A DNA stretch of 64,000 nt from positions 1 through 64,000 of the forward strand of contig NZ_JAMXMC010000007.1 in NCBI RefSeq assembly GCF_024055665.1, in the 5' to 3' direction. This stretch comes from Ideonella oryzae (GTDB lineage: Bacteria > Pseudomonadota > Gammaproteobacteria > Burkholderiales > Burkholderiaceae_C). Numbering within the stretch: position 1 is the stretch's first letter; each line of letters starts with the position of its first letter. Position numbers and translations under genes: made by a program. A model generated the notes under the pieces. The model was not told the DNA's origin. It ran no database searches and was given only the letters and a program-made list of their open reading frames with translations. Of this stretch, positions 1-64,000 are shown piece after piece.

Positions 1-132
1 GCCGCATACCGCCAGCCAGGTATGCCGAGCAACTGCGTCAGCAGGCAGGCGACGCCGCTCGTCACGAGATCCCTGCCCAGATCCATTAACCTTCAACCCC
101 AGGACCCCAACCGAATCACTGGTGCGGCTGAA

Positions 133-198
133 GGGGGCAGGTCAGAATGGCGGACCCCTTGCTACTTCACATTGGTACGGCCTGGGGGGGGCAGGTCA
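133..198. repeat. Two 12-bp direct repeats resembling an insertion-sequence end
   Basis: The 12-mer GGGGGCAGGTCA occurs at 133-144 and again at 187-198, 54 bp apart, in a stretch with no convincing gene. Repeated short motifs spaced like this are known at the termini of IS21-family elements, so this may be the end of an IS or its remnant. No transposase reading frame can be tied to it: only a 28-codon open tail ending at 89 enters from the left edge, and I do not recognise it. The rest of 1-211 shows nothing I can name. Confidence 0.3.
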
Positions 199-211
199 CT
201 GGGCCCCGCAT

Positions 212-249
212 GAAAAAGCCCGTCGCGGTCATGAAACCGGGACGGGCTG
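212..249 (-). terminator. Rho-independent terminator, probably the original xthA terminator
   Basis: Read on the minus strand, AGCCCGTC (248-241) pairs with GACGGGCT (224-217) across a 16-nt loop and is followed by a run of five T. It sits about 50 bp after the stop codon of the duplicated xthA 3' end (297-299). The intact xthA copy at 5234 has no comparable hairpin after its stop, so this terminator was probably separated from its gene by the island. Confidence 0.7.
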
Positions 250-296
250 TGTTCGGCAGCACCTGCGGGGCGGGCCATGCCCGCGCGCTGGGGCGT

Positions 297-419
297 TCAG
301 ATCTGGAAGTCGTAATCGACGATCAATGGCGCGTGGTCGCTGAATTTCTGGTCTTTGTAGATGGCCGCCTGACGAGCCTGCTCGGCCAAGGCCGGCGTGG
401 CCAGGTGGTAGTCAATGCG
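297..419 (-). pseudogene. Duplicated 3' end of xthA (last ~40 codons)
   Basis: This stretch encodes the C-terminus of exonuclease III from the Arg-X-Asp-Tyr-His-Leu-Ala segment to the stop. It is nearly identical at DNA level to 5234-5354, the same segment of the intact gene. The longest uninterrupted match is about 38 bp, and there are a few scattered substitutions. The last two residues are Gln-Ile here and Asp-Leu in the intact copy. Homology stops abruptly near 419, so there is no start or catalytic domain. I infer it is the displaced host end of xthA left on the far side of the inserted island, because it keeps the terminator at 212-249. Confidence 0.75.
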
Positions 420-531
420 ACAAAAAACCTGCATTATTCCAAGTCCGTAGCAATCAGGTTGCGTCGCTAATGTCATTGATGGGCATCGCTCTGACGGTGA
501 AGCGCACATAGGAAGGACGCCTCAAACGCCG

Positions 532-1668
532 TTAGATTGAGCGCCACCAAGTCGCGCGTTCGGCGTCTGCAATCGACATCTGGGTACTATTGTCCCGCCG
601 GCCTTCATTGAGTGAGTGCATGATCTGAAGGCCTGGTGCTGAGGTGTTGTCATAGACCTGATAGACCACGCCGTCTGGCGTTCTCTCAAAGCGTGCGACT
701 GGCTGGGCGAAGTTCGCCATCTCTGGGATCTCAAGCTTCAGGGTATTGAGGCCGCCTCTAGCGTGTGCAAAGCGAATGCCATGGCGCTCCCCTGTATGAG
801 CGCTCTGCACTTCAGCTACGCCATCGAAGAAGGTGTGGGCGACACGCAAGGGAATCTGGGTTTGAGTGGGTCGAGTAGACTGATTGGCCTTCCTTAGCCG
901 CATCAGAAGCACGGTTCCTGCAGGCGCAACAGGTGGCATAGCGGCGCCACCCGCACCCGCAGGGCCCCCCTCCCGACCCGCTGCTGCCTCGCCACGGTGG
1001 GCACCAGGTACCGGTGGAGGTAGCACCCGACGAGACCCGAATAGTGGTTGCCTACCTTGAAGACCACGACCAGCGCCATTGCCTCTAGGCCTGTCCGCCT
1101 GTGCCCGCGCCTCCTCGACAACGTAGCCATCAAGGACAAGCCGCTCGAGCAGTTCTCCGTCAAGTCGGATTGCTAACCTACTCTCGGTGTCCTTCCACGA
1201 CTCAAGTGCATGTAGCGCTTGGCCAATCACCGGGGCATCTACCGGAACGTCCACCTGCAGTCCTGCCTCGACGTTCACATACAAGCCGGAACGAGTGAGA
1301 TTGTTGGAGCCAACAATCAAACGAGCCTCCTCCTCATTCCTGAACAGGTACAGCTTGGGGTGAAAGACTCCCGACGCCTCATTGTGATACACGAAGGTCT
1401 CAATGCGTCCGTAAGCACCCAGGTCAAGAAGCGCCCGAAGACCCTCCATGGTGGTGTTTTGGATGTCGATTCCAACCACCACAGATAGCTGTCCACCGCG
1501 CTGCAGAAAGTTCGCGAAATGGGCGGACAAGTGAGCCATCCCTGAGGCTCGGACCCAGGCCACTGCAATGTCGAGTGAATCCCAGTAAGGATCCACGCCA
1601 TTGACCTGATCAACATGCCGCAGGAACGCTGTCCCAAAGCGGGTGGCGAGGGGTTGGTTGTAGAACAC
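532..1668 (-). CDS. PLD-fold (HKD) restriction endonuclease-like protein
   Basis: The 378-residue protein has an N-terminal phospholipase D-type nuclease half with one HxK motif (His103, Lys105, in HPKLYLF) followed by VGSNNLT, the signature of the BfiI/NgoFVII group of restriction nucleases. Such enzymes work as dimers and need no metal. Residues ~195-255 form a Gly/Ala/Pro/Arg-rich linker, and the last ~120 residues form a separate domain that may bind DNA. The domain order and size resemble BfiI. The start is GTG at 1668 with GGAGG eight bases upstream; no ATG fits better. It is the last gene of the island, 127 bp after the methyltransferase gene. I infer that it is the cleavage subunit; it could also be an orphan PLD nuclease. 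Confidence 0.7.
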   Translation of the reverse strand: MFYNQPLATRFGTAFLRHVDQVNGVDPYWDSLDIAVAWVRASGMAHLSAHFANFLQRGGQLSVVVGIDIQNTTMEGLRALLDLGAYGRIETFVYHNEASGVFHPKLYLFRNEEEARLIVGSNNLTRSGLYVNVEAGLQVDVPVDAPVIGQALHALESWKDTESRLAIRLDGELLERLVLDGYVVEEARAQADRPRGNGAGRGLQGRQPLFGSRRVLPPPVPGAHRGEAAAGREGGPAGAGGAAMPPVAPAGTVLLMRLRKANQSTRPTQTQIPLRVAHTFFDGVAEVQSAHTGERHGIRFAHARGGLNTLKLEIPEMANFAQPVARFERTPDGVVYQVYDNTSAPGLQIMHSLNEGRRDNSTQMSIADAERATWWRSI

Positions 1669-1795
1669 GAGAGACCTCCGCTGTTTTGAGTGCGTTTATC
1701 TCTCCAATGCTACATGCCGGGCTGATGCAGACTGGGGCTTGAGCTGGACCTGACCTGGTTCGGCGGGTCGAAGTCACGCACCAACCAGGCAGGAC

Positions 1796-2701
1796 TCAGT
1801 CTGTGGACGCGGAGTAAGCAGGCAAAGGCACCACCCCATCTGGAAAGTTGGACATCAACTCTTGGTAGGCCCGAACCTTTGGCCCCTTGGTCTTGACCGC
1901 TGGCGGCTTCGCGAAGATGAGGATGTACTCGTGGACGTTCTTGAAGAGAAAATTCGGCGGATAGGGGTAGCTTCCGAAGATGGGGCGCTGTCCATTTGCC
2001 GATCCCCACCTGCCGCCGGTTCCATCTTTGTTCCAGATGATCTCATTGACCATTACAAACCCGATTTGACGCAGCAACACTGCGAAGTCTGTGGCGAGAG
2101 GGAACGTGAGCAATCCGTGGTCGGTGTGCTGGTTGACGTTGGCCGTGACGATGCACAGCTTTCGGCCGGGCTTCAAGACCCGAAAGCACTCTTCAAAGAC
2201 TGGACGGATAGACTCAAGGAAGTCACCGTATCCTTCGATTGCTCCAAGATTTGAGGCGCCGTCGCCATAGTCCGCCTTGTTCCAATAGGGCGGGCTCGTG
2301 ACTACAAGTCCGACGCTGCCCGTGTCCACGAAGTGCAGATTCCGACTGTCGCCGTTAACGACGAGAAGCGGATCCGAGTGCTTCGAATCGTGTCCCTTGA
2401 GCTTTTTGCACTCTTGTTCGATGGTGCGGACGTAGGTTGGATTCTGGTCCACACAGATGGCGCGCCGACCCAAAGGAATCGCTGCCCGAGCGGTCGTTCC
2501 AGTGCCAGCAAACGGATCAAGAACAGTCTCACCGTGGAAGCTGAAGAGCTTGGTCAGTCGATGCGGGATCTCCAATGGGAAGACCGCCGGATGAAGATCG
2601 TGGGAAGTGTTCGCGATGGCCCAGACTGTCTTTGTGTACTCCCGCCACTCCTCCTTCGTAAGCTTGCTTCTCTCTTTGTCTTCAGGAGTAGGTGTACTCA
2701 T
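1796..2701 (-). CDS. Site-specific DNA methyltransferase (SPPYW type)
   Basis: The 301-residue protein is a DNA amino-methyltransferase. The SAM-binding motif I, DPFAGTGTT, is at 62-70 and the catalytic SPPYW motif at 136-140. SPPY is most common in N4-cytosine enzymes, DPPY/NPPY in N6-adenine enzymes, so N4-cytosine is the more likely product, but this is inference. Motif I precedes the catalytic motif. The region after 180 would hold the target-recognition part. Its start overlaps the end of the upstream methylase gene by 20 bp, so the two are probably translated from one mRNA. It likely protects one strand of the sequence cut by the PLD nuclease downstream. Confidence 0.85.
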   Translation of the reverse strand: MSTPTPEDKERSKLTKEEWREYTKTVWAIANTSHDLHPAVFPLEIPHRLTKLFSFHGETVLDPFAGTGTTARAAIPLGRRAICVDQNPTYVRTIEQECKKLKGHDSKHSDPLLVVNGDSRNLHFVDTGSVGLVVTSPPYWNKADYGDGASNLGAIEGYGDFLESIRPVFEECFRVLKPGRKLCIVTANVNQHTDHGLLTFPLATDFAVLLRQIGFVMVNEIIWNKDGTGGRWGSANGQRPIFGSYPYPPNFLFKNVHEYILIFAKPPAVKTKGPKVRAYQELMSNFPDGVVPLPAYSASTD

Positions 2702-4865
2702 CGCTTGTTCTTTCCTCAGCAGTAAGGGACTCGCAACGGCCCTCGTTCCATTCCGGCATCTTTGCAGCGGTCACGCCGCTCGTGAAAGTGAGCAAACTCT
2801 GGATGAAGCGGGGATCCAGGTCTAGCGCCTCGACGATCAATGCATCGAGAGCGTCCCGCGTCGAGTGAGCGCTATTGGTGGAGTACGCCAACGATGTGCG
2901 ACCACGATTCACGCTGATAACTGGATTGCGCTGCGCCATGGCCCAGATAGCCTCACCCAGCTGTGCCAACGTCCCATCAACCGAGTGAGAACCGAATAGG
3001 CGCCCAATCGGCAACGTCCAGAGACTACCCCGCGAGACATGAAATCCGTCGCCGTTTACATGCCACCACCAGAACGCAAATCGACTAACAAGAAGGGCGT
3101 ACACCCTTGCTGCATCCTCCCTTGACGCACAGTAAAGCGCATGCAGCGGGTGCTCAGACAGGGTGCCGGCGCTTTGTTCCCACTCTGGAGCACCGAGCAT
3201 CACATTAAGAAAGTTGTAGGCAGTGGCTCCTACATAGACTGTCCGTTCGTCCCCTTGGAGCGTCTCATGCAGAGTGGCACGCCCGAAACCTCGGACAGCG
3301 TGCTCCAAGACTCGAGTGATTTGGTGGGCCTGCTGGAAGGCGACTGCCTCGAGGGTTCCGTTAACCTTTGGGACCCCTCGAGTGATGTCTGTGTCGACGG
3401 GTGTAAAGGCTATCGATTCCAACATCTGCGCGCGACTGTCTGCCCGCCATTTCCTGAGCGGTCCAGAAGCAATCATTGAGCGGGTCTCTGCTTCTTGCCG
3501 AGTCCAAATGACAATGGCGTTCCGAGTCTTGACGTCCTCTCCAAAAAGGGCGTGGGGCTCTCTGTCAAAGAACGCAAAGCGCCATTGCCCAGCCGTCCTG
3601 GCTATAAGTGACCGAAGTGCCACAAACTGCTTCCCAGTGCTGCATCCAACAGAAAGCGGAAGCACCATAGCGCCGCCATGCGAGGCGGGTGAGCTCAGCC
3701 GAATCATCTGCTCAACAAAGAGCGGATACATATCGGCTGTCACACGGGGCGCAGCTCTGATGGTCTCAAACCTTGCAGCCAGCTCAAGAAGGTCTCTTCC
3801 TTCACCAATCTCGGCATAAGGCGGATTGCCGATGACCAGGTCAGCACCCTCGCCGATCTCCGGAAACAATTCGCTGAATGGCAGCGAGTTGCCCGCCGGC
3901 AAACGGGTCAAGCACCTGACCTCAGGCAAGACCCCACCTACAAGCGATTGAACGGCCTCGCGTCGAACAGCTAGGCCAGGAGCGATGGTGGGAACGCGCA
4001 GCCCGGGGTCCAGCGCCAGCGAATCTTGATGGGCAAGATTGAGGCGCAGCAAGTGCCAAGCACAAATCGGCGGGAGGCCTCGTTGCCTGATGTCTGCCGC
4101 GCACTCCGTCCACAGCACAAACGCCGATGCATTCACCACCCAGGAGTCAATATCGGCACCAAAAATTCGGGAGGTCGCCAAGTCAAGGCTTCCCGCACCG
4201 TCACTACTCGTCGAATTCGCGGCCTTCAGGTATGAGCGGAGAAAGACGCCAGTGCCGCAAGCTGGATCAAAAGCGGTGTAGCCCCGGCGACGAGCTTCGA
4301 GTCCTTGGAGCGAATTTCGAACCATGAAGTCAGCGACGTCGCGCGGGGTGTAGAAGACACCTTCTTCCTTCTTTTTCTGGCGTGCCTCTATGGTCTCCGG
4401 CTTATGTCGGACACTCAGTCTGCTCGCCTGACCGTGTGGGTCCAGCACATAGGGCAGGAGTTCTGAATATGCTTGAGCATCGGCGCGCGCGCGGAGGCAT
4501 CGCTCCACTTCGGCCAAGACGGCGGGTCTAACCACCGCGCTGAGTCGTTTAGCCGTCGTAGACCCGAGGAACCAGTCTTCCGCACTGCGCAGGTCGACTT
4601 CTGCAGAGATAGCTTCGGAGGCCACGCCTACGACCCAGATGGCAACTAGTTGCCAAGCAGCCAACTCATCGGTAGGCCGACTACCTGCAGTCTTATAAGT
4701 TCGGGCTCGAACTGAATAGAGGTTGTCCCAAAGTGTCGTCGCAACGTCGGACTTCAGTTCAGGACGGAGGAGCCCAACTGCGCGGCGCAGATCTGCTCCG
4801 TAGTGCTCTGCAACTGTTGAAAGGACATGACGCCGGCGAGGCGTCGCAAGACATGGTTTGGTCAA
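2682..4865 (-). CDS. N-6 DNA methylase (gamma-type, Eco57I-like)
   Basis: The 727-residue protein carries GVFYTP (motif X, 169-174), DPACGTG (motif I, 200-206) and NPPY (347-350), the X-I-IV order of gamma-class N6-adenine methyltransferases. The long C-terminal part is expected to recognise the target, and no nuclease motif is evident in it. The ~160 residues before motif X form a helical extension. The start is uncertain: TTG at 4865 gives the longest reading frame but has no clear ribosome binding site. It lies 30 bp downstream of the ribbon-helix-helix gene and overlaps the second methyltransferase gene by 20 bp. Two methyltransferases beside one PLD nuclease suit an asymmetric (type IIS) recognition site needing separate protection of each strand. 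Confidence 0.85.
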   Translation of the reverse strand: MTKPCLATPRRRHVLSTVAEHYGADLRRAVGLLRPELKSDVATTLWDNLYSVRARTYKTAGSRPTDELAAWQLVAIWVVGVASEAISAEVDLRSAEDWFLGSTTAKRLSAVVRPAVLAEVERCLRARADAQAYSELLPYVLDPHGQASRLSVRHKPETIEARQKKKEEGVFYTPRDVADFMVRNSLQGLEARRRGYTAFDPACGTGVFLRSYLKAANSTSSDGAGSLDLATSRIFGADIDSWVVNASAFVLWTECAADIRQRGLPPICAWHLLRLNLAHQDSLALDPGLRVPTIAPGLAVRREAVQSLVGGVLPEVRCLTRLPAGNSLPFSELFPEIGEGADLVIGNPPYAEIGEGRDLLELAARFETIRAAPRVTADMYPLFVEQMIRLSSPASHGGAMVLPLSVGCSTGKQFVALRSLIARTAGQWRFAFFDREPHALFGEDVKTRNAIVIWTRQEAETRSMIASGPLRKWRADSRAQMLESIAFTPVDTDITRGVPKVNGTLEAVAFQQAHQITRVLEHAVRGFGRATLHETLQGDERTVYVGATAYNFLNVMLGAPEWEQSAGTLSEHPLHALYCASREDAARVYALLVSRFAFWWWHVNGDGFHVSRGSLWTLPIGRLFGSHSVDGTLAQLGEAIWAMAQRNPVISVNRGRTSLAYSTNSAHSTRDALDALIVEALDLDPRFIQSLLTFTSGVTAAKMPEWNEGRCESLTAEERTSDEYTYS

Positions 4866-4895
4866 AGAGTGCCCCGAACGAAGAAGCGGAAGTCC

Positions 4896-5090
4896 CTAGC
4901 GGGACTCTGCCAAGAGAGGCCACTGCTCGTTGATGTACCGCTCTGCGGCATCGCGAATGACCCACGCCACAGAGACCTTCTTCTGTCGCGCGATGTCCTG
5001 AAGCGTGGAGTAAACCTCAGGGGGTAGGCTCGCCGTTGCCCTAGCGGCGCGTGGCTTACCAGATGGCTTGCGGCCTCGCTTGGATGGCAT
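4896..5090 (-). CDS. Small ribbon-helix-helix (CopG/Arc-like) protein
   Basis: The 64-residue protein has a basic N-terminal tail, then a segment (TASLPPEVYSTL, residues ~19-30) matching the beta strand and first helix of ribbon-helix-helix DNA-binding proteins, and a second helix (VSVAWVIRDAAERYI). It is the first gene of the island operon, 30 bp before the gamma methylase gene. GGAG lies directly against the ATG, so translation may be weak. RHH proteins of this size usually repress their own promoter, so it may control expression of the restriction-modification genes. An antitoxin-like role is possible, but no toxin gene is adjacent. Confidence 0.65.
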   Translation of the reverse strand: MPSKRGRKPSGKPRAARATASLPPEVYSTLQDIARQKKVSVAWVIRDAAERYINEQWPLLAESR

Positions 5091-5110
5091 CTCCAGTGCC
5101 CCTGCTGAAT

Positions 5111-5170
5111 TTGATGCAGCACTTTACATCACATTGCATCCCAAAGCTGTGCGGGTCAACCGCACAGTGG
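5111..5170 (-). promoter_or_regulatory. Candidate promoter/operator of the restriction-modification operon
   Basis: Upstream of the RHH gene are two inverted repeats. One is a perfect 8-bp repeat (CTGTGCGG/CCGCACAG) near 5148-5169 whose 5-nt loop completes a TTGACC hexamer on the minus strand. The other is GATGCA/TGCATC near 5114-5142. A repressor bound here would overlap RNA polymerase. No convincing -10 sits at the ideal distance from TTGACC, so the promoter call is tentative. Confidence 0.35.
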
Positions 5171-5233
5171 ACGCAGATTGCATGTGCCATTTGGTGGGCC
5201 GTGGCATCGGCATCAGCTAGTGCCGACGCGCCC

Positions 5234-6028
5234 TCACAGGTCGAAGTCGTAATCGACGATCAACGGCGCGTGGTCGCTGAATTTCTGGTCCTTGTAGATG
5301 GCCGCCTGACGGGCCTGCTCGGCCAAGGCCGGCGTGGCCAGGTGGTAGTCCAGGCGCCAGCCCACGTTCTTCGCATAGGCCTGGCCGCGGTTGCTCCACC
5401 AAGTGTAGGCCTCGCCGGTGGTCTCCGGGTGCAGGCGGCGGTAGACGTCCACCACCCCGGCCTCGTCCAGCAAGCGGGTCATCCAGGCCCGCTCCTCGGG
5501 CAGGAAACCGCTGTTCTTCTGGTTGCCCTTCCAGTTCTTGAGGTCGATTTCCTTGTGGGCGATGTTCACATCGCCGACCAGGATGAACTCGCGCGTGCCC
5601 TTGAGGGCGTGCAGGTGCGGGTAGACCACGTCCAGGAAGCGGTACTTGGCCAGCTGCCGCTCCTCGCCCGAGGAGCCGCTGGGAAAGTAGCAGCTGATGA
5701 TGCTGAGCTGGCGTCCGGGTTTGTCGAATCGCAACTCGACGTAGCGGCCCTCGGCATCGAATTCGGGCTCGCCCAGGCCGATGATGACGTCGCTGGGCTC
5801 GTGGCGGCTGTACACCCCGACACCGGAGTAGCCCTTCTTCTCGGCAAAGTGGAAATGCCCGGCCATGCCGGCCACCGTGTCGTATTTCCCCTGCACGTCG
5901 GGCGCCTGGGCCTTGACTTCCTGCACCCCCATACAATCGGGCGCGATACTCTCCGTCCAGGGCATGAAGCCCTTGCTGGCCGCCGATCGGATGCCGTTCA
6001 GGTTGAGTGTGACCAGTCTGAATCCCAT
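5234..6028 (-). CDS. xthA: Exodeoxyribonuclease III
   Basis: The 264-residue protein matches exonuclease III of the AP-endonuclease (EEP) superfamily, a base-excision-repair enzyme that cleaves abasic sites and removes 3' blocks. It shows LNLNGIR near the N-terminus, the metal-binding Glu in VQEVKA (E37), GDVNIAH, and the terminal SDHAPL with the catalytic Asp-His pair. The start ATG at 6028 has AAGGGA upstream and gives the usual family length; a longer frame upstream lies inside pyrE. The last ~40 codons are duplicated at 297-419, so the 3' end here is probably supplied by the island, and no terminator follows the stop. It diverges from pyrE with 13 bp between start codons. Confidence 0.95.
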   Translation of the reverse strand: MGFRLVTLNLNGIRSAASKGFMPWTESIAPDCMGVQEVKAQAPDVQGKYDTVAGMAGHFHFAEKKGYSGVGVYSRHEPSDVIIGLGEPEFDAEGRYVELRFDKPGRQLSIISCYFPSGSSGEERQLAKYRFLDVVYPHLHALKGTREFILVGDVNIAHKEIDLKNWKGNQKNSGFLPEERAWMTRLLDEAGVVDVYRRLHPETTGEAYTWWSNRGQAYAKNVGWRLDYHLATPALAEQARQAAIYKDQKFSDHAPLIVDYDFDL

Positions 6029-6041
6029 TGAAGTCCCTTCC

Positions 6042-6716
6042 ATGACGAACACCACCCACACCGACCCGCTGGCCCAGGACTTCGTGAAGTTCTCGGTGGA
6101 CGCGGGGGTGCTGCGCTTCGGCGAGTTCACGACCAAGGCCGGCCGGAAGTCGCCGTACTTCTTCAACACGGGCCTGTTCGATGACGGCGCCAAGCTGATG
6201 CGGCTGGGCGAATTCTATGCACGCCGCCTGCTGGCCTCGGGGCTCGCATTCGACATGCTGTTCGGCCCGGCCTACAAGGGCATCACCCTGGCCGCTGCGG
6301 TGGCCATCGGCCTGGCCAAGGAAGGCCGCAGCGTGCCCTACGCCTACAACCGCAAGGAAGCCAAGGACCATGGCGAGGGCGGCACGCTGGTGGGGGCGCC
6401 CGTCAAGGGCCGGGTGCTGATCATCGACGACGTGATCACCGACGGCGCCTCCAAGCGCGAGGCCGCCGACATGATCCGCGCGGCCGGCGCCACCCCGGTG
6501 GGCGTGGCCATCACGATGGACCGCCAGGAGCGCGCCAGCGACGACCCGGCCAACCCGCGCTCGGGCGTGCAGTACGTCGAGCAGGAGCTGGGCCTGAAGG
6601 TGCTGTCCATCGCCACCCTGGCCGACCTGATGCAGTTCCTGGACACCACCGGCGACCCGACCCTGGCCGCCAACCGCGACAAGGTGGCGGCCTACCGCCA
6701 GCGCTACGGAGTGTGA
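6042..6716 (+). CDS. pyrE: Orotate phosphoribosyltransferase
   Basis: The 224-residue cytoplasmic enzyme joins orotate and PRPP to form OMP in de novo pyrimidine synthesis. It shows FGEFTTKAGRKSPYF at the N-terminus, LLFGPAYKGI-like and YNRKEAKDHGEGG segments, and the PRPP-binding motif VLIIDDVITDG. The ATG at 6042 gives the family length; the frame is open further upstream, but only inside xthA. There is no obvious Shine-Dalgarno sequence, and its promoter must lie within xthA. The DUF4124 gene follows at once and is probably co-transcribed. Confidence 0.95.
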   Translation: MTNTTHTDPLAQDFVKFSVDAGVLRFGEFTTKAGRKSPYFFNTGLFDDGAKLMRLGEFYARRLLASGLAFDMLFGPAYKGITLAAAVAIGLAKEGRSVPYAYNRKEAKDHGEGGTLVGAPVKGRVLIIDDVITDGASKREAADMIRAAGATPVGVAITMDRQERASDDPANPRSGVQYVEQELGLKVLSIATLADLMQFLDTTGDPTLAANRDKVAAYRQRYGV

Positions 6717-6718
6717 GC

Positions 6719-7444
6719 ATGGCGCGGCCGACCCCGATGAGCTTTCGCCCCGGGTTGGCCCGGTCGGTCGCCGTGGCGGCCGGCTCCGTGGCCGGGCTGT
6801 TGGTGTCGCCCGCCCAAGCCGTGACACCGGCCAAGGAGGGGGCCTCCGCCCCCATCTATTCCTGCGTGGATGCCAATGGCCGTCGCCTGAGTTCGGACCG
6901 CCCCATCCCCGAATGCCTGAGCCAGGAGCAGAACGTGCTGGGCAAGGATGGCACGGTGCGCAAGAAGGTGCCCCCGCTGCTGTCGCCCGAACAGCAGTCC
7001 CAGAAGGACGCCGAGCGCGCGGCCCAGGCCCGGGCCCAGGCGGCGCGGATGGAACAGGTTCGCAACGACCGACTGCTGCTCTCGCGCTACCCCACCCTGG
7101 CGGCCCATGACCAGGCGCGCCAGCGCGCGCTGGAATCGACCCAGAAGGCCATCGACACCATCCAGGTGCGCATTGCGCAGCTGGAGACCGAGCGGGTGGT
7201 CCTGGCCAACGAACGCGCCAACCAGGGCTTCAAGGCGGTGCCGGAGAACCTCAAGATGCGCACCAACGCCAACGACGGCAGCCTGGAGGCGCAGCGCACC
7301 CTGCTGCACAGCATGGAGGCCGAACGGGCCCGCATCAACCTGCAGTACGACAACGAGCGCCAGCGTCTGGCCCTGCTGCTGGCCGGCCTGCCGCCGGGGG
7401 CTCAGGTGGATGCCGGGGCACCGGCCGCTCCGACGTCCCGCTGA
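6719..7444 (+). CDS. DUF4124-domain exported protein
   Basis: The 241-residue protein has an N-terminal export signal ending near VSPAQA, then a DUF4124 segment (IYSCVDANGRR to about residue 70), a family common in beta- and gammaproteobacterial envelopes with no defined biochemical role. The remainder is rich in Gln, Glu, Arg and Ala and should form long helices or a coiled coil. The ATG at 6719 follows GGAG by 7 nt. A GTG at 6713 overlapping the pyrE stop is the alternative start. It sits 9 bp upstream of another small exported protein, so the two may work together in the periplasm, but no function can be assigned. Confidence 0.8.
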   Translation: MARPTPMSFRPGLARSVAVAAGSVAGLLVSPAQAVTPAKEGASAPIYSCVDANGRRLSSDRPIPECLSQEQNVLGKDGTVRKKVPPLLSPEQQSQKDAERAAQARAQAARMEQVRNDRLLLSRYPTLAAHDQARQRALESTQKAIDTIQVRIAQLETERVVLANERANQGFKAVPENLKMRTNANDGSLEAQRTLLHSMEAERARINLQYDNERQRLALLLAGLPPGAQVDAGAPAAPTSR

Positions 7445-7453
7445 AGACCCACC

Positions 7454-7819
7454 ATGCGTTTCAACACCCTTCTGCCGCTGCCGGCCCTCGGCCTGGGCCT
7501 GATGCTGGCCAGCGCGACCGCCCTGGCCGGGCCCACCGATTACCGCTGCCCGGCGCCGCACACGCTGCGCGCCGCCTTCACGCCGCGGGATGCCATCGTC
7601 ACCTTCGACGGCCAGAACTACACCCTGCGCCGTGTGCGCGACAGCCGCGAGGCCCGCTTCACGAACGGCAAGCAGGGCGTGAGCCTGGCCCTGTCCGGCA
7701 GCAACGCCACCTGGCAGCGCAAGGGCGAGGACGATCTGGTCTGCCGCAAGGTGGTGGCTTCGCTGGAACCTGAGGCGCTGGCCGGCCAGCGACCGGCACC
7801 GACCACGCCGGCCCGCTGA
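7454..7819 (+). CDS. Small exported protein, MliC-like (lysozyme inhibitor fold) candidate
   Basis: The 121-residue protein has a signal peptide (MRFNTLLPLPALGLGL, cleavage near ALAGP). The mature part has a YRCPAP start, an IVTFDGQNYTL strand, SGSNATWQRKG and a late Cys (VCRKV). This pattern of two cysteines bracketing beta strands with a WxxKG turn resembles MliC/PliC periplasmic lysozyme inhibitors, but the match is by eye. It is the last gene of the pyrE-DUF4124 set and converges on gatB, with a GC hairpin between them. Confidence 0.55.
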   Translation: MRFNTLLPLPALGLGLMLASATALAGPTDYRCPAPHTLRAAFTPRDAIVTFDGQNYTLRRVRDSREARFTNGKQGVSLALSGSNATWQRKGEDDLVCRKVVASLEPEALAGQRPAPTTPAR

Positions 7820-7824
7820 GCGGC

Positions 7825-7844
7825 GCGGCCCTTCCCAGGGCCGC
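7825..7844. terminator. GC hairpin between convergent genes
   Basis: GCGGCCC (7825-7831) and GGGCCGC (7838-7844) form a perfect 7-bp stem with a 6-nt loop between the ends of the small exported protein gene and gatB. There is no T run on either side, so it is at best a weak bidirectional terminator. Confidence 0.4.
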
Positions 7845-7865
7845 CCGCCTCGCTCATCGGCGGCC

Positions 7866-9317
7866 TCAGCCGAGCTTCTGCTTGAGCAGCTCGGTGGCTT
7901 GCGCCGGGTTGGCCTTGCCCTTGGACGCCTTCATCACCTGGCCGACCAGGGCGTTGAAGGCCTTGTCCTTGCCGGACTTGTACTCCTCGACCGACTTGGC
8001 GTTGGCGGCGATCACCTCGTCGACGATCTTCTCCAGCGCGCCGCTGTCGTTCATCTGCTTGAGGCCCTTGGCCTCGATGACCGCGTCCACGTCGCTGCCG
8101 GCGCCGGTCCACAGAGCGTCGAAAACCTGACGCGCAGCGTTGTTGGAAATGGTGCCGTCCTGGATGCGGCCGATCAGCTGCGCCAGCAGGGCCGGGCTCA
8201 CCGGGGCATCCTGGAGCTCGCGCTCCTCGGCGTTCAGGCGCTTGCTCACCTCGCCCATCAGCCAGTTGACCACCAGCTTGGGCTGGCCGCAGGCGTCGCG
8301 CGCGGCCTCGTAGTAGCGGGCGAAGGCCAGCGACTGGGTCATCATCGTCGCGTCGTAGGCCGGCAGGCCGTCGGCCTGCTGAAAGCGCTCGGCCATCGCA
8401 CGCGGCAGCTCGGGCATCTCGCCCCTGACGCGCTCGACCCACTCGGGAGCGATGACCAGCGGCGGCAGGTCCGGGTCGGGGAAGTAGCGGTAGTCGGCCG
8501 AGTCTTCCTTGCTGCGCATGGCCCGGGTCTCGCCCTTGTCCGGGTTGTAGAGCACCGTGGCCTGCTGGATCGTGAAGCCGTCTTCCAACTGGTCGATCTG
8601 CCAGTTCACCTCGTAGTGCACCGCGTCCACCAGGTAGCGGAAGCTGTTGAGGTTCTTGATCTCGCGGCGGGTGCCGAAGGGCTCGCCGGGCTTGCGCACC
8701 GAGACGTTGACGTCGCAGCGGAAGGAGCCTTCCTGCATGTTGCCGTCGCAGATGCCCAGCCACATGACCAGCGCATGCAGGGTCTTGGCGTATTCGACGG
8801 CCTCCTGGGCCGAGCGCATGTCGGGCTCGGAGACGATCTCCAGCAGCGGCGTGCCGGCGCGGTTCAGGTCGATGCCCGACTGGCCGTGGAAGTCCTCGTG
8901 CAGGCTCTTGCCGGCATCTTCCTCCAGGTGGGCGCGGGTGAGCTGCACCACTTTCTGGCGGTCACCGACGAAGAACGCCACGCTGCCGCCCTGCACCACC
9001 GGGATCTCGAACTGCGAGATCTGGTAGCCCTTGGGCAGATCCGGGTAGAAGTAGTTCTTGCGGGCGAAGATGGACAGCGGCGCCACCTTGGCGCCCACGG
9101 CCAGGCCGAAGCGGATGGCCCGCTCCACCGCGGCGCGGTTGAGCACCGGCAGCGTGCCGGGCAGGGCCAGGTCCACCGGGCAGGCCTGGGTGTTGGGCTC
9201 CGCGCCGAAGGCGGTCGAGGCGCCGCTGAAGATCTTGGACTGCGTGGAGAGCTGGACGTGGTTTTCCAGGCCGATCACGACCTCGTAGCCACGCACGAGT
9301 TGGGGTTGGCTGCTCAT
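7866..9317 (-). CDS. gatB: Asp-tRNA(Asn)/Glu-tRNA(Gln) amidotransferase subunit B
   Basis: The 483-residue protein is the tRNA-binding, kinase-like subunit of the GatCAB amidotransferase, which converts Asp-tRNA(Asn) and Glu-tRNA(Gln) to the amides. It shows the family N-terminus ([15 protein letters not shown]), the [17 protein letters not shown] block, and a C-terminal YqeY-like helical tail. The usual Ile in GLEIHVQL is Asn here. It lies one base after the gatA stop and is the last gene of gatC-gatA-gatB. Its presence implies that the organism makes at least Asn-tRNA(Asn) or Gln-tRNA(Gln) indirectly. Confidence 0.97.
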
Positions 9318-9318
9318 C

Positions 9319-10805
<1,487 letters not shown>

Positions 10806-10809
<4 letters not shown>

Positions 10810-11105
10810 TCGATCACCTTGGGCACGAGGAACAGGCCGCCATCGACGGCCGGGGCGCTGCGCTGGTTGCGCTCGCGGTTGTTGCCTTCGGTGACGGCGT
10901 CCTCGCGCAGGCGCAGCTGCACGTCCATCACCGCCGACAGCGGGGTGTACAGGGGTTCGACACCGCTGGTGTCGACGGCGCTCATCTGCTCGACGATGCC
11001 GAAGAAGTCGTTGAGCTGGACCAGCATCGCATCGGCTTCGGCACCGGAAAGCTCCAGGCGCGCCAGCTCGGCGATGCGGCTCACGTCCGCAGGGGTCAGG
11101 GCCAT
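10806..11105 (-). CDS. gatC: Asp-tRNA(Asn)/Glu-tRNA(Gln) amidotransferase subunit C
   Basis: The 99-residue protein matches GatC, which wraps around and stabilises GatA in the complex. It begins [19 protein letters not shown] and ends with the conserved [13 protein letters not shown]. The ATG at 11105 was chosen because it gives the family length; the frame is open further upstream without a family match. It heads the operon and diverges from mreB across 361 bp. Confidence 0.95.
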
Positions 11106-12510
<1,405 letters not shown>

Positions 12511-12549
12511 GACTCCGGCGGGCGCCTGGCGCGCCCCGGGACGACACCC

Positions 12550-13500
12550 ATGCCGCTCGGCACGCTCGACCGCAACCCGCCGCCGTTCTTCCACCAGGGC
12601 CCTTCGGCCCTGTCGAGGCTGCTGCTGGCTGCCGCCCTGGCCATCTTCCTGATGGCCGCGGATCACCGCTTCGCGCTCATCCAGCCCCTGCGCAACGCCC
12701 TGGCCACCGGCCTGCTGCCGGCGGTGCGCGTGCTCGGCCTGCCCGTGGCCCTGGTGGGCGGCAGCGCCGACTATCTCGGCGGCCTGGACCAGGCCCTGGC
12801 CCGCAACCTGACGCTGCAGCGCCAGCTGACCGCGCAGGCGGAGCAGGCCAGCCGGGCCGACCGTCTGGCGCAGGAGAACCTCCAGCTGCGCGGCCTGTTG
12901 GGCCTGCGCCCGGCCACGCCGCCCCGCAGCCAGGTGGCCGAGGTGCTCTACGAGGCTCCTGACCCTTACGTGCACAAGATCTTCATCGACCGCGGCACCC
13001 AGCAAGGGGTGGCCGAAGGTGCGCCCGTGATGAACGAGCACGGCATCCTGGGCCAGGTGACCCGGGCCTATCTGCTGTCGTCCGAGGTGACGCTGCTGGC
13101 CGACCGCGACGCCACCATCCCGGTGCTCAACGCCCGCACCCAACACCGCAGCGCCGCCTTCGGCTCCGGTGACGAGGGGCAGATGGAGCTGCGCTTCGTG
13201 GCCGCCAACGACGACGTGAAGGTGGGTGACACACTGCTGACCAGCGGCGTGGACGGCATCTACCCGGCCGGTGTGCCGGTGGCCACAGTCACCTCGGTCA
13301 ACCGCCAGGGCGAGGGTGGCTTCGCCCACATCGGCCTGGCCCCGGTGGCCAAGACCGGCGGCCTGCGCTTCGTGCTGCTGGTGGGGCCGCTGGACAAGAA
13401 GGCCGACACCGCCGTGGCTGCGGCCGTGGCGGCCGCCAGCGCCGCGGCATCCGCCGCCTCGGCCGCCAGCGCCAACGAGTTCGGGAGCGCACCGCGATGA
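12550..13500 (+). CDS. mreC: Rod shape-determining protein MreC
   Basis: The 316-residue protein has one transmembrane segment (residues ~20-38), a coiled coil (~75-115) and the periplasmic double beta-barrel typical of MreC (for example VHKIFIDRGTQQGV and VNRQGEGGFAHI). MreC links MreB filaments to PBP2 and RodA. The C-terminal ~30 residues are an Ala/Ser-rich low-complexity tail. Its stop overlaps the mreD start by 4 bp. Confidence 0.95.
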   Translation: MPLGTLDRNPPPFFHQGPSALSRLLLAAALAIFLMAADHRFALIQPLRNALATGLLPAVRVLGLPVALVGGSADYLGGLDQALARNLTLQRQLTAQAEQASRADRLAQENLQLRGLLGLRPATPPRSQVAEVLYEAPDPYVHKIFIDRGTQQGVAEGAPVMNEHGILGQVTRAYLLSSEVTLLADRDATIPVLNARTQHRSAAFGSGDEGQMELRFVAANDDVKVGDTLLTSGVDGIYPAGVPVATVTSVNRQGEGGFAHIGLAPVAKTGGLRFVLLVGPLDKKADTAVAAAVAAASAAASAASAASANEFGSAPR

Positions 13501-14021
13501 GCATCATGCCGCGGGGTGCGGACCAGCTGCTGCTGCCGGTCAACCCCTGGTTCCTGTGGGCCTCGCTGCTGCTGGCCCTGGCCCTGAACCTGATCCCCCT
13601 GGGCTCCACGCCCTGGATGCCCGACTTCGTGGCCCTGGTGCTGGTGTTCTGGAGCGTGCACCAGCCGCGCCGGGTGGGCATCACCACCGCCTTCTTCTTC
13701 GGCTTGCTGATGGACGTGCATCACGGCTCGCTGCTGGGCCAGCACGCGCTGGCCTACAGCCTGCTGGGCTTCTTCGGCATCGCCATCCACCGCCGGGTGC
13801 TGTGGTTCGGCCTGTCCGGCCAGATGGCCCAGGTGGCGCCCGCGTTCTTCGCGGCCACCCTGTTGACCCTGCTAGTGCGTGCCGTGGCCGGCGATGGCTG
13901 GCCGGGCTGGAGCGTGCTGGTCGCGCCGCTGGCCCAGACCCTGCTGTGGCCGGTGGCCAGCCTGGTGCTGCTGGCGCCGCAGCGCCGCCCACCAGACCCC
14001 GACAAGAACCGCGTCCTGTGA
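13497..14021 (+). CDS. mreD: Rod shape-determining protein MreD
   Basis: The 174-residue, strongly hydrophobic inner-membrane protein has about five transmembrane helices. MreD is an elongasome component of the family that binds MreC/PBP2. The identity rests on size, hydrophobicity, conserved patches (GLLMDVHHGSLLGQHAL) and operon position. It starts inside the mreC stop (ATGA) and ends 13 bp before mrdA. Confidence 0.93.
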   Translation: MSIMPRGADQLLLPVNPWFLWASLLLALALNLIPLGSTPWMPDFVALVLVFWSVHQPRRVGITTAFFFGLLMDVHHGSLLGQHALAYSLLGFFGIAIHRRVLWFGLSGQMAQVAPAFFAATLLTLLVRAVAGDGWPGWSVLVAPLAQTLLWPVASLVLLAPQRRPPDPDKNRVL

Positions 14022-14034
14022 GCCGGGTGCCCGC

Positions 14035-16155
14035 ATGACCGAGTTGCGCAACATCCAGCGGGAACTGGAGCGCTTCCGCTTCCGCTCGATCGCCGCTGCG
14101 GCCTTCGTGCTGCTGAGCTTCGGCCTGCTCGTCAGCCGTCTGGTGGTGCTGCAGGTGGCCCGGCACGATGAACTGTCCACCCGGGCCGAGGCCAACCGCA
14201 TCGCGGTGCTGCCCATCGTGCCGCAGCGGGGCCGCATCCTGGACCGCAACGGCGTGGTGCTGGCCACCAACTACACGGCCTACACGCTGGAGATCACCCC
14301 CTCCAAGGTGAGCAATCTGGAGCAGACCATCGACCAGCTGGCTCAGCTGATCGACATCCAGCCGCGCGACCGCAAGCGCTTCAAGCGGCAGATGGAGGAG
14401 AGCAAGAGCTTCGAGAGCCTGCCCATCCGCACCAAGCTGACCGACGAGGAGATGGCGCGCTTCCTGGCCCAGCGCTTCCACTTCCCCGGCGTGGACATCA
14501 AGGCCCGGCTGTTCCGCAGCTACCCGCTGGGTGACACCGCCAGCCACCTGCTGGGCTACATCGGCCGCATCAACCAGGCCGAGAAGACCGCGATGGAGGA
14601 CTGGGACGAGGACCGCCTGGCCAACTACCGCGGCACGGAATACATCGGCAAGCTGGGCCTGGAGCAGAGCTACGAGGCCGAACTGCACGGTCGCACCGGC
14701 TACGAGGAGGTGGAGACCGCCGCCAGCGGCCGCGCGGTGCGGCGCCTGAACAGCCACCCCCCCACCCCCGGCAACGAGCTGCACCTGTCGATCGACATCA
14801 AGCTGCAGCACCTGGTGGAGCAGCTCTACGGCGACCGCCGCGGCGCGCTGGTGGCCATCGACCCGCGCAACGGCGAGGTGCTGGCCTTTGTCTCCAAGCC
14901 CACCTTCGACCCCAACCTCTTCGTCGACGGCATCGATTTCGACAGCTGGCGCGAGCTCAACGAATCGATCGACAAGCCGCTGCTCAACCGGGCGCTGCGC
15001 GGCACCTATCCGCCGGGCTCCACGTTCAAGCCCTACATGGCGGTGGCGGCGCTGACCACGGGCAAGCGCGATCCGCACCTGGTCATCCAGGACAACCTGA
15101 GCTACACCTTCGGCGGCCACACTTTCGGCAGCCCCGAAACCGACCGCGCCGGCCCCAAGGACATGCGGCTGGCCATCATCACCTCGTCCAACGTTTACTT
15201 CTACAGCCTGGCCGTGGAGATGGGCGTGGACCTGATCCACGAGCAGCTCGAGCCCTTCGGCTTCGGCCGCAGGACGGGCATCGACCTGGAGGGCGAGGTC
15301 ACCGGCGTGCTGCCCTCCACCGAATGGAAGCGGCGCACCTACAAGCGGCCGGAGCAGAAGAAGTGGTACCCCGGCGAGACGGTGTCGCTGGGCATCGGCC
15401 AGGGCTACAACAACTTCACGATGACCCAGCTGGCCACCGCCATGGCCACACTGTGCACTGGCGGCCAGCGCTTCCAGCCCCGGCTGGTGCGCGAGGTCGA
15501 GGACCTGGTCTCGCACGACAAGCGCATCGTCTCCTCCGACGCCCTGCCCCCACTGCCCCTCAAGCCGCAGGATGTGTCGCTGGTGCTGGACGCCATGGTG
15601 GGCGTGGCCCAGGCCGGCACCTCCTCGCGGGTGTTTGCCGGCGCGCCCTACGTGAGCGGCGGCAAGACCGGCACCGCCCAGGCCGTGACCATGCGCAGCG
15701 GGGAGAAGTACAGCGCCGCCCGGGTGGCCGAGCACCAGCGCGACCACTCGCTCTACATCGCCTTCGCGCCGCGCGACAACCCGCGCGTGGCCCTGGCCCT
15801 GATCGTCGAGAACGCCGGCTGGGGCACGGCAGCCGCAGCCCCGATTGCGCGCCGCGTGCTGGACTATGTGCTGATGGGACAGTACCCCAGCGAGGAAGAC
15901 ATCGCCCTGGTGCGCGAAGGCAAGTCCGTTGGCCCGCCGGTGGGCACCCCGCGCCGGGTGGAGGACGTGCCGCTGCCTCACACCAACCCGGTGGACATGC
16001 CACTGGGATTGGCCCCCGCGCCGGCCGCCAGCGGCGCCTCCGCGGCGGGCGCGGTGCCGGCAGCCAGCGGTGCGACGGCCGCGTCCCGTTCCGCGTCTCG
16101 TCCGGCCGCCAACCCGATCCCGGCCGCCCCCGTGGCCTCAGGAGCCTCACGATGA
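14035..16155 (+). CDS. mrdA: Penicillin-binding protein 2 (elongation transpeptidase)
   Basis: The 706-residue class B PBP cross-links peptidoglycan during lateral growth. There is one N-terminal membrane anchor (~20-42), a pedestal domain, and a transpeptidase domain with the three penicillin-binding motifs: STFK (Ser329), SSN (384-386) and KTGT (544-547). The last ~50 residues, after the folded domain, are an Ala/Ser/Pro-rich tail not needed for catalysis. The ATG at 14035 gives the normal N-terminus. The stop overlaps the rodA start (ATGA). Confidence 0.97.
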   Translation: MTELRNIQRELERFRFRSIAAAAFVLLSFGLLVSRLVVLQVARHDELSTRAEANRIAVLPIVPQRGRILDRNGVVLATNYTAYTLEITPSKVSNLEQTIDQLAQLIDIQPRDRKRFKRQMEESKSFESLPIRTKLTDEEMARFLAQRFHFPGVDIKARLFRSYPLGDTASHLLGYIGRINQAEKTAMEDWDEDRLANYRGTEYIGKLGLEQSYEAELHGRTGYEEVETAASGRAVRRLNSHPPTPGNELHLSIDIKLQHLVEQLYGDRRGALVAIDPRNGEVLAFVSKPTFDPNLFVDGIDFDSWRELNESIDKPLLNRALRGTYPPGSTFKPYMAVAALTTGKRDPHLVIQDNLSYTFGGHTFGSPETDRAGPKDMRLAIITSSNVYFYSLAVEMGVDLIHEQLEPFGFGRRTGIDLEGEVTGVLPSTEWKRRTYKRPEQKKWYPGETVSLGIGQGYNNFTMTQLATAMATLCTGGQRFQPRLVREVEDLVSHDKRIVSSDALPPLPLKPQDVSLVLDAMVGVAQAGTSSRVFAGAPYVSGGKTGTAQAVTMRSGEKYSAARVAEHQRDHSLYIAFAPRDNPRVALALIVENAGWGTAAAAPIARRVLDYVLMGQYPSEEDIALVREGKSVGPPVGTPRRVEDVPLPHTNPVDMPLGLAPAPAASGASAAGAVPAASGATAASRSASRPAANPIPAAPVASGASR

Positions 16156-17306
16156 GCGTCGTCTTCGAGCGTCCCTCGCTGTGGCGCCGCCTGCAGCCCA
16201 TCTTCAGCGGCTTCGACCTGCCCTTGCTGGCTGGCCTGGTGGTGCTGGGCATGATGGGCCTGGTGACGATGTATTCGGCCGGCTACGACAACGGCAGCCG
16301 CTTTGCCGACCACGGTCGCAACATGCTGCTGGGCCTGGGCATCCTGTTCCTGGTGGCCCAGGTGCCTCCGCAGCGCCTGGCCCAGCTGGCGGTGCCGCTC
16401 TACTCGCTTGGCGTGGCCCTGCTGGTGGCCACCGCCCTGTTCGGTATCACCAAGAAGGGGGCGACCCGTTGGCTCAATGTCGGGGTCGTGATCCAGCCCA
16501 GCGAGCTGATGAAGATCGCCATGCCGCTGATGCTGGCCTGGTGGTTCCAGAAGCGCGAAGGCCAGCTGCGCGCGCTGGACTTCGTGGCCGCGGCCCTGCT
16601 GCTGATCGTGCCGGTGGGGCTGGTGGTCAAGCAGCCCGACCTGGGCACCGCCATCCTGATCCTCTCCGGCGGGCTCTACGTCATCTACTTCGCCGGCCTG
16701 TCCTGGAAGCTCATCCTGCCGGTGCTGCTGGCTGGCGCGGTCGCCGTCACGGCCATCGTGCTGTCGGCCGACCGCATCTGCCAGGACGACGTGACCTGGC
16801 CGCTGCTGCGCGAATACCAGAAGCACCGCGTCTGCACGCTGCTGGACCCCACCACCGACCCGCTGGGCAAGGGCTTCCACATCATCCAGGGCATGATCGC
16901 GATCGGCTCGGGCGGCGTCACCGGCAAGGGCTTCATGCAGGGCACCCAGACCCACCTGGAATTCATCCCCGAGCGCACGACCGACTTCGTCTTCGCCGCC
17001 TTCGCCGAGGAGTTCGGCCTGATGGGCGCGCTGGCCCTGATCACGGCCTTCACCTTCGTGCTGGCGCGCGGCCTGCTGATCGCCAACTCGGCCCCCACCG
17101 TCTTCTCGCGCCTGCTGGCCGGCGCGTTGACGATGAGCTTCTTCACCTACGCGATGGTGAACATGGGCATGGTCAGCGGCATCCTGCCGGTGGTGGGCAT
17201 CCCCCTGCCCTTCATCAGCTACGGCGGCACGGCCATGGTCACCCTGGGTTTTGCGCTGGGCATGCTGATGTCCATCGCCAAGAGCCGCCGGCTGATCCAG
17301 ACCTGA
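16152..17306 (+). CDS. rodA: Rod shape-determining protein RodA (SEDS glycosyltransferase)
   Basis: The 384-residue polytopic membrane protein of the SEDS family polymerises lipid II together with PBP2. Conserved features include WLNVG, QPSELMK, KQPDLGTA, the long periplasmic loop between the later helices, EFIPERTTDF and GIPLPFISYGG. It is the last gene of the mre operon and is followed by a strong intrinsic terminator. Confidence 0.97.
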   Translation: MSVVFERPSLWRRLQPIFSGFDLPLLAGLVVLGMMGLVTMYSAGYDNGSRFADHGRNMLLGLGILFLVAQVPPQRLAQLAVPLYSLGVALLVATALFGITKKGATRWLNVGVVIQPSELMKIAMPLMLAWWFQKREGQLRALDFVAAALLLIVPVGLVVKQPDLGTAILILSGGLYVIYFAGLSWKLILPVLLAGAVAVTAIVLSADRICQDDVTWPLLREYQKHRVCTLLDPTTDPLGKGFHIIQGMIAIGSGGVTGKGFMQGTQTHLEFIPERTTDFVFAAFAEEFGLMGALALITAFTFVLARGLLIANSAPTVFSRLLAGALTMSFFTYAMVNMGMVSGILPVVGIPLPFISYGGTAMVTLGFALGMLMSIAKSRRLIQT

Positions 17307-17321
17307 GACCGCAATGAGAAA

Positions 17322-17347
17322 GGGCTCCCCAAGGGAGCCCGATTTTT
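17322..17347 (+). terminator. Rho-independent terminator after rodA
   Basis: GGGCTCCC (17322-17329) and GGGAGCCC (17333-17340) form a perfect 8-bp stem with a CAA loop, followed by GATTTTTC. It lies 16 bp after the rodA stop and ends the mre-mrd operon. The convergent gene ends at 17365, so it may serve both directions. Confidence 0.88.
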
Positions 17348-17364
17348 CGGCGCATGGCCTGCCG

Positions 17365-18144
17365 TCAATTGGCGTGCTGGCAACCCGGTGCGGAGGTCGA
17401 TGCCGCCAGCATGTTCTCCAGCAGGGGTTTGGCGTCCCAGTCGTGGTCCCAGGCGTACTCCAGGGTCAGGCCACTGGCGATCACGCGTCCCTGCTTCCAG
17501 CAGTAGTCCACCAACGTCGCGTTCCCCACGGTGTCGGTCAGGATGGTCTTGATCGGGGGTTGGACCATCAGGGCATTCTGGCTGGCCGAGCTGCCGTTGA
17601 TGGTAGAGGGCACGCCCTTCATCAGCGGCCACTTGGGGCGAACGGCCACATCCAGGTCGTCACGGGCATTGAAAGAGGCCACCATCTTGGGCAGGACCCC
17701 GGTGAAACGCCCGTTGTTCCAGCCATGGTCGGCCACATGGAACTCCAGCGTCCGCGGGCCGGTCTTCACCCAGTGGTTGATCCGGCCCATTTGCGCCTTC
17801 AACGTGTCATAGAAGGGCTGCGGCTGGTCGCTGGAAACGATGATCACCGAATACTGTTCGAGCCCGATGTCGGACATCGCGGCCAGCGCGTCGGCGGTGG
17901 CGGTGGAAAAAGCCACCCCCAGATTGTTGAGGATGGTTTCGTTGGCCACCGATCCCCAGGGCTGGGTCTCCTGTAGCAGCAGCACCGTGGGCGGCGCCAG
18001 CTGAGCAGCCGTGGAAGCCATGGGGACGGCGCGCAGAGCATCCGCCTGAGGGGGTCGCTGCGTCGTCACGGAAGCCGATGCACCAAGGGCCATCGCCGAC
18101 AGGAGCAGCGCCGACAGACGGGGGCAGGCTCGGACATTCTTCAT
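17365..18144 (-). CDS. Secreted protein of unknown function
   Basis: The 259-residue protein has a signal peptide (MKNVRACPRLSALLLSAMAL, cleavage near GASASV). The mature part has an alternating strand/helix pattern: PTVLLLQETQPWGS, a strand ending YSVIIVSSDQPQPFY, then HWVKTGPRTLEFHVADHGWNNG. This recalls flavodoxin-like or class I glutamine-amidotransferase-like (ThuA/GldG type) folds, without a clear catalytic triad. It ends CQHAN with two late Cys. The ATG at 18144 follows AGGA. The 187 bp upstream to the sensor kinase gene may hold its own promoter. I do not recognise the family. Confidence 0.6.
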   Translation of the reverse strand: MKNVRACPRLSALLLSAMALGASASVTTQRPPQADALRAVPMASTAAQLAPPTVLLLQETQPWGSVANETILNNLGVAFSTATADALAAMSDIGLEQYSVIIVSSDQPQPFYDTLKAQMGRINHWVKTGPRTLEFHVADHGWNNGRFTGVLPKMVASFNARDDLDVAVRPKWPLMKGVPSTINGSSASQNALMVQPPIKTILTDTVGNATLVDYCWKQGRVIASGLTLEYAWDHDWDAKPLLENMLAASTSAPGCQHAN

Positions 18145-18331
18145 GAGGAGATCCTCGATCGGGAAAAAGCGTGGTCCTTGGGTACTGCCAAATGTTGGAT
18201 TGACTTTGGCGCACCCTTGAGCCTGAAGCAATCGTAGGAATCCCTCCCTGCACCGACCATCCCCATAAGGGATGAGCCGTCCCCTGGACAGGGGACCCAC
18301 CCCCAAGAACAGGGGGGATGACACCCTGAGG

Positions 18332-19822
18332 CTAGGTCTCGCGGGTGGCCGTGAAGCGCACAGTGAAGACCGTGCCCGGACGCTCGCCCGGTGGCACCGG
18401 CCCGCCACTCCAGGCGTTCTCGATGTCCACACTGGCACCGTGGCGCTCGGCGATCTCCTTGACGATGGCCAAGCCGAGGCCGCTGCCATCGACATCGGTG
18501 CCCAGGGCCCGGTAGAAGGGCTGAAAGACCTGTTCGCGCTCGGCCGACGGGATGCCCGGGCCGTTGTCCTCCACCTGCAGGGCCACCACCTGGCCAAAGG
18601 GATCGGGCACCACGCGCACCGTCACCGTGCCCTCGGCCGGCGTGTACTGCAACGCGTTGTCCACCAGGTTGCGCACCATCTCGCGCACCAGCAGGGGCTG
18701 GCCCATCAGCGTGGGCATGGGGTCGCCCGGGGCCGGGCCTTCGTAGCCCAGGTCGATGCGCTTGTCCAAGGCCTTGGGCACGAAGTCCTGCACCGTCTCG
18801 GTGGCAATGTCGGCCAGGTCGAAGGGCAGCTGCCGCCGCGACTGCTCCTCGTCCTCGGCCCGGGCCATCGAGAGCAACTGGTTGACCATGTGGGCCGCCC
18901 GCTGGCTGGACAGGGCAATCTGCGCCAGGCTGCGGCGCACCGACTGGGCGTCGCCGCCAGCGTCGATCTCGCGCTGGGCCAGCTCGGCCTGCATGCGCAG
19001 ACCCGCCAGCGGCGTCTTGAGCTGGTGGGCCGCATCGGCCAGGAAGTGCTTCTGTGCGCCCACCGACTGGTCCAGCCGGCCCAGCAGGTCGTTGATGGAG
19101 CGCACCAGCGGCGCCACCTCCTCGGGCGCCTCCAGCTCGTCGATGGGGCTGAGGTCGTGGCTCTCGCGGCGGCGGATGCGCTGCTGCAGCTCATTGAGCG
19201 GGGCGATGCCACGCGCCAGTGCGAACCACACCAGCAGCACCGCCACCGGAAGAATCACAAACTGGGGCAGGATCACGCCCTTGATGATCTCGGTGGCCAG
19301 GCGGGAACGCTTGCCCTGCGTCTCGGCCACCTGCACCAGCGCGATCGGCGAGGCTTCGCTGGTCTCGGCCGTGGGCCGCAGCATCGCCACCCGCACCGGT
19401 TCGCTGAACACCTCGGCATCGCGCCACACCACCTCGCCCACTGGCAGCGGATCCCCGATCGGCACGGGAATCTCGCCGTCGCCCGCCAGCAGCCGCCCCT
19501 GCGCGTCCATCACCTGGAAGTAGATCTTGTCGACCTCGTCGCCCCGCAGCAGCACCGCGGTGGGCTCCGGCAGCGGCACCGGCAGATCGATGGGGTGAGC
19601 GGCCAGCTCGAGCGCCACCTGGCGGGAGATGACCCGGGCCAGCTGAGCCAGATCGCGGTCATAGGGGCGGGCGGCAATGTTCTGCGCCACCAGCCAGGTC
19701 AGGGCCACGCTCATCGGCCACAGCAGCAGCAACGGCGCCAGCATCCAGTCCAGGATCTCGCCGAACAGCGAGCGCTGCTCACGCGGAGCACTGGAGCGGC
19801 GGACGGACGAGAGCAGCCTCAT
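18332..19822 (-). CDS. Two-component sensor histidine kinase (TctE/QseC type)
   Basis: The 496-residue inner-membrane kinase has transmembrane helices at ~27-48 and ~181-202 bracketing a ~130-residue periplasmic sensor with the 2CSK_N character of TctE-like kinases. A HAMP-like segment, the H-box (AHQLKTPL, His266), an N-box (DNALQYTP), and G boxes (DNGPGIP, GSGLGLAI) follow. It is encoded 61 bp downstream of its OmpR-type regulator. The signal is not readable from sequence; TctE relatives sense carboxylic acids and QseC relatives sense metals or hormones. Confidence 0.92.
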   Translation of the reverse strand: MRLLSSVRRSSAPREQRSLFGEILDWMLAPLLLLWPMSVALTWLVAQNIAARPYDRDLAQLARVISRQVALELAAHPIDLPVPLPEPTAVLLRGDEVDKIYFQVMDAQGRLLAGDGEIPVPIGDPLPVGEVVWRDAEVFSEPVRVAMLRPTAETSEASPIALVQVAETQGKRSRLATEIIKGVILPQFVILPVAVLLVWFALARGIAPLNELQQRIRRRESHDLSPIDELEAPEEVAPLVRSINDLLGRLDQSVGAQKHFLADAAHQLKTPLAGLRMQAELAQREIDAGGDAQSVRRSLAQIALSSQRAAHMVNQLLSMARAEDEEQSRRQLPFDLADIATETVQDFVPKALDKRIDLGYEGPAPGDPMPTLMGQPLLVREMVRNLVDNALQYTPAEGTVTVRVVPDPFGQVVALQVEDNGPGIPSAEREQVFQPFYRALGTDVDGSGLGLAIVKEIAERHGASVDIENAWSGGPVPPGERPGTVFTVRFTATRET

Positions 19823-19883
19823 GGTGCGTGCAGCCTAGGCCAGGCGCCTGACGCCGTGCTGGCGCATCGGCCTGCGCCGCCCC

Positions 19884-20555
19884 TCAGCCGGGAATCTTCT
19901 CGAGGCAATAACCCAGCCCACGCACCGTGGCAATGCGCACCGGGCCATGTTCGATCTTCTTGCGAAGCCGGTGAATGTAGACCTCGATGGCGTTGTTGCT
20001 GACCTCTTCGCCCCATTCGCACAGGCGCGCCACCAGCTGGTCCTTGCTGACCAGCCGACCGGCGCGCTGCAGCAGCACCTCCAGCAGGCTGATCTCGCGT
20101 GCCGACAGGTCGATCATCTGGTCGTTCAGGTAGGCCACACGGCCGGTGGCGTCAAAGCTCAGCGGCCCGTGCTTGATCACGCTGGAGGCCGTGCCCAGGC
20201 CGCGCCGCGTGAGGGCCCGTACACGCGCCTCAAGTTCCTGCAGGGAGAAGGGCTTGGCCATGAAATCATCGGCCCCGAGGTCCAGGCCCTTGACCCGCTG
20301 CTCCACCGAATCGGCCGCAGTGAGGATCAGCACCGGCGTGGCGCAACCGCGGGCACGCATGCGCCGCAGCACCTCCAGCCCATGCAGCTTGGGCAGGCCC
20401 AGGTCCAGGATCACCAGGTCGAACTCGTGGGCCGCCAGCGCGGCATCGGCCTCGGAGCCGGTGCCCACCTGATCGACCGCATAGCCCGTCCCGCGCAGGG
20501 AACGCAGCAGGCCGTCCGCCAGCACCTGGTCATCTTCGGCAATCAGGATACGCAT
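19884..20555 (-). CDS. OmpR-family response regulator
   Basis: The 223-residue regulator has a receiver domain with the phospho-acceptor Asp51 (LVILDLGLP), Lys101 (FMAKPFS), and a C-terminal winged helix (SNNAIEVYIHRLRKKIE). The ATG at 20555 is preceded by AGGAGA. It is transcribed divergently from recA and is co-directional with the sensor kinase gene downstream, forming one two-component system. Confidence 0.93.
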   Translation of the reverse strand: MRILIAEDDQVLADGLLRSLRGTGYAVDQVGTGSEADAALAAHEFDLVILDLGLPKLHGLEVLRRMRARGCATPVLILTAADSVEQRVKGLDLGADDFMAKPFSLQELEARVRALTRRGLGTASSVIKHGPLSFDATGRVAYLNDQMIDLSAREISLLEVLLQRAGRLVSKDQLVARLCEWGEEVSNNAIEVYIHRLRKKIEHGPVRIATVRGLGYCLEKIPG

Positions 20556-20641
20556 GCTCTCTCTCCTGGAGAGGCATTCTAGGCAGTCGCCAACACGGCC
20601 CTGCACAGGACAACCCTGCGCCTTCGATGATCCTCAAAAAT

Positions 20642-20661
20642 TACTGTACGAATATCCAGCT
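20642..20661 (+). promoter_or_regulatory. LexA (SOS) box in the recA promoter
   Basis: CTGT-N8-CCAG at 20644-20659, inside TACTGTACGAATATCCAG, differs from the CTGT-N8-ACAG consensus at one base and has an AT-rich centre. It overlaps the expected -35 region of a promoter with CATAAT at 20667-20672. AGGAG precedes the recA ATG. Confidence 0.8.
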
Positions 20662-20694
20662 CCTGCCATAATGGCCTGAACTGAGGAGAACCGC

Positions 20695-21750
<1,056 letters not shown>

Positions 21751-21774
21751 GCGTCAGCACACACGTCACCCGAC

Positions 21775-21796
21775 CCGGGCGGCCTTGGCCGCCCGG
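21775..21796 (+). terminator. recA-recX intergenic hairpin (attenuator)
   Basis: CCGGGCGGCC (21775-21784) and GGCCGCCCGG (21787-21796) form a perfect 10-bp inverted repeat with a TT centre, 25 bp after the recA stop and 15 bp before recX. There is no T run, so it would be a partial terminator, as in E. coli where recX is expressed by limited read-through from recA. Confidence 0.6.
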
Positions 21797-21811
21797 TCTC
21801 GCATCCAGCCC

Positions 21812-22411
21812 ATGAAGCGCGCTCCGCTGAGTCTGAAGGCACAGGCCCTGGCCCTGCTGGCCCGGCGCGAGCACAGCCGGGCCGAGCTGCGGACCAAGCT
21901 GCTGGCCCATGCACGCAAACGTGCGGTCCACGTGGCCGCCGAGGCCGCTGCCCAGGCGGCACCAGGCCACTGGGGCAGCGGCTGGGAAGGCGATCCCTTT
22001 GGTGAGCCCTCCGCCCTTGCGGCCCGCGCCCCGGCTGACCCTGCGGTCGTGCTGGATGCCGACGCCCTGGCGGCCGAGGTGGATGATGTGCTGGACTGGC
22101 TGCAGGCCCAGCGCTACCAGAGCGACGAGCGCTTCGTCGAGAGCCGCCTGAACAGCCGTGCATCCCGCCTGGGCCTGACGCGCATCCGCCAGGAGCTCTC
22201 CCGTCACGGGCTGGAGCTCGACAGCGACACGGTGCGTACCCTGCGGCAAAGTGAGCTCCAGCGCGCACGGGAGGTCTGGCAGAAGCGCTTTGGACAACCC
22301 CCAACGGATCTGCGCGAGCGTTTCCGTCAGATGCGTTTCCTGGCCGCCCGCGGCTTCAGCGGCGAAGTTGTCCGCCAGGTGCTCGGTGGCGACGGGGACG
22401 AACCCCGCTGA
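21812..22411 (+). CDS. recX: Regulatory protein RecX
   Basis: The 199-residue protein matches RecX, which binds RecA filaments and limits their activity. It shows [16 protein letters not shown] near the N-terminus and the later [15 protein letters not shown] and [11 protein letters not shown] segments. It is longer than the common ~150-160 residues because of an Ala/Pro-rich insertion at about 40-80. The ATG at 21812 follows recA and the intergenic hairpin. Confidence 0.93.
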
Positions 22412-22714
22412 GCATGTTGAGCCAGTCCGGTGCAGCCCTGCCGCCGATGGCACAGGGTTTTCCCCCTGCTGCACCGCAACATCGCATGCTACGGTGCAAG
22501 GCTTTCCGGGAAAACGCCTAGCCTGCACTGGCAGCAATGTCAGTCGATTGCAAGCGCCAGCCCTGATCCTGCGGGAAATTCTGGGGTTTCGTCAGGTAAA
22601 AGCGTTTCCTGAACTGCAAAATGCGGCCCCTGAAGATGCCGTCAGCCCTTCGTCGATGAGCTGGCCGCGGATTCCGCTCCTCTCTTTCGTCCTGAACTCA
22701 CGAAAAGACCACCC
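22412..22714 (+). promoter_or_regulatory. recX-sucC intergenic region
   Basis: No gene is supported in these 303 bp, which presumably carry the sucCD promoter and leader. There is an inverted repeat GCACCG/CGGTGC at ~22471-22497 and a weak one (CTTTCGT/ACGAAAAG) just before sucC at ~22685-22708. No clear promoter hexamers were identified. Confidence 0.35.
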
Positions 22715-23875
<1,161 letters not shown>

Positions 23876-23898
23876 GCACGCCCAGAAGGAATCCAGTC

Positions 23899-24792
23899 AT
23901 GTCGATCTACATCAACAAGGACACCAAGGTCATCACCCAGGGGATCACCGGCAAGACCGGTCAGTTCCACACCCTGGGCTGCCAGGCCTATGCCAACGGC
24001 AAGAACGCCTTCGTCGCGGGGGTGAACCCCAAGAAGGCCGGCGAGAAGTTCTCGGACATCCCCATCTACGCCTCCGTCAAGGAAGCTGCCACGCAAACCG
24101 GCGCCACCGTGTCGGTGATCTACGTGCCGCCCGCTGGCGCCGCTGACGCCATCTGGGAAGCGGTCGAGGCCGACCTGGACCTGGTGATCGCCATCACCGA
24201 AGGCATCCCCGTGCGCGACATGCTGATGGTGCGCAACAAGATGAAGGCCAAGGAAGCCGCTGGCGGCAAGAAGACCCTGCTGCTGGGCCCGAACTGCCCC
24301 GGCCTGATCACCCCGGAAGAGATCAAGATCGGCATCATGCCGGGCCACATCCACCGGAAGGGCCGCATCGGCGTCGTGTCCCGTTCGGGCACGCTGACCT
24401 ATGAAGCCGTGGCGCAGCTGACCGAGATCGGCCTGGGCCAGTCTTCGGCGGTGGGCATCGGTGGCGACCCGATCAACGGCCTGAAGCACATCGACGTGAT
24501 GAAGGCCTTCAACGACGATCCGGAGACCGACGCCGTCATCATGATCGGCGAGATCGGCGGCCCGGACGAAGCCGAAGCCGCCCGCTGGTGCAAGGACAAC
24601 ATGAAGAAGCCGATCGTTGGCTTCATCGCTGGCGTCACCGCTCCTCCCGGAAAGCGCATGGGCCACGCTGGCGCGCTGATCTCCGGTGGTGCCGACACCG
24701 CCGATGCCAAGCTGGCCATCATGGAAGAGTGCGGCTTCAAGGTGACCCGCAACCCGTCCGAGATGGGCAAGCTGCTCAAGGCCATGCTGTAA
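23899..24792 (+). CDS. sucD: Succinate-CoA ligase, alpha subunit
   Basis: The 297-residue CoA-binding subunit carries the transiently phosphorylated histidine (His256 in GHAGALI). The N-terminal Rossmann domain has [11 protein letters not shown], and SGTLTYE and [10 protein letters not shown] are also conserved. AGAAGGA precedes the ATG. It forms an operon with sucC closed by the terminator at 24815. Confidence 0.98.
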
Positions 24793-24814
24793 GCACGGCT
24801 CTGCGCCACCCCTA

Positions 24815-24837
24815 GGCCGCCTTCGGGCGGCCTTTTT
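24815..24837 (+). terminator. Rho-independent terminator after sucD
   Basis: GGCCGCC and GGCGGCC pair around a UUCG tetraloop (24822-24825) and are followed by TTTTT at 24833-24837. It lies 22 bp after the sucD stop and 53 bp before the TerC gene. Confidence 0.92.
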
Positions 24838-24890
24838 CATGCGCCTACACTGGCGGATGGAACCTGACACAGATCCCGACTGAGCACCCC

Positions 24891-25631
24891 ATGGAATTGG
24901 AATCCCTGCTGCATCTGCCCTTCTGGCTGGGTGTGGGCCAGATCATCCTGATCGACATCCTGCTGGGCGGCGACAACGCCGTCGTCATCGCCCTGGCCTG
25001 CCGCAAGCTGCCCGAGAGCCAGCGGCTCAAGGGCATTCTGTGGGGCACGGCAGGCGCCATCGCCCTGCGCGTGGTGCTGATCTTCTTCGCCCTCACCCTG
25101 CTGTCCATTCCCTACCTGAAGCTGGCCGGCGCGGCCCTGCTGGTGTGGATCGGCGTCAAGCTGCTGGCCCCGGACGACGAAGACGAACACGGCAAGATCG
25201 AGGGCAGCGACAAGCTCTGGGGTGCGGTCAAGACCGTCATCGTGGCCGACCTGGTGATGAGCGTGGACAACGTCATCGCCATTGCCGGTGCGGCCCAGGC
25301 CGCGGGCGGCCCCCACCAGATGCCGCTGGTCATCTTCGGCCTGCTGGTCAGCATCCCCATCATCGTCGGCGGCAGCCAGCTGGTGATCAAGCTGATGGAC
25401 CGCTTCCCGCTGGTCATCACGCTGGGCGGCATGCTGCTGGGCTGGATTGCCGGCAGCATGGCCGTGACCGACCCCGCCCTGCTGCACCTGCTGCCCACCC
25501 AGCCGGCCTCGCATGCCGGCGCCACCGTCGAGGTGATCCCAGCCGTTCATTACGCCGCCGCAGCCATCGGCGCCCTGCTCGTGCTGGTGATCGGTCGCGC
25601 CGTGGTGACACTGAAGGCCCGCGGCCAGTGA
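24891..25631 (+). CDS. TerC-family integral membrane protein (first copy)
   Basis: The 246-residue protein has about seven transmembrane helices and the TerC/YjbE signature acidic motifs LIDILLGGDNAVVIAL near the N-terminus and VADLVMSVDNVIAIAG in the middle. Members of this family export or handle metal ions, notably manganese, and some help metalate exoenzymes; the substrate here is not known. A related gene follows at 25864 beyond an Mn2+ riboswitch. This copy has no riboswitch of its own in the 53 bp after the sucCD terminator. Confidence 0.88.
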   Translation: MELESLLHLPFWLGVGQIILIDILLGGDNAVVIALACRKLPESQRLKGILWGTAGAIALRVVLIFFALTLLSIPYLKLAGAALLVWIGVKLLAPDDEDEHGKIEGSDKLWGAVKTVIVADLVMSVDNVIAIAGAAQAAGGPHQMPLVIFGLLVSIPIIVGGSQLVIKLMDRFPLVITLGGMLLGWIAGSMAVTDPALLHLLPTQPASHAGATVEVIPAVHYAAAAIGALLVLVIGRAVVTLKARGQ

Positions 25632-25664
25632 GGCCTTCCGCGCCTGTGCCACAATTTGAGCTCT

Positions 25665-25790
25665 GAAGGGGAGTAGCTCACTTCCGGTCGGGTCGTCAGT
25701 ACGAAGCATCAGCCTCCGGCCCGCCAGCCACCGTTCCCGGTGGCCGAGCCAGACCTTCGACCCCCGTCACCATGGCGGGCGGCTCGAAGG
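25665..25790 (+). promoter_or_regulatory. yybP-ykoY (manganese) riboswitch
   Basis: The leader of the second TerC gene carries the yybP-ykoY hallmarks: GGGGAGTAGC near the 5' side, GTCGTCAGTACG in the middle and GAGCCAGACCTTC closing helix P1. P1 pairs GAAGG (25665-25669) with CCTTC (25754-25758). The same 3' strand, extended to CCTTCGA (25754-25760), can instead pair with TCGAAGG at 25784-25790. The two folds exclude each other, as expected of an aptamer plus expression platform. Family members bind Mn2+ and raise expression of exporters. Whether output is transcriptional or translational is unclear: no T run follows and the gene starts 73 nt later. Confidence 0.85.
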
Positions 25791-25863
25791 CAGCCCCTGT
25801 CCGGCATGTCCCGTCCGTCCGCCGTGGTGTTCACCGACCCGCGTGACACATCGAAAGACCGAC

Positions 25864-26553
25864 ATGCCGCTGTTTTCCCCTGAATGGTTCTCGGCCCTGC
25901 TGGCCATTGTCCTGATCGACCTGATCCTGGCCGGCGACAACGCCATCGTCATCGCCCTGGCCGCCCGCAGCCTGCCCGCCCACCTGCAACGCAAGGCCAT
26001 CGTCTGGGGCACGGTGGGGGCCATCGGCATCCGCGCCCTGATGACGCTGGTGGTGGTCTGGCTGCTCAAGATCCCCGGCCTGATGCTGGTGGGCGGCCTG
26101 GGCCTGGTCTGGATCGCCTACAAGCTGCTGGTCCCCGGCGAGGGCAGCGACAGCCACGAAGGCAGCAGCGCCACCACGCTGTGGGGTGCGCTCAAGACCA
26201 TCATCGTCGCCGACGCCCTGATGGGCGTGGACAACGTGCTGGGCGTGGCCGGCGCCGCCCACGGCGCCTTCGACCTGGTCGTCATCGGCCTGCTCATCAG
26301 CGTGCCCATCGTGGTCTGGGGCAGCAGCGTGGTGCTCAAGCTGGTCGACCGCTTCCCGTCCATCACCTACATCGGTGCTGGCGTGCTGGCCTGGACCGCC
26401 GCCAAGATGATGGTGGGCGAGCCGGCCCTGGACAGCGTGTTCGACCCTCGCCCCTGGGCCAGCTGGAGCTTGCAGGCCGCCGTGGTGGCCGGCGTGCTGG
26501 CCGCGGGCTGGTGGGCGGGCCGCAAGCTTCGCGACAAGACCTTGGCCGCCTGA
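25864..26553 (+). CDS. TerC-family integral membrane protein (second copy, riboswitch-controlled)
   Basis: The 229-residue protein has about seven membrane helices with the motifs LIDLILAGDNAIVIAL and VADALMGVDNVLGVAG, clearly paralogous to the product of the gene at 24891. The yybP-ykoY riboswitch in its leader argues that it exports Mn2+ or responds to it. The ATG at 25864 is preferred; a GTG at 25843 in frame adds seven residues. The duplication of TerC genes with the riboswitch between them suggests that only this copy is metal-induced. Confidence 0.88.
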   Translation: MPLFSPEWFSALLAIVLIDLILAGDNAIVIALAARSLPAHLQRKAIVWGTVGAIGIRALMTLVVVWLLKIPGLMLVGGLGLVWIAYKLLVPGEGSDSHEGSSATTLWGALKTIIVADALMGVDNVLGVAGAAHGAFDLVVIGLLISVPIVVWGSSVVLKLVDRFPSITYIGAGVLAWTAAKMMVGEPALDSVFDPRPWASWSLQAAVVAGVLAAGWWAGRKLRDKTLAA

Positions 26554-26584
26554 GTCAAGGGCCCGGCAGCCCCCCTGTGGTAAT

Positions 26585-26596
26585 GTGTTGCAACAC
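26585..26596. repeat. 12-bp perfect palindrome upstream of the Ser/Thr kinase gene
   Basis: GTGTTGCAACAC is a gapless palindrome 29 bp before the chosen kinase start, in the 71-bp gap after the TerC gene. It could be an operator for the signalling operon, or chance. Confidence 0.3.
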
Positions 26597-26624
26597 CACC
26601 CGGAGGGATGCCCAAGGCACGAAG

Positions 26625-27659
26625 ATGGCCGGTCGTTCGCGTTTCTGGCACACGCTCCTGCGCCGACAGCCGCCGCTTTCGACGCCGGTGGGGCGCGCCC
26701 CGGTCGCGCCCAGTACGCAGCCGGCGTCCTCGATGATCGACAGCTCCGCGCTGCCGATGGAAACCGAGGGCTTCCACATCGAGCGCCTCTGCGCGCAAAG
26801 CGACCACAGCGAGCTTTACCAGGCCCGCGTGGCCGGCACCGATGAACCGGTGGCCCTCAAGGTCGTGCGTTTTGGCTCACAGGAGGAGGCGCCGGACCGC
26901 TTCCTGCGCGAGGCCACCGCCGCCGGCCGCCTGCAGCACCCCGCCATCGTCCGGACGCTGGGAGCCGGCATCGTCACCCAAGGAGGTCAGCCCTGCGGCT
27001 GGCTGGCCATGGAATGGGTGCCCGGCAGCGACCTCAGCCGCTACGCCCAACCCGGACGACTGCTGCCCGAGGAACTGGTGCTGCGCATCGGCGCAGTCAC
27101 TGCCGAAGCCCTGGCCCACGCCCATGCCCAGGGTGTGGTGCACCGGGACTTGAAGCCGAGCAACCTGCTGTTCAACCCGGCCGCTGGCGGCGTGCTGAAG
27201 GTGGGCGATTTTGGCAGCGCCCGCCTGCTCGATCAGGGCAACAGCCGCAGCGGGCTGATGGTGGGCACGCCCTGCTACATGGCCCCCGAGCAGCTCAGCG
27301 GCGTGCCGGTGGACGGCCGCTGCGATCTGTACGCTCTGGGCGTGGTGCTGTTCGAGCTGCTCACCGGACAACGCCCCTTCGACCGCAGCTCGATGGGTGA
27401 AACCCTGGCCGCCATTGCCGGGGAAGCGCCGCCGCCGCTGCTGGCACGGCGTCCCGAACTGCCGGCGGTGCTGGGGGATGTGCTGGCCCGCCTGCTGGCC
27501 AAGTCCCCGGCCGACCGTCATGCCGATGCCCATGCCCTGGCCCGTGAATTGCGCCTCATTGCCCGGCTTTGTGAGGCCAACAGGGCCGCGGGGGACGGCC
27601 ACAATGGTCCCATCCACAAGAACAACAGCAGGATAGAACCCCGTGCCACTGCGCCTTGA
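26625..27659 (+). CDS. Serine/threonine protein kinase (Hanks type), soluble
   Basis: The 344-residue protein has a ~45-residue Pro/Ser-rich N-terminal tail and then a eukaryotic-type kinase domain: VALK (Lys79), HRDLKPSN (Asp165), DFG (185-187), and the activation segment ending in APE. The Gly-rich loop is degenerate: the expected GxGxxG is AQSDHS, so nucleotide positioning may be unusual. No transmembrane helix or extracellular sensor follows the kinase domain. The start is uncertain: ATG 26625 is used, and ATG 26583 in frame is possible. It overlaps the phosphatase gene by 17 bp, which points to a kinase-phosphatase pair acting on shared targets such as the FHA protein downstream. Confidence 0.88.
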   Translation: MAGRSRFWHTLLRRQPPLSTPVGRAPVAPSTQPASSMIDSSALPMETEGFHIERLCAQSDHSELYQARVAGTDEPVALKVVRFGSQEEAPDRFLREATAAGRLQHPAIVRTLGAGIVTQGGQPCGWLAMEWVPGSDLSRYAQPGRLLPEELVLRIGAVTAEALAHAHAQGVVHRDLKPSNLLFNPAAGGVLKVGDFGSARLLDQGNSRSGLMVGTPCYMAPEQLSGVPVDGRCDLYALGVVLFELLTGQRPFDRSSMGETLAAIAGEAPPPLLARRPELPAVLGDVLARLLAKSPADRHADAHALARELRLIARLCEANRAAGDGHNGPIHKNNSRIEPRATAP

Positions 27660-28389
27660 ATACAGCAGCGCGCTCGACGTCGGTCGTGCGCGCCACAACA
27701 ACGAAGACGCCGTCCTGATCGATCCCAGCCTGGGCCTGTGCATCCTGGCCGACGGCATGGGGGGCTACAACGCTGGCGAGGTGGCCAGCGAAATGGCCAC
27801 CAAGACCATGCGGGACACCTTTCGCCAATGGCTGTTGAGCCTGACCCAGGCGCCTGCCGAGGCCGAAGTCGCCCGGGCCCTGATCGCTGCCGCCCAGGAG
27901 GCCAACCGCCAGGTCTTCACCGCTGCCAACACCGTGGCCGCCTATGCCGGCATGGGCACCACGCTGGTTGCGGCCGTTTTCGAGCGCCAGCATGTCTGGA
28001 TCGGCCACCTGGGCGACTCCCGCGCGTATCGCCTGCGCAACGGTCGCATCGCCCAGCTGACCCGTGACCACTCCCTGCTGCAGGAACAGGTGGACGCCGG
28101 CCTGCTCACCCAGGAAGAGGCCGCCTATGCCCTGCACCGCAACCTCGTCACCCGGGCCATTGGGGTCGAACCTCAGGTGGTTCTCGAGGTGCATCCGCAT
28201 GATGTGAAGGCGGGCGACACCATCCTGCTGTGCTCCGATGGACTCTCCGACATGCTGTCGGACACGCAGATCGCCCAGGTGCTCCAGATCAACAACTCAC
28301 TGGACGAGCAGGCGGCCGCACTGGTGGAAGCCGCCAATGCCGCAGGCGGACGGGATAACATCTCCGTCATCCTGGCCAAGTTGCATTAA
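27643..28389 (+). CDS. PP2C-type (PPM) protein phosphatase
   Basis: The 248-residue protein is a complete PPM metallophosphatase with RARHNNEDA (Glu21, Asp22), LADGMGG (Asp37), GDSRAYR (Asp125), CSDGLSD (Asp199) and GGRDN (Asp238). It removes phosphate from Ser/Thr residues using two metal ions. The start is GTG at 27643 with AGGA nine bases upstream, inside the end of the kinase gene. The family role is to reverse the adjacent kinase. Confidence 0.95.
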   Translation: MPLRLEYSSALDVGRARHNNEDAVLIDPSLGLCILADGMGGYNAGEVASEMATKTMRDTFRQWLLSLTQAPAEAEVARALIAAAQEANRQVFTAANTVAAYAGMGTTLVAAVFERQHVWIGHLGDSRAYRLRNGRIAQLTRDHSLLQEQVDAGLLTQEEAAYALHRNLVTRAIGVEPQVVLEVHPHDVKAGDTILLCSDGLSDMLSDTQIAQVLQINNSLDEQAAALVEAANAAGGRDNISVILAKLH

Positions 28390-28477
28390 CGCGAACGCGC
28401 AACAACAGGACTCGCGGCTGGCACGGCAAGGCACGCCGAGAAGAAAACGCCCCGCGCACGGGCAACACGAGGCATTC

Positions 28478-29107
28478 ATGGGCAAGCTGGTCGTTTCACT
28501 CGACAACGTGGTTCTCAAGGAAGTGGTGATCCAGAAGGAGCGCACCACACTGGGCCGGCGCCCCTACAACGACATCGTGATCGACAACCTGGCCGTCAGC
28601 GGCGAACACGCCGTGCTGCTGGCCGTGGGCGAAGACATCTACATCGAAGACCTCAACAGCACCAACGGCACCTACATCAACGGCAAGGCGATCAAGAAGC
28701 AGCTGCTGTCCAACAGCGACGTCATCGAGATCGGCAAGTACCGCATCAAGTACATCGGCGCCGAAGTTGCCGACTACGAGAAGACCATGGTGCTGCGTCC
28801 GGGCACCCTGCCCCCGCCCGCGCCGCCCCTGCCCACCGTGCAGATGCTGCCGGCCTCCATCAAGGTGCTCAATGGTGGCGCCGCCGGCCGTGAGGTGCTG
28901 CTGAGCAAGGCGGTCACCACCGTGGGCAAACCGGGCACCCAGGTGGCTTCGATCGCCAAGCGCCCGACCGGCTATGTGCTGGCCCATGTCGAAGGCGACC
29001 AGCGCCCGACCATCAACGGCAGCCCGCTGGGTGAAGGCGTGGTGCCGCTGAAGAACGGCGACATCATCGAACTGGCCGGCACCCAGATGCAATTCATCCA
29101 GGGCTGA
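28478..29107 (+). CDS. Double-FHA-domain protein
   Basis: The 209-residue protein has a clear FHA domain at ~1-90, with GRRPYNDIVIDN, SGEHAVL and the NSTNGTYING loop that binds phosphothreonine. A second FHA-like fold lies at ~120-209 (VGKPGTQVASI, NGSPLGEG, PLKNGDIIELAG), joined by a Pro-rich linker. It has no catalytic or membrane part, so it is likely an adaptor that reads phosphorylation by the upstream kinase. GAGG precedes the ATG. The cyclase gene starts 7 bp after it. The second domain lacks the canonical Ser-x-x-His, so it may not bind phosphopeptide. Confidence 0.88.
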   Translation: MGKLVVSLDNVVLKEVVIQKERTTLGRRPYNDIVIDNLAVSGEHAVLLAVGEDIYIEDLNSTNGTYINGKAIKKQLLSNSDVIEIGKYRIKYIGAEVADYEKTMVLRPGTLPPPAPPLPTVQMLPASIKVLNGGAAGREVLLSKAVTTVGKPGTQVASIAKRPTGYVLAHVEGDQRPTINGSPLGEGVVPLKNGDIIELAGTQMQFIQG

Positions 29108-29114
29108 GCGCCCG

Positions 29115-31286
29115 ATGGCCGTACCGCGGCCTGCCGCAGCGCACTGGGCAGGCTTGGTCCTGGCCGGGCTGGGGTTCTGGCATGCCCTGCTGGCCCCGCT
29201 GCCCCTGCTGGCCCGCCTGGAGCAGGCCACCGAAGACTGGCGCCAGCAGCTGCGCAGCCGCCCAGCCGCGCCCCACCCCGACATCGCCATCGTCGACCTG
29301 GACGAGGCCAGCCTGCAGACCCTGGGTCACTGGCCCTGGCCGCGCGAACGCCTGGCCGCGCTGAGCGACGAGTTGCTCCAGCGCCAGCAGGTGGCCGCCC
29401 TGGGGGTGGATCTGGTCTTCCCCGAACCCACGGCTGGAGACGCTGCCCTGGCCCGCGCCTGGCAAGACCGGCCGGTGCTCACCGGCTTCTACCTGACCGC
29501 CGACCGCGGCGGCCTGCACAGCGGCCAGGCCCCGCAGCCCCTGTTTGCCCTGCCGCCGCCCCGGCCGACAGGCCTGCCCGCCTGGAACGGGCTGGCGGCC
29601 AACACCCCGACACTGGCCGCCGCCGCGCCGCGGGGCGGCTTCTTCAACGTCGTGCCGGACACCGACGGCCTCGTCCGCTCGGTCCCCGGCGTGGCGGTGC
29701 TGGACGGCCAGGCCTGGCCCTCGCTGGCCCTGTCCATGGCCCTGCAGGCCGCGGGGCAGCCCACGGTCCAGCCCGAGCTGCGCCCGGCCGGTGTCGGCCG
29801 TCCCCCGCTGCTGGAAGCCCTGCGCCTGCAATCGTCAAGCCATGCCCCCCAACGCCTGGCGCTGGACGAGCGCGGCCAGTGGCGGGTGCCTTACCAGGGG
29901 CCGGGCGGCCCCACGGGTGGCAGCTTCCGCTACCTCAGCGCCTCCGACGTGCTGGCCGGCCACCTGCCGGCCGGCAGCCTGCGCGGCCAGCTCGTGCTGC
30001 TGGGCAGTTCAGCCCCGGGCCTGGCTGATCTGCGGGCCACCCCGGTCAACCCCGCCCTGCCCGGCGTGGAAATCCATGCCCTGATGCTGGCCGGGTTGCT
30101 GGGCGGCCACCTGGCCCAGCGCCCGGCCTGGGCCCCCGGCTACGAAGCGGTGCTGATCCTGCTGACCCTGGCCGCCGTCGCCTGGGCCGTGCGCCGCCGC
30201 AGCCCGGCGCGGGCCCTGGCCGCCCTGGCCGGGGTGGGCGCCGCCGTGGTGGGCCAGGCCCTGGCCTGGCAGATGGCCGACCAGGTGCTGCCGCTGGCCA
30301 GCGCGCTGCTGCTGGGGGGCCTGTACGCGGTCGCGCTGCTCACCCGCGGCCTGTTGCACGAGTGGCAGCAGCGCCGCACCCTGCAACAGCTCTTCGAGCA
30401 GTACCTGCCCCCCGCCAGGGCCCGGGCCCTGGCCGCCCAGGGCGACACCCAGGCCCTGGAAGCCAGCAACCGCGAACTCACCATCCTGTTCTGTGACCTG
30501 CGCGGCTTCACCACCCTGAGCGAGCAGCTGCCGCCGCAAGCCCTGCGCGAGGTGCTCAACCGCTACTTCGGCACCGTCACCGAGATCGTCCACCGCCACG
30601 GCGGCACGCTGGACAAGTTCATCGGCGACGCCGCCATGGCCTTCTGGAACGCCCCCACCGCCCAGCCGGACCACGCCGTGCGCGCGGTGCGCGCCGCCCT
30701 GGACCTGGCCCAGGCCGCCGGCCCGCTCAACGCCCACCTGGCCGCCCAGAGCCTGCCCGGTGTGCGCTTCGGCATCGGCCTGGCCACCGGCACCGTCTGC
30801 GTGGGCGACCTGGGCACCCCCCAGCGCCGCACCTACACCGCCGTGGGCGACGCGGTGAACCTGGCCGCCCGGCTGGAAACCCTCACCCGCGAACTGGGCG
30901 TGGATCTGCTGGTGGCCGGCAGCACCCGGACCGCCTGCGGCGAACAACTCGACACCGCGCTGGACTGGCTGGAGGTGGACGAATGCCAGGTCAAGGGGCG
31001 CCAGCAGAGTGTGACCGTCTTCACAGTGCTGCCCGCTTCCTCCCCAAACCGGGCGACGCAGCAGGCCCTGCTGAGGAATTGGGTGCTTGCGCTGCAGGCT
31101 GCGCGAGGGGACGATCCGATGATCGCCCGGGCCCATCTGACGGCCCTGCAGCACAGCCTCATGCCCGACACCGCCGCCCCCTCTTTCGCACCCGCCGCCG
31201 ACACGGTGCCTTCCCCCTGGGGCACCCTGTGCGCACGGCTGAACGCCCGCCTGACGCAGGGCACCCCGCAGGACACCGCACCATGA
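29115..31286 (+). CDS. CHASE2-domain adenylate/guanylate cyclase
   Basis: The 723-residue membrane protein has one N-terminal helix, an extracytoplasmic CHASE2 sensor (~35-320; IAIVDLDEASLQTLG, ALGVDLVF), three membrane helices (~330-405), a short linker and a class III cyclase domain (~450-630). Metal-binding Asp residues lie in FCDLRGF and FIGDAAMAFW, and the transition-state Asn in VGDAVNLAARLE. It should make cAMP (or cGMP) from the nucleotide triphosphate in response to an unknown periplasmic cue. Its stop overlaps the start of a phosphodiesterase gene (ATGA), coupling synthesis to degradation. Confidence 0.92.
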   Translation: MAVPRPAAAHWAGLVLAGLGFWHALLAPLPLLARLEQATEDWRQQLRSRPAAPHPDIAIVDLDEASLQTLGHWPWPRERLAALSDELLQRQQVAALGVDLVFPEPTAGDAALARAWQDRPVLTGFYLTADRGGLHSGQAPQPLFALPPPRPTGLPAWNGLAANTPTLAAAAPRGGFFNVVPDTDGLVRSVPGVAVLDGQAWPSLALSMALQAAGQPTVQPELRPAGVGRPPLLEALRLQSSSHAPQRLALDERGQWRVPYQGPGGPTGGSFRYLSASDVLAGHLPAGSLRGQLVLLGSSAPGLADLRATPVNPALPGVEIHALMLAGLLGGHLAQRPAWAPGYEAVLILLTLAAVAWAVRRRSPARALAALAGVGAAVVGQALAWQMADQVLPLASALLLGGLYAVALLTRGLLHEWQQRRTLQQLFEQYLPPARARALAAQGDTQALEASNRELTILFCDLRGFTTLSEQLPPQALREVLNRYFGTVTEIVHRHGGTLDKFIGDAAMAFWNAPTAQPDHAVRAVRAALDLAQAAGPLNAHLAAQSLPGVRFGIGLATGTVCVGDLGTPQRRTYTAVGDAVNLAARLETLTRELGVDLLVAGSTRTACGEQLDTALDWLEVDECQVKGRQQSVTVFTVLPASSPNRATQQALLRNWVLALQAARGDDPMIARAHLTALQHSLMPDTAAPSFAPAADTVPSPWGTLCARLNARLTQGTPQDTAP

Positions 31287-32059
31287 GCCTGCGCGTCCTC
31301 GGCTGCTCCGGCTCGATCGCGGCGGGCTGCCGCACCACCTCGTTCCTGGTCGACGACGACATCCTGATCGACGCCGGCACCGGCGTGGGCGACCTGACCC
31401 TGGACGAACTGGCCCGCATCGACCACATCCTGCTCAGCCACTCCCACCTGGACCATGTGCTGGGCCTGCCCCTGCTGGCCGACAGCGTGATGCGCCGCCG
31501 CGCCGGCCAGCCGCCCATCCAGGTCCACGCCCTGCCGGCCACGCTGGCCGTGCTGCGCGAGCATGTGTTCAACAACCTGCTCTGGCCGGACTTCACCCGC
31601 CTGCCGCATCCGCGCCACCCGGTCCTCAGCCTGCACGAGATCAACACCGGCCAGCACCTGCGGCTGGGCCGGCGCGAGCGCCACATCGAGGTGCTGCCGG
31701 CCCGCCACAGCGTGCCGGCCGTGGGCTACGGCGTGGAGGGAGAGAACGGCTGGTGGGTCTACACCGGCGACACCGGCCCCAACCCGGCCCTGCACCCGCT
31801 GCTGGCCAACCGGCCGGTGCAGCACCTGGTGATCGAGATCGCCTTCTCCGAAGCCGAACGCGGCGTGGCCGCCGACAGCCTGCACCACTGCCCCTCCACC
31901 CTGGCGGCCGAACTGGCCCATGTGCCTGCCGGCGCCCGGGTGCACCTCACCCACATCAAGCCCGGCGAAATGCCGGCCGTGCTGGGCGACCTGGCCGAGC
32001 GCCTGCCCGGCCTGGCGCTGCACCCACTCACCGCGGGCGACCGGCTGGACTGGGATTGA
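31283..32059 (+). CDS. Metallo-beta-lactamase-fold 3',5'-cyclic-nucleotide phosphodiesterase
   Basis: The 258-residue protein has the HSHLDH motif (His53, His55, Asp57, His58), further metal ligands in LPARHSVPAVGY and YTGDTGPN, and THIKPGE near the end. This pattern fits class II cyclic-nucleotide phosphodiesterases of the MBL fold (CpdP/PDE1-like). It likely hydrolyses the product of the cyclase encoded immediately upstream, whose stop it overlaps by 4 bp. A general MBL hydrolase is the fallback. Confidence 0.82.
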   Translation: MSLRVLGCSGSIAAGCRTTSFLVDDDILIDAGTGVGDLTLDELARIDHILLSHSHLDHVLGLPLLADSVMRRRAGQPPIQVHALPATLAVLREHVFNNLLWPDFTRLPHPRHPVLSLHEINTGQHLRLGRRERHIEVLPARHSVPAVGYGVEGENGWWVYTGDTGPNPALHPLLANRPVQHLVIEIAFSEAERGVAADSLHHCPSTLAAELAHVPAGARVHLTHIKPGEMPAVLGDLAERLPGLALHPLTAGDRLDWD

Positions 32060-32071
32060 GCCCTCGCCCGG

Positions 32072-32105
32072 GCGCGGCCATCCGTCGAAAGCCGACGGAC
32101 CGCGC
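32072..32105. terminator. Large stem-loop after the phosphodiesterase gene
   Basis: TCCGTCG (32081-32087) and CGACGGA (32093-32099) pair across AAAGC, extended by GCGCGG/CCGCGC with a small bulge. No T run follows. It probably stabilises or ends the signalling transcript before the pilA promoter. Confidence 0.4.
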
Positions 32106-32182
32106 TCGCAACATCTCCTCACAAGCGGGCTGACAAAACGCGGCAGCCCCCGATGGGGATTACGCGAATGGGCGCCCCGCAC

Positions 32183-32197
32183 TGACAAGAAATGTCA
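32183..32197. promoter_or_regulatory. Inverted TGACA/TGTCA site upstream of the pilA promoter (possible PilR site)
   Basis: TGACA-N5-TGTCA at 32183-32197, with another TGACA at 32131-32135, lies ~45-110 bp upstream of the sigma54 -24 element. PilR in Pseudomonas binds repeated TGTC-containing motifs at similar distances, so this is a plausible activator site. The identification is by inference only. Confidence 0.4.
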
Positions 32198-32238
32198 CCC
32201 TGCGCTGCCGGACGTGTGGTTTTGCACGGTTTGAGAGC

Positions 32239-32254
32239 TGGCACAGGATTCGCT
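32239..32254 (+). promoter_or_regulatory. Sigma54-type -24/-12 promoter of pilA
   Basis: TGGCACAGGATTCGCT has GG and GC dinucleotides exactly 10 nt apart, matching TGGCAC-N5-TTGCW except at one base of the -12 element. It lies ~65 nt before the pilA start. pilA is RpoN-dependent in many proteobacteria. Confidence 0.7.
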
Positions 32255-32317
32255 GTATGGTTCCCGTACCAACCCACCCGGCACCTTCCCGCCGGAATTG
32301 CTTTCAGGAGTCTCCCC

Positions 32318-32764
32318 ATGAAGCGTGTCCAACAAGGTTTCACCCTCATCGAACTGATGATCGTCGTGGCGATCATCGGCATTCTGGCCGCCGTCGCTCT
32401 GCCGGCTTACCAGGACTACACCATCAAGGCCAAGGTCGGCAATGCACTGTCCTCGGCTGACGCCCTGAAGACGGCTGTGGGCGTGTGCATTCAGGAAGCG
32501 GGGGGCGTTGCCACTAGCTGCTCTGACGGCGCAACGGGTATCCCTACATTCACTTCCACCAAGGAAGTCACATCCGCAACCATCAACGGTGGCGTCGTTG
32601 AAATCACCTTGGCGACGGGCATCGGCACCAACGTGGATAGTCAGACGATTACCTTCACCCCGACAGTGAATGACGCGAACATCACCTGGGCTGCAACGAC
32701 CACGGTCACCAACGCGGCAGCCAAGGCACTGATTGAGAAGAACAACATCAGCGCTGGGACCTGA
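32318..32764 (+). CDS. pilA: Type IV major pilin PilA
   Basis: The 148-residue prepilin has a six-residue basic leader plus Gly7, the prepilin peptidase cleavage point before Phe8, and the TLIELM motif with the conserved Glu at mature position 5. A hydrophobic helix follows ([21 protein letters not shown]). The globular domain has only two visible Cys (CIQ...CSD) close together and is rich in Thr. The C-terminus is SAGT. CAGGAG precedes the ATG. A sigma54 promoter lies upstream and an intrinsic terminator downstream, so it is mainly monocistronic. Two O-antigen-ligase-type genes follow, suggesting that the pilin is glycosylated. Confidence 0.95.
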
Positions 32765-32784
32765 TCTCCAGGCGCTGGGTTCGA

Positions 32785-32812
32785 AAAAGGCACCTTCGGG
32801 TGCCTTTTCTTC
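32785..32812 (+). terminator. Rho-independent terminator after pilA
   Basis: GGCACC and GGTGCC pair around a TTCG tetraloop (32795-32798), preceded by AAAAA and followed by TTTTCTTCTTC. It lies 24 bp after the pilA stop and separates it from the ligase genes. Confidence 0.92.
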
Positions 32813-32840
32813 TTCATGGATTGGGAACCGAGTCCGGCCG

Positions 32841-34229
32841 ATGTTGACGCCGGCTGAGAGCCGACCAGGGCACGCGCCCAATCAGGTTTCCATTCCTCCC
32901 GAACGACTCGGCATGCTCCTGCACCTGTTTACCGCGCTTTATGCCATTTGGCTGATGTCCGGTTCAGGCATCGGCCAGGAAGCGCCTTACAACGCTTGGC
33001 GATTGGGCGCGTCCTTCTGGCTGCTGCTGGCCGCGCTGTCGCTGAGACGCGGAGCGTTACCGCTCCGTCACCCACCCACTTGGGCTTTAACCTCTGTGCT
33101 GGTCATGCTGGTGATCGGCTGCATCCACAGCTCAGACCCCCATCGCAGCGCCCTGGAGTTAGCCCTTACAGGCATGTGGTGGATTGCGGGACTGGCCCTG
33201 TGGCTCAACCTACAGGCGCATCCACGGAGTGGGATTTCGGCAGGATGGGTGATGGCGCTCACCCCGCTGCCCACCGTGGCAGTCACATGGGCGGAAACGT
33301 GGACTGGCGGCGGTCTCGCGGCCGCCCAGTTCTCTAATATCCGACTTCTGGACGACTATCTGCTAGCCCAGGCCGTGCTGCTACCTTGGCTATCACAACA
33401 AGTTCGGTCCCGAGGGCTTCACGTGCTCACGGGCATTGTGCTTGTGATGTACGTGGCTACTTGGTTCAAGGACGGAGCACGGGCCGATTTGCTGGCCTTT
33501 GGTGTCGGCGCTTGGATTTGGGGGGCCGGCACATGGCGCCGGCCTTGGCTGTCATTGGGCGCGGCCGGCTTGACACTGTCGGTCATCGGCTTGACCGCGA
33601 CGGCTCTGTTGCCGTCTTCGCCACTGGCGTTAGACCGAGCCACCACATCAGGTCGCATAGAGTTGCTGCAACTGGGCTGGCGCTATCTACAGACCGAACC
33701 GCTGTGGGGCATTGGCGGACAGGGCTGGGGCCTGTATGACCGACACAACCCGCTGTACGCCGATATCCTCCGCACAGACATTCTGCATCCTCACAACCTG
33801 TACCTTCAGTGGATGGTGGAATGGGGCCTTGCTGGGTGGCTGCTGCTGGTGCTGCTGGGGTGGAGGGTCTTGCCTTTGCTATGGAAGGCACGCCATGACC
33901 ACGCATGGGCAGTCGGCGCTTGCGGCGCATTGGCGATCAACGCGATGTTCTCGGGCGCCATGGTCTATCCGCACACGCAACTGGCTTACATTTGGGTGCT
34001 TGCTTTGGCGGCCTCCCATCTCTGGCCAAAGGCGGAGGGCGCGCCGCCCAGCATAAATACTTCTGCAGTTTGGCGCTGGACCATCGCCGCTTGCACACTG
34101 CTCTTTGGTGTGACGCTGGGCTGGAGTTTGATGCCCGGTTGCACCGAGCCATCGACCATCCCCCCCACGCAGGGGCGCATCTTCCCTCGCTTCTGGGTAG
34201 ATGGACGCTACATCTGCTTATCCCACTGA
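32841..34229 (+). CDS. O-antigen ligase/polymerase-like membrane protein (Wzy_C)
   Basis: The 462-residue protein has ~10-12 transmembrane helices and a Wzy_C-type segment late in the chain (LWGIGGQGWGLYD and HPHNLYLQWMVEWGLAG, with the conserved His-Asn). Family members move lipid-linked glycans to lipid A or proteins, or polymerise O-antigen. The start is uncertain: ATG 32841 or ATG 32913, neither with a strong ribosome binding site. Base composition is less GC-rich than its neighbours, which hints at transfer. Its position between pilA and a PglL-type gene suggests a role in pilin glycosylation. Confidence 0.75.
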   Translation: MLTPAESRPGHAPNQVSIPPERLGMLLHLFTALYAIWLMSGSGIGQEAPYNAWRLGASFWLLLAALSLRRGALPLRHPPTWALTSVLVMLVIGCIHSSDPHRSALELALTGMWWIAGLALWLNLQAHPRSGISAGWVMALTPLPTVAVTWAETWTGGGLAAAQFSNIRLLDDYLLAQAVLLPWLSQQVRSRGLHVLTGIVLVMYVATWFKDGARADLLAFGVGAWIWGAGTWRRPWLSLGAAGLTLSVIGLTATALLPSSPLALDRATTSGRIELLQLGWRYLQTEPLWGIGGQGWGLYDRHNPLYADILRTDILHPHNLYLQWMVEWGLAGWLLLVLLGWRVLPLLWKARHDHAWAVGACGALAINAMFSGAMVYPHTQLAYIWVLALAASHLWPKAEGAPPSINTSAVWRWTIAACTLLFGVTLGWSLMPGCTEPSTIPPTQGRIFPRFWVDGRYICLSH

Positions 34230-34341
34230 ACAGACATCCGTCTCTGGGAAATGCTGCTCGACCGGCGTTTCGTGAGACAACACTGGCATGCGGTTGGCGA
34301 CAATACGGCCGCTGTGGTTCCTGGCCCTTTTGCCCCAACGC

Positions 34342-36111
34342 ATGCCTCACGCTCCCAATTCATCACCGGCACGCCTTCTCGCCGCCCTCCTCGCCCTCAC
34401 CGTCCCCGTCCTCCTCGCCCGCAACGTCAGCCCCTCCACCACGCTGCTCAACCAGTTGTTGGCGGTGGGCGGATGGGGGGCGTTGATTGCCTGCCTGCCG
34501 GTGCGGCCGGGGCGTGGTGCCATCGGCGCCGTGGTGCTGCCCCTGGCGCTGCTGGCCGTGCTGGTGGCGGAGGCCCTCTGGTCCTGGCACGGCGGCCTGC
34601 CTTCGTCGCTGGCGCTGTCGGCCATCGCGATGATGGTCTGCGCCGGCACGGTGTTGTGGGCCGCCCAGGCCCGCTGGCCGCGGGACACCGCACAGGAAGA
34701 TGACGCCGGTGGCCCGCTGCTGCGGCCGGTGCTGGCCGCGCTGCTGTTGGCCGGCGTGCTCAGCAGCGTCATTGCGCTGCTGCAGGTCTTTGCCCCTCAG
34801 TGGACGGACGGCGACTGGATCGCCCGCTCAGGCCTGCCGGGCCGGGCGGTGGGCAATCTGCGCCAGCCCAACCACCTCAGCACACTCATCCTCTTCGGCC
34901 TGATCGCCCTGGTGCCGCTGGCCGAGGCCGGGCGGGTGTGGGGCTTGCGGCTGCACCGTGGCCTGGCGCTGGTGCTGGGCGTGTTGATGATCGAGGCGGT
35001 GGTGCTCACCGCCTCGCGCACCGGCATGGTGGCCACGCTGCTGCTGGCCGGCTGGGGCCTGCTGGACAAGGGCCTGTCGCGCCGCACCCGCATCGCCCTG
35101 GTGCTGGTGCCGGTGGTCTATGGCCTGTGCTGGGCGGGCATGGCGGGCTGGGCGCGCGAAGGCAGCCACGTCTTTGGTGGCGAGGCCCGGTTGGCCGAGA
35201 AGGACCTGTCGTCCTCCCGCGGGGCGATCTGGAAGAACACGCTGTCGCTGATCGCCGCCCAGCCCTGGACGGGTGTGGGCTGGGGCGAGTTCAACTTCGC
35301 CTGGACGCTGACGGCCTTCCCGGACCGGCCGGTGGCCTTCTTCGACCACACCCACAACCTGCTGCTGCAGTTCGCGGTGGAGCTGGGTCTGCCGATGGCG
35401 GCCCTGCTGGCCCTGCTGCTGACCGCGGCGCTGGTGCTGGCCTGGCGCCGCAGCCTGGCCCAGCCGGCAGAAGCCGGCGTGACGGCACGCGCCGCACTGG
35501 TGATCGTGCTGCTGGCCGGCCTGCACAGCCTGCTGGAGTACCCGCTGTGGTATGCCTACTTCCTGCTGCCCACGGCCTGGGCCTTGGGCCATGCGCTGCG
35601 CCGCCCGCCGATGAACCGGCCCACCGTGCTGTCAGCCACCCCGCCTTCGGCCTGGGCGCCGCGGGTGCTGGGTGCGCTGATGACCGCCGGCGCCCTGTTC
35701 GCACTGCAGGATTTCTACCGCGTGGTGCTGATCTACCAACCGGGCGATGCCACCACCTCGCTGGCCCAGCGCATCCGCGATGGACAGCACAGCGTGTTCT
35801 TCAGCTACCAAGCCGACTACGCACTGGCCACCACCACCGAGCCGCCCTCACAAGCCCTGGGCGCCTTCGAGACGGCCACCCACGCGCTGCTGGACACCCG
35901 CCTGATGATGGCCTGGGCGCGGGCCCTGGATGGCTCGGGCCACCCGGACGAGGCCCGCACGCTGGCGCAGCGTCTGCGCGAGTTCCGCAACCCGGCGGCC
36001 GATGACTTCTTCGCCGTCTGCGAGGACGAGACCCAGACCCCTCGCCCCTTCCAGTGCGAAGCGCCGGCCCATGTCGTGCCCTGGCGCGGCTTCATGCCAG
36101 CCCAGGAGTGA
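34342..36111 (+). CDS. PglL/TfpO-type protein O-oligosaccharyltransferase
   Basis: The 589-residue polytopic protein matches the PglL-type ligase layout. N-terminal helices are followed by a PglL_A-like block (VGNLRQPNHLSTLILFGL), a Wzy_C block with catalytic His in DHTHNLLLQFAVELGL, then a Wzy_C_2-like C-terminal block (HSLLEYPLWYAYFLLP). A soluble helical tail (~470-589) ends it. Such enzymes transfer a lipid-linked glycan to Ser/Thr of pilin or other exported proteins on the periplasmic side. ATG 34342 is preferred; ATG 34288 in frame adds 18 residues. It converges on moaC. Confidence 0.83.
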   Translation: MPHAPNSSPARLLAALLALTVPVLLARNVSPSTTLLNQLLAVGGWGALIACLPVRPGRGAIGAVVLPLALLAVLVAEALWSWHGGLPSSLALSAIAMMVCAGTVLWAAQARWPRDTAQEDDAGGPLLRPVLAALLLAGVLSSVIALLQVFAPQWTDGDWIARSGLPGRAVGNLRQPNHLSTLILFGLIALVPLAEAGRVWGLRLHRGLALVLGVLMIEAVVLTASRTGMVATLLLAGWGLLDKGLSRRTRIALVLVPVVYGLCWAGMAGWAREGSHVFGGEARLAEKDLSSSRGAIWKNTLSLIAAQPWTGVGWGEFNFAWTLTAFPDRPVAFFDHTHNLLLQFAVELGLPMAALLALLLTAALVLAWRRSLAQPAEAGVTARAALVIVLLAGLHSLLEYPLWYAYFLLPTAWALGHALRRPPMNRPTVLSATPPSAWAPRVLGALMTAGALFALQDFYRVVLIYQPGDATTSLAQRIRDGQHSVFFSYQADYALATTTEPPSQALGAFETATHALLDTRLMMAWARALDGSGHPDEARTLAQRLREFRNPAADDFFAVCEDETQTPRPFQCEAPAHVVPWRGFMPAQE

Positions 36112-36129
36112 CCTGGCCGGGGTCGAGGG

Positions 36130-36618
36130 TCAGGCCGGGTCGCCGGCCACCCAGTGGCCGCTCTTGCCACCGCGTTTTTCCAGCAGGCGGATGTCGCCCA
36201 TCACCATGCCGCGGTCCACGGCCTTGAGCATGTCGTAGATGGTCAACAGGCCCACCTGCACGGCGGTCAGGGCCTCCATCTCCACCCCGGTGCGCCCCAG
36301 GGTCTCGGCCTGCACGGTGATGTGCACCGCGCAGGCCGACTCGTCCAGCGCGAACTCCACCGCCACGCGGGTGAGCGGCAGCGGGTGGCACAACGGCACC
36401 AGATCGGCGGTGCGTTTGCTGGCCTGGATGGCGGCGATGCGGGCGATGCCCAGCACATCGCCCTTCTTGGCTGTGCCGCTGGCCACCAGGGCCAGGGTGG
36501 CGGGCAGCATGCGGATGCTGCCGCAGGCGCGGGCCACGCGGTGGGTCTCGCTCTTGGCCGCCACGTCCACCATGTGGGCCTGGCCTTCGGCGTCGAAATG
36601 GGTGAGGGGTTGGGTCAT
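36130..36618 (-). CDS. moaC: Cyclic pyranopterin monophosphate synthase
   Basis: The 162-residue enzyme completes cyclic pyranopterin monophosphate formation in molybdenum cofactor synthesis, after MoaA. Conserved segments are [52 protein letters not shown] and the late KRGGKSGHW. The ATG at 36618 gives the family length. No other molybdenum cofactor gene is adjacent. Confidence 0.97.
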
Positions 36619-36760
36619 CGGCGGGCCTGTGCAAGGAAGAGAAACGCAGGCGCAACCGTGGGCTGGCCCGGGGGTGCGATGATAGCGAGCCGAACTTTTG
36701 CGGGGCACGCCGGTCTGTGAAGGACGCAGGGGCTCCGCCCCGAAGGAACCGGATTTGTCG

Positions 36761-38341
36761 ATGCACCCTTTCCTGGCGTGGCGCCTGCTGCGCCCCAGCG
36801 GCCTGGCCCTGGCCCTGGCCGGCGCGCTGGCCACGGCCGCGGCCCCTGTTGCCCAGGCCCAGGTCAACCTGCCCGCGCTGGGCGATTCGGTGTCCGAGGA
36901 CCTGGACATCAACGCCGAGAACCGGCTGGGTGAGCGGATCATGATGGAGATCCGCCAGGACCCGGACTATCTGGACGACCCGGTGCTGAGCGACTACATC
37001 CAGTCGATCTGGCAGCCGCTGGTGCAGGCCGCTCAGGACGCAGGCTACCTGGAGCCCGACCGCGCCCGCCTGTTCGCCTGGGAAACCTTCGAGGTGCGGG
37101 AGAAGTCGATCAACGCCTTTGCCCTGCCCGGCGGCTACGTGGGCGTGCACCTGGGCCTGATCGCGATGACCGGCAGCAGCGACGAGCTGGCCTCGGTGCT
37201 GGGCCACGAACTGACCCACGTGGTGCAGCGGCACATCGCCCGCGGCATGGCGGCGCAGAAGCGCCAGAGCATGCTGTCCATGGCCGGTTTGGTGCTGGGG
37301 CTGATCGCGGCCACGCGCAGCCGCAACGTGGACGCGGCCAATGCGGTGGTGATGGGCAGCCAGGCGGCGGCCATCCAGGGCCAGCTGAACTTCTCGCGCG
37401 AGATGGAGCGCGAGGCCGACCACATCGGCCTGCAGCTGATGGAACGGGCGGGCTTCGCCTCCTCGGGCATGGCGCAGATGTTCCAGAAACTCGAGGCCAG
37501 CTCGCGCCTGAACGACAGCAACCAGTACCCCTATCTGCGCAGCCACCCGCTGACGATCGAGCGCATCAGTGACGCCCGCCTGCGCATGAACGACTCGCCC
37601 TCGCACCGCCCGCCCAGCGTGGCCGTGCATGCGCTGATGCAGGCGCGCGCGCGGGTGCTGATGGACACCGGCGAGATGTCGCTGCGCCGGCTGCAGCAGC
37701 AAGCCCAGCCGGGCTCCCCCGCCATCGACACCGCGCGACTGGGCACGCTGTATGCCGGGGCCCTGGCCTCGATGAAGCTGCGGGACTTCGACCAGGCTCG
37801 CCGCATTGCGGACAGCGCCCTGGCCCTGGCGCGCGCGCACTTTGCCGACGAGGCCGCGGCGCTGCGCGATCTGAGCCTGCTGGACCTGGAGATCGAGGTG
37901 GCGATGAACCGCCCCGACCAGCCCCTGGCCACCGCGCTGGCCCCGCTGGTCAAGGACGACTCGCGCCCGGTGCTGCTGGCCCGCACCGATGCCGCCCTGG
38001 CCTGGCAGCGCGCCGGCGACGCGGCCGCGCCGGCCGAGGTGCGCCGCGCCATGGAAGCGCTGCAGACCTGGGTCACCGAACACAAGAACGACACCCTGGC
38101 CTGGCAGGCCCTGTCCTCCAGCGCCGAGGCTCAGGGCCTGCGTCTGCGTTCGCTGCGTGCGGCGGCTGAAGTGGCCGCCACCCAGGGCGACACCGTCGGC
38201 GCGGTGGACCGCTTCCGCACGGCGCAACGCCTGGCCAAGGAAGATCCGAACGCCGACTACGTGGAAGCCGCGGTCATCCAGTCGCGTCTGCGCGAACTGG
38301 AAGCCGAGAAGCGTCGCGAGCAGGCCGAAGACAAGAACTGA
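36761..38341 (+). CDS. M48-family metalloprotease (BepA-like) with C-terminal TPR region
   Basis: The 526-residue protein has a signal peptide (cleavage near AQAQV), then an M48 zinc protease domain with HELTH (His149, Glu150, His153) and the third-ligand region [10 protein letters not shown] helical, TPR-like C-terminal half (~300-510) follows. This layout matches BepA/YfgC, a periplasmic protease and chaperone for outer-membrane proteins such as LptD. ATG 36761 is used; a GAAGGA lies 13 nt upstream, and TTG 36755 could also start. It converges on a small membrane-protein gene. Confidence 0.9.
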
Positions 38342-38360
38342 GGCGCGCCGAGCGCGTGCT

Positions 38361-38717
38361 TCAGTCCTGCGGGAAGAGCCGCTCCATCGCGATGTCGATC
38401 ACCACGCCGCACAGGCTGTAGAGCAGCGAGCCCACCAAGGCCGCGCCGAAGCCGGAGACACGGAAGCCGTCCAGCAGACCCGCGGCCCAGTAGAACATCA
38501 GCGCGTTGATCACGAAGAGGAACAGCCCCAGCGTGATCAGCGTGACCGGCAGGGTGAGCAGCACCAGCAGCGGCCGCACCAGGGTGTTGAACAGACCCAG
38601 CACCAGTGCCGCGATCATCGCGCTGCCGAAACTGGCCACCACGACCCCGCTGTAAAGGTTGGCCACCAGGCCCAGTGCCGCCGCCAGCAGCACCCAGCGA
38701 ACGAGGAGTTTGATCAA
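38361..38717 (-). CDS. Phage holin family 4 / YvlD-type membrane protein
   Basis: The 118-residue protein is nearly all hydrophobic with four transmembrane helices and the family patches LGLFNTLVRPLL and ITLGLFLFVINALMFYW. Despite the Pfam name, such proteins are chromosomal and widespread, and their function is unknown. The start is TTG at 38717, decided by a strong AAGGAGG six bases upstream. No other phage gene is near. Confidence 0.85.
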   Translation of the reverse strand: MIKLLVRWVLLAAALGLVANLYSGVVVASFGSAMIAALVLGLFNTLVRPLLVLLTLPVTLITLGLFLFVINALMFYWAAGLLDGFRVSGFGAALVGSLLYSLCGVVIDIAMERLFPQD

Positions 38718-38976
38718 GCTCGGCCTCCTTGAAAGGGATGCGTTGATTGTGCCGTGCAGACCCCGTGGACCGCGAATGCGGCACTCCTGCGTTGCTGGGC
38801 GACAAAAAAACCCGATTTCAGAGGGAGCGCGGGGGGTTTTACGAGGGAAAACGGCTTCTCAGCCCTCTGTGCAGGCATTACCATTGGCTCCGCTGCGGAT
38901 ATGCAGAGAAGCGAGAGTTCATGCAGCTTTCGCCCGCGCCCGGCACATCAACATTTCTTTGATGGAGAGAATCCAA

Positions 38977-39384
38977 ATGGCAACTGCGAAGAAGGCGGCT
39001 CCGGCCAAGAAGGAGGCGCCGGCCAAGAAGGCTGCAGCCCCCGCGAAGAAGGCGGCCGCCCCGGCCAAGAAGGCTGCGGCTCCGGCTGCGAAGAAGGCTG
39101 CGCCCGCCAAGAAGGCGGCCGCTCCGGCCAAGAAGCGCACCCCCAACGCCGCCTTCATGAAGGAGATGACCCCCAGCCCCTTGCTGGCCGCCATCATCGG
39201 TGACAAGGCTCTGCCGCGTACCGAGGTGACCAAGCAGGTCTGGGCCTACATCAAGAAGCATGGTCTGCAGGACGCTGCGCAAAAGACCATGATCAACGCC
39301 GATGCCAAGCTGAAGGAAATCTTCAAGAAGGCCCAGGTGTCGATGTTCGAGATGACCAAGCTGATCAACAGCCACCTGAAGTGA
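38977..39384 (+). CDS. Histone H1-like Lys/Ala-repeat protein fused to a SWIB/MDM2 domain
   Basis: The 135-residue protein has two parts. Residues 2-55 are near-perfect repeats of a KKAAAPA unit, like the tails of histone H1, bacterial AlgP and Bordetella BpH1, which bind DNA by charge. Residues ~56-135 form a SWIB/MDM2 domain (SPLLAAIIGDKALPRTEVTK, VWAYIKKHGLQD, LKEIFKKAQVSMFEMTKLI). SWIB domains occur in eukaryotic chromatin remodelling complexes and in chlamydial and some proteobacterial proteins. It is probably an abundant nucleoid protein. GGAGA precedes the ATG and a strong terminator follows, so it is monocistronic. Confidence 0.9.
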   Translation: MATAKKAAPAKKEAPAKKAAAPAKKAAAPAKKAAAPAAKKAAPAKKAAAPAKKRTPNAAFMKEMTPSPLLAAIIGDKALPRTEVTKQVWAYIKKHGLQDAAQKTMINADAKLKEIFKKAQVSMFEMTKLINSHLK

Positions 39385-39420
39385 TGCGGGCGGGCCCAGT
39401 GCCCGCCAGCCCACTCGAGA

Positions 39421-39444
39421 AGCCGGCCCCGTGCCGGCTTTTTT
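39421..39444 (+). terminator. Rho-independent terminator after the SWIB gene
   Basis: AGCCGGC (39421-39427) and GCCGGCT (39433-39439) pair around CCCGT and run into TTTTTT. It lies 36 bp after the stop. Confidence 0.9.
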
Positions 39445-39466
39445 CATGTCCGAGGCGGACGCGGGT

Positions 39467-40324
39467 TCAGGATGGCAGGCCGGCCAGGACCTCGGCGCAC
39501 CAGGCCTGCGTTGACGGCTCATCGATCTGCGACAGCAGCGCCTGCATGGCCTGGCGATGGGCCAGCTGCTCGGCCGGCCGCCCGGCGCTGCGCGCGGCAT
39601 GCACCGCGCACTCGTGCGCGAAGAAGCGCTCCATCGCATCGGCTCCCTGGCTGGCACAGGCGTCCAGGCAGGCCTGTGCATGGCGCAGCGCCGGTTCACC
39701 CTGCCCGGCCGCCGCATGGCACAAGGCCAGTTGGTAGTCCGCCCGCTCCACCTCCAGCCAGCCGCCGGCGGCTTGCCAGGCCCGCCGTGCCAACTGGGCC
39801 AGGGCGATCATTGCAGCGTCGCCTTGCGCGTCACCCCGGGGGCCCAGACGCAGCGCCTGGGCCGTGTTGTTGCAGTTGGCCGCGAAGGCGCGGCGTGCGG
39901 CGGGCACGGGGTGGTCGCAGGCCTGCGCCTCCCGAGCGGTCAGCAGCGCCAGCACCTCGCTGGCCCGGCCGACACGGCAGCGGGCCTGCAGCACATCGCC
40001 CAGCAGCGACCAGGCGACCTCGTCGGCCAGGGCCAGGGCCGGCGTCCGCTCCTGCCAGGTGGCCAGGGCCCAGCCGGCTCGCGCCCGCGCTTGCTGCAAC
40101 CCGGCGTGATCGGGCAGGGCATGGATGAAGGCCTGCAGCCGATCGCCGTCGGCCAGGTGGGCCAGCATCACATGCCGGGCCAGGCGCACCAGCTCCGCCC
40201 CATCGGCACCGTCAGGCAGGCGCGGGGCCCGAGCCTGCAAGGCATCGGCCAGGGCTGCGGGGTCCTGGTCATGGCTGTCCCAGGCCTGTGCCAGCCAGGC
40301 GGTGAGCGTGTCGTCGTCGTGCAT
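39467..40324 (-). CDS. TPR-like protein of unknown function
   Basis: The 285-residue protein is rich in Ala, Leu, Gln and Arg and reads as consecutive helix pairs (for example ADYQLALCHAAAGQGEPALR), as in tetratricopeptide repeats. There is no signal peptide or membrane segment, so it is cytoplasmic. It lies 42 bp after the uvrA stop on the same strand and may share its transcript. No specific family is recognised. Confidence 0.6.
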   Translation of the reverse strand: MHDDDTLTAWLAQAWDSHDQDPAALADALQARAPRLPDGADGAELVRLARHVMLAHLADGDRLQAFIHALPDHAGLQQARARAGWALATWQERTPALALADEVAWSLLGDVLQARCRVGRASEVLALLTAREAQACDHPVPAARRAFAANCNNTAQALRLGPRGDAQGDAAMIALAQLARRAWQAAGGWLEVERADYQLALCHAAAGQGEPALRHAQACLDACASQGADAMERFFAHECAVHAARSAGRPAEQLAHRQAMQALLSQIDEPSTQAWCAEVLAGLPS

Positions 40325-40366
40325 CGGGGCGCCTCATGGGTCTGCGGGCCCTGATGATCGACGGAC

Positions 40367-43309
<2,943 letters not shown>

Positions 43310-43424
43310 GGGCGGTCCTGCAGGCAACCCGCCATGATAACCAGCCCGGCCCGCTGGAGCGAAGCGCACGGACTGTGGCCGTGATGCCGCATGGGCCGGC
43401 AGGCCGGCCGCCCCCCGTGTGAGC

Positions 43425-43437
43425 ATTTGTTGCAAAT
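43425..43437. repeat. Inverted repeat ATTTG-N3-CAAAT upstream of uvrA
   Basis: A short perfect inverted repeat, 5+5 bp with a TTG centre, lies 115 bp upstream of uvrA in the divergent region. It may be an operator; the function is unknown. Confidence 0.25.
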
Positions 43438-43468
43438 CCAGGTTTCCCTGTGTCATCCTTTCTGGGAC

Positions 43469-43484
43469 CTGTCGCGTTAGACAG
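43469..43484. promoter_or_regulatory. LexA-box-like palindrome between uvrA and the small protein gene
   Basis: CTGT-N8-ACAG matches the LexA half-site consensus perfectly, but the centre (CGCGTTAG) is not AT-rich and the site is 160 bp from the uvrA start. uvrA is SOS-controlled in many bacteria, which gives the match some weight. Confidence 0.4.
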
Positions 43485-43548
43485 ATCGACCGGGCCCCGA
43501 ACGTACCCCAATGAGAGGCTTGGCACACGACAACCCACCCTGACCGCC

Positions 43549-43710
43549 ATGCAGAAATCCGCCCAGCCCCCCAAATCTCCGTCCCGCCAGACCCGCGACA
43601 GCTTCGAACCCCTGGCCGACAAGGCCCACAAGTCGGAGCCCTTCTGGATGGCCGCGCTGGGCAACCCCCGCAGCCACGCCCGCCTGCAAAAGGCCGATCA
43701 GAAGCGCTGA
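43549..43710 (+). CDS. Small basic protein of unknown function
   Basis: The 53-residue protein is rich in Lys, Arg, Ser and Pro, with no membrane segment and no recognised motif. A short ordered-looking part ([20 protein letters not shown]) is flanked by charged tails. It stands 51 bp before the Crp/Fnr regulator gene on the same strand. Coding status rests on composition and position only. Confidence 0.45.
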
Positions 43711-43761
43711 TCCCCGCCTCCCGCGCATGAAAGCCCAGGCGCGCGGGGCATACTCGGGGCC

Positions 43762-44508
43762 ATGAGCGCGCCCGAAGTCATCCCTCTCCAACCGGCGTTC
43801 TACAACCCTCAGGCCCGCCTGTGCGCGGAATGCCGGGTGCGCCGGTTCGCCCTGTTCGGCGCCCTGGACGAGGCTGCGCTGGAGCACATCCATGGCCAGA
43901 TCGCCGAGATCCGGCTGGCTCCGGGCGCGTCGCTCTACCGCATGCAGCAGGCCGGCCAAGCCGCCTACACCGTGCGTTCGGGCGTGGTGCGGCTGGAACG
44001 CACCAACGAGCGTGGCGAGCGCCGCATCCTGCGCCTGGCCGGGCGCAGCGACACCGTGGGCATGGAAGCCATGCTCGGCCAGAGCTACGCCGCCGACGCG
44101 GTGGCCTGCACCGAGGTGGTGGTCTGCCGCCTGCCGCGCCACCTGCTGGACGAACTGACCCAGGATCAGCCCGGCCTGCTGCGCGACATGATGAAGCGCT
44201 GGCAGCGCGCCCTGGACGATGCCGACGAATGGCTGACCGAGCTGTGCACCGGCCCGGCCCGGCGCCGGGTGCTGCGCCTCCTGCTCAAGCTCAGCGAATT
44301 CGCCGAGCACGACGAGGAACCCGTCTGGCTGCCGGCCCGCCAGGAAATGAGCGCCATGCTGGACATGACGGTGGAAACCGCCAGCCGGCTGATCTCCCAA
44401 CTCAAGCGCGAGAACGTGCTGACCGCCCACGGCCAGCGCAGCGCCACCCTGCACATGGACGCCCTGCTGCGGGCCCTGCGCGACGAGAACCTGGACGCCG
44501 GCGCCTGA
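43762..44508 (+). CDS. Crp/Fnr-family transcriptional regulator
   Basis: The 248-residue regulator has an N-terminal cyclic-nucleotide-binding fold (~30-145), a dimerisation helix and a C-terminal winged helix-turn-helix whose recognition helix ([14 protein letters not shown]) keeps the Glu-x-x-Ser-Arg pattern that reads TTGAT-N4-ATCAA half-sites. Cysteines at 21, 24, 116 and 122 recall FNR, but the third N-terminal FNR cysteine (position ~29) is absent, so a 4Fe-4S cluster with the classic ligands is not assured. An FNR-type box at 48256 in front of the neighbouring metabolic genes suggests that it controls the cluster. Confidence 0.88.
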
Positions 44509-44540
44509 GCGCGCCGCCGCCCTGACCCAGCGCCCCGCCC

Positions 44541-46166
44541 TCAGCCGGCCCGCGCCCGCAGCACCGCCAGCCGGGCCAGCAGCTCGGCCGGGGCCTCGCG
44601 TTCGGTGCGGGCCGCGCCCATCAGCACCCAGCCGCGGTGGCCGTCCAGGGTCAGCAGCTCGCCCTCGTCCACCGCCACCTCGCCCGCCGGGGTGCTGAAA
44701 TGCAGCCGGCGCCGCGCCGGGTCGATCTGCAGCGCCGCGCAGCCCACCAGGCAAACCTTGCCCAGCTGGCGCGCCACCACCGCCGCGTGCGAGGTGCGCG
44801 CCCCGCGTTCGGTCAGCAGGCCCACCGACAACTCCAGCGCGGCGATGTCCGCGGTTTCGGCATCCTGCCGCACCAGCAGCACCGGCCGGCCCCGGGCCGC
44901 CAGGCGCCGCGCGGCCGCCTCGTCCAGCGCCACCTGGCCCACCGCCACGCCGTGGGCGGCGCTCATCGCCTCGGCCAGCGGGGCGCTGCCGTCGCCGCCC
45001 ACCACCCGCTCCACGCTCAGCGTGGCCGGGTCCAGCTCAGCGGTGCGGCGGCGGGCCTCGGCGGCGTCGATCACGCCCTCGTCGCACAGGTCCAGCGCGA
45101 TGCGGGCCTGGGCCTGCGGCGTGCGCTTGCCGTCGCGGGTCTGCAGCAGCCAGAGCTGGCCGTTCTCCACGGTGAACTCGAAGTCCTGCATGTCGCCCAG
45201 CGCCCGCTCGACCTGGCGGGTGGCGGCCAGCAACTGGTCCCACACCCGCGGCGCCACTGCCGCCAGCTGGGCATGGCCGTGGGCGCTGCGGCGGCCGGAC
45301 ACCACGTCCTCGCCCTGGGCGTTGAAGAGAAAGTCGACCCAGGGCTGGGGCTCACCGGTGCTGGGGTGGCGGGTGAAGCCCACGCCCGCACCGGAGGTGC
45401 CGCCGGCATTGCCGAAGACCATGCGCTGCACCGTCACTGCCGTGCCCAGGCTGTCGGGCAGGTCCTTGAGGCGGCGGTAGTCCCGGGCCTTGGGCGCCTG
45501 CCAGCTGGCCAGCACCGCGCCGATGGCGGCCTGCAGCTGGGCCTGCGGGTCCTGCGGGAAGGGCTGGCCGGCCGCGCGGCGCACGCTGATCAGATGGGCG
45601 CGGGTCAATGCCCGCAGCTCGGCAAAGTCCAGCTCGCGCTCGTCGCGCCCGCCGGCGGCGGCCTGCAGGTCGGCCTCGAAGACGGCCGCGGGCACCCCCA
45701 GCACCGTCTCGCCAAAGCCTGCCACCAGGCGGCGGTAGGCGTCCCACACCAGGCGCGGGTTGCCGGTCAGGCGCAGCAGGCCGGGCACGGTGGCGTCGCA
45801 CAGGCCGATGTTGAGCAGCGTCTCCATCATGCCGGGCATGGACACCGGCGCACCGGAGCGCACCGACAGCAGCAGGGGCCGCCGGTCGTCGCCGAAGCGC
45901 GCGCCGCTGGCCTGCTCCAGCGCGGCCAGTGCCGGCTGCCAGACGTCGGCGCCGGGCGGCTGCGGCGCCGCGCACCAGGCCGTGCCCAGCACGAAGGCCG
46001 GCGGCACGGGCAAGCCCAGCGCGGCCATGCGGGCCAGGTTGTGGGCCTTGTTGCCCAGCTGTTCGGGGCCGGGCAGCGGGGTGTCGGCCGAGGGTTGGCC
46101 GCAGCCGATGAGCCAGGGGGCGTGGGGATCGAAGTCGGACATGGGCGGTGAGGTGAGGTCAGGCAT
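44541..46166 (-). CDS. Stand-alone PPDK-like protein (PEP/pyruvate-binding plus phosphohistidine domains)
   Basis: The 541-residue protein matches the N-terminal half of pyruvate phosphate dikinase. It has the nucleotide-binding PPDK_N region (LGNKAHNLARMAALGLPVP, VSMPGMMETLLNIGL, FGNAGGTSGAGVGFTRHP) and then the mobile domain with the phosphohistidine (TSHAAVVARQLGK, His460). The C-terminal PEP/pyruvate TIM barrel (~350 residues) is missing, yet the frame ends cleanly with no fragment after it, so this looks like a natural short form. It may pass phosphate to another protein. ATG 46166 overlaps the partner's stop by 8 bp; ATG 46142 is an alternative. Confidence 0.8.
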   Translation of the reverse strand: MPDLTSPPMSDFDPHAPWLIGCGQPSADTPLPGPEQLGNKAHNLARMAALGLPVPPAFVLGTAWCAAPQPPGADVWQPALAALEQASGARFGDDRRPLLLSVRSGAPVSMPGMMETLLNIGLCDATVPGLLRLTGNPRLVWDAYRRLVAGFGETVLGVPAAVFEADLQAAAGGRDERELDFAELRALTRAHLISVRRAAGQPFPQDPQAQLQAAIGAVLASWQAPKARDYRRLKDLPDSLGTAVTVQRMVFGNAGGTSGAGVGFTRHPSTGEPQPWVDFLFNAQGEDVVSGRRSAHGHAQLAAVAPRVWDQLLAATRQVERALGDMQDFEFTVENGQLWLLQTRDGKRTPQAQARIALDLCDEGVIDAAEARRRTAELDPATLSVERVVGGDGSAPLAEAMSAAHGVAVGQVALDEAAARRLAARGRPVLLVRQDAETADIAALELSVGLLTERGARTSHAAVVARQLGKVCLVGCAALQIDPARRRLHFSTPAGEVAVDEGELLTLDGHRGWVLMGAARTEREAPAELLARLAVLRARAG

Positions 46167-48162
46167 TGCCCGGGTCCAGGCGTTGGAAGACGCGCTCGCG
46201 CAGGCCGTAGCCCAGCGACAGCAGGGCGTCGCTGGCCAGCTCCAGCGCGGCGGCCAGCTCATTGCCCAGGGTCAGGGCCACCGGGTCGGGGTCGCTGCGG
46301 GCCGCCTGGGCCAGGGCGCGGCGGGCGGTGCGCAGCAGCTCGTCGGCATGGCGCTCGGCCTGCAGCACCCGCCAGGAGGCGCCCAGGAACTCGTCGCGGT
46401 CGGCGGCGTCGCTGCGCTGACCCAGCGTGCTGGCCACGGCCAGGGCCTTGAGGTGGTCCTGCACCGCGCCCAGCACGCAGTCGGCCAGCGCCAGCAGGGT
46501 CTCGCGCACGGCAGCCGGGGCGCTGCCGGCCTGCTCGGCCCGCAGGCCCAGCACGAAGCAGGCCTCCTCCAGCGCGTCGGCCACGTCGTCGCTCTGTTCC
46601 AGCAGGCGCAGCAGCGGCTGCCACTGCGGGTAGCGCTCGGCCTGGCTGCGCGCACGCATCACCAGGTGATCGGCCTGGCGTTCCCAGGTCTTGGCGCGGG
46701 CGGCCAGGTGGGCGGCGGCGGCGGCGTCGCGGTCGTGACCGTGGGCCAGGGCGTCGCGCAGGCCCTGGGCCATGGCGTGGCACAGGCCAGCGTGTTCGGC
46801 CAGGTCCTCGAAGCCACCGTGGCGGCCCTGCAGGCGCTGGGCCAGCAGGGTGCGCACCTGGTCGGCCACCAGGGCCGGCGGCTGCGCCTGCACCCGGGCG
46901 CGGTCGGCCAGGGCCAGGGCCTCGACCAGGAAGGCCGCGGCGGCGTCCTCGCCCATCACCTCGTCCAGGCGGTCGCCCAGGCGGAAGGCGCTGGGCCCTT
47001 GGGCGGCCATGGCGTTCCAGATCAGGCGCTCGCCGCCCAGCGTGAGCCAGGCCAGGTGGCCCACGCGCTGACGCGCGGTGGCGTCCAGCACCGCCACCGC
47101 GGCGGCCTTGTCGACGAAGGGCAGCAGGCGCTTGCGGGCCCGGTTCCAGTCGATCAGGAAGACGATGCGCTCGCCGATGCCTTCGAGCATCTGCTGCAGC
47201 GCGGCCTCGTCGGCCGGCGCGAAGCGGGCGCTGCCCACGTGGTAGGCCTCACCGGCGTTCAGGCCGGGGGTCTGGCGGCTCTGGGTGGGGCCCCACTGCG
47301 CGCCCACCTCGGCCAGCAGGCGCTGGAAGAAGGTGAAACGCTGGCGGTGCAGGTCCGAGTAGGTCAGGCTGATGCTGGGCGCGACGGCACCGGTGTCCAC
47401 CTGCAGCACGATGACGTGGGCGTCGTTGGTGCCGATGTCGTTCTGGATCATCAGGCGCGCACCTTCGCGGGTGGCCGCGGTGTCCAGGCCCGGGTGCTCG
47501 CCCTTGAGTGCGCGGGTGCGTTCCAGCCCGCGCATGAAGGCCTCGATGCGCGGCCGGTCGCTGCCATCGGTGGCCAGGTCCCAGGCATGGGCGCCGGCCA
47601 CGTTGTCGCTGGCCAGGCGGGCGGCCAGGCGGTTGAGCGCCTTGTGCAGGTCCATCACCAGGCGGTGCAGGCTGTCGCCGGCCTCGGGCTGGCCGCTGGT
47701 CAGCGCGCGCAGCAGGGCCTCGTCCAGCAGGGAAGCGCCCGCCGCCAGGGCTTGCAGCCGGGCCTGCCAGCCGCCCACCCGCTCGGCCAGGGCCGGGTCG
47801 GCATCGGCCTGGGCCAGCAGCGGACGGGCCATCACGCCCAGGTCCTCGTGCAGCTGGCCCGCCAGCCGCGGCAGCTCGGGCAGACGCACCGCCTCGCCCT
47901 CCAGCGCGGCGGTGGCCGGCAGGTCGTGCAGCCACTCGGCCTCCTCGCGCACGCCAATGCCGGCGGCGGCGATCTCGCGGGCCAGGTCCAGCAGGGCCTG
48001 GTGGGGCGCGTGGGCATGGGCAGCCGCAGCCTGCAGCACGCTGAGGTAGAGCTTGAGCCGGTCGTTGGCGCACAACGCGGCCCGCAGACGGGCCGGCTGC
48101 AGCAGCGAGGACCAGCCTGGCGCCGAGGCGCCCAGCTGGTTGACGGCTTCGTCCTTGTTCAT
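46159..48162 (-). CDS. Large uncharacterised protein with C-terminal PhoU-like helices
   Basis: The 667-residue protein has no signal peptide or membrane span. Residues 1-250 and the last ~190 are long Ala/Leu-rich helices; the C-terminal part (RQADHLVMRARSQAERYP, LEQSDDVADALEEACFVL) resembles PhoU/DUF47 repeats with acidic metal-binding patches. The middle (~250-450; MIQNDIGTNDAHVIVLQVD, LTYSDLHRQRFTFFQRLL, IVFLIDWNRARKRLLPFVDK) looks like a separate alpha/beta domain that I do not recognise. GGGAG precedes the ATG. Its stop overlaps the PPDK-like gene, so the two are co-translated. It diverges from fabI across the FNR-type box. Confidence 0.7.
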   Translation of the reverse strand: MNKDEAVNQLGASAPGWSSLLQPARLRAALCANDRLKLYLSVLQAAAAHAHAPHQALLDLAREIAAAGIGVREEAEWLHDLPATAALEGEAVRLPELPRLAGQLHEDLGVMARPLLAQADADPALAERVGGWQARLQALAAGASLLDEALLRALTSGQPEAGDSLHRLVMDLHKALNRLAARLASDNVAGAHAWDLATDGSDRPRIEAFMRGLERTRALKGEHPGLDTAATREGARLMIQNDIGTNDAHVIVLQVDTGAVAPSISLTYSDLHRQRFTFFQRLLAEVGAQWGPTQSRQTPGLNAGEAYHVGSARFAPADEAALQQMLEGIGERIVFLIDWNRARKRLLPFVDKAAAVAVLDATARQRVGHLAWLTLGGERLIWNAMAAQGPSAFRLGDRLDEVMGEDAAAAFLVEALALADRARVQAQPPALVADQVRTLLAQRLQGRHGGFEDLAEHAGLCHAMAQGLRDALAHGHDRDAAAAAHLAARAKTWERQADHLVMRARSQAERYPQWQPLLRLLEQSDDVADALEEACFVLGLRAEQAGSAPAAVRETLLALADCVLGAVQDHLKALAVASTLGQRSDAADRDEFLGASWRVLQAERHADELLRTARRALAQAARSDPDPVALTLGNELAAALELASDALLSLGYGLRERVFQRLDPGNA

Positions 48163-48255
48163 CACAGACTCCCGGAATCGGTCGGGCGCAGTCTTGGTGC
48201 CTGCCGTGACGCGCCAGTGACAGCCCACGGCCCGCCCGGACATCGACCCTCTCGC

Positions 48256-48269
48256 TTGACCTGAATCAA
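48256..48269. promoter_or_regulatory. FNR/ANR-type box in the divergent region
   Basis: TTGAC-CTGA-ATCAA matches the FNR consensus TTGAT-N4-ATCAA except for one base. It lies between the starts of the PhoU-like gene (48162) and the enoyl-ACP reductase gene (48368), so it could control both directions. An Fnr-family regulator with a matching recognition helix is encoded 4 kb away at 43762. Confidence 0.7.
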
Positions 48270-48367
48270 TCAAGCCCCTGTTGCCGACAAAGCTGAGCAC
48301 TTCTTTCACAAAGCTTTTGCCGCACTGCAGCAAACTAGGGTCTGACCTGCCGCAAGGAGCGACCGTC

Positions 48368-49153
48368 ATGAGCGATCCCGTCCCGCCGATCCACCGCCCC
48401 CTGGACGGCCTGCGTGGCCTGGTGCTGGGCGTGGCCAATGAGCACAGCATCGCCTGGGGCTGCGCCCGGGTGCTGGCCGAGCGCGGTGCCCGCGTGGCCC
48501 TGACCTGCCTGAACGAGAAGGCCGTGCCCTACGTCGCCCCGTTGGCCGAACGCATCGGCGCGCCGCTGCTGCGCTGCAATGTGGAGGAGCCGGGCGAGCT
48601 GCAGGCCGCGGTGAACGCGGCGGCAGACGCGCTGGGTGGCCTGGACTTCGGCGTCCACTCGATCGCCTGGGCCCCCAAGGACGACCTGCACGGCCGGGTG
48701 GTGGACAGCACCGCCGAGGGCTTCAACCAGGCGGTGCGGGTGTCCTGCCATTCCTTTGCCGAGATGGCCCGGCTGATGGAGCCGCACTTGACCGCCGGCG
48801 GCGCCCTGGTGACCATGAGCTACATCGGCGCGGACGAGGCGGTGCCGCACTACGGCCTGATGGGGCCTGTGAAGGCGGCGCTGGAATCCCTGGTGCGCTA
48901 CATGGCGGTGGAGCTGGGCCCACAGAACGTGCGGGTGCATGCTGTCTCGCCCGGGCCGGTGCCCACCCGGGCGGCCTCGGGCCTGCTGGCCTTCGACGAG
49001 TTGATGACCCGCAGCGCCCTGACTGCGCCGCTGCGCCGGCTGGTGACGCTCGACGAGATCGGTCGCTGCGTGGCCTTTCTGGTGGGGCCGGACGCCAGCG
49101 GCATGACCGGCCAGACCCTGTATGTGGACGCCGGCGACCATGCGGTACGCTGA
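48368..49153 (+). CDS. fabI: Enoyl-[acyl-carrier-protein] reductase FabI family
   Basis: The 261-residue short-chain dehydrogenase-fold enzyme keeps the FabI features: GVANEHSIAWG cofactor loop, SIAWAPKDDL, SYIGADEAVPHY and the active-site YGLMGPVK with Tyr-x6-Lys. The reaction is NAD(P)H-dependent reduction of enoyl-ACP in fatty acid elongation. AGGAG precedes the ATG. It heads a run with pta, ackA, a patatin and a PHA synthase under an FNR-type box, so it is more likely a second, condition-specific reductase than the housekeeping FabI. Confidence 0.85.
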   Translation: MSDPVPPIHRPLDGLRGLVLGVANEHSIAWGCARVLAERGARVALTCLNEKAVPYVAPLAERIGAPLLRCNVEEPGELQAAVNAAADALGGLDFGVHSIAWAPKDDLHGRVVDSTAEGFNQAVRVSCHSFAEMARLMEPHLTAGGALVTMSYIGADEAVPHYGLMGPVKAALESLVRYMAVELGPQNVRVHAVSPGPVPTRAASGLLAFDELMTRSALTAPLRRLVTLDEIGRCVAFLVGPDASGMTGQTLYVDAGDHAVR

Positions 49154-49201
49154 GGCCGGCGCCGTTCCCCGTTCCTTCCCCTTTTCTGCACGGATGTGTC
49201 C

Positions 49202-50605
49202 ATGAGCGAAAGCCTGCACGCGAGCGACCTGATCGAGAACGTGACCTACGACGAGCTGCAGGTCGGCCAGAGCGCGACGCTGCGGCGCACGCTGAGCAAT
49301 GCCGACATCCAGGCCTTCGCCCTGGTCTCGGGCGATGTGAACCCGGCCCATGTGGACCCGGCCTATGCCAACGGCACGCGCTTTCACGGCGTGATCGTGC
49401 ACGGCATGTTCGCCGGCGCGCTGATCTCCACCGTGCTGGGCACCGAGTTCCCCGGCCCGGGCACCATCTACATGTCGCAGACGCTGAAGTTCGAGCGCCC
49501 GGTGCGGGTGGGCGACACGCTGACGGTGACGCTGACGGTGCGCAGCAAGGACGACGCCCACCACAATGTGGTGCTGGATTGCGTGGTGAACAACCAGGCT
49601 GGCGAAGAGGTGGTGTCCGGCGAGGCCCTGGTCAAGGCGCCCAAGGACAAGGTGGTGCGCCCGCGCGCCATCCTGCCGACGATGCACCTGTTCGACCCCG
49701 AGGCCCGGCTGCAGGCCTGGATCGCCAGCCTGGCCGGCGGCGAGCCGGTGCGCTGCGCGGTGGTGCACCCCTGTGACGACGGCTCGCTGCGCGGGGCACT
49801 GGAGGCGGCCCAGCACGGCCTGATCGTGCCGGTGCTGGTGGGCCCGCGCGCGCGCATCGAAGCGGTGGCCGCGGCCGGCGGCCTGTCGCTCGAGGGTGTG
49901 GAGTTGCGCGACAGCGCCCACAGCCACGACAGCGCCGCCCAGGCCGTGGCCCTGGCGGCCGATGGCCAGGTGGCCATGCTGATGAAGGGCAGCCTGCACA
50001 CCGACGAGTTGATGGAGGCCGTGCTGGCCGAGCACCGCCTGCGCACCGAGCGCCGCATGTCGCACGTCTTCCGCTTCGAGGTGCCGGCCTATCCCAAGCC
50101 TCTGCTGGTGACCGACGCGGCGCTGAACATCGCGCCAGACCTGGCGGCCAAGGCCGACATCGTGCGCAACGCCATCGACCTGGCGCACGCGCTGGGTGTG
50201 GCCCAGCCCAAGGTGGCCATCCTGTCGGCCGTGGAGACGGTGACGCCGCGCATCCCCTCCACCGTGGAAGCGGCGGCCCTGTGCAAGATGGCCGACCGCG
50301 GCCAGATCACCGGTGCGCTGCTGGACGGCCCGCTGGCCTTCGACAACGCGATCTCGGCCGAGGCGGCGCGCATCAAGGGCATCGCCTCGCCGGTGGCCGG
50401 CCAGGCCGACATCCTGATGGTGCCCGACCTGGAGGCCGGCAACATGCTGGCCAAGCAGCTGGAGTACCTGGCCGGCGCCGCCAGCTGCGGCGTGGTGCTG
50501 GGCGCGCGCGTGCCCATCGCGCTGACCAGCCGGGCCGACACCGCGGCCTCGCGCATGGCCTCGGCCGCGCTAGCCATGCTGGCCGCCCGGAGTGCCCAGG
50601 CATGA
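49202..50605 (+). CDS. Bifunctional MaoC-like enoyl-CoA hydratase/phosphate acetyltransferase
   Basis: The 467-residue protein fuses an N-terminal MaoC hot-dog domain (~10-135; SGDVNPAHVDPAYA and FHGVIVHGMFAGAL) to a phosphotransacylase domain (~150-460; AEHRLRTERRMSHVF, LLDGPLAFDNAIS, LVPDLEAGN-like segment). The Pta part interconverts acetyl-CoA and acetyl phosphate; the MaoC part may hydrate enoyl-CoA or bind acyl-CoA. ATG 49202 is preferred over GTG 49196. The stop overlaps the ackA start by 4 bp, so the two act as the Pta-Ack pathway. Confidence 0.92.
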   Translation: MSESLHASDLIENVTYDELQVGQSATLRRTLSNADIQAFALVSGDVNPAHVDPAYANGTRFHGVIVHGMFAGALISTVLGTEFPGPGTIYMSQTLKFERPVRVGDTLTVTLTVRSKDDAHHNVVLDCVVNNQAGEEVVSGEALVKAPKDKVVRPRAILPTMHLFDPEARLQAWIASLAGGEPVRCAVVHPCDDGSLRGALEAAQHGLIVPVLVGPRARIEAVAAAGGLSLEGVELRDSAHSHDSAAQAVALAADGQVAMLMKGSLHTDELMEAVLAEHRLRTERRMSHVFRFEVPAYPKPLLVTDAALNIAPDLAAKADIVRNAIDLAHALGVAQPKVAILSAVETVTPRIPSTVEAAALCKMADRGQITGALLDGPLAFDNAISAEAARIKGIASPVAGQADILMVPDLEAGNMLAKQLEYLAGAASCGVVLGARVPIALTSRADTAASRMASAALAMLAARSAQA

Positions 50606-51834
50606 ACGCCGCCGACGCCCTGGCCCTGCCGCCCGGCCTGAGCCGGGTGCTGCGCGGGCACGCGGCGGTGCTCTCGGTCAACGCCGGCTCGTCCTCGCTG
50701 AAGTTCGGCGTCTACGCCGAGCACGGACCGGCCGTCTGGTCGGGCGAGTTCCAGGGCCTGGAGCCCGGTGGCCAGCCCCTGCTGTGCGTGGCCGGCCACG
50801 GCGCCCTGCCGCTGCCCGCGCGCGACGGGCTGGGCCGCTTTGAGCTGGCCCTGGCCCTGCTGGTCGAGACCCTGGGCCAGGCCGGCATCCGGCTCAAGGG
50901 CGTGGCCCACCGCATCGTCCACGGCGGCCAGCGCTTCGTCGAACCCTGTCTGCTGGACGAGGCCACGCTGGCCGCGCTGGCCGAACTCAACCCGCTGGCC
51001 CCGCTGCACCAGCCGCACAACCTGGCCGGCGTGCGCGCGCTGCAGAAGGCCCTGCCGGACCTGCCCCAGGTGGGTTGCTTCGACACCGCCTTCCATGCCG
51101 GCATGCCGGCGGTGGAGCACCGCCTGCCGGTCGACCGCAGCCTGTGGGACCAGGGCGTTCAGCGCTACGGCTTCCACGGCCTGTCCTACCAGTTCGTCAT
51201 GCGCGAGCTGCAACGCCGCACGCCGCGCGCCGGCGGCCGGGTGCTGATGGCCCACCTGGGCAACGGCGCCAGCCTGTGTGCAGCGCGGGATGGTCACTCG
51301 GTGGCCACCACCATGGGCTTCTCGGCCCTGGACGGCCTGATGATGGGCACCCGCAGCGGCAGCGTGGACCCCGGCGTGCTGCTGCACCTGTGGCGCCAGG
51401 GCCAGACGGTGGACCAGGTCGAGACCCTGCTCTACAAGCGCTCGGGCCTCAAGGGCGTGTCCGGTCTGTCGGCCGACATGCGCACGCTGCGCGCCAGCGA
51501 CGCGCCGGCGGCGCAAGAAGCCATCGAGCTGTTCACCTACCGGCTGCTGCGCGAGGCCGGCGCCCTGCTGGCCGTGCTGGGCGGGGTGGACGTGATCGCC
51601 TTCACCGGCGGCATCGGGGAGCATGATGCACAACTGCGTGAGGACCTGCTGACCCGGCTGACCTGGCTGGGCACCCGGCCCGACGCCGCGGCCAACCACG
51701 ATGCCAAGGGGGGCCGGGTCGCCCCCATCCACGCTGCCGGCAGCCCGGTGGAGGTGTGGGTGGTGCCCACCGACGAGGGCCGGGTTGCCGCCCGCGCCAC
51801 TTTTGCCCTGCTGCGTCAGCAGGGCCTGGCCTGA
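50602..51834 (+). CDS. ackA: Acetate kinase
   Basis: The 410-residue enzyme transfers phosphate between acetyl phosphate and ADP, giving ATP and acetate. It has the family N-terminus LSVNAGSSSLKFGVY, HRIVHGG, FDTAFHAGMP, YGFHGLSYQ, AHLGNGASL, and the FTGGIGEH nucleotide site. It starts within the stop of the MaoC-Pta gene (ATGA). About 15 extra residues precede the usual start. Confidence 0.96.
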   Translation: MNAADALALPPGLSRVLRGHAAVLSVNAGSSSLKFGVYAEHGPAVWSGEFQGLEPGGQPLLCVAGHGALPLPARDGLGRFELALALLVETLGQAGIRLKGVAHRIVHGGQRFVEPCLLDEATLAALAELNPLAPLHQPHNLAGVRALQKALPDLPQVGCFDTAFHAGMPAVEHRLPVDRSLWDQGVQRYGFHGLSYQFVMRELQRRTPRAGGRVLMAHLGNGASLCAARDGHSVATTMGFSALDGLMMGTRSGSVDPGVLLHLWRQGQTVDQVETLLYKRSGLKGVSGLSADMRTLRASDAPAAQEAIELFTYRLLREAGALLAVLGGVDVIAFTGGIGEHDAQLREDLLTRLTWLGTRPDAAANHDAKGGRVAPIHAAGSPVEVWVVPTDEGRVAARATFALLRQQGLA

Positions 51835-51847
51835 AGGAGTCCCCGCC

Positions 51848-52951
51848 ATGTCCACCCAGTCGTCCCTGCCCGTCAACCTGGCCTTGCAGGGAGGGGGCGC
51901 CCATGGCGCCTTCACCTGGGGCGTGCTGGACGCTCTGCTGGAGGACGGCCGCATCCGCCCGGTGGCCATCAGCGGCACCAGCGCCGGGGCGATGAACGCG
52001 GTGGCCCTGGCCCAGGGGCTGCTGGACGATGGCGCCGAAGGGGCCCGCGCCAGCCTGCGGCGCTTCTGGAAGGCGGTGGCCGACAGCGTCCCGGCCCTGG
52101 TGGGCATGCTGCCCATGCAGAACCTGGGCACCGGCGCCGTGCCCTGGATGACCCTGGCCCTGGACTGGACCCGTCACCTGGGGCCGGCCAACTTCAACCC
52201 GCTGGACATCAACCCGCTGCGCGAGGTGGTGCAGGCGCAGTTCAACTTCGAGCGTCTGCGCCGCGAGACCCCGGTCAAGCTGCTGGTGGCCACCACCGAG
52301 GCCGACACCGGCCGCACCCGCCTGTTCACCGAGGAAGAAATCAGCTGCGAGGTGCTGCTGGCCTCGGCCTGCCTGCCCACCCTGTTCCACCCGGTGGTGA
52401 TCGACGGCGTGGCCTACTGGGATGGCGGCTACAGCGCCAACCCGGCGGTGCTGCCGCTGGTGGCGGAAGGCCGCGCCCGCGACACCCTGCTGGTGCTGCT
52501 CAACCCGCTGCACTATGCGCAGACACCCCAGACCGGGGCCGACATCCAGGCCCGACTCAGCGCGATGAGCGTGCAGGCCGGCTTTCTGCGCGAGATGCAG
52601 TTGCTGGCCCAGGCCCAGCAGCGGGCCCGGCGCCGCTGGTGGCCAGCCGACCGGCTGGACCGGCTGTTGGCCCGCAGCCGCTTTCACCTGCTCGACGGCG
52701 GCGCCCTGCTGGGCGAGCTGTCCGTCGAAAGCAAGATGATGGTGCAGCACGACTTCCTGCTGACGCTGTTCGAGCAGGGCCGCGCGCTGGCCACCCAGTG
52801 GCTGGCCCGGCACGGCGCCCAACTGGGCCAGGCCGCCAGCGTGGACCTGTCACGCGTCTTCACCGCCTGCGGTGCGGCCCTGCCCCTGCCGGCCCTGCCC
52901 GCGCCAGACGCCCCGGCTTCTGGCCGTTCTGCCTCTGACCGTCCCGCCTGA
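51848..52951 (+). CDS. Patatin-like phospholipase
   Basis: The 367-residue protein has the oxyanion-hole motif GGGAHGAF, the nucleophile elbow GTSAG and the catalytic Asp in DGGYSANP, which together form the patatin Ser-Asp dyad. Patatins hydrolyse lipid acyl esters; some act on PHA granules or on phospholipids. No membrane span or signal peptide is evident. AGGAG lies before the ATG. Located between ackA and the PHA synthase gene, it may release fatty acids or act at granule surfaces, which is inference. Confidence 0.9.
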   Translation: MSTQSSLPVNLALQGGGAHGAFTWGVLDALLEDGRIRPVAISGTSAGAMNAVALAQGLLDDGAEGARASLRRFWKAVADSVPALVGMLPMQNLGTGAVPWMTLALDWTRHLGPANFNPLDINPLREVVQAQFNFERLRRETPVKLLVATTEADTGRTRLFTEEEISCEVLLASACLPTLFHPVVIDGVAYWDGGYSANPAVLPLVAEGRARDTLLVLLNPLHYAQTPQTGADIQARLSAMSVQAGFLREMQLLAQAQQRARRRWWPADRLDRLLARSRFHLLDGGALLGELSVESKMMVQHDFLLTLFEQGRALATQWLARHGAQLGQAASVDLSRVFTACGAALPLPALPAPDAPASGRSASDRPA

Positions 52952-52971
52952 ATGCCCCCATGAAGGTCCCC

Positions 52972-54732
52972 ATGAAAGACAACGCCACCCCCGCGCTCAC
53001 CGCCGAAGAGCATGCCCGCCGCACCGCCACCCAGTTCGACAGCCGGCTGCATGCGGCCCTGGCGCCCATGAGCAGCGGGCTGTCGCCCATCTCGCTGGCC
53101 CTGGCGGGCATGGACTGGGCCTTGCACCTGGCCAGCCAGCCGGCCCAGGCTGCCCGCCTGGCCACCGCGGTCCAGCAGAGCGCACTGCACTGGTGGGCCG
53201 ACACCCTGCACAACCGCCCGGAGGACGACGCCGACCCGCGCTTTGCGCACCCGGGCTGGAAGCACTGGCCCTGGGCGCCCGTGGTGCATGCCTACCACGA
53301 GGCCGAGGCCTGGTGGGACGACGCCACCCGGCTGCGCGGCATGGAGCCGCACCACCAGGAGATGGCACGCTTCTACGCCCGCCAGTGGCTGGACATGCTC
53401 TCGCCGAGCAACACCGGCCTGTGGGGCAACCCCGAGGTGCGCGAACGCACCCGTGAGACCCTGGGCAGCAACCTGCTCAACGGCTGGATCAACGCGCTGG
53501 ACGGCTGGCGCCAGCAGCACGGCCTGGCCCCGGTGCGGCCCACCGAACACGAGTACCGCCCTGGCCGCGACGTGGCCGTCACCCCGGGCCGGGTGGTGCA
53601 CCGCAACCACCTGAGCGAGCTGCTGCAGTTCTCGCCCACCACGCCCACGGTGCAGCGCGAGCCGGTCTTCATCGTCCCCTCGTGGATCATGAAGTACTAC
53701 ATCCTGGATCTCTCGCCGCACAACTCCTTCGTCAAGTGGCTGACCGACCAGGGCCACACCGTGTTCATCCTGAGCTGGCGCAACCCGGACGAGAACGACG
53801 CGCTGCTGGACATGGCCGACTACCTGCACGAGGGCGTGTTCGACAACCTGGCGGCCATCAAGGCCCTGGTGCCCGACTGCGAGGCGGTCCATGCCTGCGG
53901 CTACTGCCTGGGCGGCACGCTGCTGTCCATCGCCGCGGCGGCGCTCTCCCGCCCGGGCCAGATCGAGCAGGCCCACCTGCTGCCCGCGCTGAAGACGGTG
54001 TCGCTGCTGGCGGCCGAGACCGACTTCACCGAACCCGGCGAGATGGGCGTGCTGATCGACGAATCGCAGGTGGCGCTGCTGGAGGACATGATGGCCGAGC
54101 GCGGCTTCCTCAGCGGCCCGCAGATGGGCGGGGCCTTCCAGTACCTGCACTCGCGCGAACTGGTCTGGTCGCAGGCCCTGCGCGAGCTGTGGCTGGGCGA
54201 GAGCGACCAGCCCAACGACCTGATGGCCTGGAACAGCGACACCACCCGCATGCCCGCGGTGATGCACAGCGAGTACCTGCGGCGCTGCTACCTGCGCAAC
54301 GAGCTGGCCGAGGGCCGCTTCCCGGTGGAGGGCCGGGCCGTCTCGCTGGCCGACATCCGGGTGCCGATGTTCGTCGTGGGCACCGAGAAGGACCACGTCT
54401 CGCCCTGGAAGTCGGTCTACAAGATCCACCGCCTGGCCGACACCGAGATCACCTTCGTGCTGACCAGTGGCGGCCACAACGCCGGCATCGTCAGCGAACC
54501 CGGCCACCCGCACCGCCACTACGCCATGCTGACCCGCCCGGACGACGGCCCCTGGCTGACCTGCAGCGACTGGCAGGATCAGGCCTTGCCGCAGGACGGC
54601 TCCTGGTGGACCGCCTGGCACCAGTGGCTGATCGGCCATGGCAGCGGCACGGTGCCGGGCCGCCTGCCGCTGGAAGACGCCACGCTGGGCCCGGCGCCAG
54701 GCCACTACGTGCATCAGCATTACCTGGACTGA
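52972..54732 (+). CDS. phaC: Polyhydroxyalkanoate synthase (class I-like PhaC)
   Basis: The 586-residue alpha/beta-hydrolase polymerises 3-hydroxyacyl-CoA. It has the PhaC lipase-box variant GYCLGG with the nucleophilic Cys312, the conserved FIVPSWIMKYYILDLSPHNS segment, and late Asp and His in GTEKDHVSPW and GGHNAGIV. ATG 52972 has AAGG upstream; ATG 52960 in frame adds four residues. It sits in the fabI-pta-ackA-patatin run rather than with phaA/phaB, so it may serve as an electron and carbon sink at low oxygen. Confidence 0.93.
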   Translation: MKDNATPALTAEEHARRTATQFDSRLHAALAPMSSGLSPISLALAGMDWALHLASQPAQAARLATAVQQSALHWWADTLHNRPEDDADPRFAHPGWKHWPWAPVVHAYHEAEAWWDDATRLRGMEPHHQEMARFYARQWLDMLSPSNTGLWGNPEVRERTRETLGSNLLNGWINALDGWRQQHGLAPVRPTEHEYRPGRDVAVTPGRVVHRNHLSELLQFSPTTPTVQREPVFIVPSWIMKYYILDLSPHNSFVKWLTDQGHTVFILSWRNPDENDALLDMADYLHEGVFDNLAAIKALVPDCEAVHACGYCLGGTLLSIAAAALSRPGQIEQAHLLPALKTVSLLAAETDFTEPGEMGVLIDESQVALLEDMMAERGFLSGPQMGGAFQYLHSRELVWSQALRELWLGESDQPNDLMAWNSDTTRMPAVMHSEYLRRCYLRNELAEGRFPVEGRAVSLADIRVPMFVVGTEKDHVSPWKSVYKIHRLADTEITFVLTSGGHNAGIVSEPGHPHRHYAMLTRPDDGPWLTCSDWQDQALPQDGSWWTAWHQWLIGHGSGTVPGRLPLEDATLGPAPGHYVHQHYLD

Positions 54733-54756
54733 GTCGCCAACCGAGCCCCCCATTTC

Positions 54757-57468
54757 ATGCCCCAGGCCCCCCCCCGCCCCCGCGGCGCCTTTGCACGCTT
54801 TCTGCGCCGCCAGCACGGCGGCCACCGCTTCCGCCGCCTGATCTGGTGGGGCCATGCGGTCGGTGGCCCCTCGCACCGCCATGCGGCAGCCCAGGTGGGC
54901 GGACCGCTGCGCAGCACGGCCCGCCTGTCGCCAGAGGCTGCCCTGGCCCACTGGCACAGCAGCACCGAAGGACTCACCGAAGCCCAGGCCCAGCGGGTGC
55001 GCCGGCGGGTGGGCCCCAACCAGGTCGGCACCGAAGGGCCGCTGCCCTGGCCTCAACACCTGTGGCAGGCCTATCGCAGCCCCTTCAGCCTGCTGCTGAC
55101 CGCGCTGGCCGCCATTTCCTGGCTGACGCAGGACCTGCGCTCGGCCATCGTCATCCTGGCCATGGTGGCCCTGGCCACCGGCATGCGCTTCGTGCAGGAG
55201 CGGCGCAGCAGCCATGCCGCCGACGCGCTCAAGGCCATGGTGAGCAGCCAGGCCAGCGTGCTGCGTCCCGGCCAGACGGCGCAGGAGGCGCCAATGGCCC
55301 GTCTGGTGCCGGGCGATGTGGTGCTGCTGTCGGCCGGTGACATGGTGCCGTCCGATGCGCGGGTGCTGACGGCCAAGGATCTGTTCGTCAACCAGGCCGC
55401 CATGACCGGCGAGAGCCTGCCAGTGGAGAAGCAAGCCCGGGCGCTGGAGACCGTGACCGACCCGCTGGCGGCGGACAACCTGGTCTTCATGGGAACCAAC
55501 GTGGTCTCGGGCTCGGCCACGGTGCTGGTGGTGGCCACCGGCTCACTCACCTTCTTCGGCGCGCTGGCCGGCCACGCCGCCAGCACCGAACGCGTGCCCA
55601 CCCAGTTCGAGGCCGGCATCAACCAGGTCAGCCGCCTGTTGCTGCGCCTGATGGCCGTGATGGTGCCGCTGGTGCTGCTGTTCAATGGCTGGGGCCATGG
55701 CAACTGGCTGGAAGCCTTTCTGTTCGCCCTGTCGGTGGCGGTGGGGCTCACACCCGAGATGCTGCCGATGATCGTCACCAGCACGCTGGCCAAGGGTGCG
55801 GTGGCCATGGCCAAGCGCCAGGTCATCGTCAAGCGGCTGGACGCGATCCAGAACCTGGGCGCCATGGACGTGCTGTGCACCGACAAAACCGGTACGCTGA
55901 CGCAGGACCACATCGCGCTGTCGCATGCCATCGATGCCTGGGGCCGCCCCGACGACGGCCCGCTGCGCTGGGCCTGGCTCAACAGCCAGCACCAGACCGG
56001 TCTGAAAAACCCGATGGACCGCGCGCTGCTGGCCCGCGGCGACCTGGCCAGCGCCTGCGGTGGCTGGACCAAGCTCGACGAGGTGCCCTTCGACTTCCAG
56101 CGCCGGCGCATGTCGGTGGTGCTGCAACCGCCGGCCGCAGAGGCTGCCGCCCGCCTCGTCTGCAAGGGTGCGGTGGAGGAGGTGCTGGCCTGCTGCCAGG
56201 CCGTGGTGGCCCGCGAGGGGCAAGGTGAGACGGCACAGCCGCTCACACCCGAGCGGCTGGCCGAGATCCGCGCCACCGCGGCACGCCTGAGTGCCGAAGG
56301 CCTGCGGGTGGTGGCCGTGGCCTGGCGCGAGGTACCGCCCCAGGCGGCCTACCATGTGACCGATGAGACCGCGCTGACCCTGGCGGGTTTCGTCGCCTTC
56401 CTGGACCCGCCCAAGGACAGCACTGCGCCCGCCCTGCAGGCCCTGGCCGCGCACGGCGTGACGGTCAAGGTGCTGACCGGCGACAGCGATGCGGTCACCC
56501 GCCAGGTCTGCCAGCAGGTGGGCCTGCCGGTGACGGGCCTGCTGCTGGGCGCGCAGGTGGCCGCCCTGGACGACACCGCACTGCAGGCTGCAGTGCAAGA
56601 GGCCAACGTGTTCGCCAGGCTGGCCCCGCAGGACAAGGAGCGCATCGTGAAGGCGCTGCGGGCCCAGGGCCATGTGGTGGGCTTCATGGGGGACGGCATC
56701 AACGACGCGCCGGCCCTGCACGCGGCCGACGTGGGCATCTCGGTGGACTCGGGCGTGGACATCGCCAAGGAAGTGGCCGACATCATCCTGCTGGAAAAGA
56801 GCCTGCTGGTGCTGGACGCCGGCGTGGTGGAGGGCCGCAAGACCTTCGCCAACATGCTCAAGTACATCAAGATGGCCGTCAGCAGCAACTTCGGCAATGT
56901 GCTGTCGGTGCTGGCGGCCAGCCTGCTGCTACCTTTCCTGCCCATGCTGCCCATGCACCTGCTGGTGCAGAACCTGCTGTACGACTTCAGCCAGGCGGCC
57001 GTGCCCTTCGACCGGGTGGACGCGGACCTGCTGGACCGCCCGCAGCGCTGGAACCCCGACGAGCTGGGCCGCTTCATGCTGACCTTCGGCCCCATCAGCT
57101 CGATCTTCGACCTGGCCACCTTCGCGCTGATGTGGTGGGGCTACGGCGCTCAGACAGTCGCCCAGCAGACGCTGTTCCAGAGCGGCTGGTTCGTCGAGAG
57201 CCTGCTGACCCAGACCCTGGTGGTGCACCTGATCCGCAGCCCGCGCCTGCCCTTCATCGGCAGCCGCGCCGCACCGGCCCTGCTGGCCACCACCGGCGCG
57301 CTGGCGGTGCTGGCCCTGTGGCTGCCCCAGGGGCCGCTGGCCCCCTGGCTGAAGCTGCAGCCCCTGCCGGCCAGCTACTTCACGCTGCTGCCTGTGCTGC
57401 TGCTGGGCTACATGGCCGGGGTGCAATGGGCCAAGCGCGCCTGGGTGCGCCGCCACGGCTGGCAGTGA
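54757..57468 (+). CDS. mgtA: Magnesium-transporting P-type ATPase (MgtA/MgtB type)
   Basis: The 903-residue P-type ATPase of class IIIB has the actuator TGES, the phosphorylation motif DKTGT (Asp376), the hinge GDGINDAPAL, and about ten membrane helices including the C-terminal set. The first ~45 residues are Arg/His-rich, as in MgtA. The reaction is ATP-driven Mg2+ import. No Mg2+ riboswitch or leader peptide is seen in the 24 bp after phaC, so it is likely co-transcribed with the upstream metabolic genes. Confidence 0.92.
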   Translation: MPQAPPRPRGAFARFLRRQHGGHRFRRLIWWGHAVGGPSHRHAAAQVGGPLRSTARLSPEAALAHWHSSTEGLTEAQAQRVRRRVGPNQVGTEGPLPWPQHLWQAYRSPFSLLLTALAAISWLTQDLRSAIVILAMVALATGMRFVQERRSSHAADALKAMVSSQASVLRPGQTAQEAPMARLVPGDVVLLSAGDMVPSDARVLTAKDLFVNQAAMTGESLPVEKQARALETVTDPLAADNLVFMGTNVVSGSATVLVVATGSLTFFGALAGHAASTERVPTQFEAGINQVSRLLLRLMAVMVPLVLLFNGWGHGNWLEAFLFALSVAVGLTPEMLPMIVTSTLAKGAVAMAKRQVIVKRLDAIQNLGAMDVLCTDKTGTLTQDHIALSHAIDAWGRPDDGPLRWAWLNSQHQTGLKNPMDRALLARGDLASACGGWTKLDEVPFDFQRRRMSVVLQPPAAEAAARLVCKGAVEEVLACCQAVVAREGQGETAQPLTPERLAEIRATAARLSAEGLRVVAVAWREVPPQAAYHVTDETALTLAGFVAFLDPPKDSTAPALQALAAHGVTVKVLTGDSDAVTRQVCQQVGLPVTGLLLGAQVAALDDTALQAAVQEANVFARLAPQDKERIVKALRAQGHVVGFMGDGINDAPALHAADVGISVDSGVDIAKEVADIILLEKSLLVLDAGVVEGRKTFANMLKYIKMAVSSNFGNVLSVLAASLLLPFLPMLPMHLLVQNLLYDFSQAAVPFDRVDADLLDRPQRWNPDELGRFMLTFGPISSIFDLATFALMWWGYGAQTVAQQTLFQSGWFVESLLTQTLVVHLIRSPRLPFIGSRAAPALLATTGALAVLALWLPQGPLAPWLKLQPLPASYFTLLPVLLLGYMAGVQWAKRAWVRRHGWQ

Positions 57469-57576
57469 CCCGCTCTGCAGGCGCACCGCATCCTCAGGGC
57501 TGAGGTTGCCGCGGCCACGCGCCGCCTCAAGACTGCCCCCAAACAGAGAACGGCAGACCGAGGGAGAAACAAGGAC

Positions 57577-58065
57577 ATGGACCTGATCCAGGCCCTGAGC
57601 CGAGGCCCCCAGCAATGGCGCGGCCTGGGGCGCAACCACGAGGACGAGGAGTTCACCGGACGGCTGGCGCTGCAGCCCTTGATGGAGGAGCGCGGCGTGC
57701 TGCTGCGCTACCGCGCGCTGCGGCTGCCGGACGGTCGCCAAGTGCACGAGGAAGCGACGCTGCTGGCCCGCGACGCCGAGGGTCAGCTGTGCCTGTGGCC
57801 GGTGATGAGCGAGCTGCCCGGCATCTGGTGCCACCGCATCGTGCTGCCCGCGGGGAGGCATGACGCGGCCCCCGACACGCAGGGCCGCTGGGAAGTGCGC
57901 TTCACCACCGGACTGAGCGAAGAGGCCGCGCGCTTCCGCGAAGAGATCCGGCTGGTGCTGGATCCGGCGGGCGAACTGCACTACGCCCATGCCTGGGGTC
58001 TGCCCGGTGGCGCGTTCGCCGACCGCTCGGCCTGCGCGATGCGGGCCCTGCCCACACCGCCCTGA
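57577..58065 (+). CDS. Conserved small protein of unknown function
   Basis: The 162-residue cytoplasmic protein is predicted mostly beta (RLALQPLMEERGVLLRYRAL, GQLCLWPVMSELPGIW, GRWEVRFTTG), suggesting a beta-barrel or lipocalin-like fold. No catalytic motif is obvious. It lies 108 bp after mgtA and its stop is only 9 bp from the stop of a convergent gene. Confidence 0.55.
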   Translation: MDLIQALSRGPQQWRGLGRNHEDEEFTGRLALQPLMEERGVLLRYRALRLPDGRQVHEEATLLARDAEGQLCLWPVMSELPGIWCHRIVLPAGRHDAAPDTQGRWEVRFTTGLSEEAARFREEIRLVLDPAGELHYAHAWGLPGGAFADRSACAMRALPTPP

Positions 58066-58074
58066 GCAGCGCGC

Positions 58075-59052
58075 TCAGACCACCCGCAGCACGACCAGGG
58101 TCTGGTTGAGCAGTTGGTAGGCGATCTCGCCAAAGGTCACCGGACCCTGCACGCCGCCGATGGCCTTGCCCTCCAGCTCGCCGAACAGGAAGTTCAGGAT
58201 GCAGTTGCAGGACATCACCGCGCCGTCGAACTGGCGATCGGCCAGGGCGGCGCGAAAGGCGGCCGCATAGTCGTCCACCGGCCTGGCGACGTGGTAGTCC
58301 ACCCCCGGGAACACCGGGGCGTACAGGCTCACGCGGTGCTCGCCCACCTTCTGCAACGAGACATTGATGTGCGCCCCGGCGAAGTCGCCCACCAGCGGCA
58401 AGCGCCCATGGGCCAGACCGCGGCTGCGCAGGTAGTCGGCCAGGCGCACGGTCTCGCCATTGACCTGGCAGGTCTCGACCTGGTCGCCCACGCTGTCGAA
58501 GCGGATCAGATCGCCACCATCCGGCTCGAAGAGGTTGACGATCTCGACCAGCGCCAGCCGGCCTTCCGGCAGCGCCAGATGGGCCACCACCGCACGGTCC
58601 TCGTACTTCTGGCCGGTGCTGCCCTCGTAGACCTTGGGCGACACCCGCCCCAGCTCGCTCAGGTGCACGCCGGCGATCCAGCCCACGGTGGGCTTGACGA
58701 AGGCTTCCTCGTAGCTGGCGGCCTCGGCCGCAAAGCGGCGCAGCGTGGGGCTGGCCGCCGGGATGATGGTCAGCGACACGCCGTTGTCGGGCGCCTCACC
58801 GCTGATGCGGGCCAGCTCGTCCGGGCCGTAGCTGCCGATGTGGACCTGGCCCAGGCCGGACAGGTCGGTGACGAACAGGCGCTCGTCCTGCACCACCACG
58901 CCACCGGTCTCGACCATGAAGTAGGGAATGGTGCCGCCGATCCAGTTGCCGTGGGGCAGGCGGTCCAGCACGGCTTCAGGGCCCGCCACGCTCAGGGGCA
59001 GGCCGCGGCGGATCATCTCGCTGGCGGCCTCGATGGACATCAGTTGGTTCAT
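58075..59052 (-). CDS. Uncharacterised conserved protein (DUF6976-like)
   Basis: The 325-residue protein has no signal peptide. Recognisable parts include MNQLMSIEAASEMIRRGLPL, NWIGGTIPYFM, HINVSLQKVGEHRVSLYAPVFPG and a Cys-rich VMSCNCILNF near the end that could bind a metal. I recall similar proteins annotated as DUF6976; no function is known to me. ATG 59052 is chosen because the longer open frame runs into the small upstream gene. It is the second gene of a two-gene unit. Confidence 0.6.
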   Translation of the reverse strand: MNQLMSIEAASEMIRRGLPLSVAGPEAVLDRLPHGNWIGGTIPYFMVETGGVVVQDERLFVTDLSGLGQVHIGSYGPDELARISGEAPDNGVSLTIIPAASPTLRRFAAEAASYEEAFVKPTVGWIAGVHLSELGRVSPKVYEGSTGQKYEDRAVVAHLALPEGRLALVEIVNLFEPDGGDLIRFDSVGDQVETCQVNGETVRLADYLRSRGLAHGRLPLVGDFAGAHINVSLQKVGEHRVSLYAPVFPGVDYHVARPVDDYAAAFRAALADRQFDGAVMSCNCILNFLFGELEGKAIGGVQGPVTFGEIAYQLLNQTLVVLRVV

Positions 59053-59060
59053 GGTGTGCC

Positions 59061-59276
59061 TCACAGGGTGGCCAGTTGCTGGACTTCGTTGCCGAGAATG
59101 CGCTCCCACTTGGTGAAGAACGCGTGGAGCTCGGCCGCCTTGGTCGGCACGGGATCAGGGCTGCGCTCCAGGCGCTTGATGAGCAGCTGGGTGCCCAGGT
59201 GCTGGGTCTTGAGCTTCTGCAGTCCGCCGCTGGCGAGGCGCTGCCAGCAGGGATGGTTGGCGGCAGGAAGGGTCAT
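59061..59276 (-). CDS. Small protein encoded with the DUF6976-like gene
   Basis: The 71-residue protein is basic and mostly helical (LQKLKTQHLGTQLLIKRLER, AAELHAFFTKWERIL). The ATG at 59276 follows GGAGA at a good distance. Its stop is 8 bp before the DUF6976-like gene, so the two are probably one transcript, and the small protein may be a partner. No family is recognised. Confidence 0.5.
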   Translation of the reverse strand: MTLPAANHPCWQRLASGGLQKLKTQHLGTQLLIKRLERSPDPVPTKAAELHAFFTKWERILGNEVQQLATL

Positions 59277-59441
59277 GGGGCTTGTCTCCGGTCGGGTCTG
59301 TGCCGCCGGTCTCCAGCAGCACACGGCCCCGCTATCGACCTCGCCTCCCGGCGATGAAGAAGCCAAACCTTCATTGACAATCAGATTTAACTGACACGCC
59401 AAAAACTGCACACCCGGCCTGCCGGCGGAGTGCCTGAGGAC

Positions 59442-61328
59442 TCAGCCCGGCTGTGCCTCCAGCACCCGCAGGATCTGGCGGCCATAGGCCTCGAGCTTCT
59501 TGGCGCCCACGCCGCTGACCTGGCCGAGCTCGGCCAGGGAGCTGGGGGCCTGCTCGGCCATCTGGCGCAGCGTGGCGTCGGTGAAGACGATGTAGGCCGG
59601 CAGGTTGTGTTCGCGCGCCACCTCGGCCCGCCATGCCTTGAGCGCCGTGAAGCGGGCCTGGCCCTCGGCGTCCAGCGTGGCCAGCACCGGCGCGGCGGTG
59701 CTGCGGCTGCTGCCGGTGCCGCTGCGCGAACGGCGGCCGCGCGGCGTCGGTGCCTTGGGCTCGCGCAGCTCGATCTTTACCTCGCCGCGCAGCACGGCGC
59801 GGGCGCTCTCGCCCAACGCCAGGGTGTTGTACTCGCCCTCACTGAGCACATGGCCCAGGGCGATCAGCTGGCGGATCACGCCGCGCCACTGGGCCTCGCT
59901 AAGGTCGCGCCCGATGCCCCAGGTGGAGAGCTGCTCGTGGCCGCGCTGGCGGGTCTTCTCGGTGGACTGGCCGCGTAGCACGTCGATCAGGTGGCCCGAG
60001 CCGAAGCCGAAACCCGAGTGCTGGTGGCAGCGGTAGATGCAGGACAGGGACATGCGCGCCGCCTCGGTGGCGTCCCAGCGGGCGGGCGGCTCCAGGCAGT
60101 TGTCGCAGTTCATGCAGCGCCAGCCCTCGGGGCGCTCCTCGCTGAAGTACTGCAGCAGGCGCACGCGCCGGCAGTCCAGGCTTTCGCACAGGGCCAGCAG
60201 GGCGTCGAGCTTGCCGCGCTGCAGGCGCTTGAACTCGTCCTCGGCCGTGCTCTCGTCGATCATGCGGCGCTGGTTGACCACGTCGGCCAGGCCGTAGGCC
60301 ATCCAGGCCTGGGCCGGCTCGCCGTCGCGCCCGGCGCGACCGGTCTCCTGGTAGTAGCCCTCGATGTTCTTGGGCAGGTCCAGGTGGGCCACGAAGCGCA
60401 CATCGGGCTTGTCGATGCCCATGCCGAAGGCCACGGTGGCCACCATCACCAGCGCATCTTCGCGCAGGAAGCGATCCTGGTGGCGGCGGCGCACCTCGGC
60501 GTCCAGCCCGGCGTGGTAGGGCAGCGCGGCAATGCCCTGGTCCTGCAGCCACTCGGCCGTCTCCTCCACCTTGCGCCGGCTCTGGCAGTAGACGATGCCG
60601 GCCTCGCCGGCGTGCTCGTCCTGCAGCCAGCGCAGCAGCTGGGCCCGCGCGTTGTCCTTCTCGACGATGGTGTAGCGGATGTTGGGCCGGTCGAAGCTGC
60701 TGATGAAGGTCTGCGCGCTGTGCAGCGCCAGGCGCTCGACGATGTCGGCCCGGGTGTGCTCGTCGGCGGTGGCCGTCAGGGCAATGCGCGGCACGCCGGG
60801 GTAGCGCTCGGCCAGCAGGCCCAGCTGCAGGTATTCCTCGCGGAAGTCGTGGCCCCACTGGCTCACGCAGTGCGCCTCGTCGATGGCGAAGAGGCTGAGC
60901 TTGCCGCGCTCCTGCAGCGAGTCGAGCATGGCCAGGAAGCGCGGGTGGGTGATGCGCTCGGGCGCGGCATAGAGCGTCACCAGCCGGCCCGAGAGCAGCT
61001 CACGCTCGACGTGCTGCACGCCCTCCAGGTCCAGCGAGGAGTTCAGAAAGGCCGCGTGCACGCCGGCCTCTTCCAGCGCACCGACCTGGTCCTGCATCAG
61101 CGCGATCAGCGGGCTGACCACCACGGCCACGCCCAGGCCGGCGCGGTGGCGGGCAATGGCGGGAATCTGGTAGCACAGGCTCTTGCCACCGCCGGTGGGC
61201 ATCAGCACGAGCGCATCGCCGCCGTCGATCACCTGCTGCACGATGGCGGCCTGGTGGCCGCGGAAGGCGGTGTAGCCGAAGACTTCCTGCAGGATGTCGA
61301 GGGGAGCGGTCGAGAGCGGGGCGGGCAT
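59442..61328 (-). CDS. recQ: ATP-dependent DNA helicase RecQ
   Basis: The 628-residue superfamily 2 helicase unwinds DNA 3'-5' in recombination and fork repair. Walker A (MPTGGGKS, Lys49), the DEAH box ([17 protein letters not shown]), the RQC zinc cysteines ([11 protein letters not shown]) and a C-terminal HRDC domain (~545-628) are present. A Ser/Arg/Thr-rich linker joins RQC to HRDC. It diverges from a cupin gene. Confidence 0.97.
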
Positions 61329-61408
61329 CGCCCGTCATGGTACCTGCTGCGCCCTGCCCGACGGCGGATGATCAGACTATGCTGGCCGAACCCTCACCTG
61401 GAGACGCC

Positions 61409-61903
61409 ATGGATGCCACCACCCTGCGCCAGCAACTGATCCGCTCCATCGACGACGCGTTGGCTGGCCCCGCCGCCCAGACCTTCTCACGCCCGCCGCT
61501 GTATCAATCGCACTTCGCCGGTCTGTCCGACGGCACGGCCGCGCTGCAGCTGGGCTGCGGCGTGGACGTGGTGCCCCCCGGCGCGCAGAGCTGCCCCTAC
61601 CACCTGCACCACGCCCAGGAGGAGATGTTCGTGATCCTGGAGGGCAGCGGCACGCTGCGGGTGGCCGGCGAGCGGCTGCCGGTGAAGGCCGGCGACGTCA
61701 TCTTCATCCCGGCCGGGCCCGAGTACCCGCACCACCTGATCAACAGCTCGGACGCGCCGTTGAAGTACCTGTCGATCAGCACCAAGCAGCGGCCCGAGCT
61801 GTGCGAGTACCCCGACTCCGGCAAGGCGATGGCCTGGGCGCCGGGGGTAAAGGTAGTGCAGCGCCCGGCCGACGCGCTGGATTACTGGGACGGCGAGCCC
61901 TGA
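61409..61903 (+). CDS. Cupin-domain protein
   Basis: The 164-residue protein has a single cupin barrel with metal-ligand motifs YHLHHAQEEMFVILEG and PAGPEYPHHLIN, giving three or more His and one Glu. Single-domain cupins serve as isomerases, dioxygenases or sugar-binding proteins, and the substrate cannot be told. ATG 61409 follows GGAG; ATG 61379 in frame is an alternative. Its 3' end overlaps the convergent lipoprotein gene by 22 bp. Confidence 0.85.
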   Translation: MDATTLRQQLIRSIDDALAGPAAQTFSRPPLYQSHFAGLSDGTAALQLGCGVDVVPPGAQSCPYHLHHAQEEMFVILEGSGTLRVAGERLPVKAGDVIFIPAGPEYPHHLINSSDAPLKYLSISTKQRPELCEYPDSGKAMAWAPGVKVVQRPADALDYWDGEP

Positions 61904-62298
61904 CGGACCGGCGCCCCGCCTCCGACGATGCACTGGCCGATGGCGAAGTCGCAGTGGGCGCCCGGGTCGGCCAGCACCTGGCAGGTGGACATGCGGCCGG
62001 ACGCCGCGTTGCGGGCCTTTTCCTGCTCGGTCACCTGGGCGGCCAGCGCCTTCAGTTCTTCCTCCCGGTTGACCAGGGTGGACCAGACCAGGTAGCGCGA
62101 GGGCCCGCCGCAGGCCCGCGCGCCCACCGGCAGCGTGCGGCAGTGCATGTCGGCACTGCAGCGCGGCGCGCTGGTCAGCTCCTGCAGCTGCAGCAGCGGC
62201 GGCTCGGGGGCGGCGCTGCTGCAGCCGGCCAGGACGGCGACGCCCAGCGCGGCGGACAGGCGGAGCAGGGACAGGCGGGCGTGCAGACGAGCGAGCAT
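61882..62298 (-). CDS. Small lipoprotein of unknown function
   Basis: The 138-residue protein has an N-terminal signal with a lipobox (VLAGC, Cys at ~26), so it should be lipid-anchored in the envelope. The mature part has six further Cys (CSAD, CRTL, CGGP, CQVL, CDFA, CIVG) that could form three disulfides. It overlaps the convergent cupin gene by 22 bp. No family is recognised. Confidence 0.65.
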   Translation of the reverse strand: MLARLHARLSLLRLSAALGVAVLAGCSSAAPEPPLLQLQELTSAPRCSADMHCRTLPVGARACGGPSRYLVWSTLVNREEELKALAAQVTEQEKARNAASGRMSTCQVLADPGAHCDFAIGQCIVGGGAPVRQGSPSQ

Positions 62299-62442
62299 GG
62301 CGGTGCGGGCGGATGGCCGTTCTGGGAAAGGTCGGAACGCGACGGCCACCGACATCGTCAACAGTGACGGTGGTCTCTGCGCCCGACTGTAGCCGGGCTT
62401 GTCGCCGACCGTGTGTCCGGCGTGTTCGACCCGCCCGGCCCA

Positions 62443-63540
62443 TCAGCCGCCCAGCAGCTCGGCGCCCCGCACCAGCAAGGCCCCCCCGACCACCAGCCAG
62501 GCCCACAGCAGCGTGCCCAGGGCCAGGGGCCGCAGCCCGGCGGCCCGCACACCCGCCCAGCGGGTGTTCAACCCCAGGGCGGTCATGGCCATGGCCAGCA
62601 TGACCGTGCCGGCCTGGCTGGCCGCGGCCTCCAGCGGCGCGGGCAGCCAGCCGGTGGAATGCAGACCCACCATGGCCAGGAAGCCCCAGGCGAACCAGGG
62701 GGTGTGGCGGCCGCGCCGGACGGTGGCCTCGGTCCCTTCGCCCGGCTGGCGCACCAGACGGGACGAAGCCAGCAGCAGCAGGAAGGGCGCCAGCAGCATC
62801 ACCCGCACCATCTTCTCGATCACCGCCACGCCGGCCACGTCCGTCCCCATGGACCGGCCGGCGGCCACCACCTGCGCCACCTCGTGCACCGTGGCGCCCA
62901 GGTACAGGCCCAGGCCGGTGCCGCCCTGGGGCAGGGCCGCCCAGTGCGCCGCCGCCTCGCCCAGCCACGGATAGAGGAAGACCGAGAAGGTGCCGAACAG
63001 CACCACGGTGCTGACCGCCACCGTGGCCTCGCCGTTGCGGGCCCGCACCACCGGCTCGGTGGCGATGACCGCCGCCGCCCCGCAGATGGCGCTGCCCGCG
63101 CCGATCAGCAGGGACGTGGGCCGGTCCAGACCCAGCCAGCGCGGCCCCGCCCAGGCCGCCAAGGCGAAGGTGGAGGTCAGCATGACCGCCGCCAGCAGCA
63201 CGCCGGTCAGGCCCACATGGGCCAGGTCCCGCACCGTCAGGCCCAGGCCGAACAGCATCACCCCGGCGCGCAGCAGGCGCTGGCGCGACAGGGCCGCGCC
63301 ATGTTCGGCCGGGCCCAGCCAGCGCTGCGGCAAGCCATTGCCCGCGACGATGCCCAGCAGCAGGGCCAGGGTCAGCGTGCCGATGCCGTGGTGGTCGAAC
63401 ACCGGCCAGTGGCCCAGGGCCTGGGCCGCCAGGGCCAGCAAGGCACACAGGGCCAGGCCGCCGACATGGCGGCCCAGCCAGCGTCGGCCGTGGTGCAGGC
63501 GCCCGGGCGCCAGCGGCAGGGTGGAGGAAGGGGAAGACAT
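62443..63540 (-). CDS. YeiH-family putative sulfate/sulfite exporter
   Basis: The 365-residue protein has about ten membrane helices and the family patches HHGIGTLTLALLLGIVAGN, GVMLFGLGLTV, GAGSAICGAAAVIA and GMDTDVAGVA-like segments. The family (PF03601) is linked in other bacteria to export of sulfite or organosulfonate products. A LysR regulator is divergently encoded, as with yeiE-yeiH in E. coli. Confidence 0.88.
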   Translation of the reverse strand: MSSPSSTLPLAPGRLHHGRRWLGRHVGGLALCALLALAAQALGHWPVFDHHGIGTLTLALLLGIVAGNGLPQRWLGPAEHGAALSRQRLLRAGVMLFGLGLTVRDLAHVGLTGVLLAAVMLTSTFALAAWAGPRWLGLDRPTSLLIGAGSAICGAAAVIATEPVVRARNGEATVAVSTVVLFGTFSVFLYPWLGEAAAHWAALPQGGTGLGLYLGATVHEVAQVVAAGRSMGTDVAGVAVIEKMVRVMLLAPFLLLLASSRLVRQPGEGTEATVRRGRHTPWFAWGFLAMVGLHSTGWLPAPLEAAASQAGTVMLAMAMTALGLNTRWAGVRAAGLRPLALGTLLWAWLVVGGALLVRGAELLGG

Positions 63541-63650
63541 GGCGATCTCCGGTTCGGTACAGCGATGCGCCAGTGTTCCGGGGCCGAATCAACCCGTCCA
63601 ACAGATAGTTTCAGTCATATCAATCGATCCAATCGTTATAAAGTGCCGCC
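63541..63650. promoter_or_regulatory. Divergent promoter region between the YeiH-type and LysR genes
   Basis: The 110-bp gap has an AT-rich stretch (GATAGTTTCAGTCATATCAATCG, ~63604-63626) that contrasts with the GC-rich surroundings and probably holds both promoters and the LysR operator. TATAAAG at ~63638 could serve as the -10 for the LysR gene. Confidence 0.4.
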
Positions 63651-64000
63651 ATGGACGTGTTGCACCTCACCCTGCGCCAGCTGCAGATCTTCGTGGCCGT
63701 GGCCCGCAGCGGCAGCACCACCGCGGCGGCCGAGGCCATCGCGCTGTCGCAGTCGGCCACCAGCGCTGCGCTGCAGGAGCTCGAGCGCCTGCTGTCGCTG
63801 CGCCTGTTCGACCGGGTGGGCAAGCGCCTGCTGCTCAACGACAACGGCCGCGCCCTGCTGCCCCGGGCCGAGGCCCTGCTGGCCGGGGCCGGTGACATCG
63901 AACGCCTGGCCCAGGACAGCGACGCCCAGCGCGCCGCGCTGCGCATTGGCGCCAGCCTGACGGTGGCCGACCACGGCGTGCCGGCGGTGCTGGCCGCCTT
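63651..64000 (+). CDS. LysR-family transcriptional regulator (partial, cut by the window end)
   Basis: The visible 116 residues hold the N-terminal winged helix-turn-helix of LysR proteins (LTLRQLQIFVAVARSGSTTA, AIALSQSATSAALQELERLL, LFDRVGKRLLL), the linker helix and the start of the effector domain. It diverges from the YeiH-type exporter gene and by analogy with YeiE should regulate it in response to a sulfur compound. The gene continues beyond 64000. Confidence 0.9.
   Translation, partial: MDVLHLTLRQLQIFVAVARSGSTTAAAEAIALSQSATSAALQELERLLSLRLFDRVGKRLLLNDNGRALLPRAEALLAGAGDIERLAQDSDAQRAALRIGASLTVADHGVPAVLAA

What the first reader, a model, noticed from the sequence alone, without database searches (positions are those of the whole stretch)
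297..5354. Island inserted in the 3' end of xthA with duplication of the gene end
About 120 bp of the xthA 3' end occur twice, at 297-419 and 5234-5354, in the same orientation and almost identical, and the ~4.8 kb between them is lower-GC accessory DNA. This is the footprint of an element that uses the 3' end of a housekeeping gene as its attachment site and rebuilds the gene. xthA is not a well-known integration site.
Basis: partly seen in the sequence, partly recalled or inferred. Interest (0 to 1): 0.72.

Follow-up and report, generated by a model that had tools for sequence, protein, structure and literature searches.

The report
Defence-gene island inserted inside xthA gene
A small block of restriction-modification genes sits at one exact spot inside the DNA-repair gene xthA and rebuilds the gene's end; related, larger islands at the same spot instead go with a whole spare xthA whose target site looks recoded with silent changes, as if to protect it from the island's own integration enzyme.

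Summary
The element is 411-5347 (4,937 bp). The crossover lies not at the gene end but at the TA of codon Tyr228, so the element brings its own last 37 codons of xthA. It encodes no integrase. The same site is used repeatedly in Burkholderiales. Eight genomes have xthA cut at this TA; seven of them also have a large serine recombinase (LSR) and a complete spare xthA (all on one contig in three), the eighth has only the arm before its contig ends. The window's right end carries the same arm (GYRGG, 17 nt, TA). Over 18 insertions the sequence shared by both junctions shrinks to TA, as expected for an LSR. Fifteen islets, the window's included, restore xthA with an element-borne 3' end; six have defence or toxin-antitoxin cargo by profile match. 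Most surprising, and outside the window: spare genes use GTT (6/7) and AGR (6/7) exactly inside the target site, against 0/82 other genes, which suggests self-immunity. How integrase-less islets move is inferred, not shown.

The parts
297..410 (-). native-side xthA 3' end (stop codon to Tyr228 codon), right junction (attR-type), cut off from its gene
   Evidence: in relatives with a close empty xthA the downstream copy is mostly the native-like one; in this genome both copies are about equally close to G008 (0.88 and 0.87)
409..410 (.). crossover dinucleotide TA, right junction
   Evidence: smallest sequence shared by both junctions over 18 insertions is TA
411..432 (-). P arm of the element: 17 nt, then CCTGC (on the minus strand GCAGG, 17 nt, TA)
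   Evidence: GYRGG 17-18 nt before TA in 26 of 32 downstream copies, 0 of 84 complete xthA
532..1668 (-). phospholipase D-like nuclease, probable restriction endonuclease
   Evidence: Pfam PLDc_2 E 1.8e-7; RE_NgoFVII E 0.004, below its cut-off
1796..2701 (-). DNA methyltransferase, N6_N4_Mtase
   Evidence: Pfam PF01555 E 2.6e-39; PADLOC MTase_II E 2.9e-59
2682..4865 (-). large N6 DNA methyltransferase, Eco57I-like
   Evidence: Pfam N6_Mtase E 3.4e-9, Eco57I E 8.3e-7
4902..5090 (-). ribbon-helix-helix (CopG-type) small protein, possible regulator
   Evidence: Pfam RHH_1 E 1.3e-5
5234..5347 (-). element-side xthA 3' end (37 codons and stop) that completes the host gene
   Evidence: foreign origin shown for relatives, not for this genome
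5346..5347 (.). crossover dinucleotide TA, left junction
5348..5365 (-). B arm of the target: 13 nt, then CCCAC (minus strand GTGGG, 13 nt, TA)
   Evidence: GYRGG at 13 nt in 65 of 84 complete xthA
5348..6028 (-). native xthA 5' part (codons 1-227), next to divergent pyrE at 6042-6716

Best explanation
The segment 411-5347 is an integrase-less islet of a family of site-specific integrative elements that use one dinucleotide, the TA of codon Tyr228, inside xthA. LSR-bearing members have the order P'-LSR-cargo-spare xthA-(cargo)-P. Their LSR recombines attP (P-TA-P') with attB (B-TA-B') in xthA, which removes the last 37 codons, and the spare xthA replaces the lost function. Islets such as the window's have the layout B-TA-B''-cargo-P-TA-B': the right junction is an ordinary attR, while the left junction carries an element-borne C-terminal end that restores the gene. 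SHOWN by sequence: the site, the TA core, the arms, an LSR in seven of eight genomes with a truncated xthA, the spare gene, and a break in similarity at TA in seven of eight islets that have a close empty relative. INFERRED: that the LSR did the cutting; that islets spread by accretion, i.e. an LSR element inserts into the islet's rebuilt site, carries the islet along, and later leaves by attL x inner attR, stranding the islet with a C-terminal end from its previous host. The cargo here is a probable type II restriction-modification set, a selected or addictive defence cargo.
For: Recurrence: 23 of 399 family genomes gave two or more matches to the last 45 residues of xthA; 15 of the 23, the window's and G012 included, have the extra copy downstream of xthA in the same orientation, as has G001, which was not in that draw. 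P arm (GYRGG 17-18 nt before TA): 26 of 32 downstream copies, 14 of 17 counting only those not brought in by the arm pattern; random positions 296 of 20,000; complete xthA 0 of 84. Shared junction sequence shrinks to TA; G012 shares 0 + TA + 0. Truncated xthA at TA: G001, G447, G822, G826, G831, G832, G835, G023. In six the LSR starts 9-57 bp after the truncation; in G001 it lies at the other end, the element being inverted, which a palindromic core allows. LSR domains Resolvase, Recombinase, zinc ribbon (two LSRs; the ribbon just below its cut-off). P and P' arms agree at 17-20 of 28 positions in six elements, shuffled about 8. Break at TA: identity to the nearest empty relative falls by 0.18 or more from the last 60 bp before TA to the first 57 bp after it in 7 of 8 islets with a relative at 0.90 or more (G312 only just), against 2 of 17 empty genomes, one reciprocal pair. 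One element (G832) carries a MobA/MobL relaxase. G447: xthA without pyrE that paired with a spare gene; a truncated xthA with LSR was then found 24 kb away on the same contig.
Against: The window genome holds no LSR of this family, nor do 12 of the other 14 islet genomes; G012 and G824 have only a 34-36% relative elsewhere. G023 has the truncation and the arm but no LSR: the contig ends about 0.6 kb further on, the genome is 65% complete, and no match was found. In four of the seven LSR genomes the spare gene and right end lie on another contig, so their unity is inferred. The islet's left half-site is B'-like, so its circle would hold an attR-type site (P-TA-B''), which a standard LSR does not integrate without extra steps. 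The window islet itself shows no clear break at TA (0.97 before, 0.86 after), so the foreign origin of 5234-5347 is not shown here. Islet ends resemble spare genes more than native ones in only 4 of 15. Three loci with duplicated ends (G062, G147, G370) and one of two extra copies in G834 and G836 lack the arm. Of four xthA genes suspected of being spares (G447, G282, G836, G075), a truncated partner was found for one, G447. No circle or recombination was observed.
Confidence: 0.82

Rival explanations
1. Insertion of a restriction-modification gene complex with long target duplication, without any site-specific enzyme (the kind described for RM genes by the Kobayashi group, recalled).
For: RM cargo, ~120-bp direct repeat, no integrase in the element; in the window genome both copies are alike.
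Against: Same TA and same arm in many genera with non-RM cargo; the proximal end is foreign in most testable relatives, whereas a target duplication would give two native copies; LSR elements at the same site.
Confidence: 0.06
2. The islets are dead remnants: an LSR element lost P'-LSR-cargo-spare 5' part by exchange at TA between attL and the spare gene's own site, or by homologous recombination, and nothing moves any more.
For: No LSR in most islet genomes; a three-gene set shared by LSR element G001 and by G282 in matching order relative to xthA and the arm; 4 of 15 islet ends closer to spare genes, against 0 of 26 downstream and 1 of 57 native ends.
Against: 11 of 15 islet ends are closer to native ends of other genomes, which fits transport from host to host better; spare and native 5' parts are only 65-70% identical in six elements, so homologous exchange exactly at TA is unlikely.
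Confidence: 0.3
3. A tyrosine recombinase or other integrase, since lost, made the islets; the LSR elements use the site independently.
For: Islets carry a gene-end replacement, as tyrosine-integrase islands do (recalled).
Against: Tyrosine recombinases need 6-8 bp identical overlap (recalled); here it shrinks to 2 bp. Islets share the P arm of the LSR elements. No such integrase was noticed among the ORFs listed (read by eye, not searched with a profile).
Confidence: 0.04
4. The apparent recoding of the spare genes is only their lower-GC codon usage or shared ancestry.
For: Spare 3' ends have mean GC 0.53 against 0.64 for native (six spare genes); only seven genes, two nearly identical; in the 92-row tree six of the seven fall in one 12-row set (SH-aLRT 95), so the recoding may have arisen only two to four times.
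Against: In the rest of the spare genes GTT is 12% of Val and AGR 9% of Arg; at the site 6/7 and 6/7. Five other Val columns show GTT in at most 2 and eleven other Arg columns AGR in at most 1. Six non-spare genes in the same 12-row set (G028, G075, G192, G222, G282, G836) are among the 84 genes with no GTT and no AGR at the site. A single spare clade is rejected (p-AU 0.007 with seven in 92 rows; 6e-6 with six in 64 rows; quick trees with long branches).
Confidence: 0.35

Closest known systems
Dehalococcoides ssrA genomic islands (PMC3146451; passages read)
   Same: Ccr-like serine recombinase, insertion in a conserved gene, direct repeat of the gene's 3' end, tandem islands, and 15 of 31 islands without the integration module, suggested there to be cis-mobilizable elements
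   Different: target is an RNA gene with a 20-bp repeat; two recombinases; no spare target gene mentioned in the passages seen
Staphylococcal cassette chromosome (SCC) in rlmH
   Same: LSR, one conserved coding gene, gene end kept, tandem and recombinase-less forms (recalled); the only NCBIfam match of the G001 LSR at E<=0.001 is CcrB, weak: E 2.8e-6, 26 bits against a cut-off of 900
   Different: different gene, a single recombinase seen, crossover 37 codons inside the gene, LSR forms go with a whole spare gene
Cis-mobilizable elements (CIMEs) and accretion of integrative elements
   Same: integrase-less element between att-type sites, arrays at one site
   Different: described mainly for tyrosine-integrase ICEs (recalled); movement not tested here
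LSR elements targeting conserved coding sequences (Durrant 2022, PMC10083194; passages read)
   Same: many LSRs share one site in one coding gene
   Different: a word search of the main text found no 'xth', 'exonuclease' or 'exodeoxyribonuclease'; supplements not seen
RM gene insertion with long target duplication
   Same: RM genes between ~100-bp direct repeats
   Different: as recalled, no conserved arm, no recombinase, both copies derived from the target

Membership tests
LSR-encoded integrative element (relatives with truncated xthA) | recombinase with Resolvase, Recombinase and zinc-ribbon domains at one end | tested here: met
   domains in two LSRs (zinc ribbon slightly below gathering score); position in seven genomes; not found in the eighth, G023
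LSR-encoded integrative element (relatives with truncated xthA) | 2-bp crossover core, attP symmetric and longer than attB | tested here: met
   TA; arms agree at 17-20 of 28 in six elements; motif 17 nt from the core in P, 13 in B
LSR-encoded integrative element (window element) | encodes its recombinase | tested here: not met
   none among the ORFs of 411-5347; none in the genome
Cis-mobilizable element | no recombination or transfer genes, flanked by att-type sites | tested here: met
   the left site is B-TA-B'', not a P'-bearing attL
Cis-mobilizable element | moves with a related autonomous element | not testable with these tools
   needs cells, or two near-identical islets in different hosts
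SCC (cassette chromosome) | insertion in rlmH with ccr recombinases | tested here: not met
   xthA; CcrB model matched far below its cut-off
Long-target-duplication RM insertion | both copies derive from the target | tested here: inconclusive
   not met in 7 of 8 testable islets; the eighth is the window's own, where both copies are alike
Type II restriction-modification system (cargo) | methyltransferase and cognate endonuclease | tested here: inconclusive
   methyltransferases clear; the endonuclease is only PLD-like

The most novel reading that the evidence does not exclude
The LSR-bearing xthA elements are a natural break-and-rescue system: they destroy the host's DNA-repair gene by site-specific insertion and carry a rescue copy whose target site has been silently recoded (Val GTG to GTT, Arg CGN to AGR in N-V-G-W-R) so that their own recombinase cannot use it. 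Losing the spare then means losing xthA. Islets, which include the window's, are the tamed form: they rebuild the gene, and most of them (not the window's) differ from native genes in silent codons on the other half of the site, TTG rather than CTG and GCG rather than GCC, which could block the next insertion.
Probability: 0.45. Interest if true: 0.85.

Novelty: new variant of a known kind. Interest (0 to 1): 0.7.

Why it matters
It defines a recurrent insertion site for small islets in Burkholderiales, several of them with defence or toxin-antitoxin genes, that leaves no broken gene and no integrase, so it would be missed by usual island finders. It gives an LSR family with a predicted 2-bp core and well-defined attP and attB. 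If the recoding is confirmed, mobile elements have solved by silent mutation the problem that engineers of break-and-rescue constructs solve by design, and islet mobility and self-immunity become directly testable.

Tried and rejected
The G001 LSR was sought in plasmids, phages and viral contigs: no close relative (best about 37% identity over half of the protein); 1 of 369 class genomes at E<=1e-40, 35% identical. A first genome contigs pattern had one N too many and found nothing; the corrected one gave 29 loci, of which 8 (Amylibacter, three Pelosinus, Pedobacter, Lentisphaeria, Sporomusa, Desulfotignum) showed no xthA match and were taken for chance. Homologous recombination, target duplication, another integrase and a truncated paralogue were considered (see rivals). 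I expected the islet C-terminal ends to descend from spare genes; only 4 of 15 looked so (6 of 22, one of which, G447, proved to be a spare gene). I first took the 41-bp gap in A. soli and the 119-bp gap in G447 for cargo-less islets; they are right ends of LSR elements. In the smaller tree spare genes fell outside a clade of 52 native and truncated genes; the larger one does not bear this out, as three native genes and one islet gene group with six spares.

Corrections made on checking: thirteen relatives were silently skipped because they were stored on the other strand; repeat the work with them and with 14 further relatives, and the numbers above come from those unless another call is named. 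In one search the row G447 pairs the spare gene's TA with the right junction; its true left junction gives 1 + TA + 0. G023, overlooked at first, was read. Because fewer independent origins of recoding are now certain, I lowered the novel case from 0.5 to 0.45 and raised its rival from 0.30 to 0.35. Rows left out of counts: G282, G829, G836 (unsettled) from the codon and end counts; G062, G147, G370 (no arm) from the islet set; downstream copies without an arm from the end counts. The 82 'other' genes include truncated and chimeric genes and related species, so they are not 82 independent events.

No paper naming xthA as an integration site was found with these searches: (subscription journals and supplements not covered; the single hits were seen in the listing only and look unrelated).
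Full report
OBSERVATION. The repeat is present as described: 126 nt at 297-422 and 5234-5359, 92% identical, direct, spacing 4937. It is the 3' end of xthA, whose complete 264-codon copy reads 6028 to 5234 on the minus strand beside divergent pyrE. The DNA between has GC 0.58, the 1.5 kb before it 0.67. It encodes a PLD-like nuclease, two DNA methyltransferases and a small ribbon-helix-helix protein; no recombinase was seen among its ORFs.

EMPTY SITES. Of 60 genomes searched, the same-genus genomes G008 (95% identical protein) and G013 have a complete xthA, with no second copy of its end in the stretches read.

RECURRENCE. Two same-genus genomes have a second copy of the xthA end downstream: G012 and G001. 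Among 399 genomes of the family 23 gave two or more matches to the last 45 residues. Besides the window's and G012, 21 were listed in full together with G001: in 13 the extra copy lies 0.1-8 kb downstream of xthA in the same orientation; in 5 the second match is a weak paralogue (G182, G285, G321, G326, G356); in 3 it lies on another contig (G076, G241, G335).

THE JUNCTION. Reading with xthA forward, the DNA just before the downstream copy mostly has the form GYRGG-TTTTTTGTCGCATTGAC-TA, TA being the first two bases of codon Tyr228. GYRGG lies 17 or 18 nt before TA in 26 of 32 downstream copies (14 of 17 if loci brought in by the pattern are left out) and at 296 of 20,000 random positions. In 84 complete xthA it never lies there; it lies at 13 nt in 65. 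G062, G147 and G370 have a duplicated end without the arm. For 18 insertions I compared left and right junctions: the stretch common to both shrinks to TA (G012: 0 + TA + 0; G000: 3 + TA + 33, because its two ends are so alike) (G447 corrected). A 2-bp core is the hallmark of serine recombinases (recalled).

WHICH COPY IS FOREIGN. I compared each islet xthA with its nearest empty relative (57 genomes without insertion). Eight armed islets have one at 0.90 or more over 600 bp. In seven (G012, G075, G133, G312, G361, G404, G823) identity falls from 0.92-1.00 in the last 60 bp before TA to 0.54-0.74 in the first 57 bp after it; the downstream copy is closer to the relative (0.68-0.95) in six of them and equal in G312 (0.71). 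The eighth is the window's own: 0.97, then 0.86 and 0.91, downstream copy 0.87, so there the test is indecisive. Control: of 17 empty genomes with an empty relative at 0.90 or more, 2 (one reciprocal pair) show such a fall. Seven other armed islets have only more distant relatives. G147, without arm, shows no fall (0.92 to 0.88).

LSR-BEARING RELATIVES. G001's island contains an LSR (549 aa) and a complete second xthA; the host xthA is cut at TA. The pattern scan of genome contigs gave 29 loci, 20 with an xthA match by tblastn and one more by eye. The sixteen of these genomes not met before were searched: five (Acidovorax sp. NO-1, A. soli, an Acidovorax MAG, Paracidovorax wautersii, a Hydrogenophaga MAG) hold an xthA truncated at residue 228-230 as well as a complete one. 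In all five an LSR 54-70% identical to G001's begins 9-45 bp after the truncation, and pyrE adjoins the truncated copy. In P. wautersii all parts are on one contig: truncated xthA, LSR, HTH protein, MobA/MobL relaxase, spare xthA, 1 kb, native xthA end; in the other four the spare gene and right end are on a different contig. G447's xthA lacked pyrE and paired with a spare gene in the tree; a truncated xthA beside pyrE, followed by an LSR, was then found 24 kb upstream on the same contig. The same search found no truncated partner for G282, G836 and G075. G023 has an xthA cut at TA beside pyrE, followed by 17 nt and CCCAC, i.e. a P' arm, but no LSR in the remaining 0.6 kb of contig nor in that 65%-complete genome. 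G001 has the order of the others in reverse: the core TA is palindromic, so both orientations are possible.

ATT SITES. In six LSR elements P and P' arms, read outward from TA, agree at 17-20 of 28 positions (shuffled about 8; 0 or 1 of 5000 shuffles as good), whereas B and B' agree at 8-12. The G447 and G023 left arms have the same form.

RARITY. With the P. wautersii LSR 1 of 399 family genomes matched at E<=1e-90 (G447). With the G001 LSR 8 of 120 relatives matched at E<=1e-20: G001 itself and seven at 33-46%, some over part of the protein. Of the 24 genomes only G447 has a close LSR; G012 and G824 have 34-36% relatives elsewhere, the window genome none. In the 399-genome draw armed islets number 11 (G000, G012, G075, G133, G144, G223, G282, G312, G361, G404, G440; G282 unsettled) against one LSR element.

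CARGO. By profile, six of the fifteen islets carry defence or toxin-antitoxin genes: window RM; G012 C5-methyltransferase and EcoO109I-like enzyme; G133 CcdB; G223 HicB; G312 AbiLi/AbiLii; G823 SIR2-STAND. Not every cargo was scanned. G836 (unsettled) has an Eco57I-like protein, G282 a PDC-M21B match. Others by reading carry metabolic or unclear genes (G361, G824). Defence cargo is common, not universal.

RECODED SPARE GENES. In the motif N-V-G-W-R, the left half of the target, seven spare genes use GTT in 6 and AGA/AGG in 6; 82 other genes use GTT 0 and AGR 0 times (Val: GTG 67, GTC 13, GTA 2), nor do two unsettled genes. In the rest of the spare genes GTT makes 12% of Val and AGR 9% of Arg codons; binomial 1.8e-5 and 3.5e-6, or 1.3e-4 and 3.3e-5 with the two near-identical genes counted once; absence of GTG alone is weak (p 0.03-0.05). 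Five other Val and eleven other Arg columns of the same genes do not show it. Against independence: six of the seven spares fall in one 12-row set (SH-aLRT 95) together with three native, one islet and two unsettled genes, G001's elsewhere on a long branch; a single spare clade is rejected at p-AU 0.007 (quick tree). On the other half, islet ends use CTG for the Leu codon in 2 of 11 against 56 of 76 in native and downstream ends (Fisher 0.0006) and GCC for Ala in 4 of 15 against 51 of 83 (0.02). TTG is more common in the rest of islet ends too (0.23 against 0.09-0.13, smaller set), so this is suggestive only, and the window's own islet has the native codons.

MODEL. An LSR element inserts at TA, breaks xthA and supplies a recoded spare. 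The truncation removes the residues after Asp227, among them the SDHAP motif with the catalytic His of the exonuclease III family (recalled). The islet layout B-TA-B''-cargo-P-TA-B' follows from standard steps if an LSR element inserts at the rebuilt site of an islet, moves both to a new host, and leaves by attL x inner attR: the islet stays with the previous host's gene end. That fits 11 of 15 ends being nearer to native ends of other genomes than to spare ends. It is inference. The simpler rival, a dead remnant, stays open.

LITERATURE. Passages of PMC3146451 describe the closest parallel, ssrA islands of Dehalococcoides. Passages of PMC10083194 report LSRs sharing a site in a coding gene. 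No paper on xthA as a site turned up. The RM long-target-duplication work was met only through papers in a search listing; its content is recalled.

Noticed in passing
window 1-200: Multi-copy repeat at the very start of the contig: 1-145 and 145-198 match separately at many places in this genome and the genus, probably an insertion-sequence end.
   Followed up: partly
L060 (G361), oriented 3412-14670; L148 (G836); L147 (G834): More than one xthA end downstream of one gene; in G361 two islets in tandem, each ending in a P arm. In G834 and G836 one of the two extra copies lacks the arm.
   Followed up: partly
L031 (G001) 3608-6028 oriented; L059 (G282) 2053-4379: Same three-gene set (NTase and two further proteins) in an LSR element and in an islet-type locus, in matching order relative to xthA and the arm; the G282 NTase matches PADLOC PDC-M21B.
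   Followed up: partly
L159, L160 (G447): 24.6-kb LSR element whose ORFs look, by reading only, like several restriction-type and helicase genes, i.e. perhaps a mobile defence island.
   Followed up: no
L141 (G835) 3666-15249: About 11.7 kb with apparent phosphonate-degradation and transport genes between spare xthA and the P arm (by reading).
   Followed up: no
L115/L152 (Andreprevotia, G829): The P arm and duplicated xthA end also occur in a genus that, as far as I recall, belongs to Neisseriales, outside Burkholderiales.
   Followed up: no
L137 (G832) 10865-11741 oriented: Between spare xthA and P arm: a small membrane-transporter-like ORF and a TetR-like ORF (by reading).
   Followed up: no
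L162 (G023): An eighth xthA cut at the same TA with a P' arm, in an incomplete genome; its LSR and spare gene were not found.
   Followed up: partly
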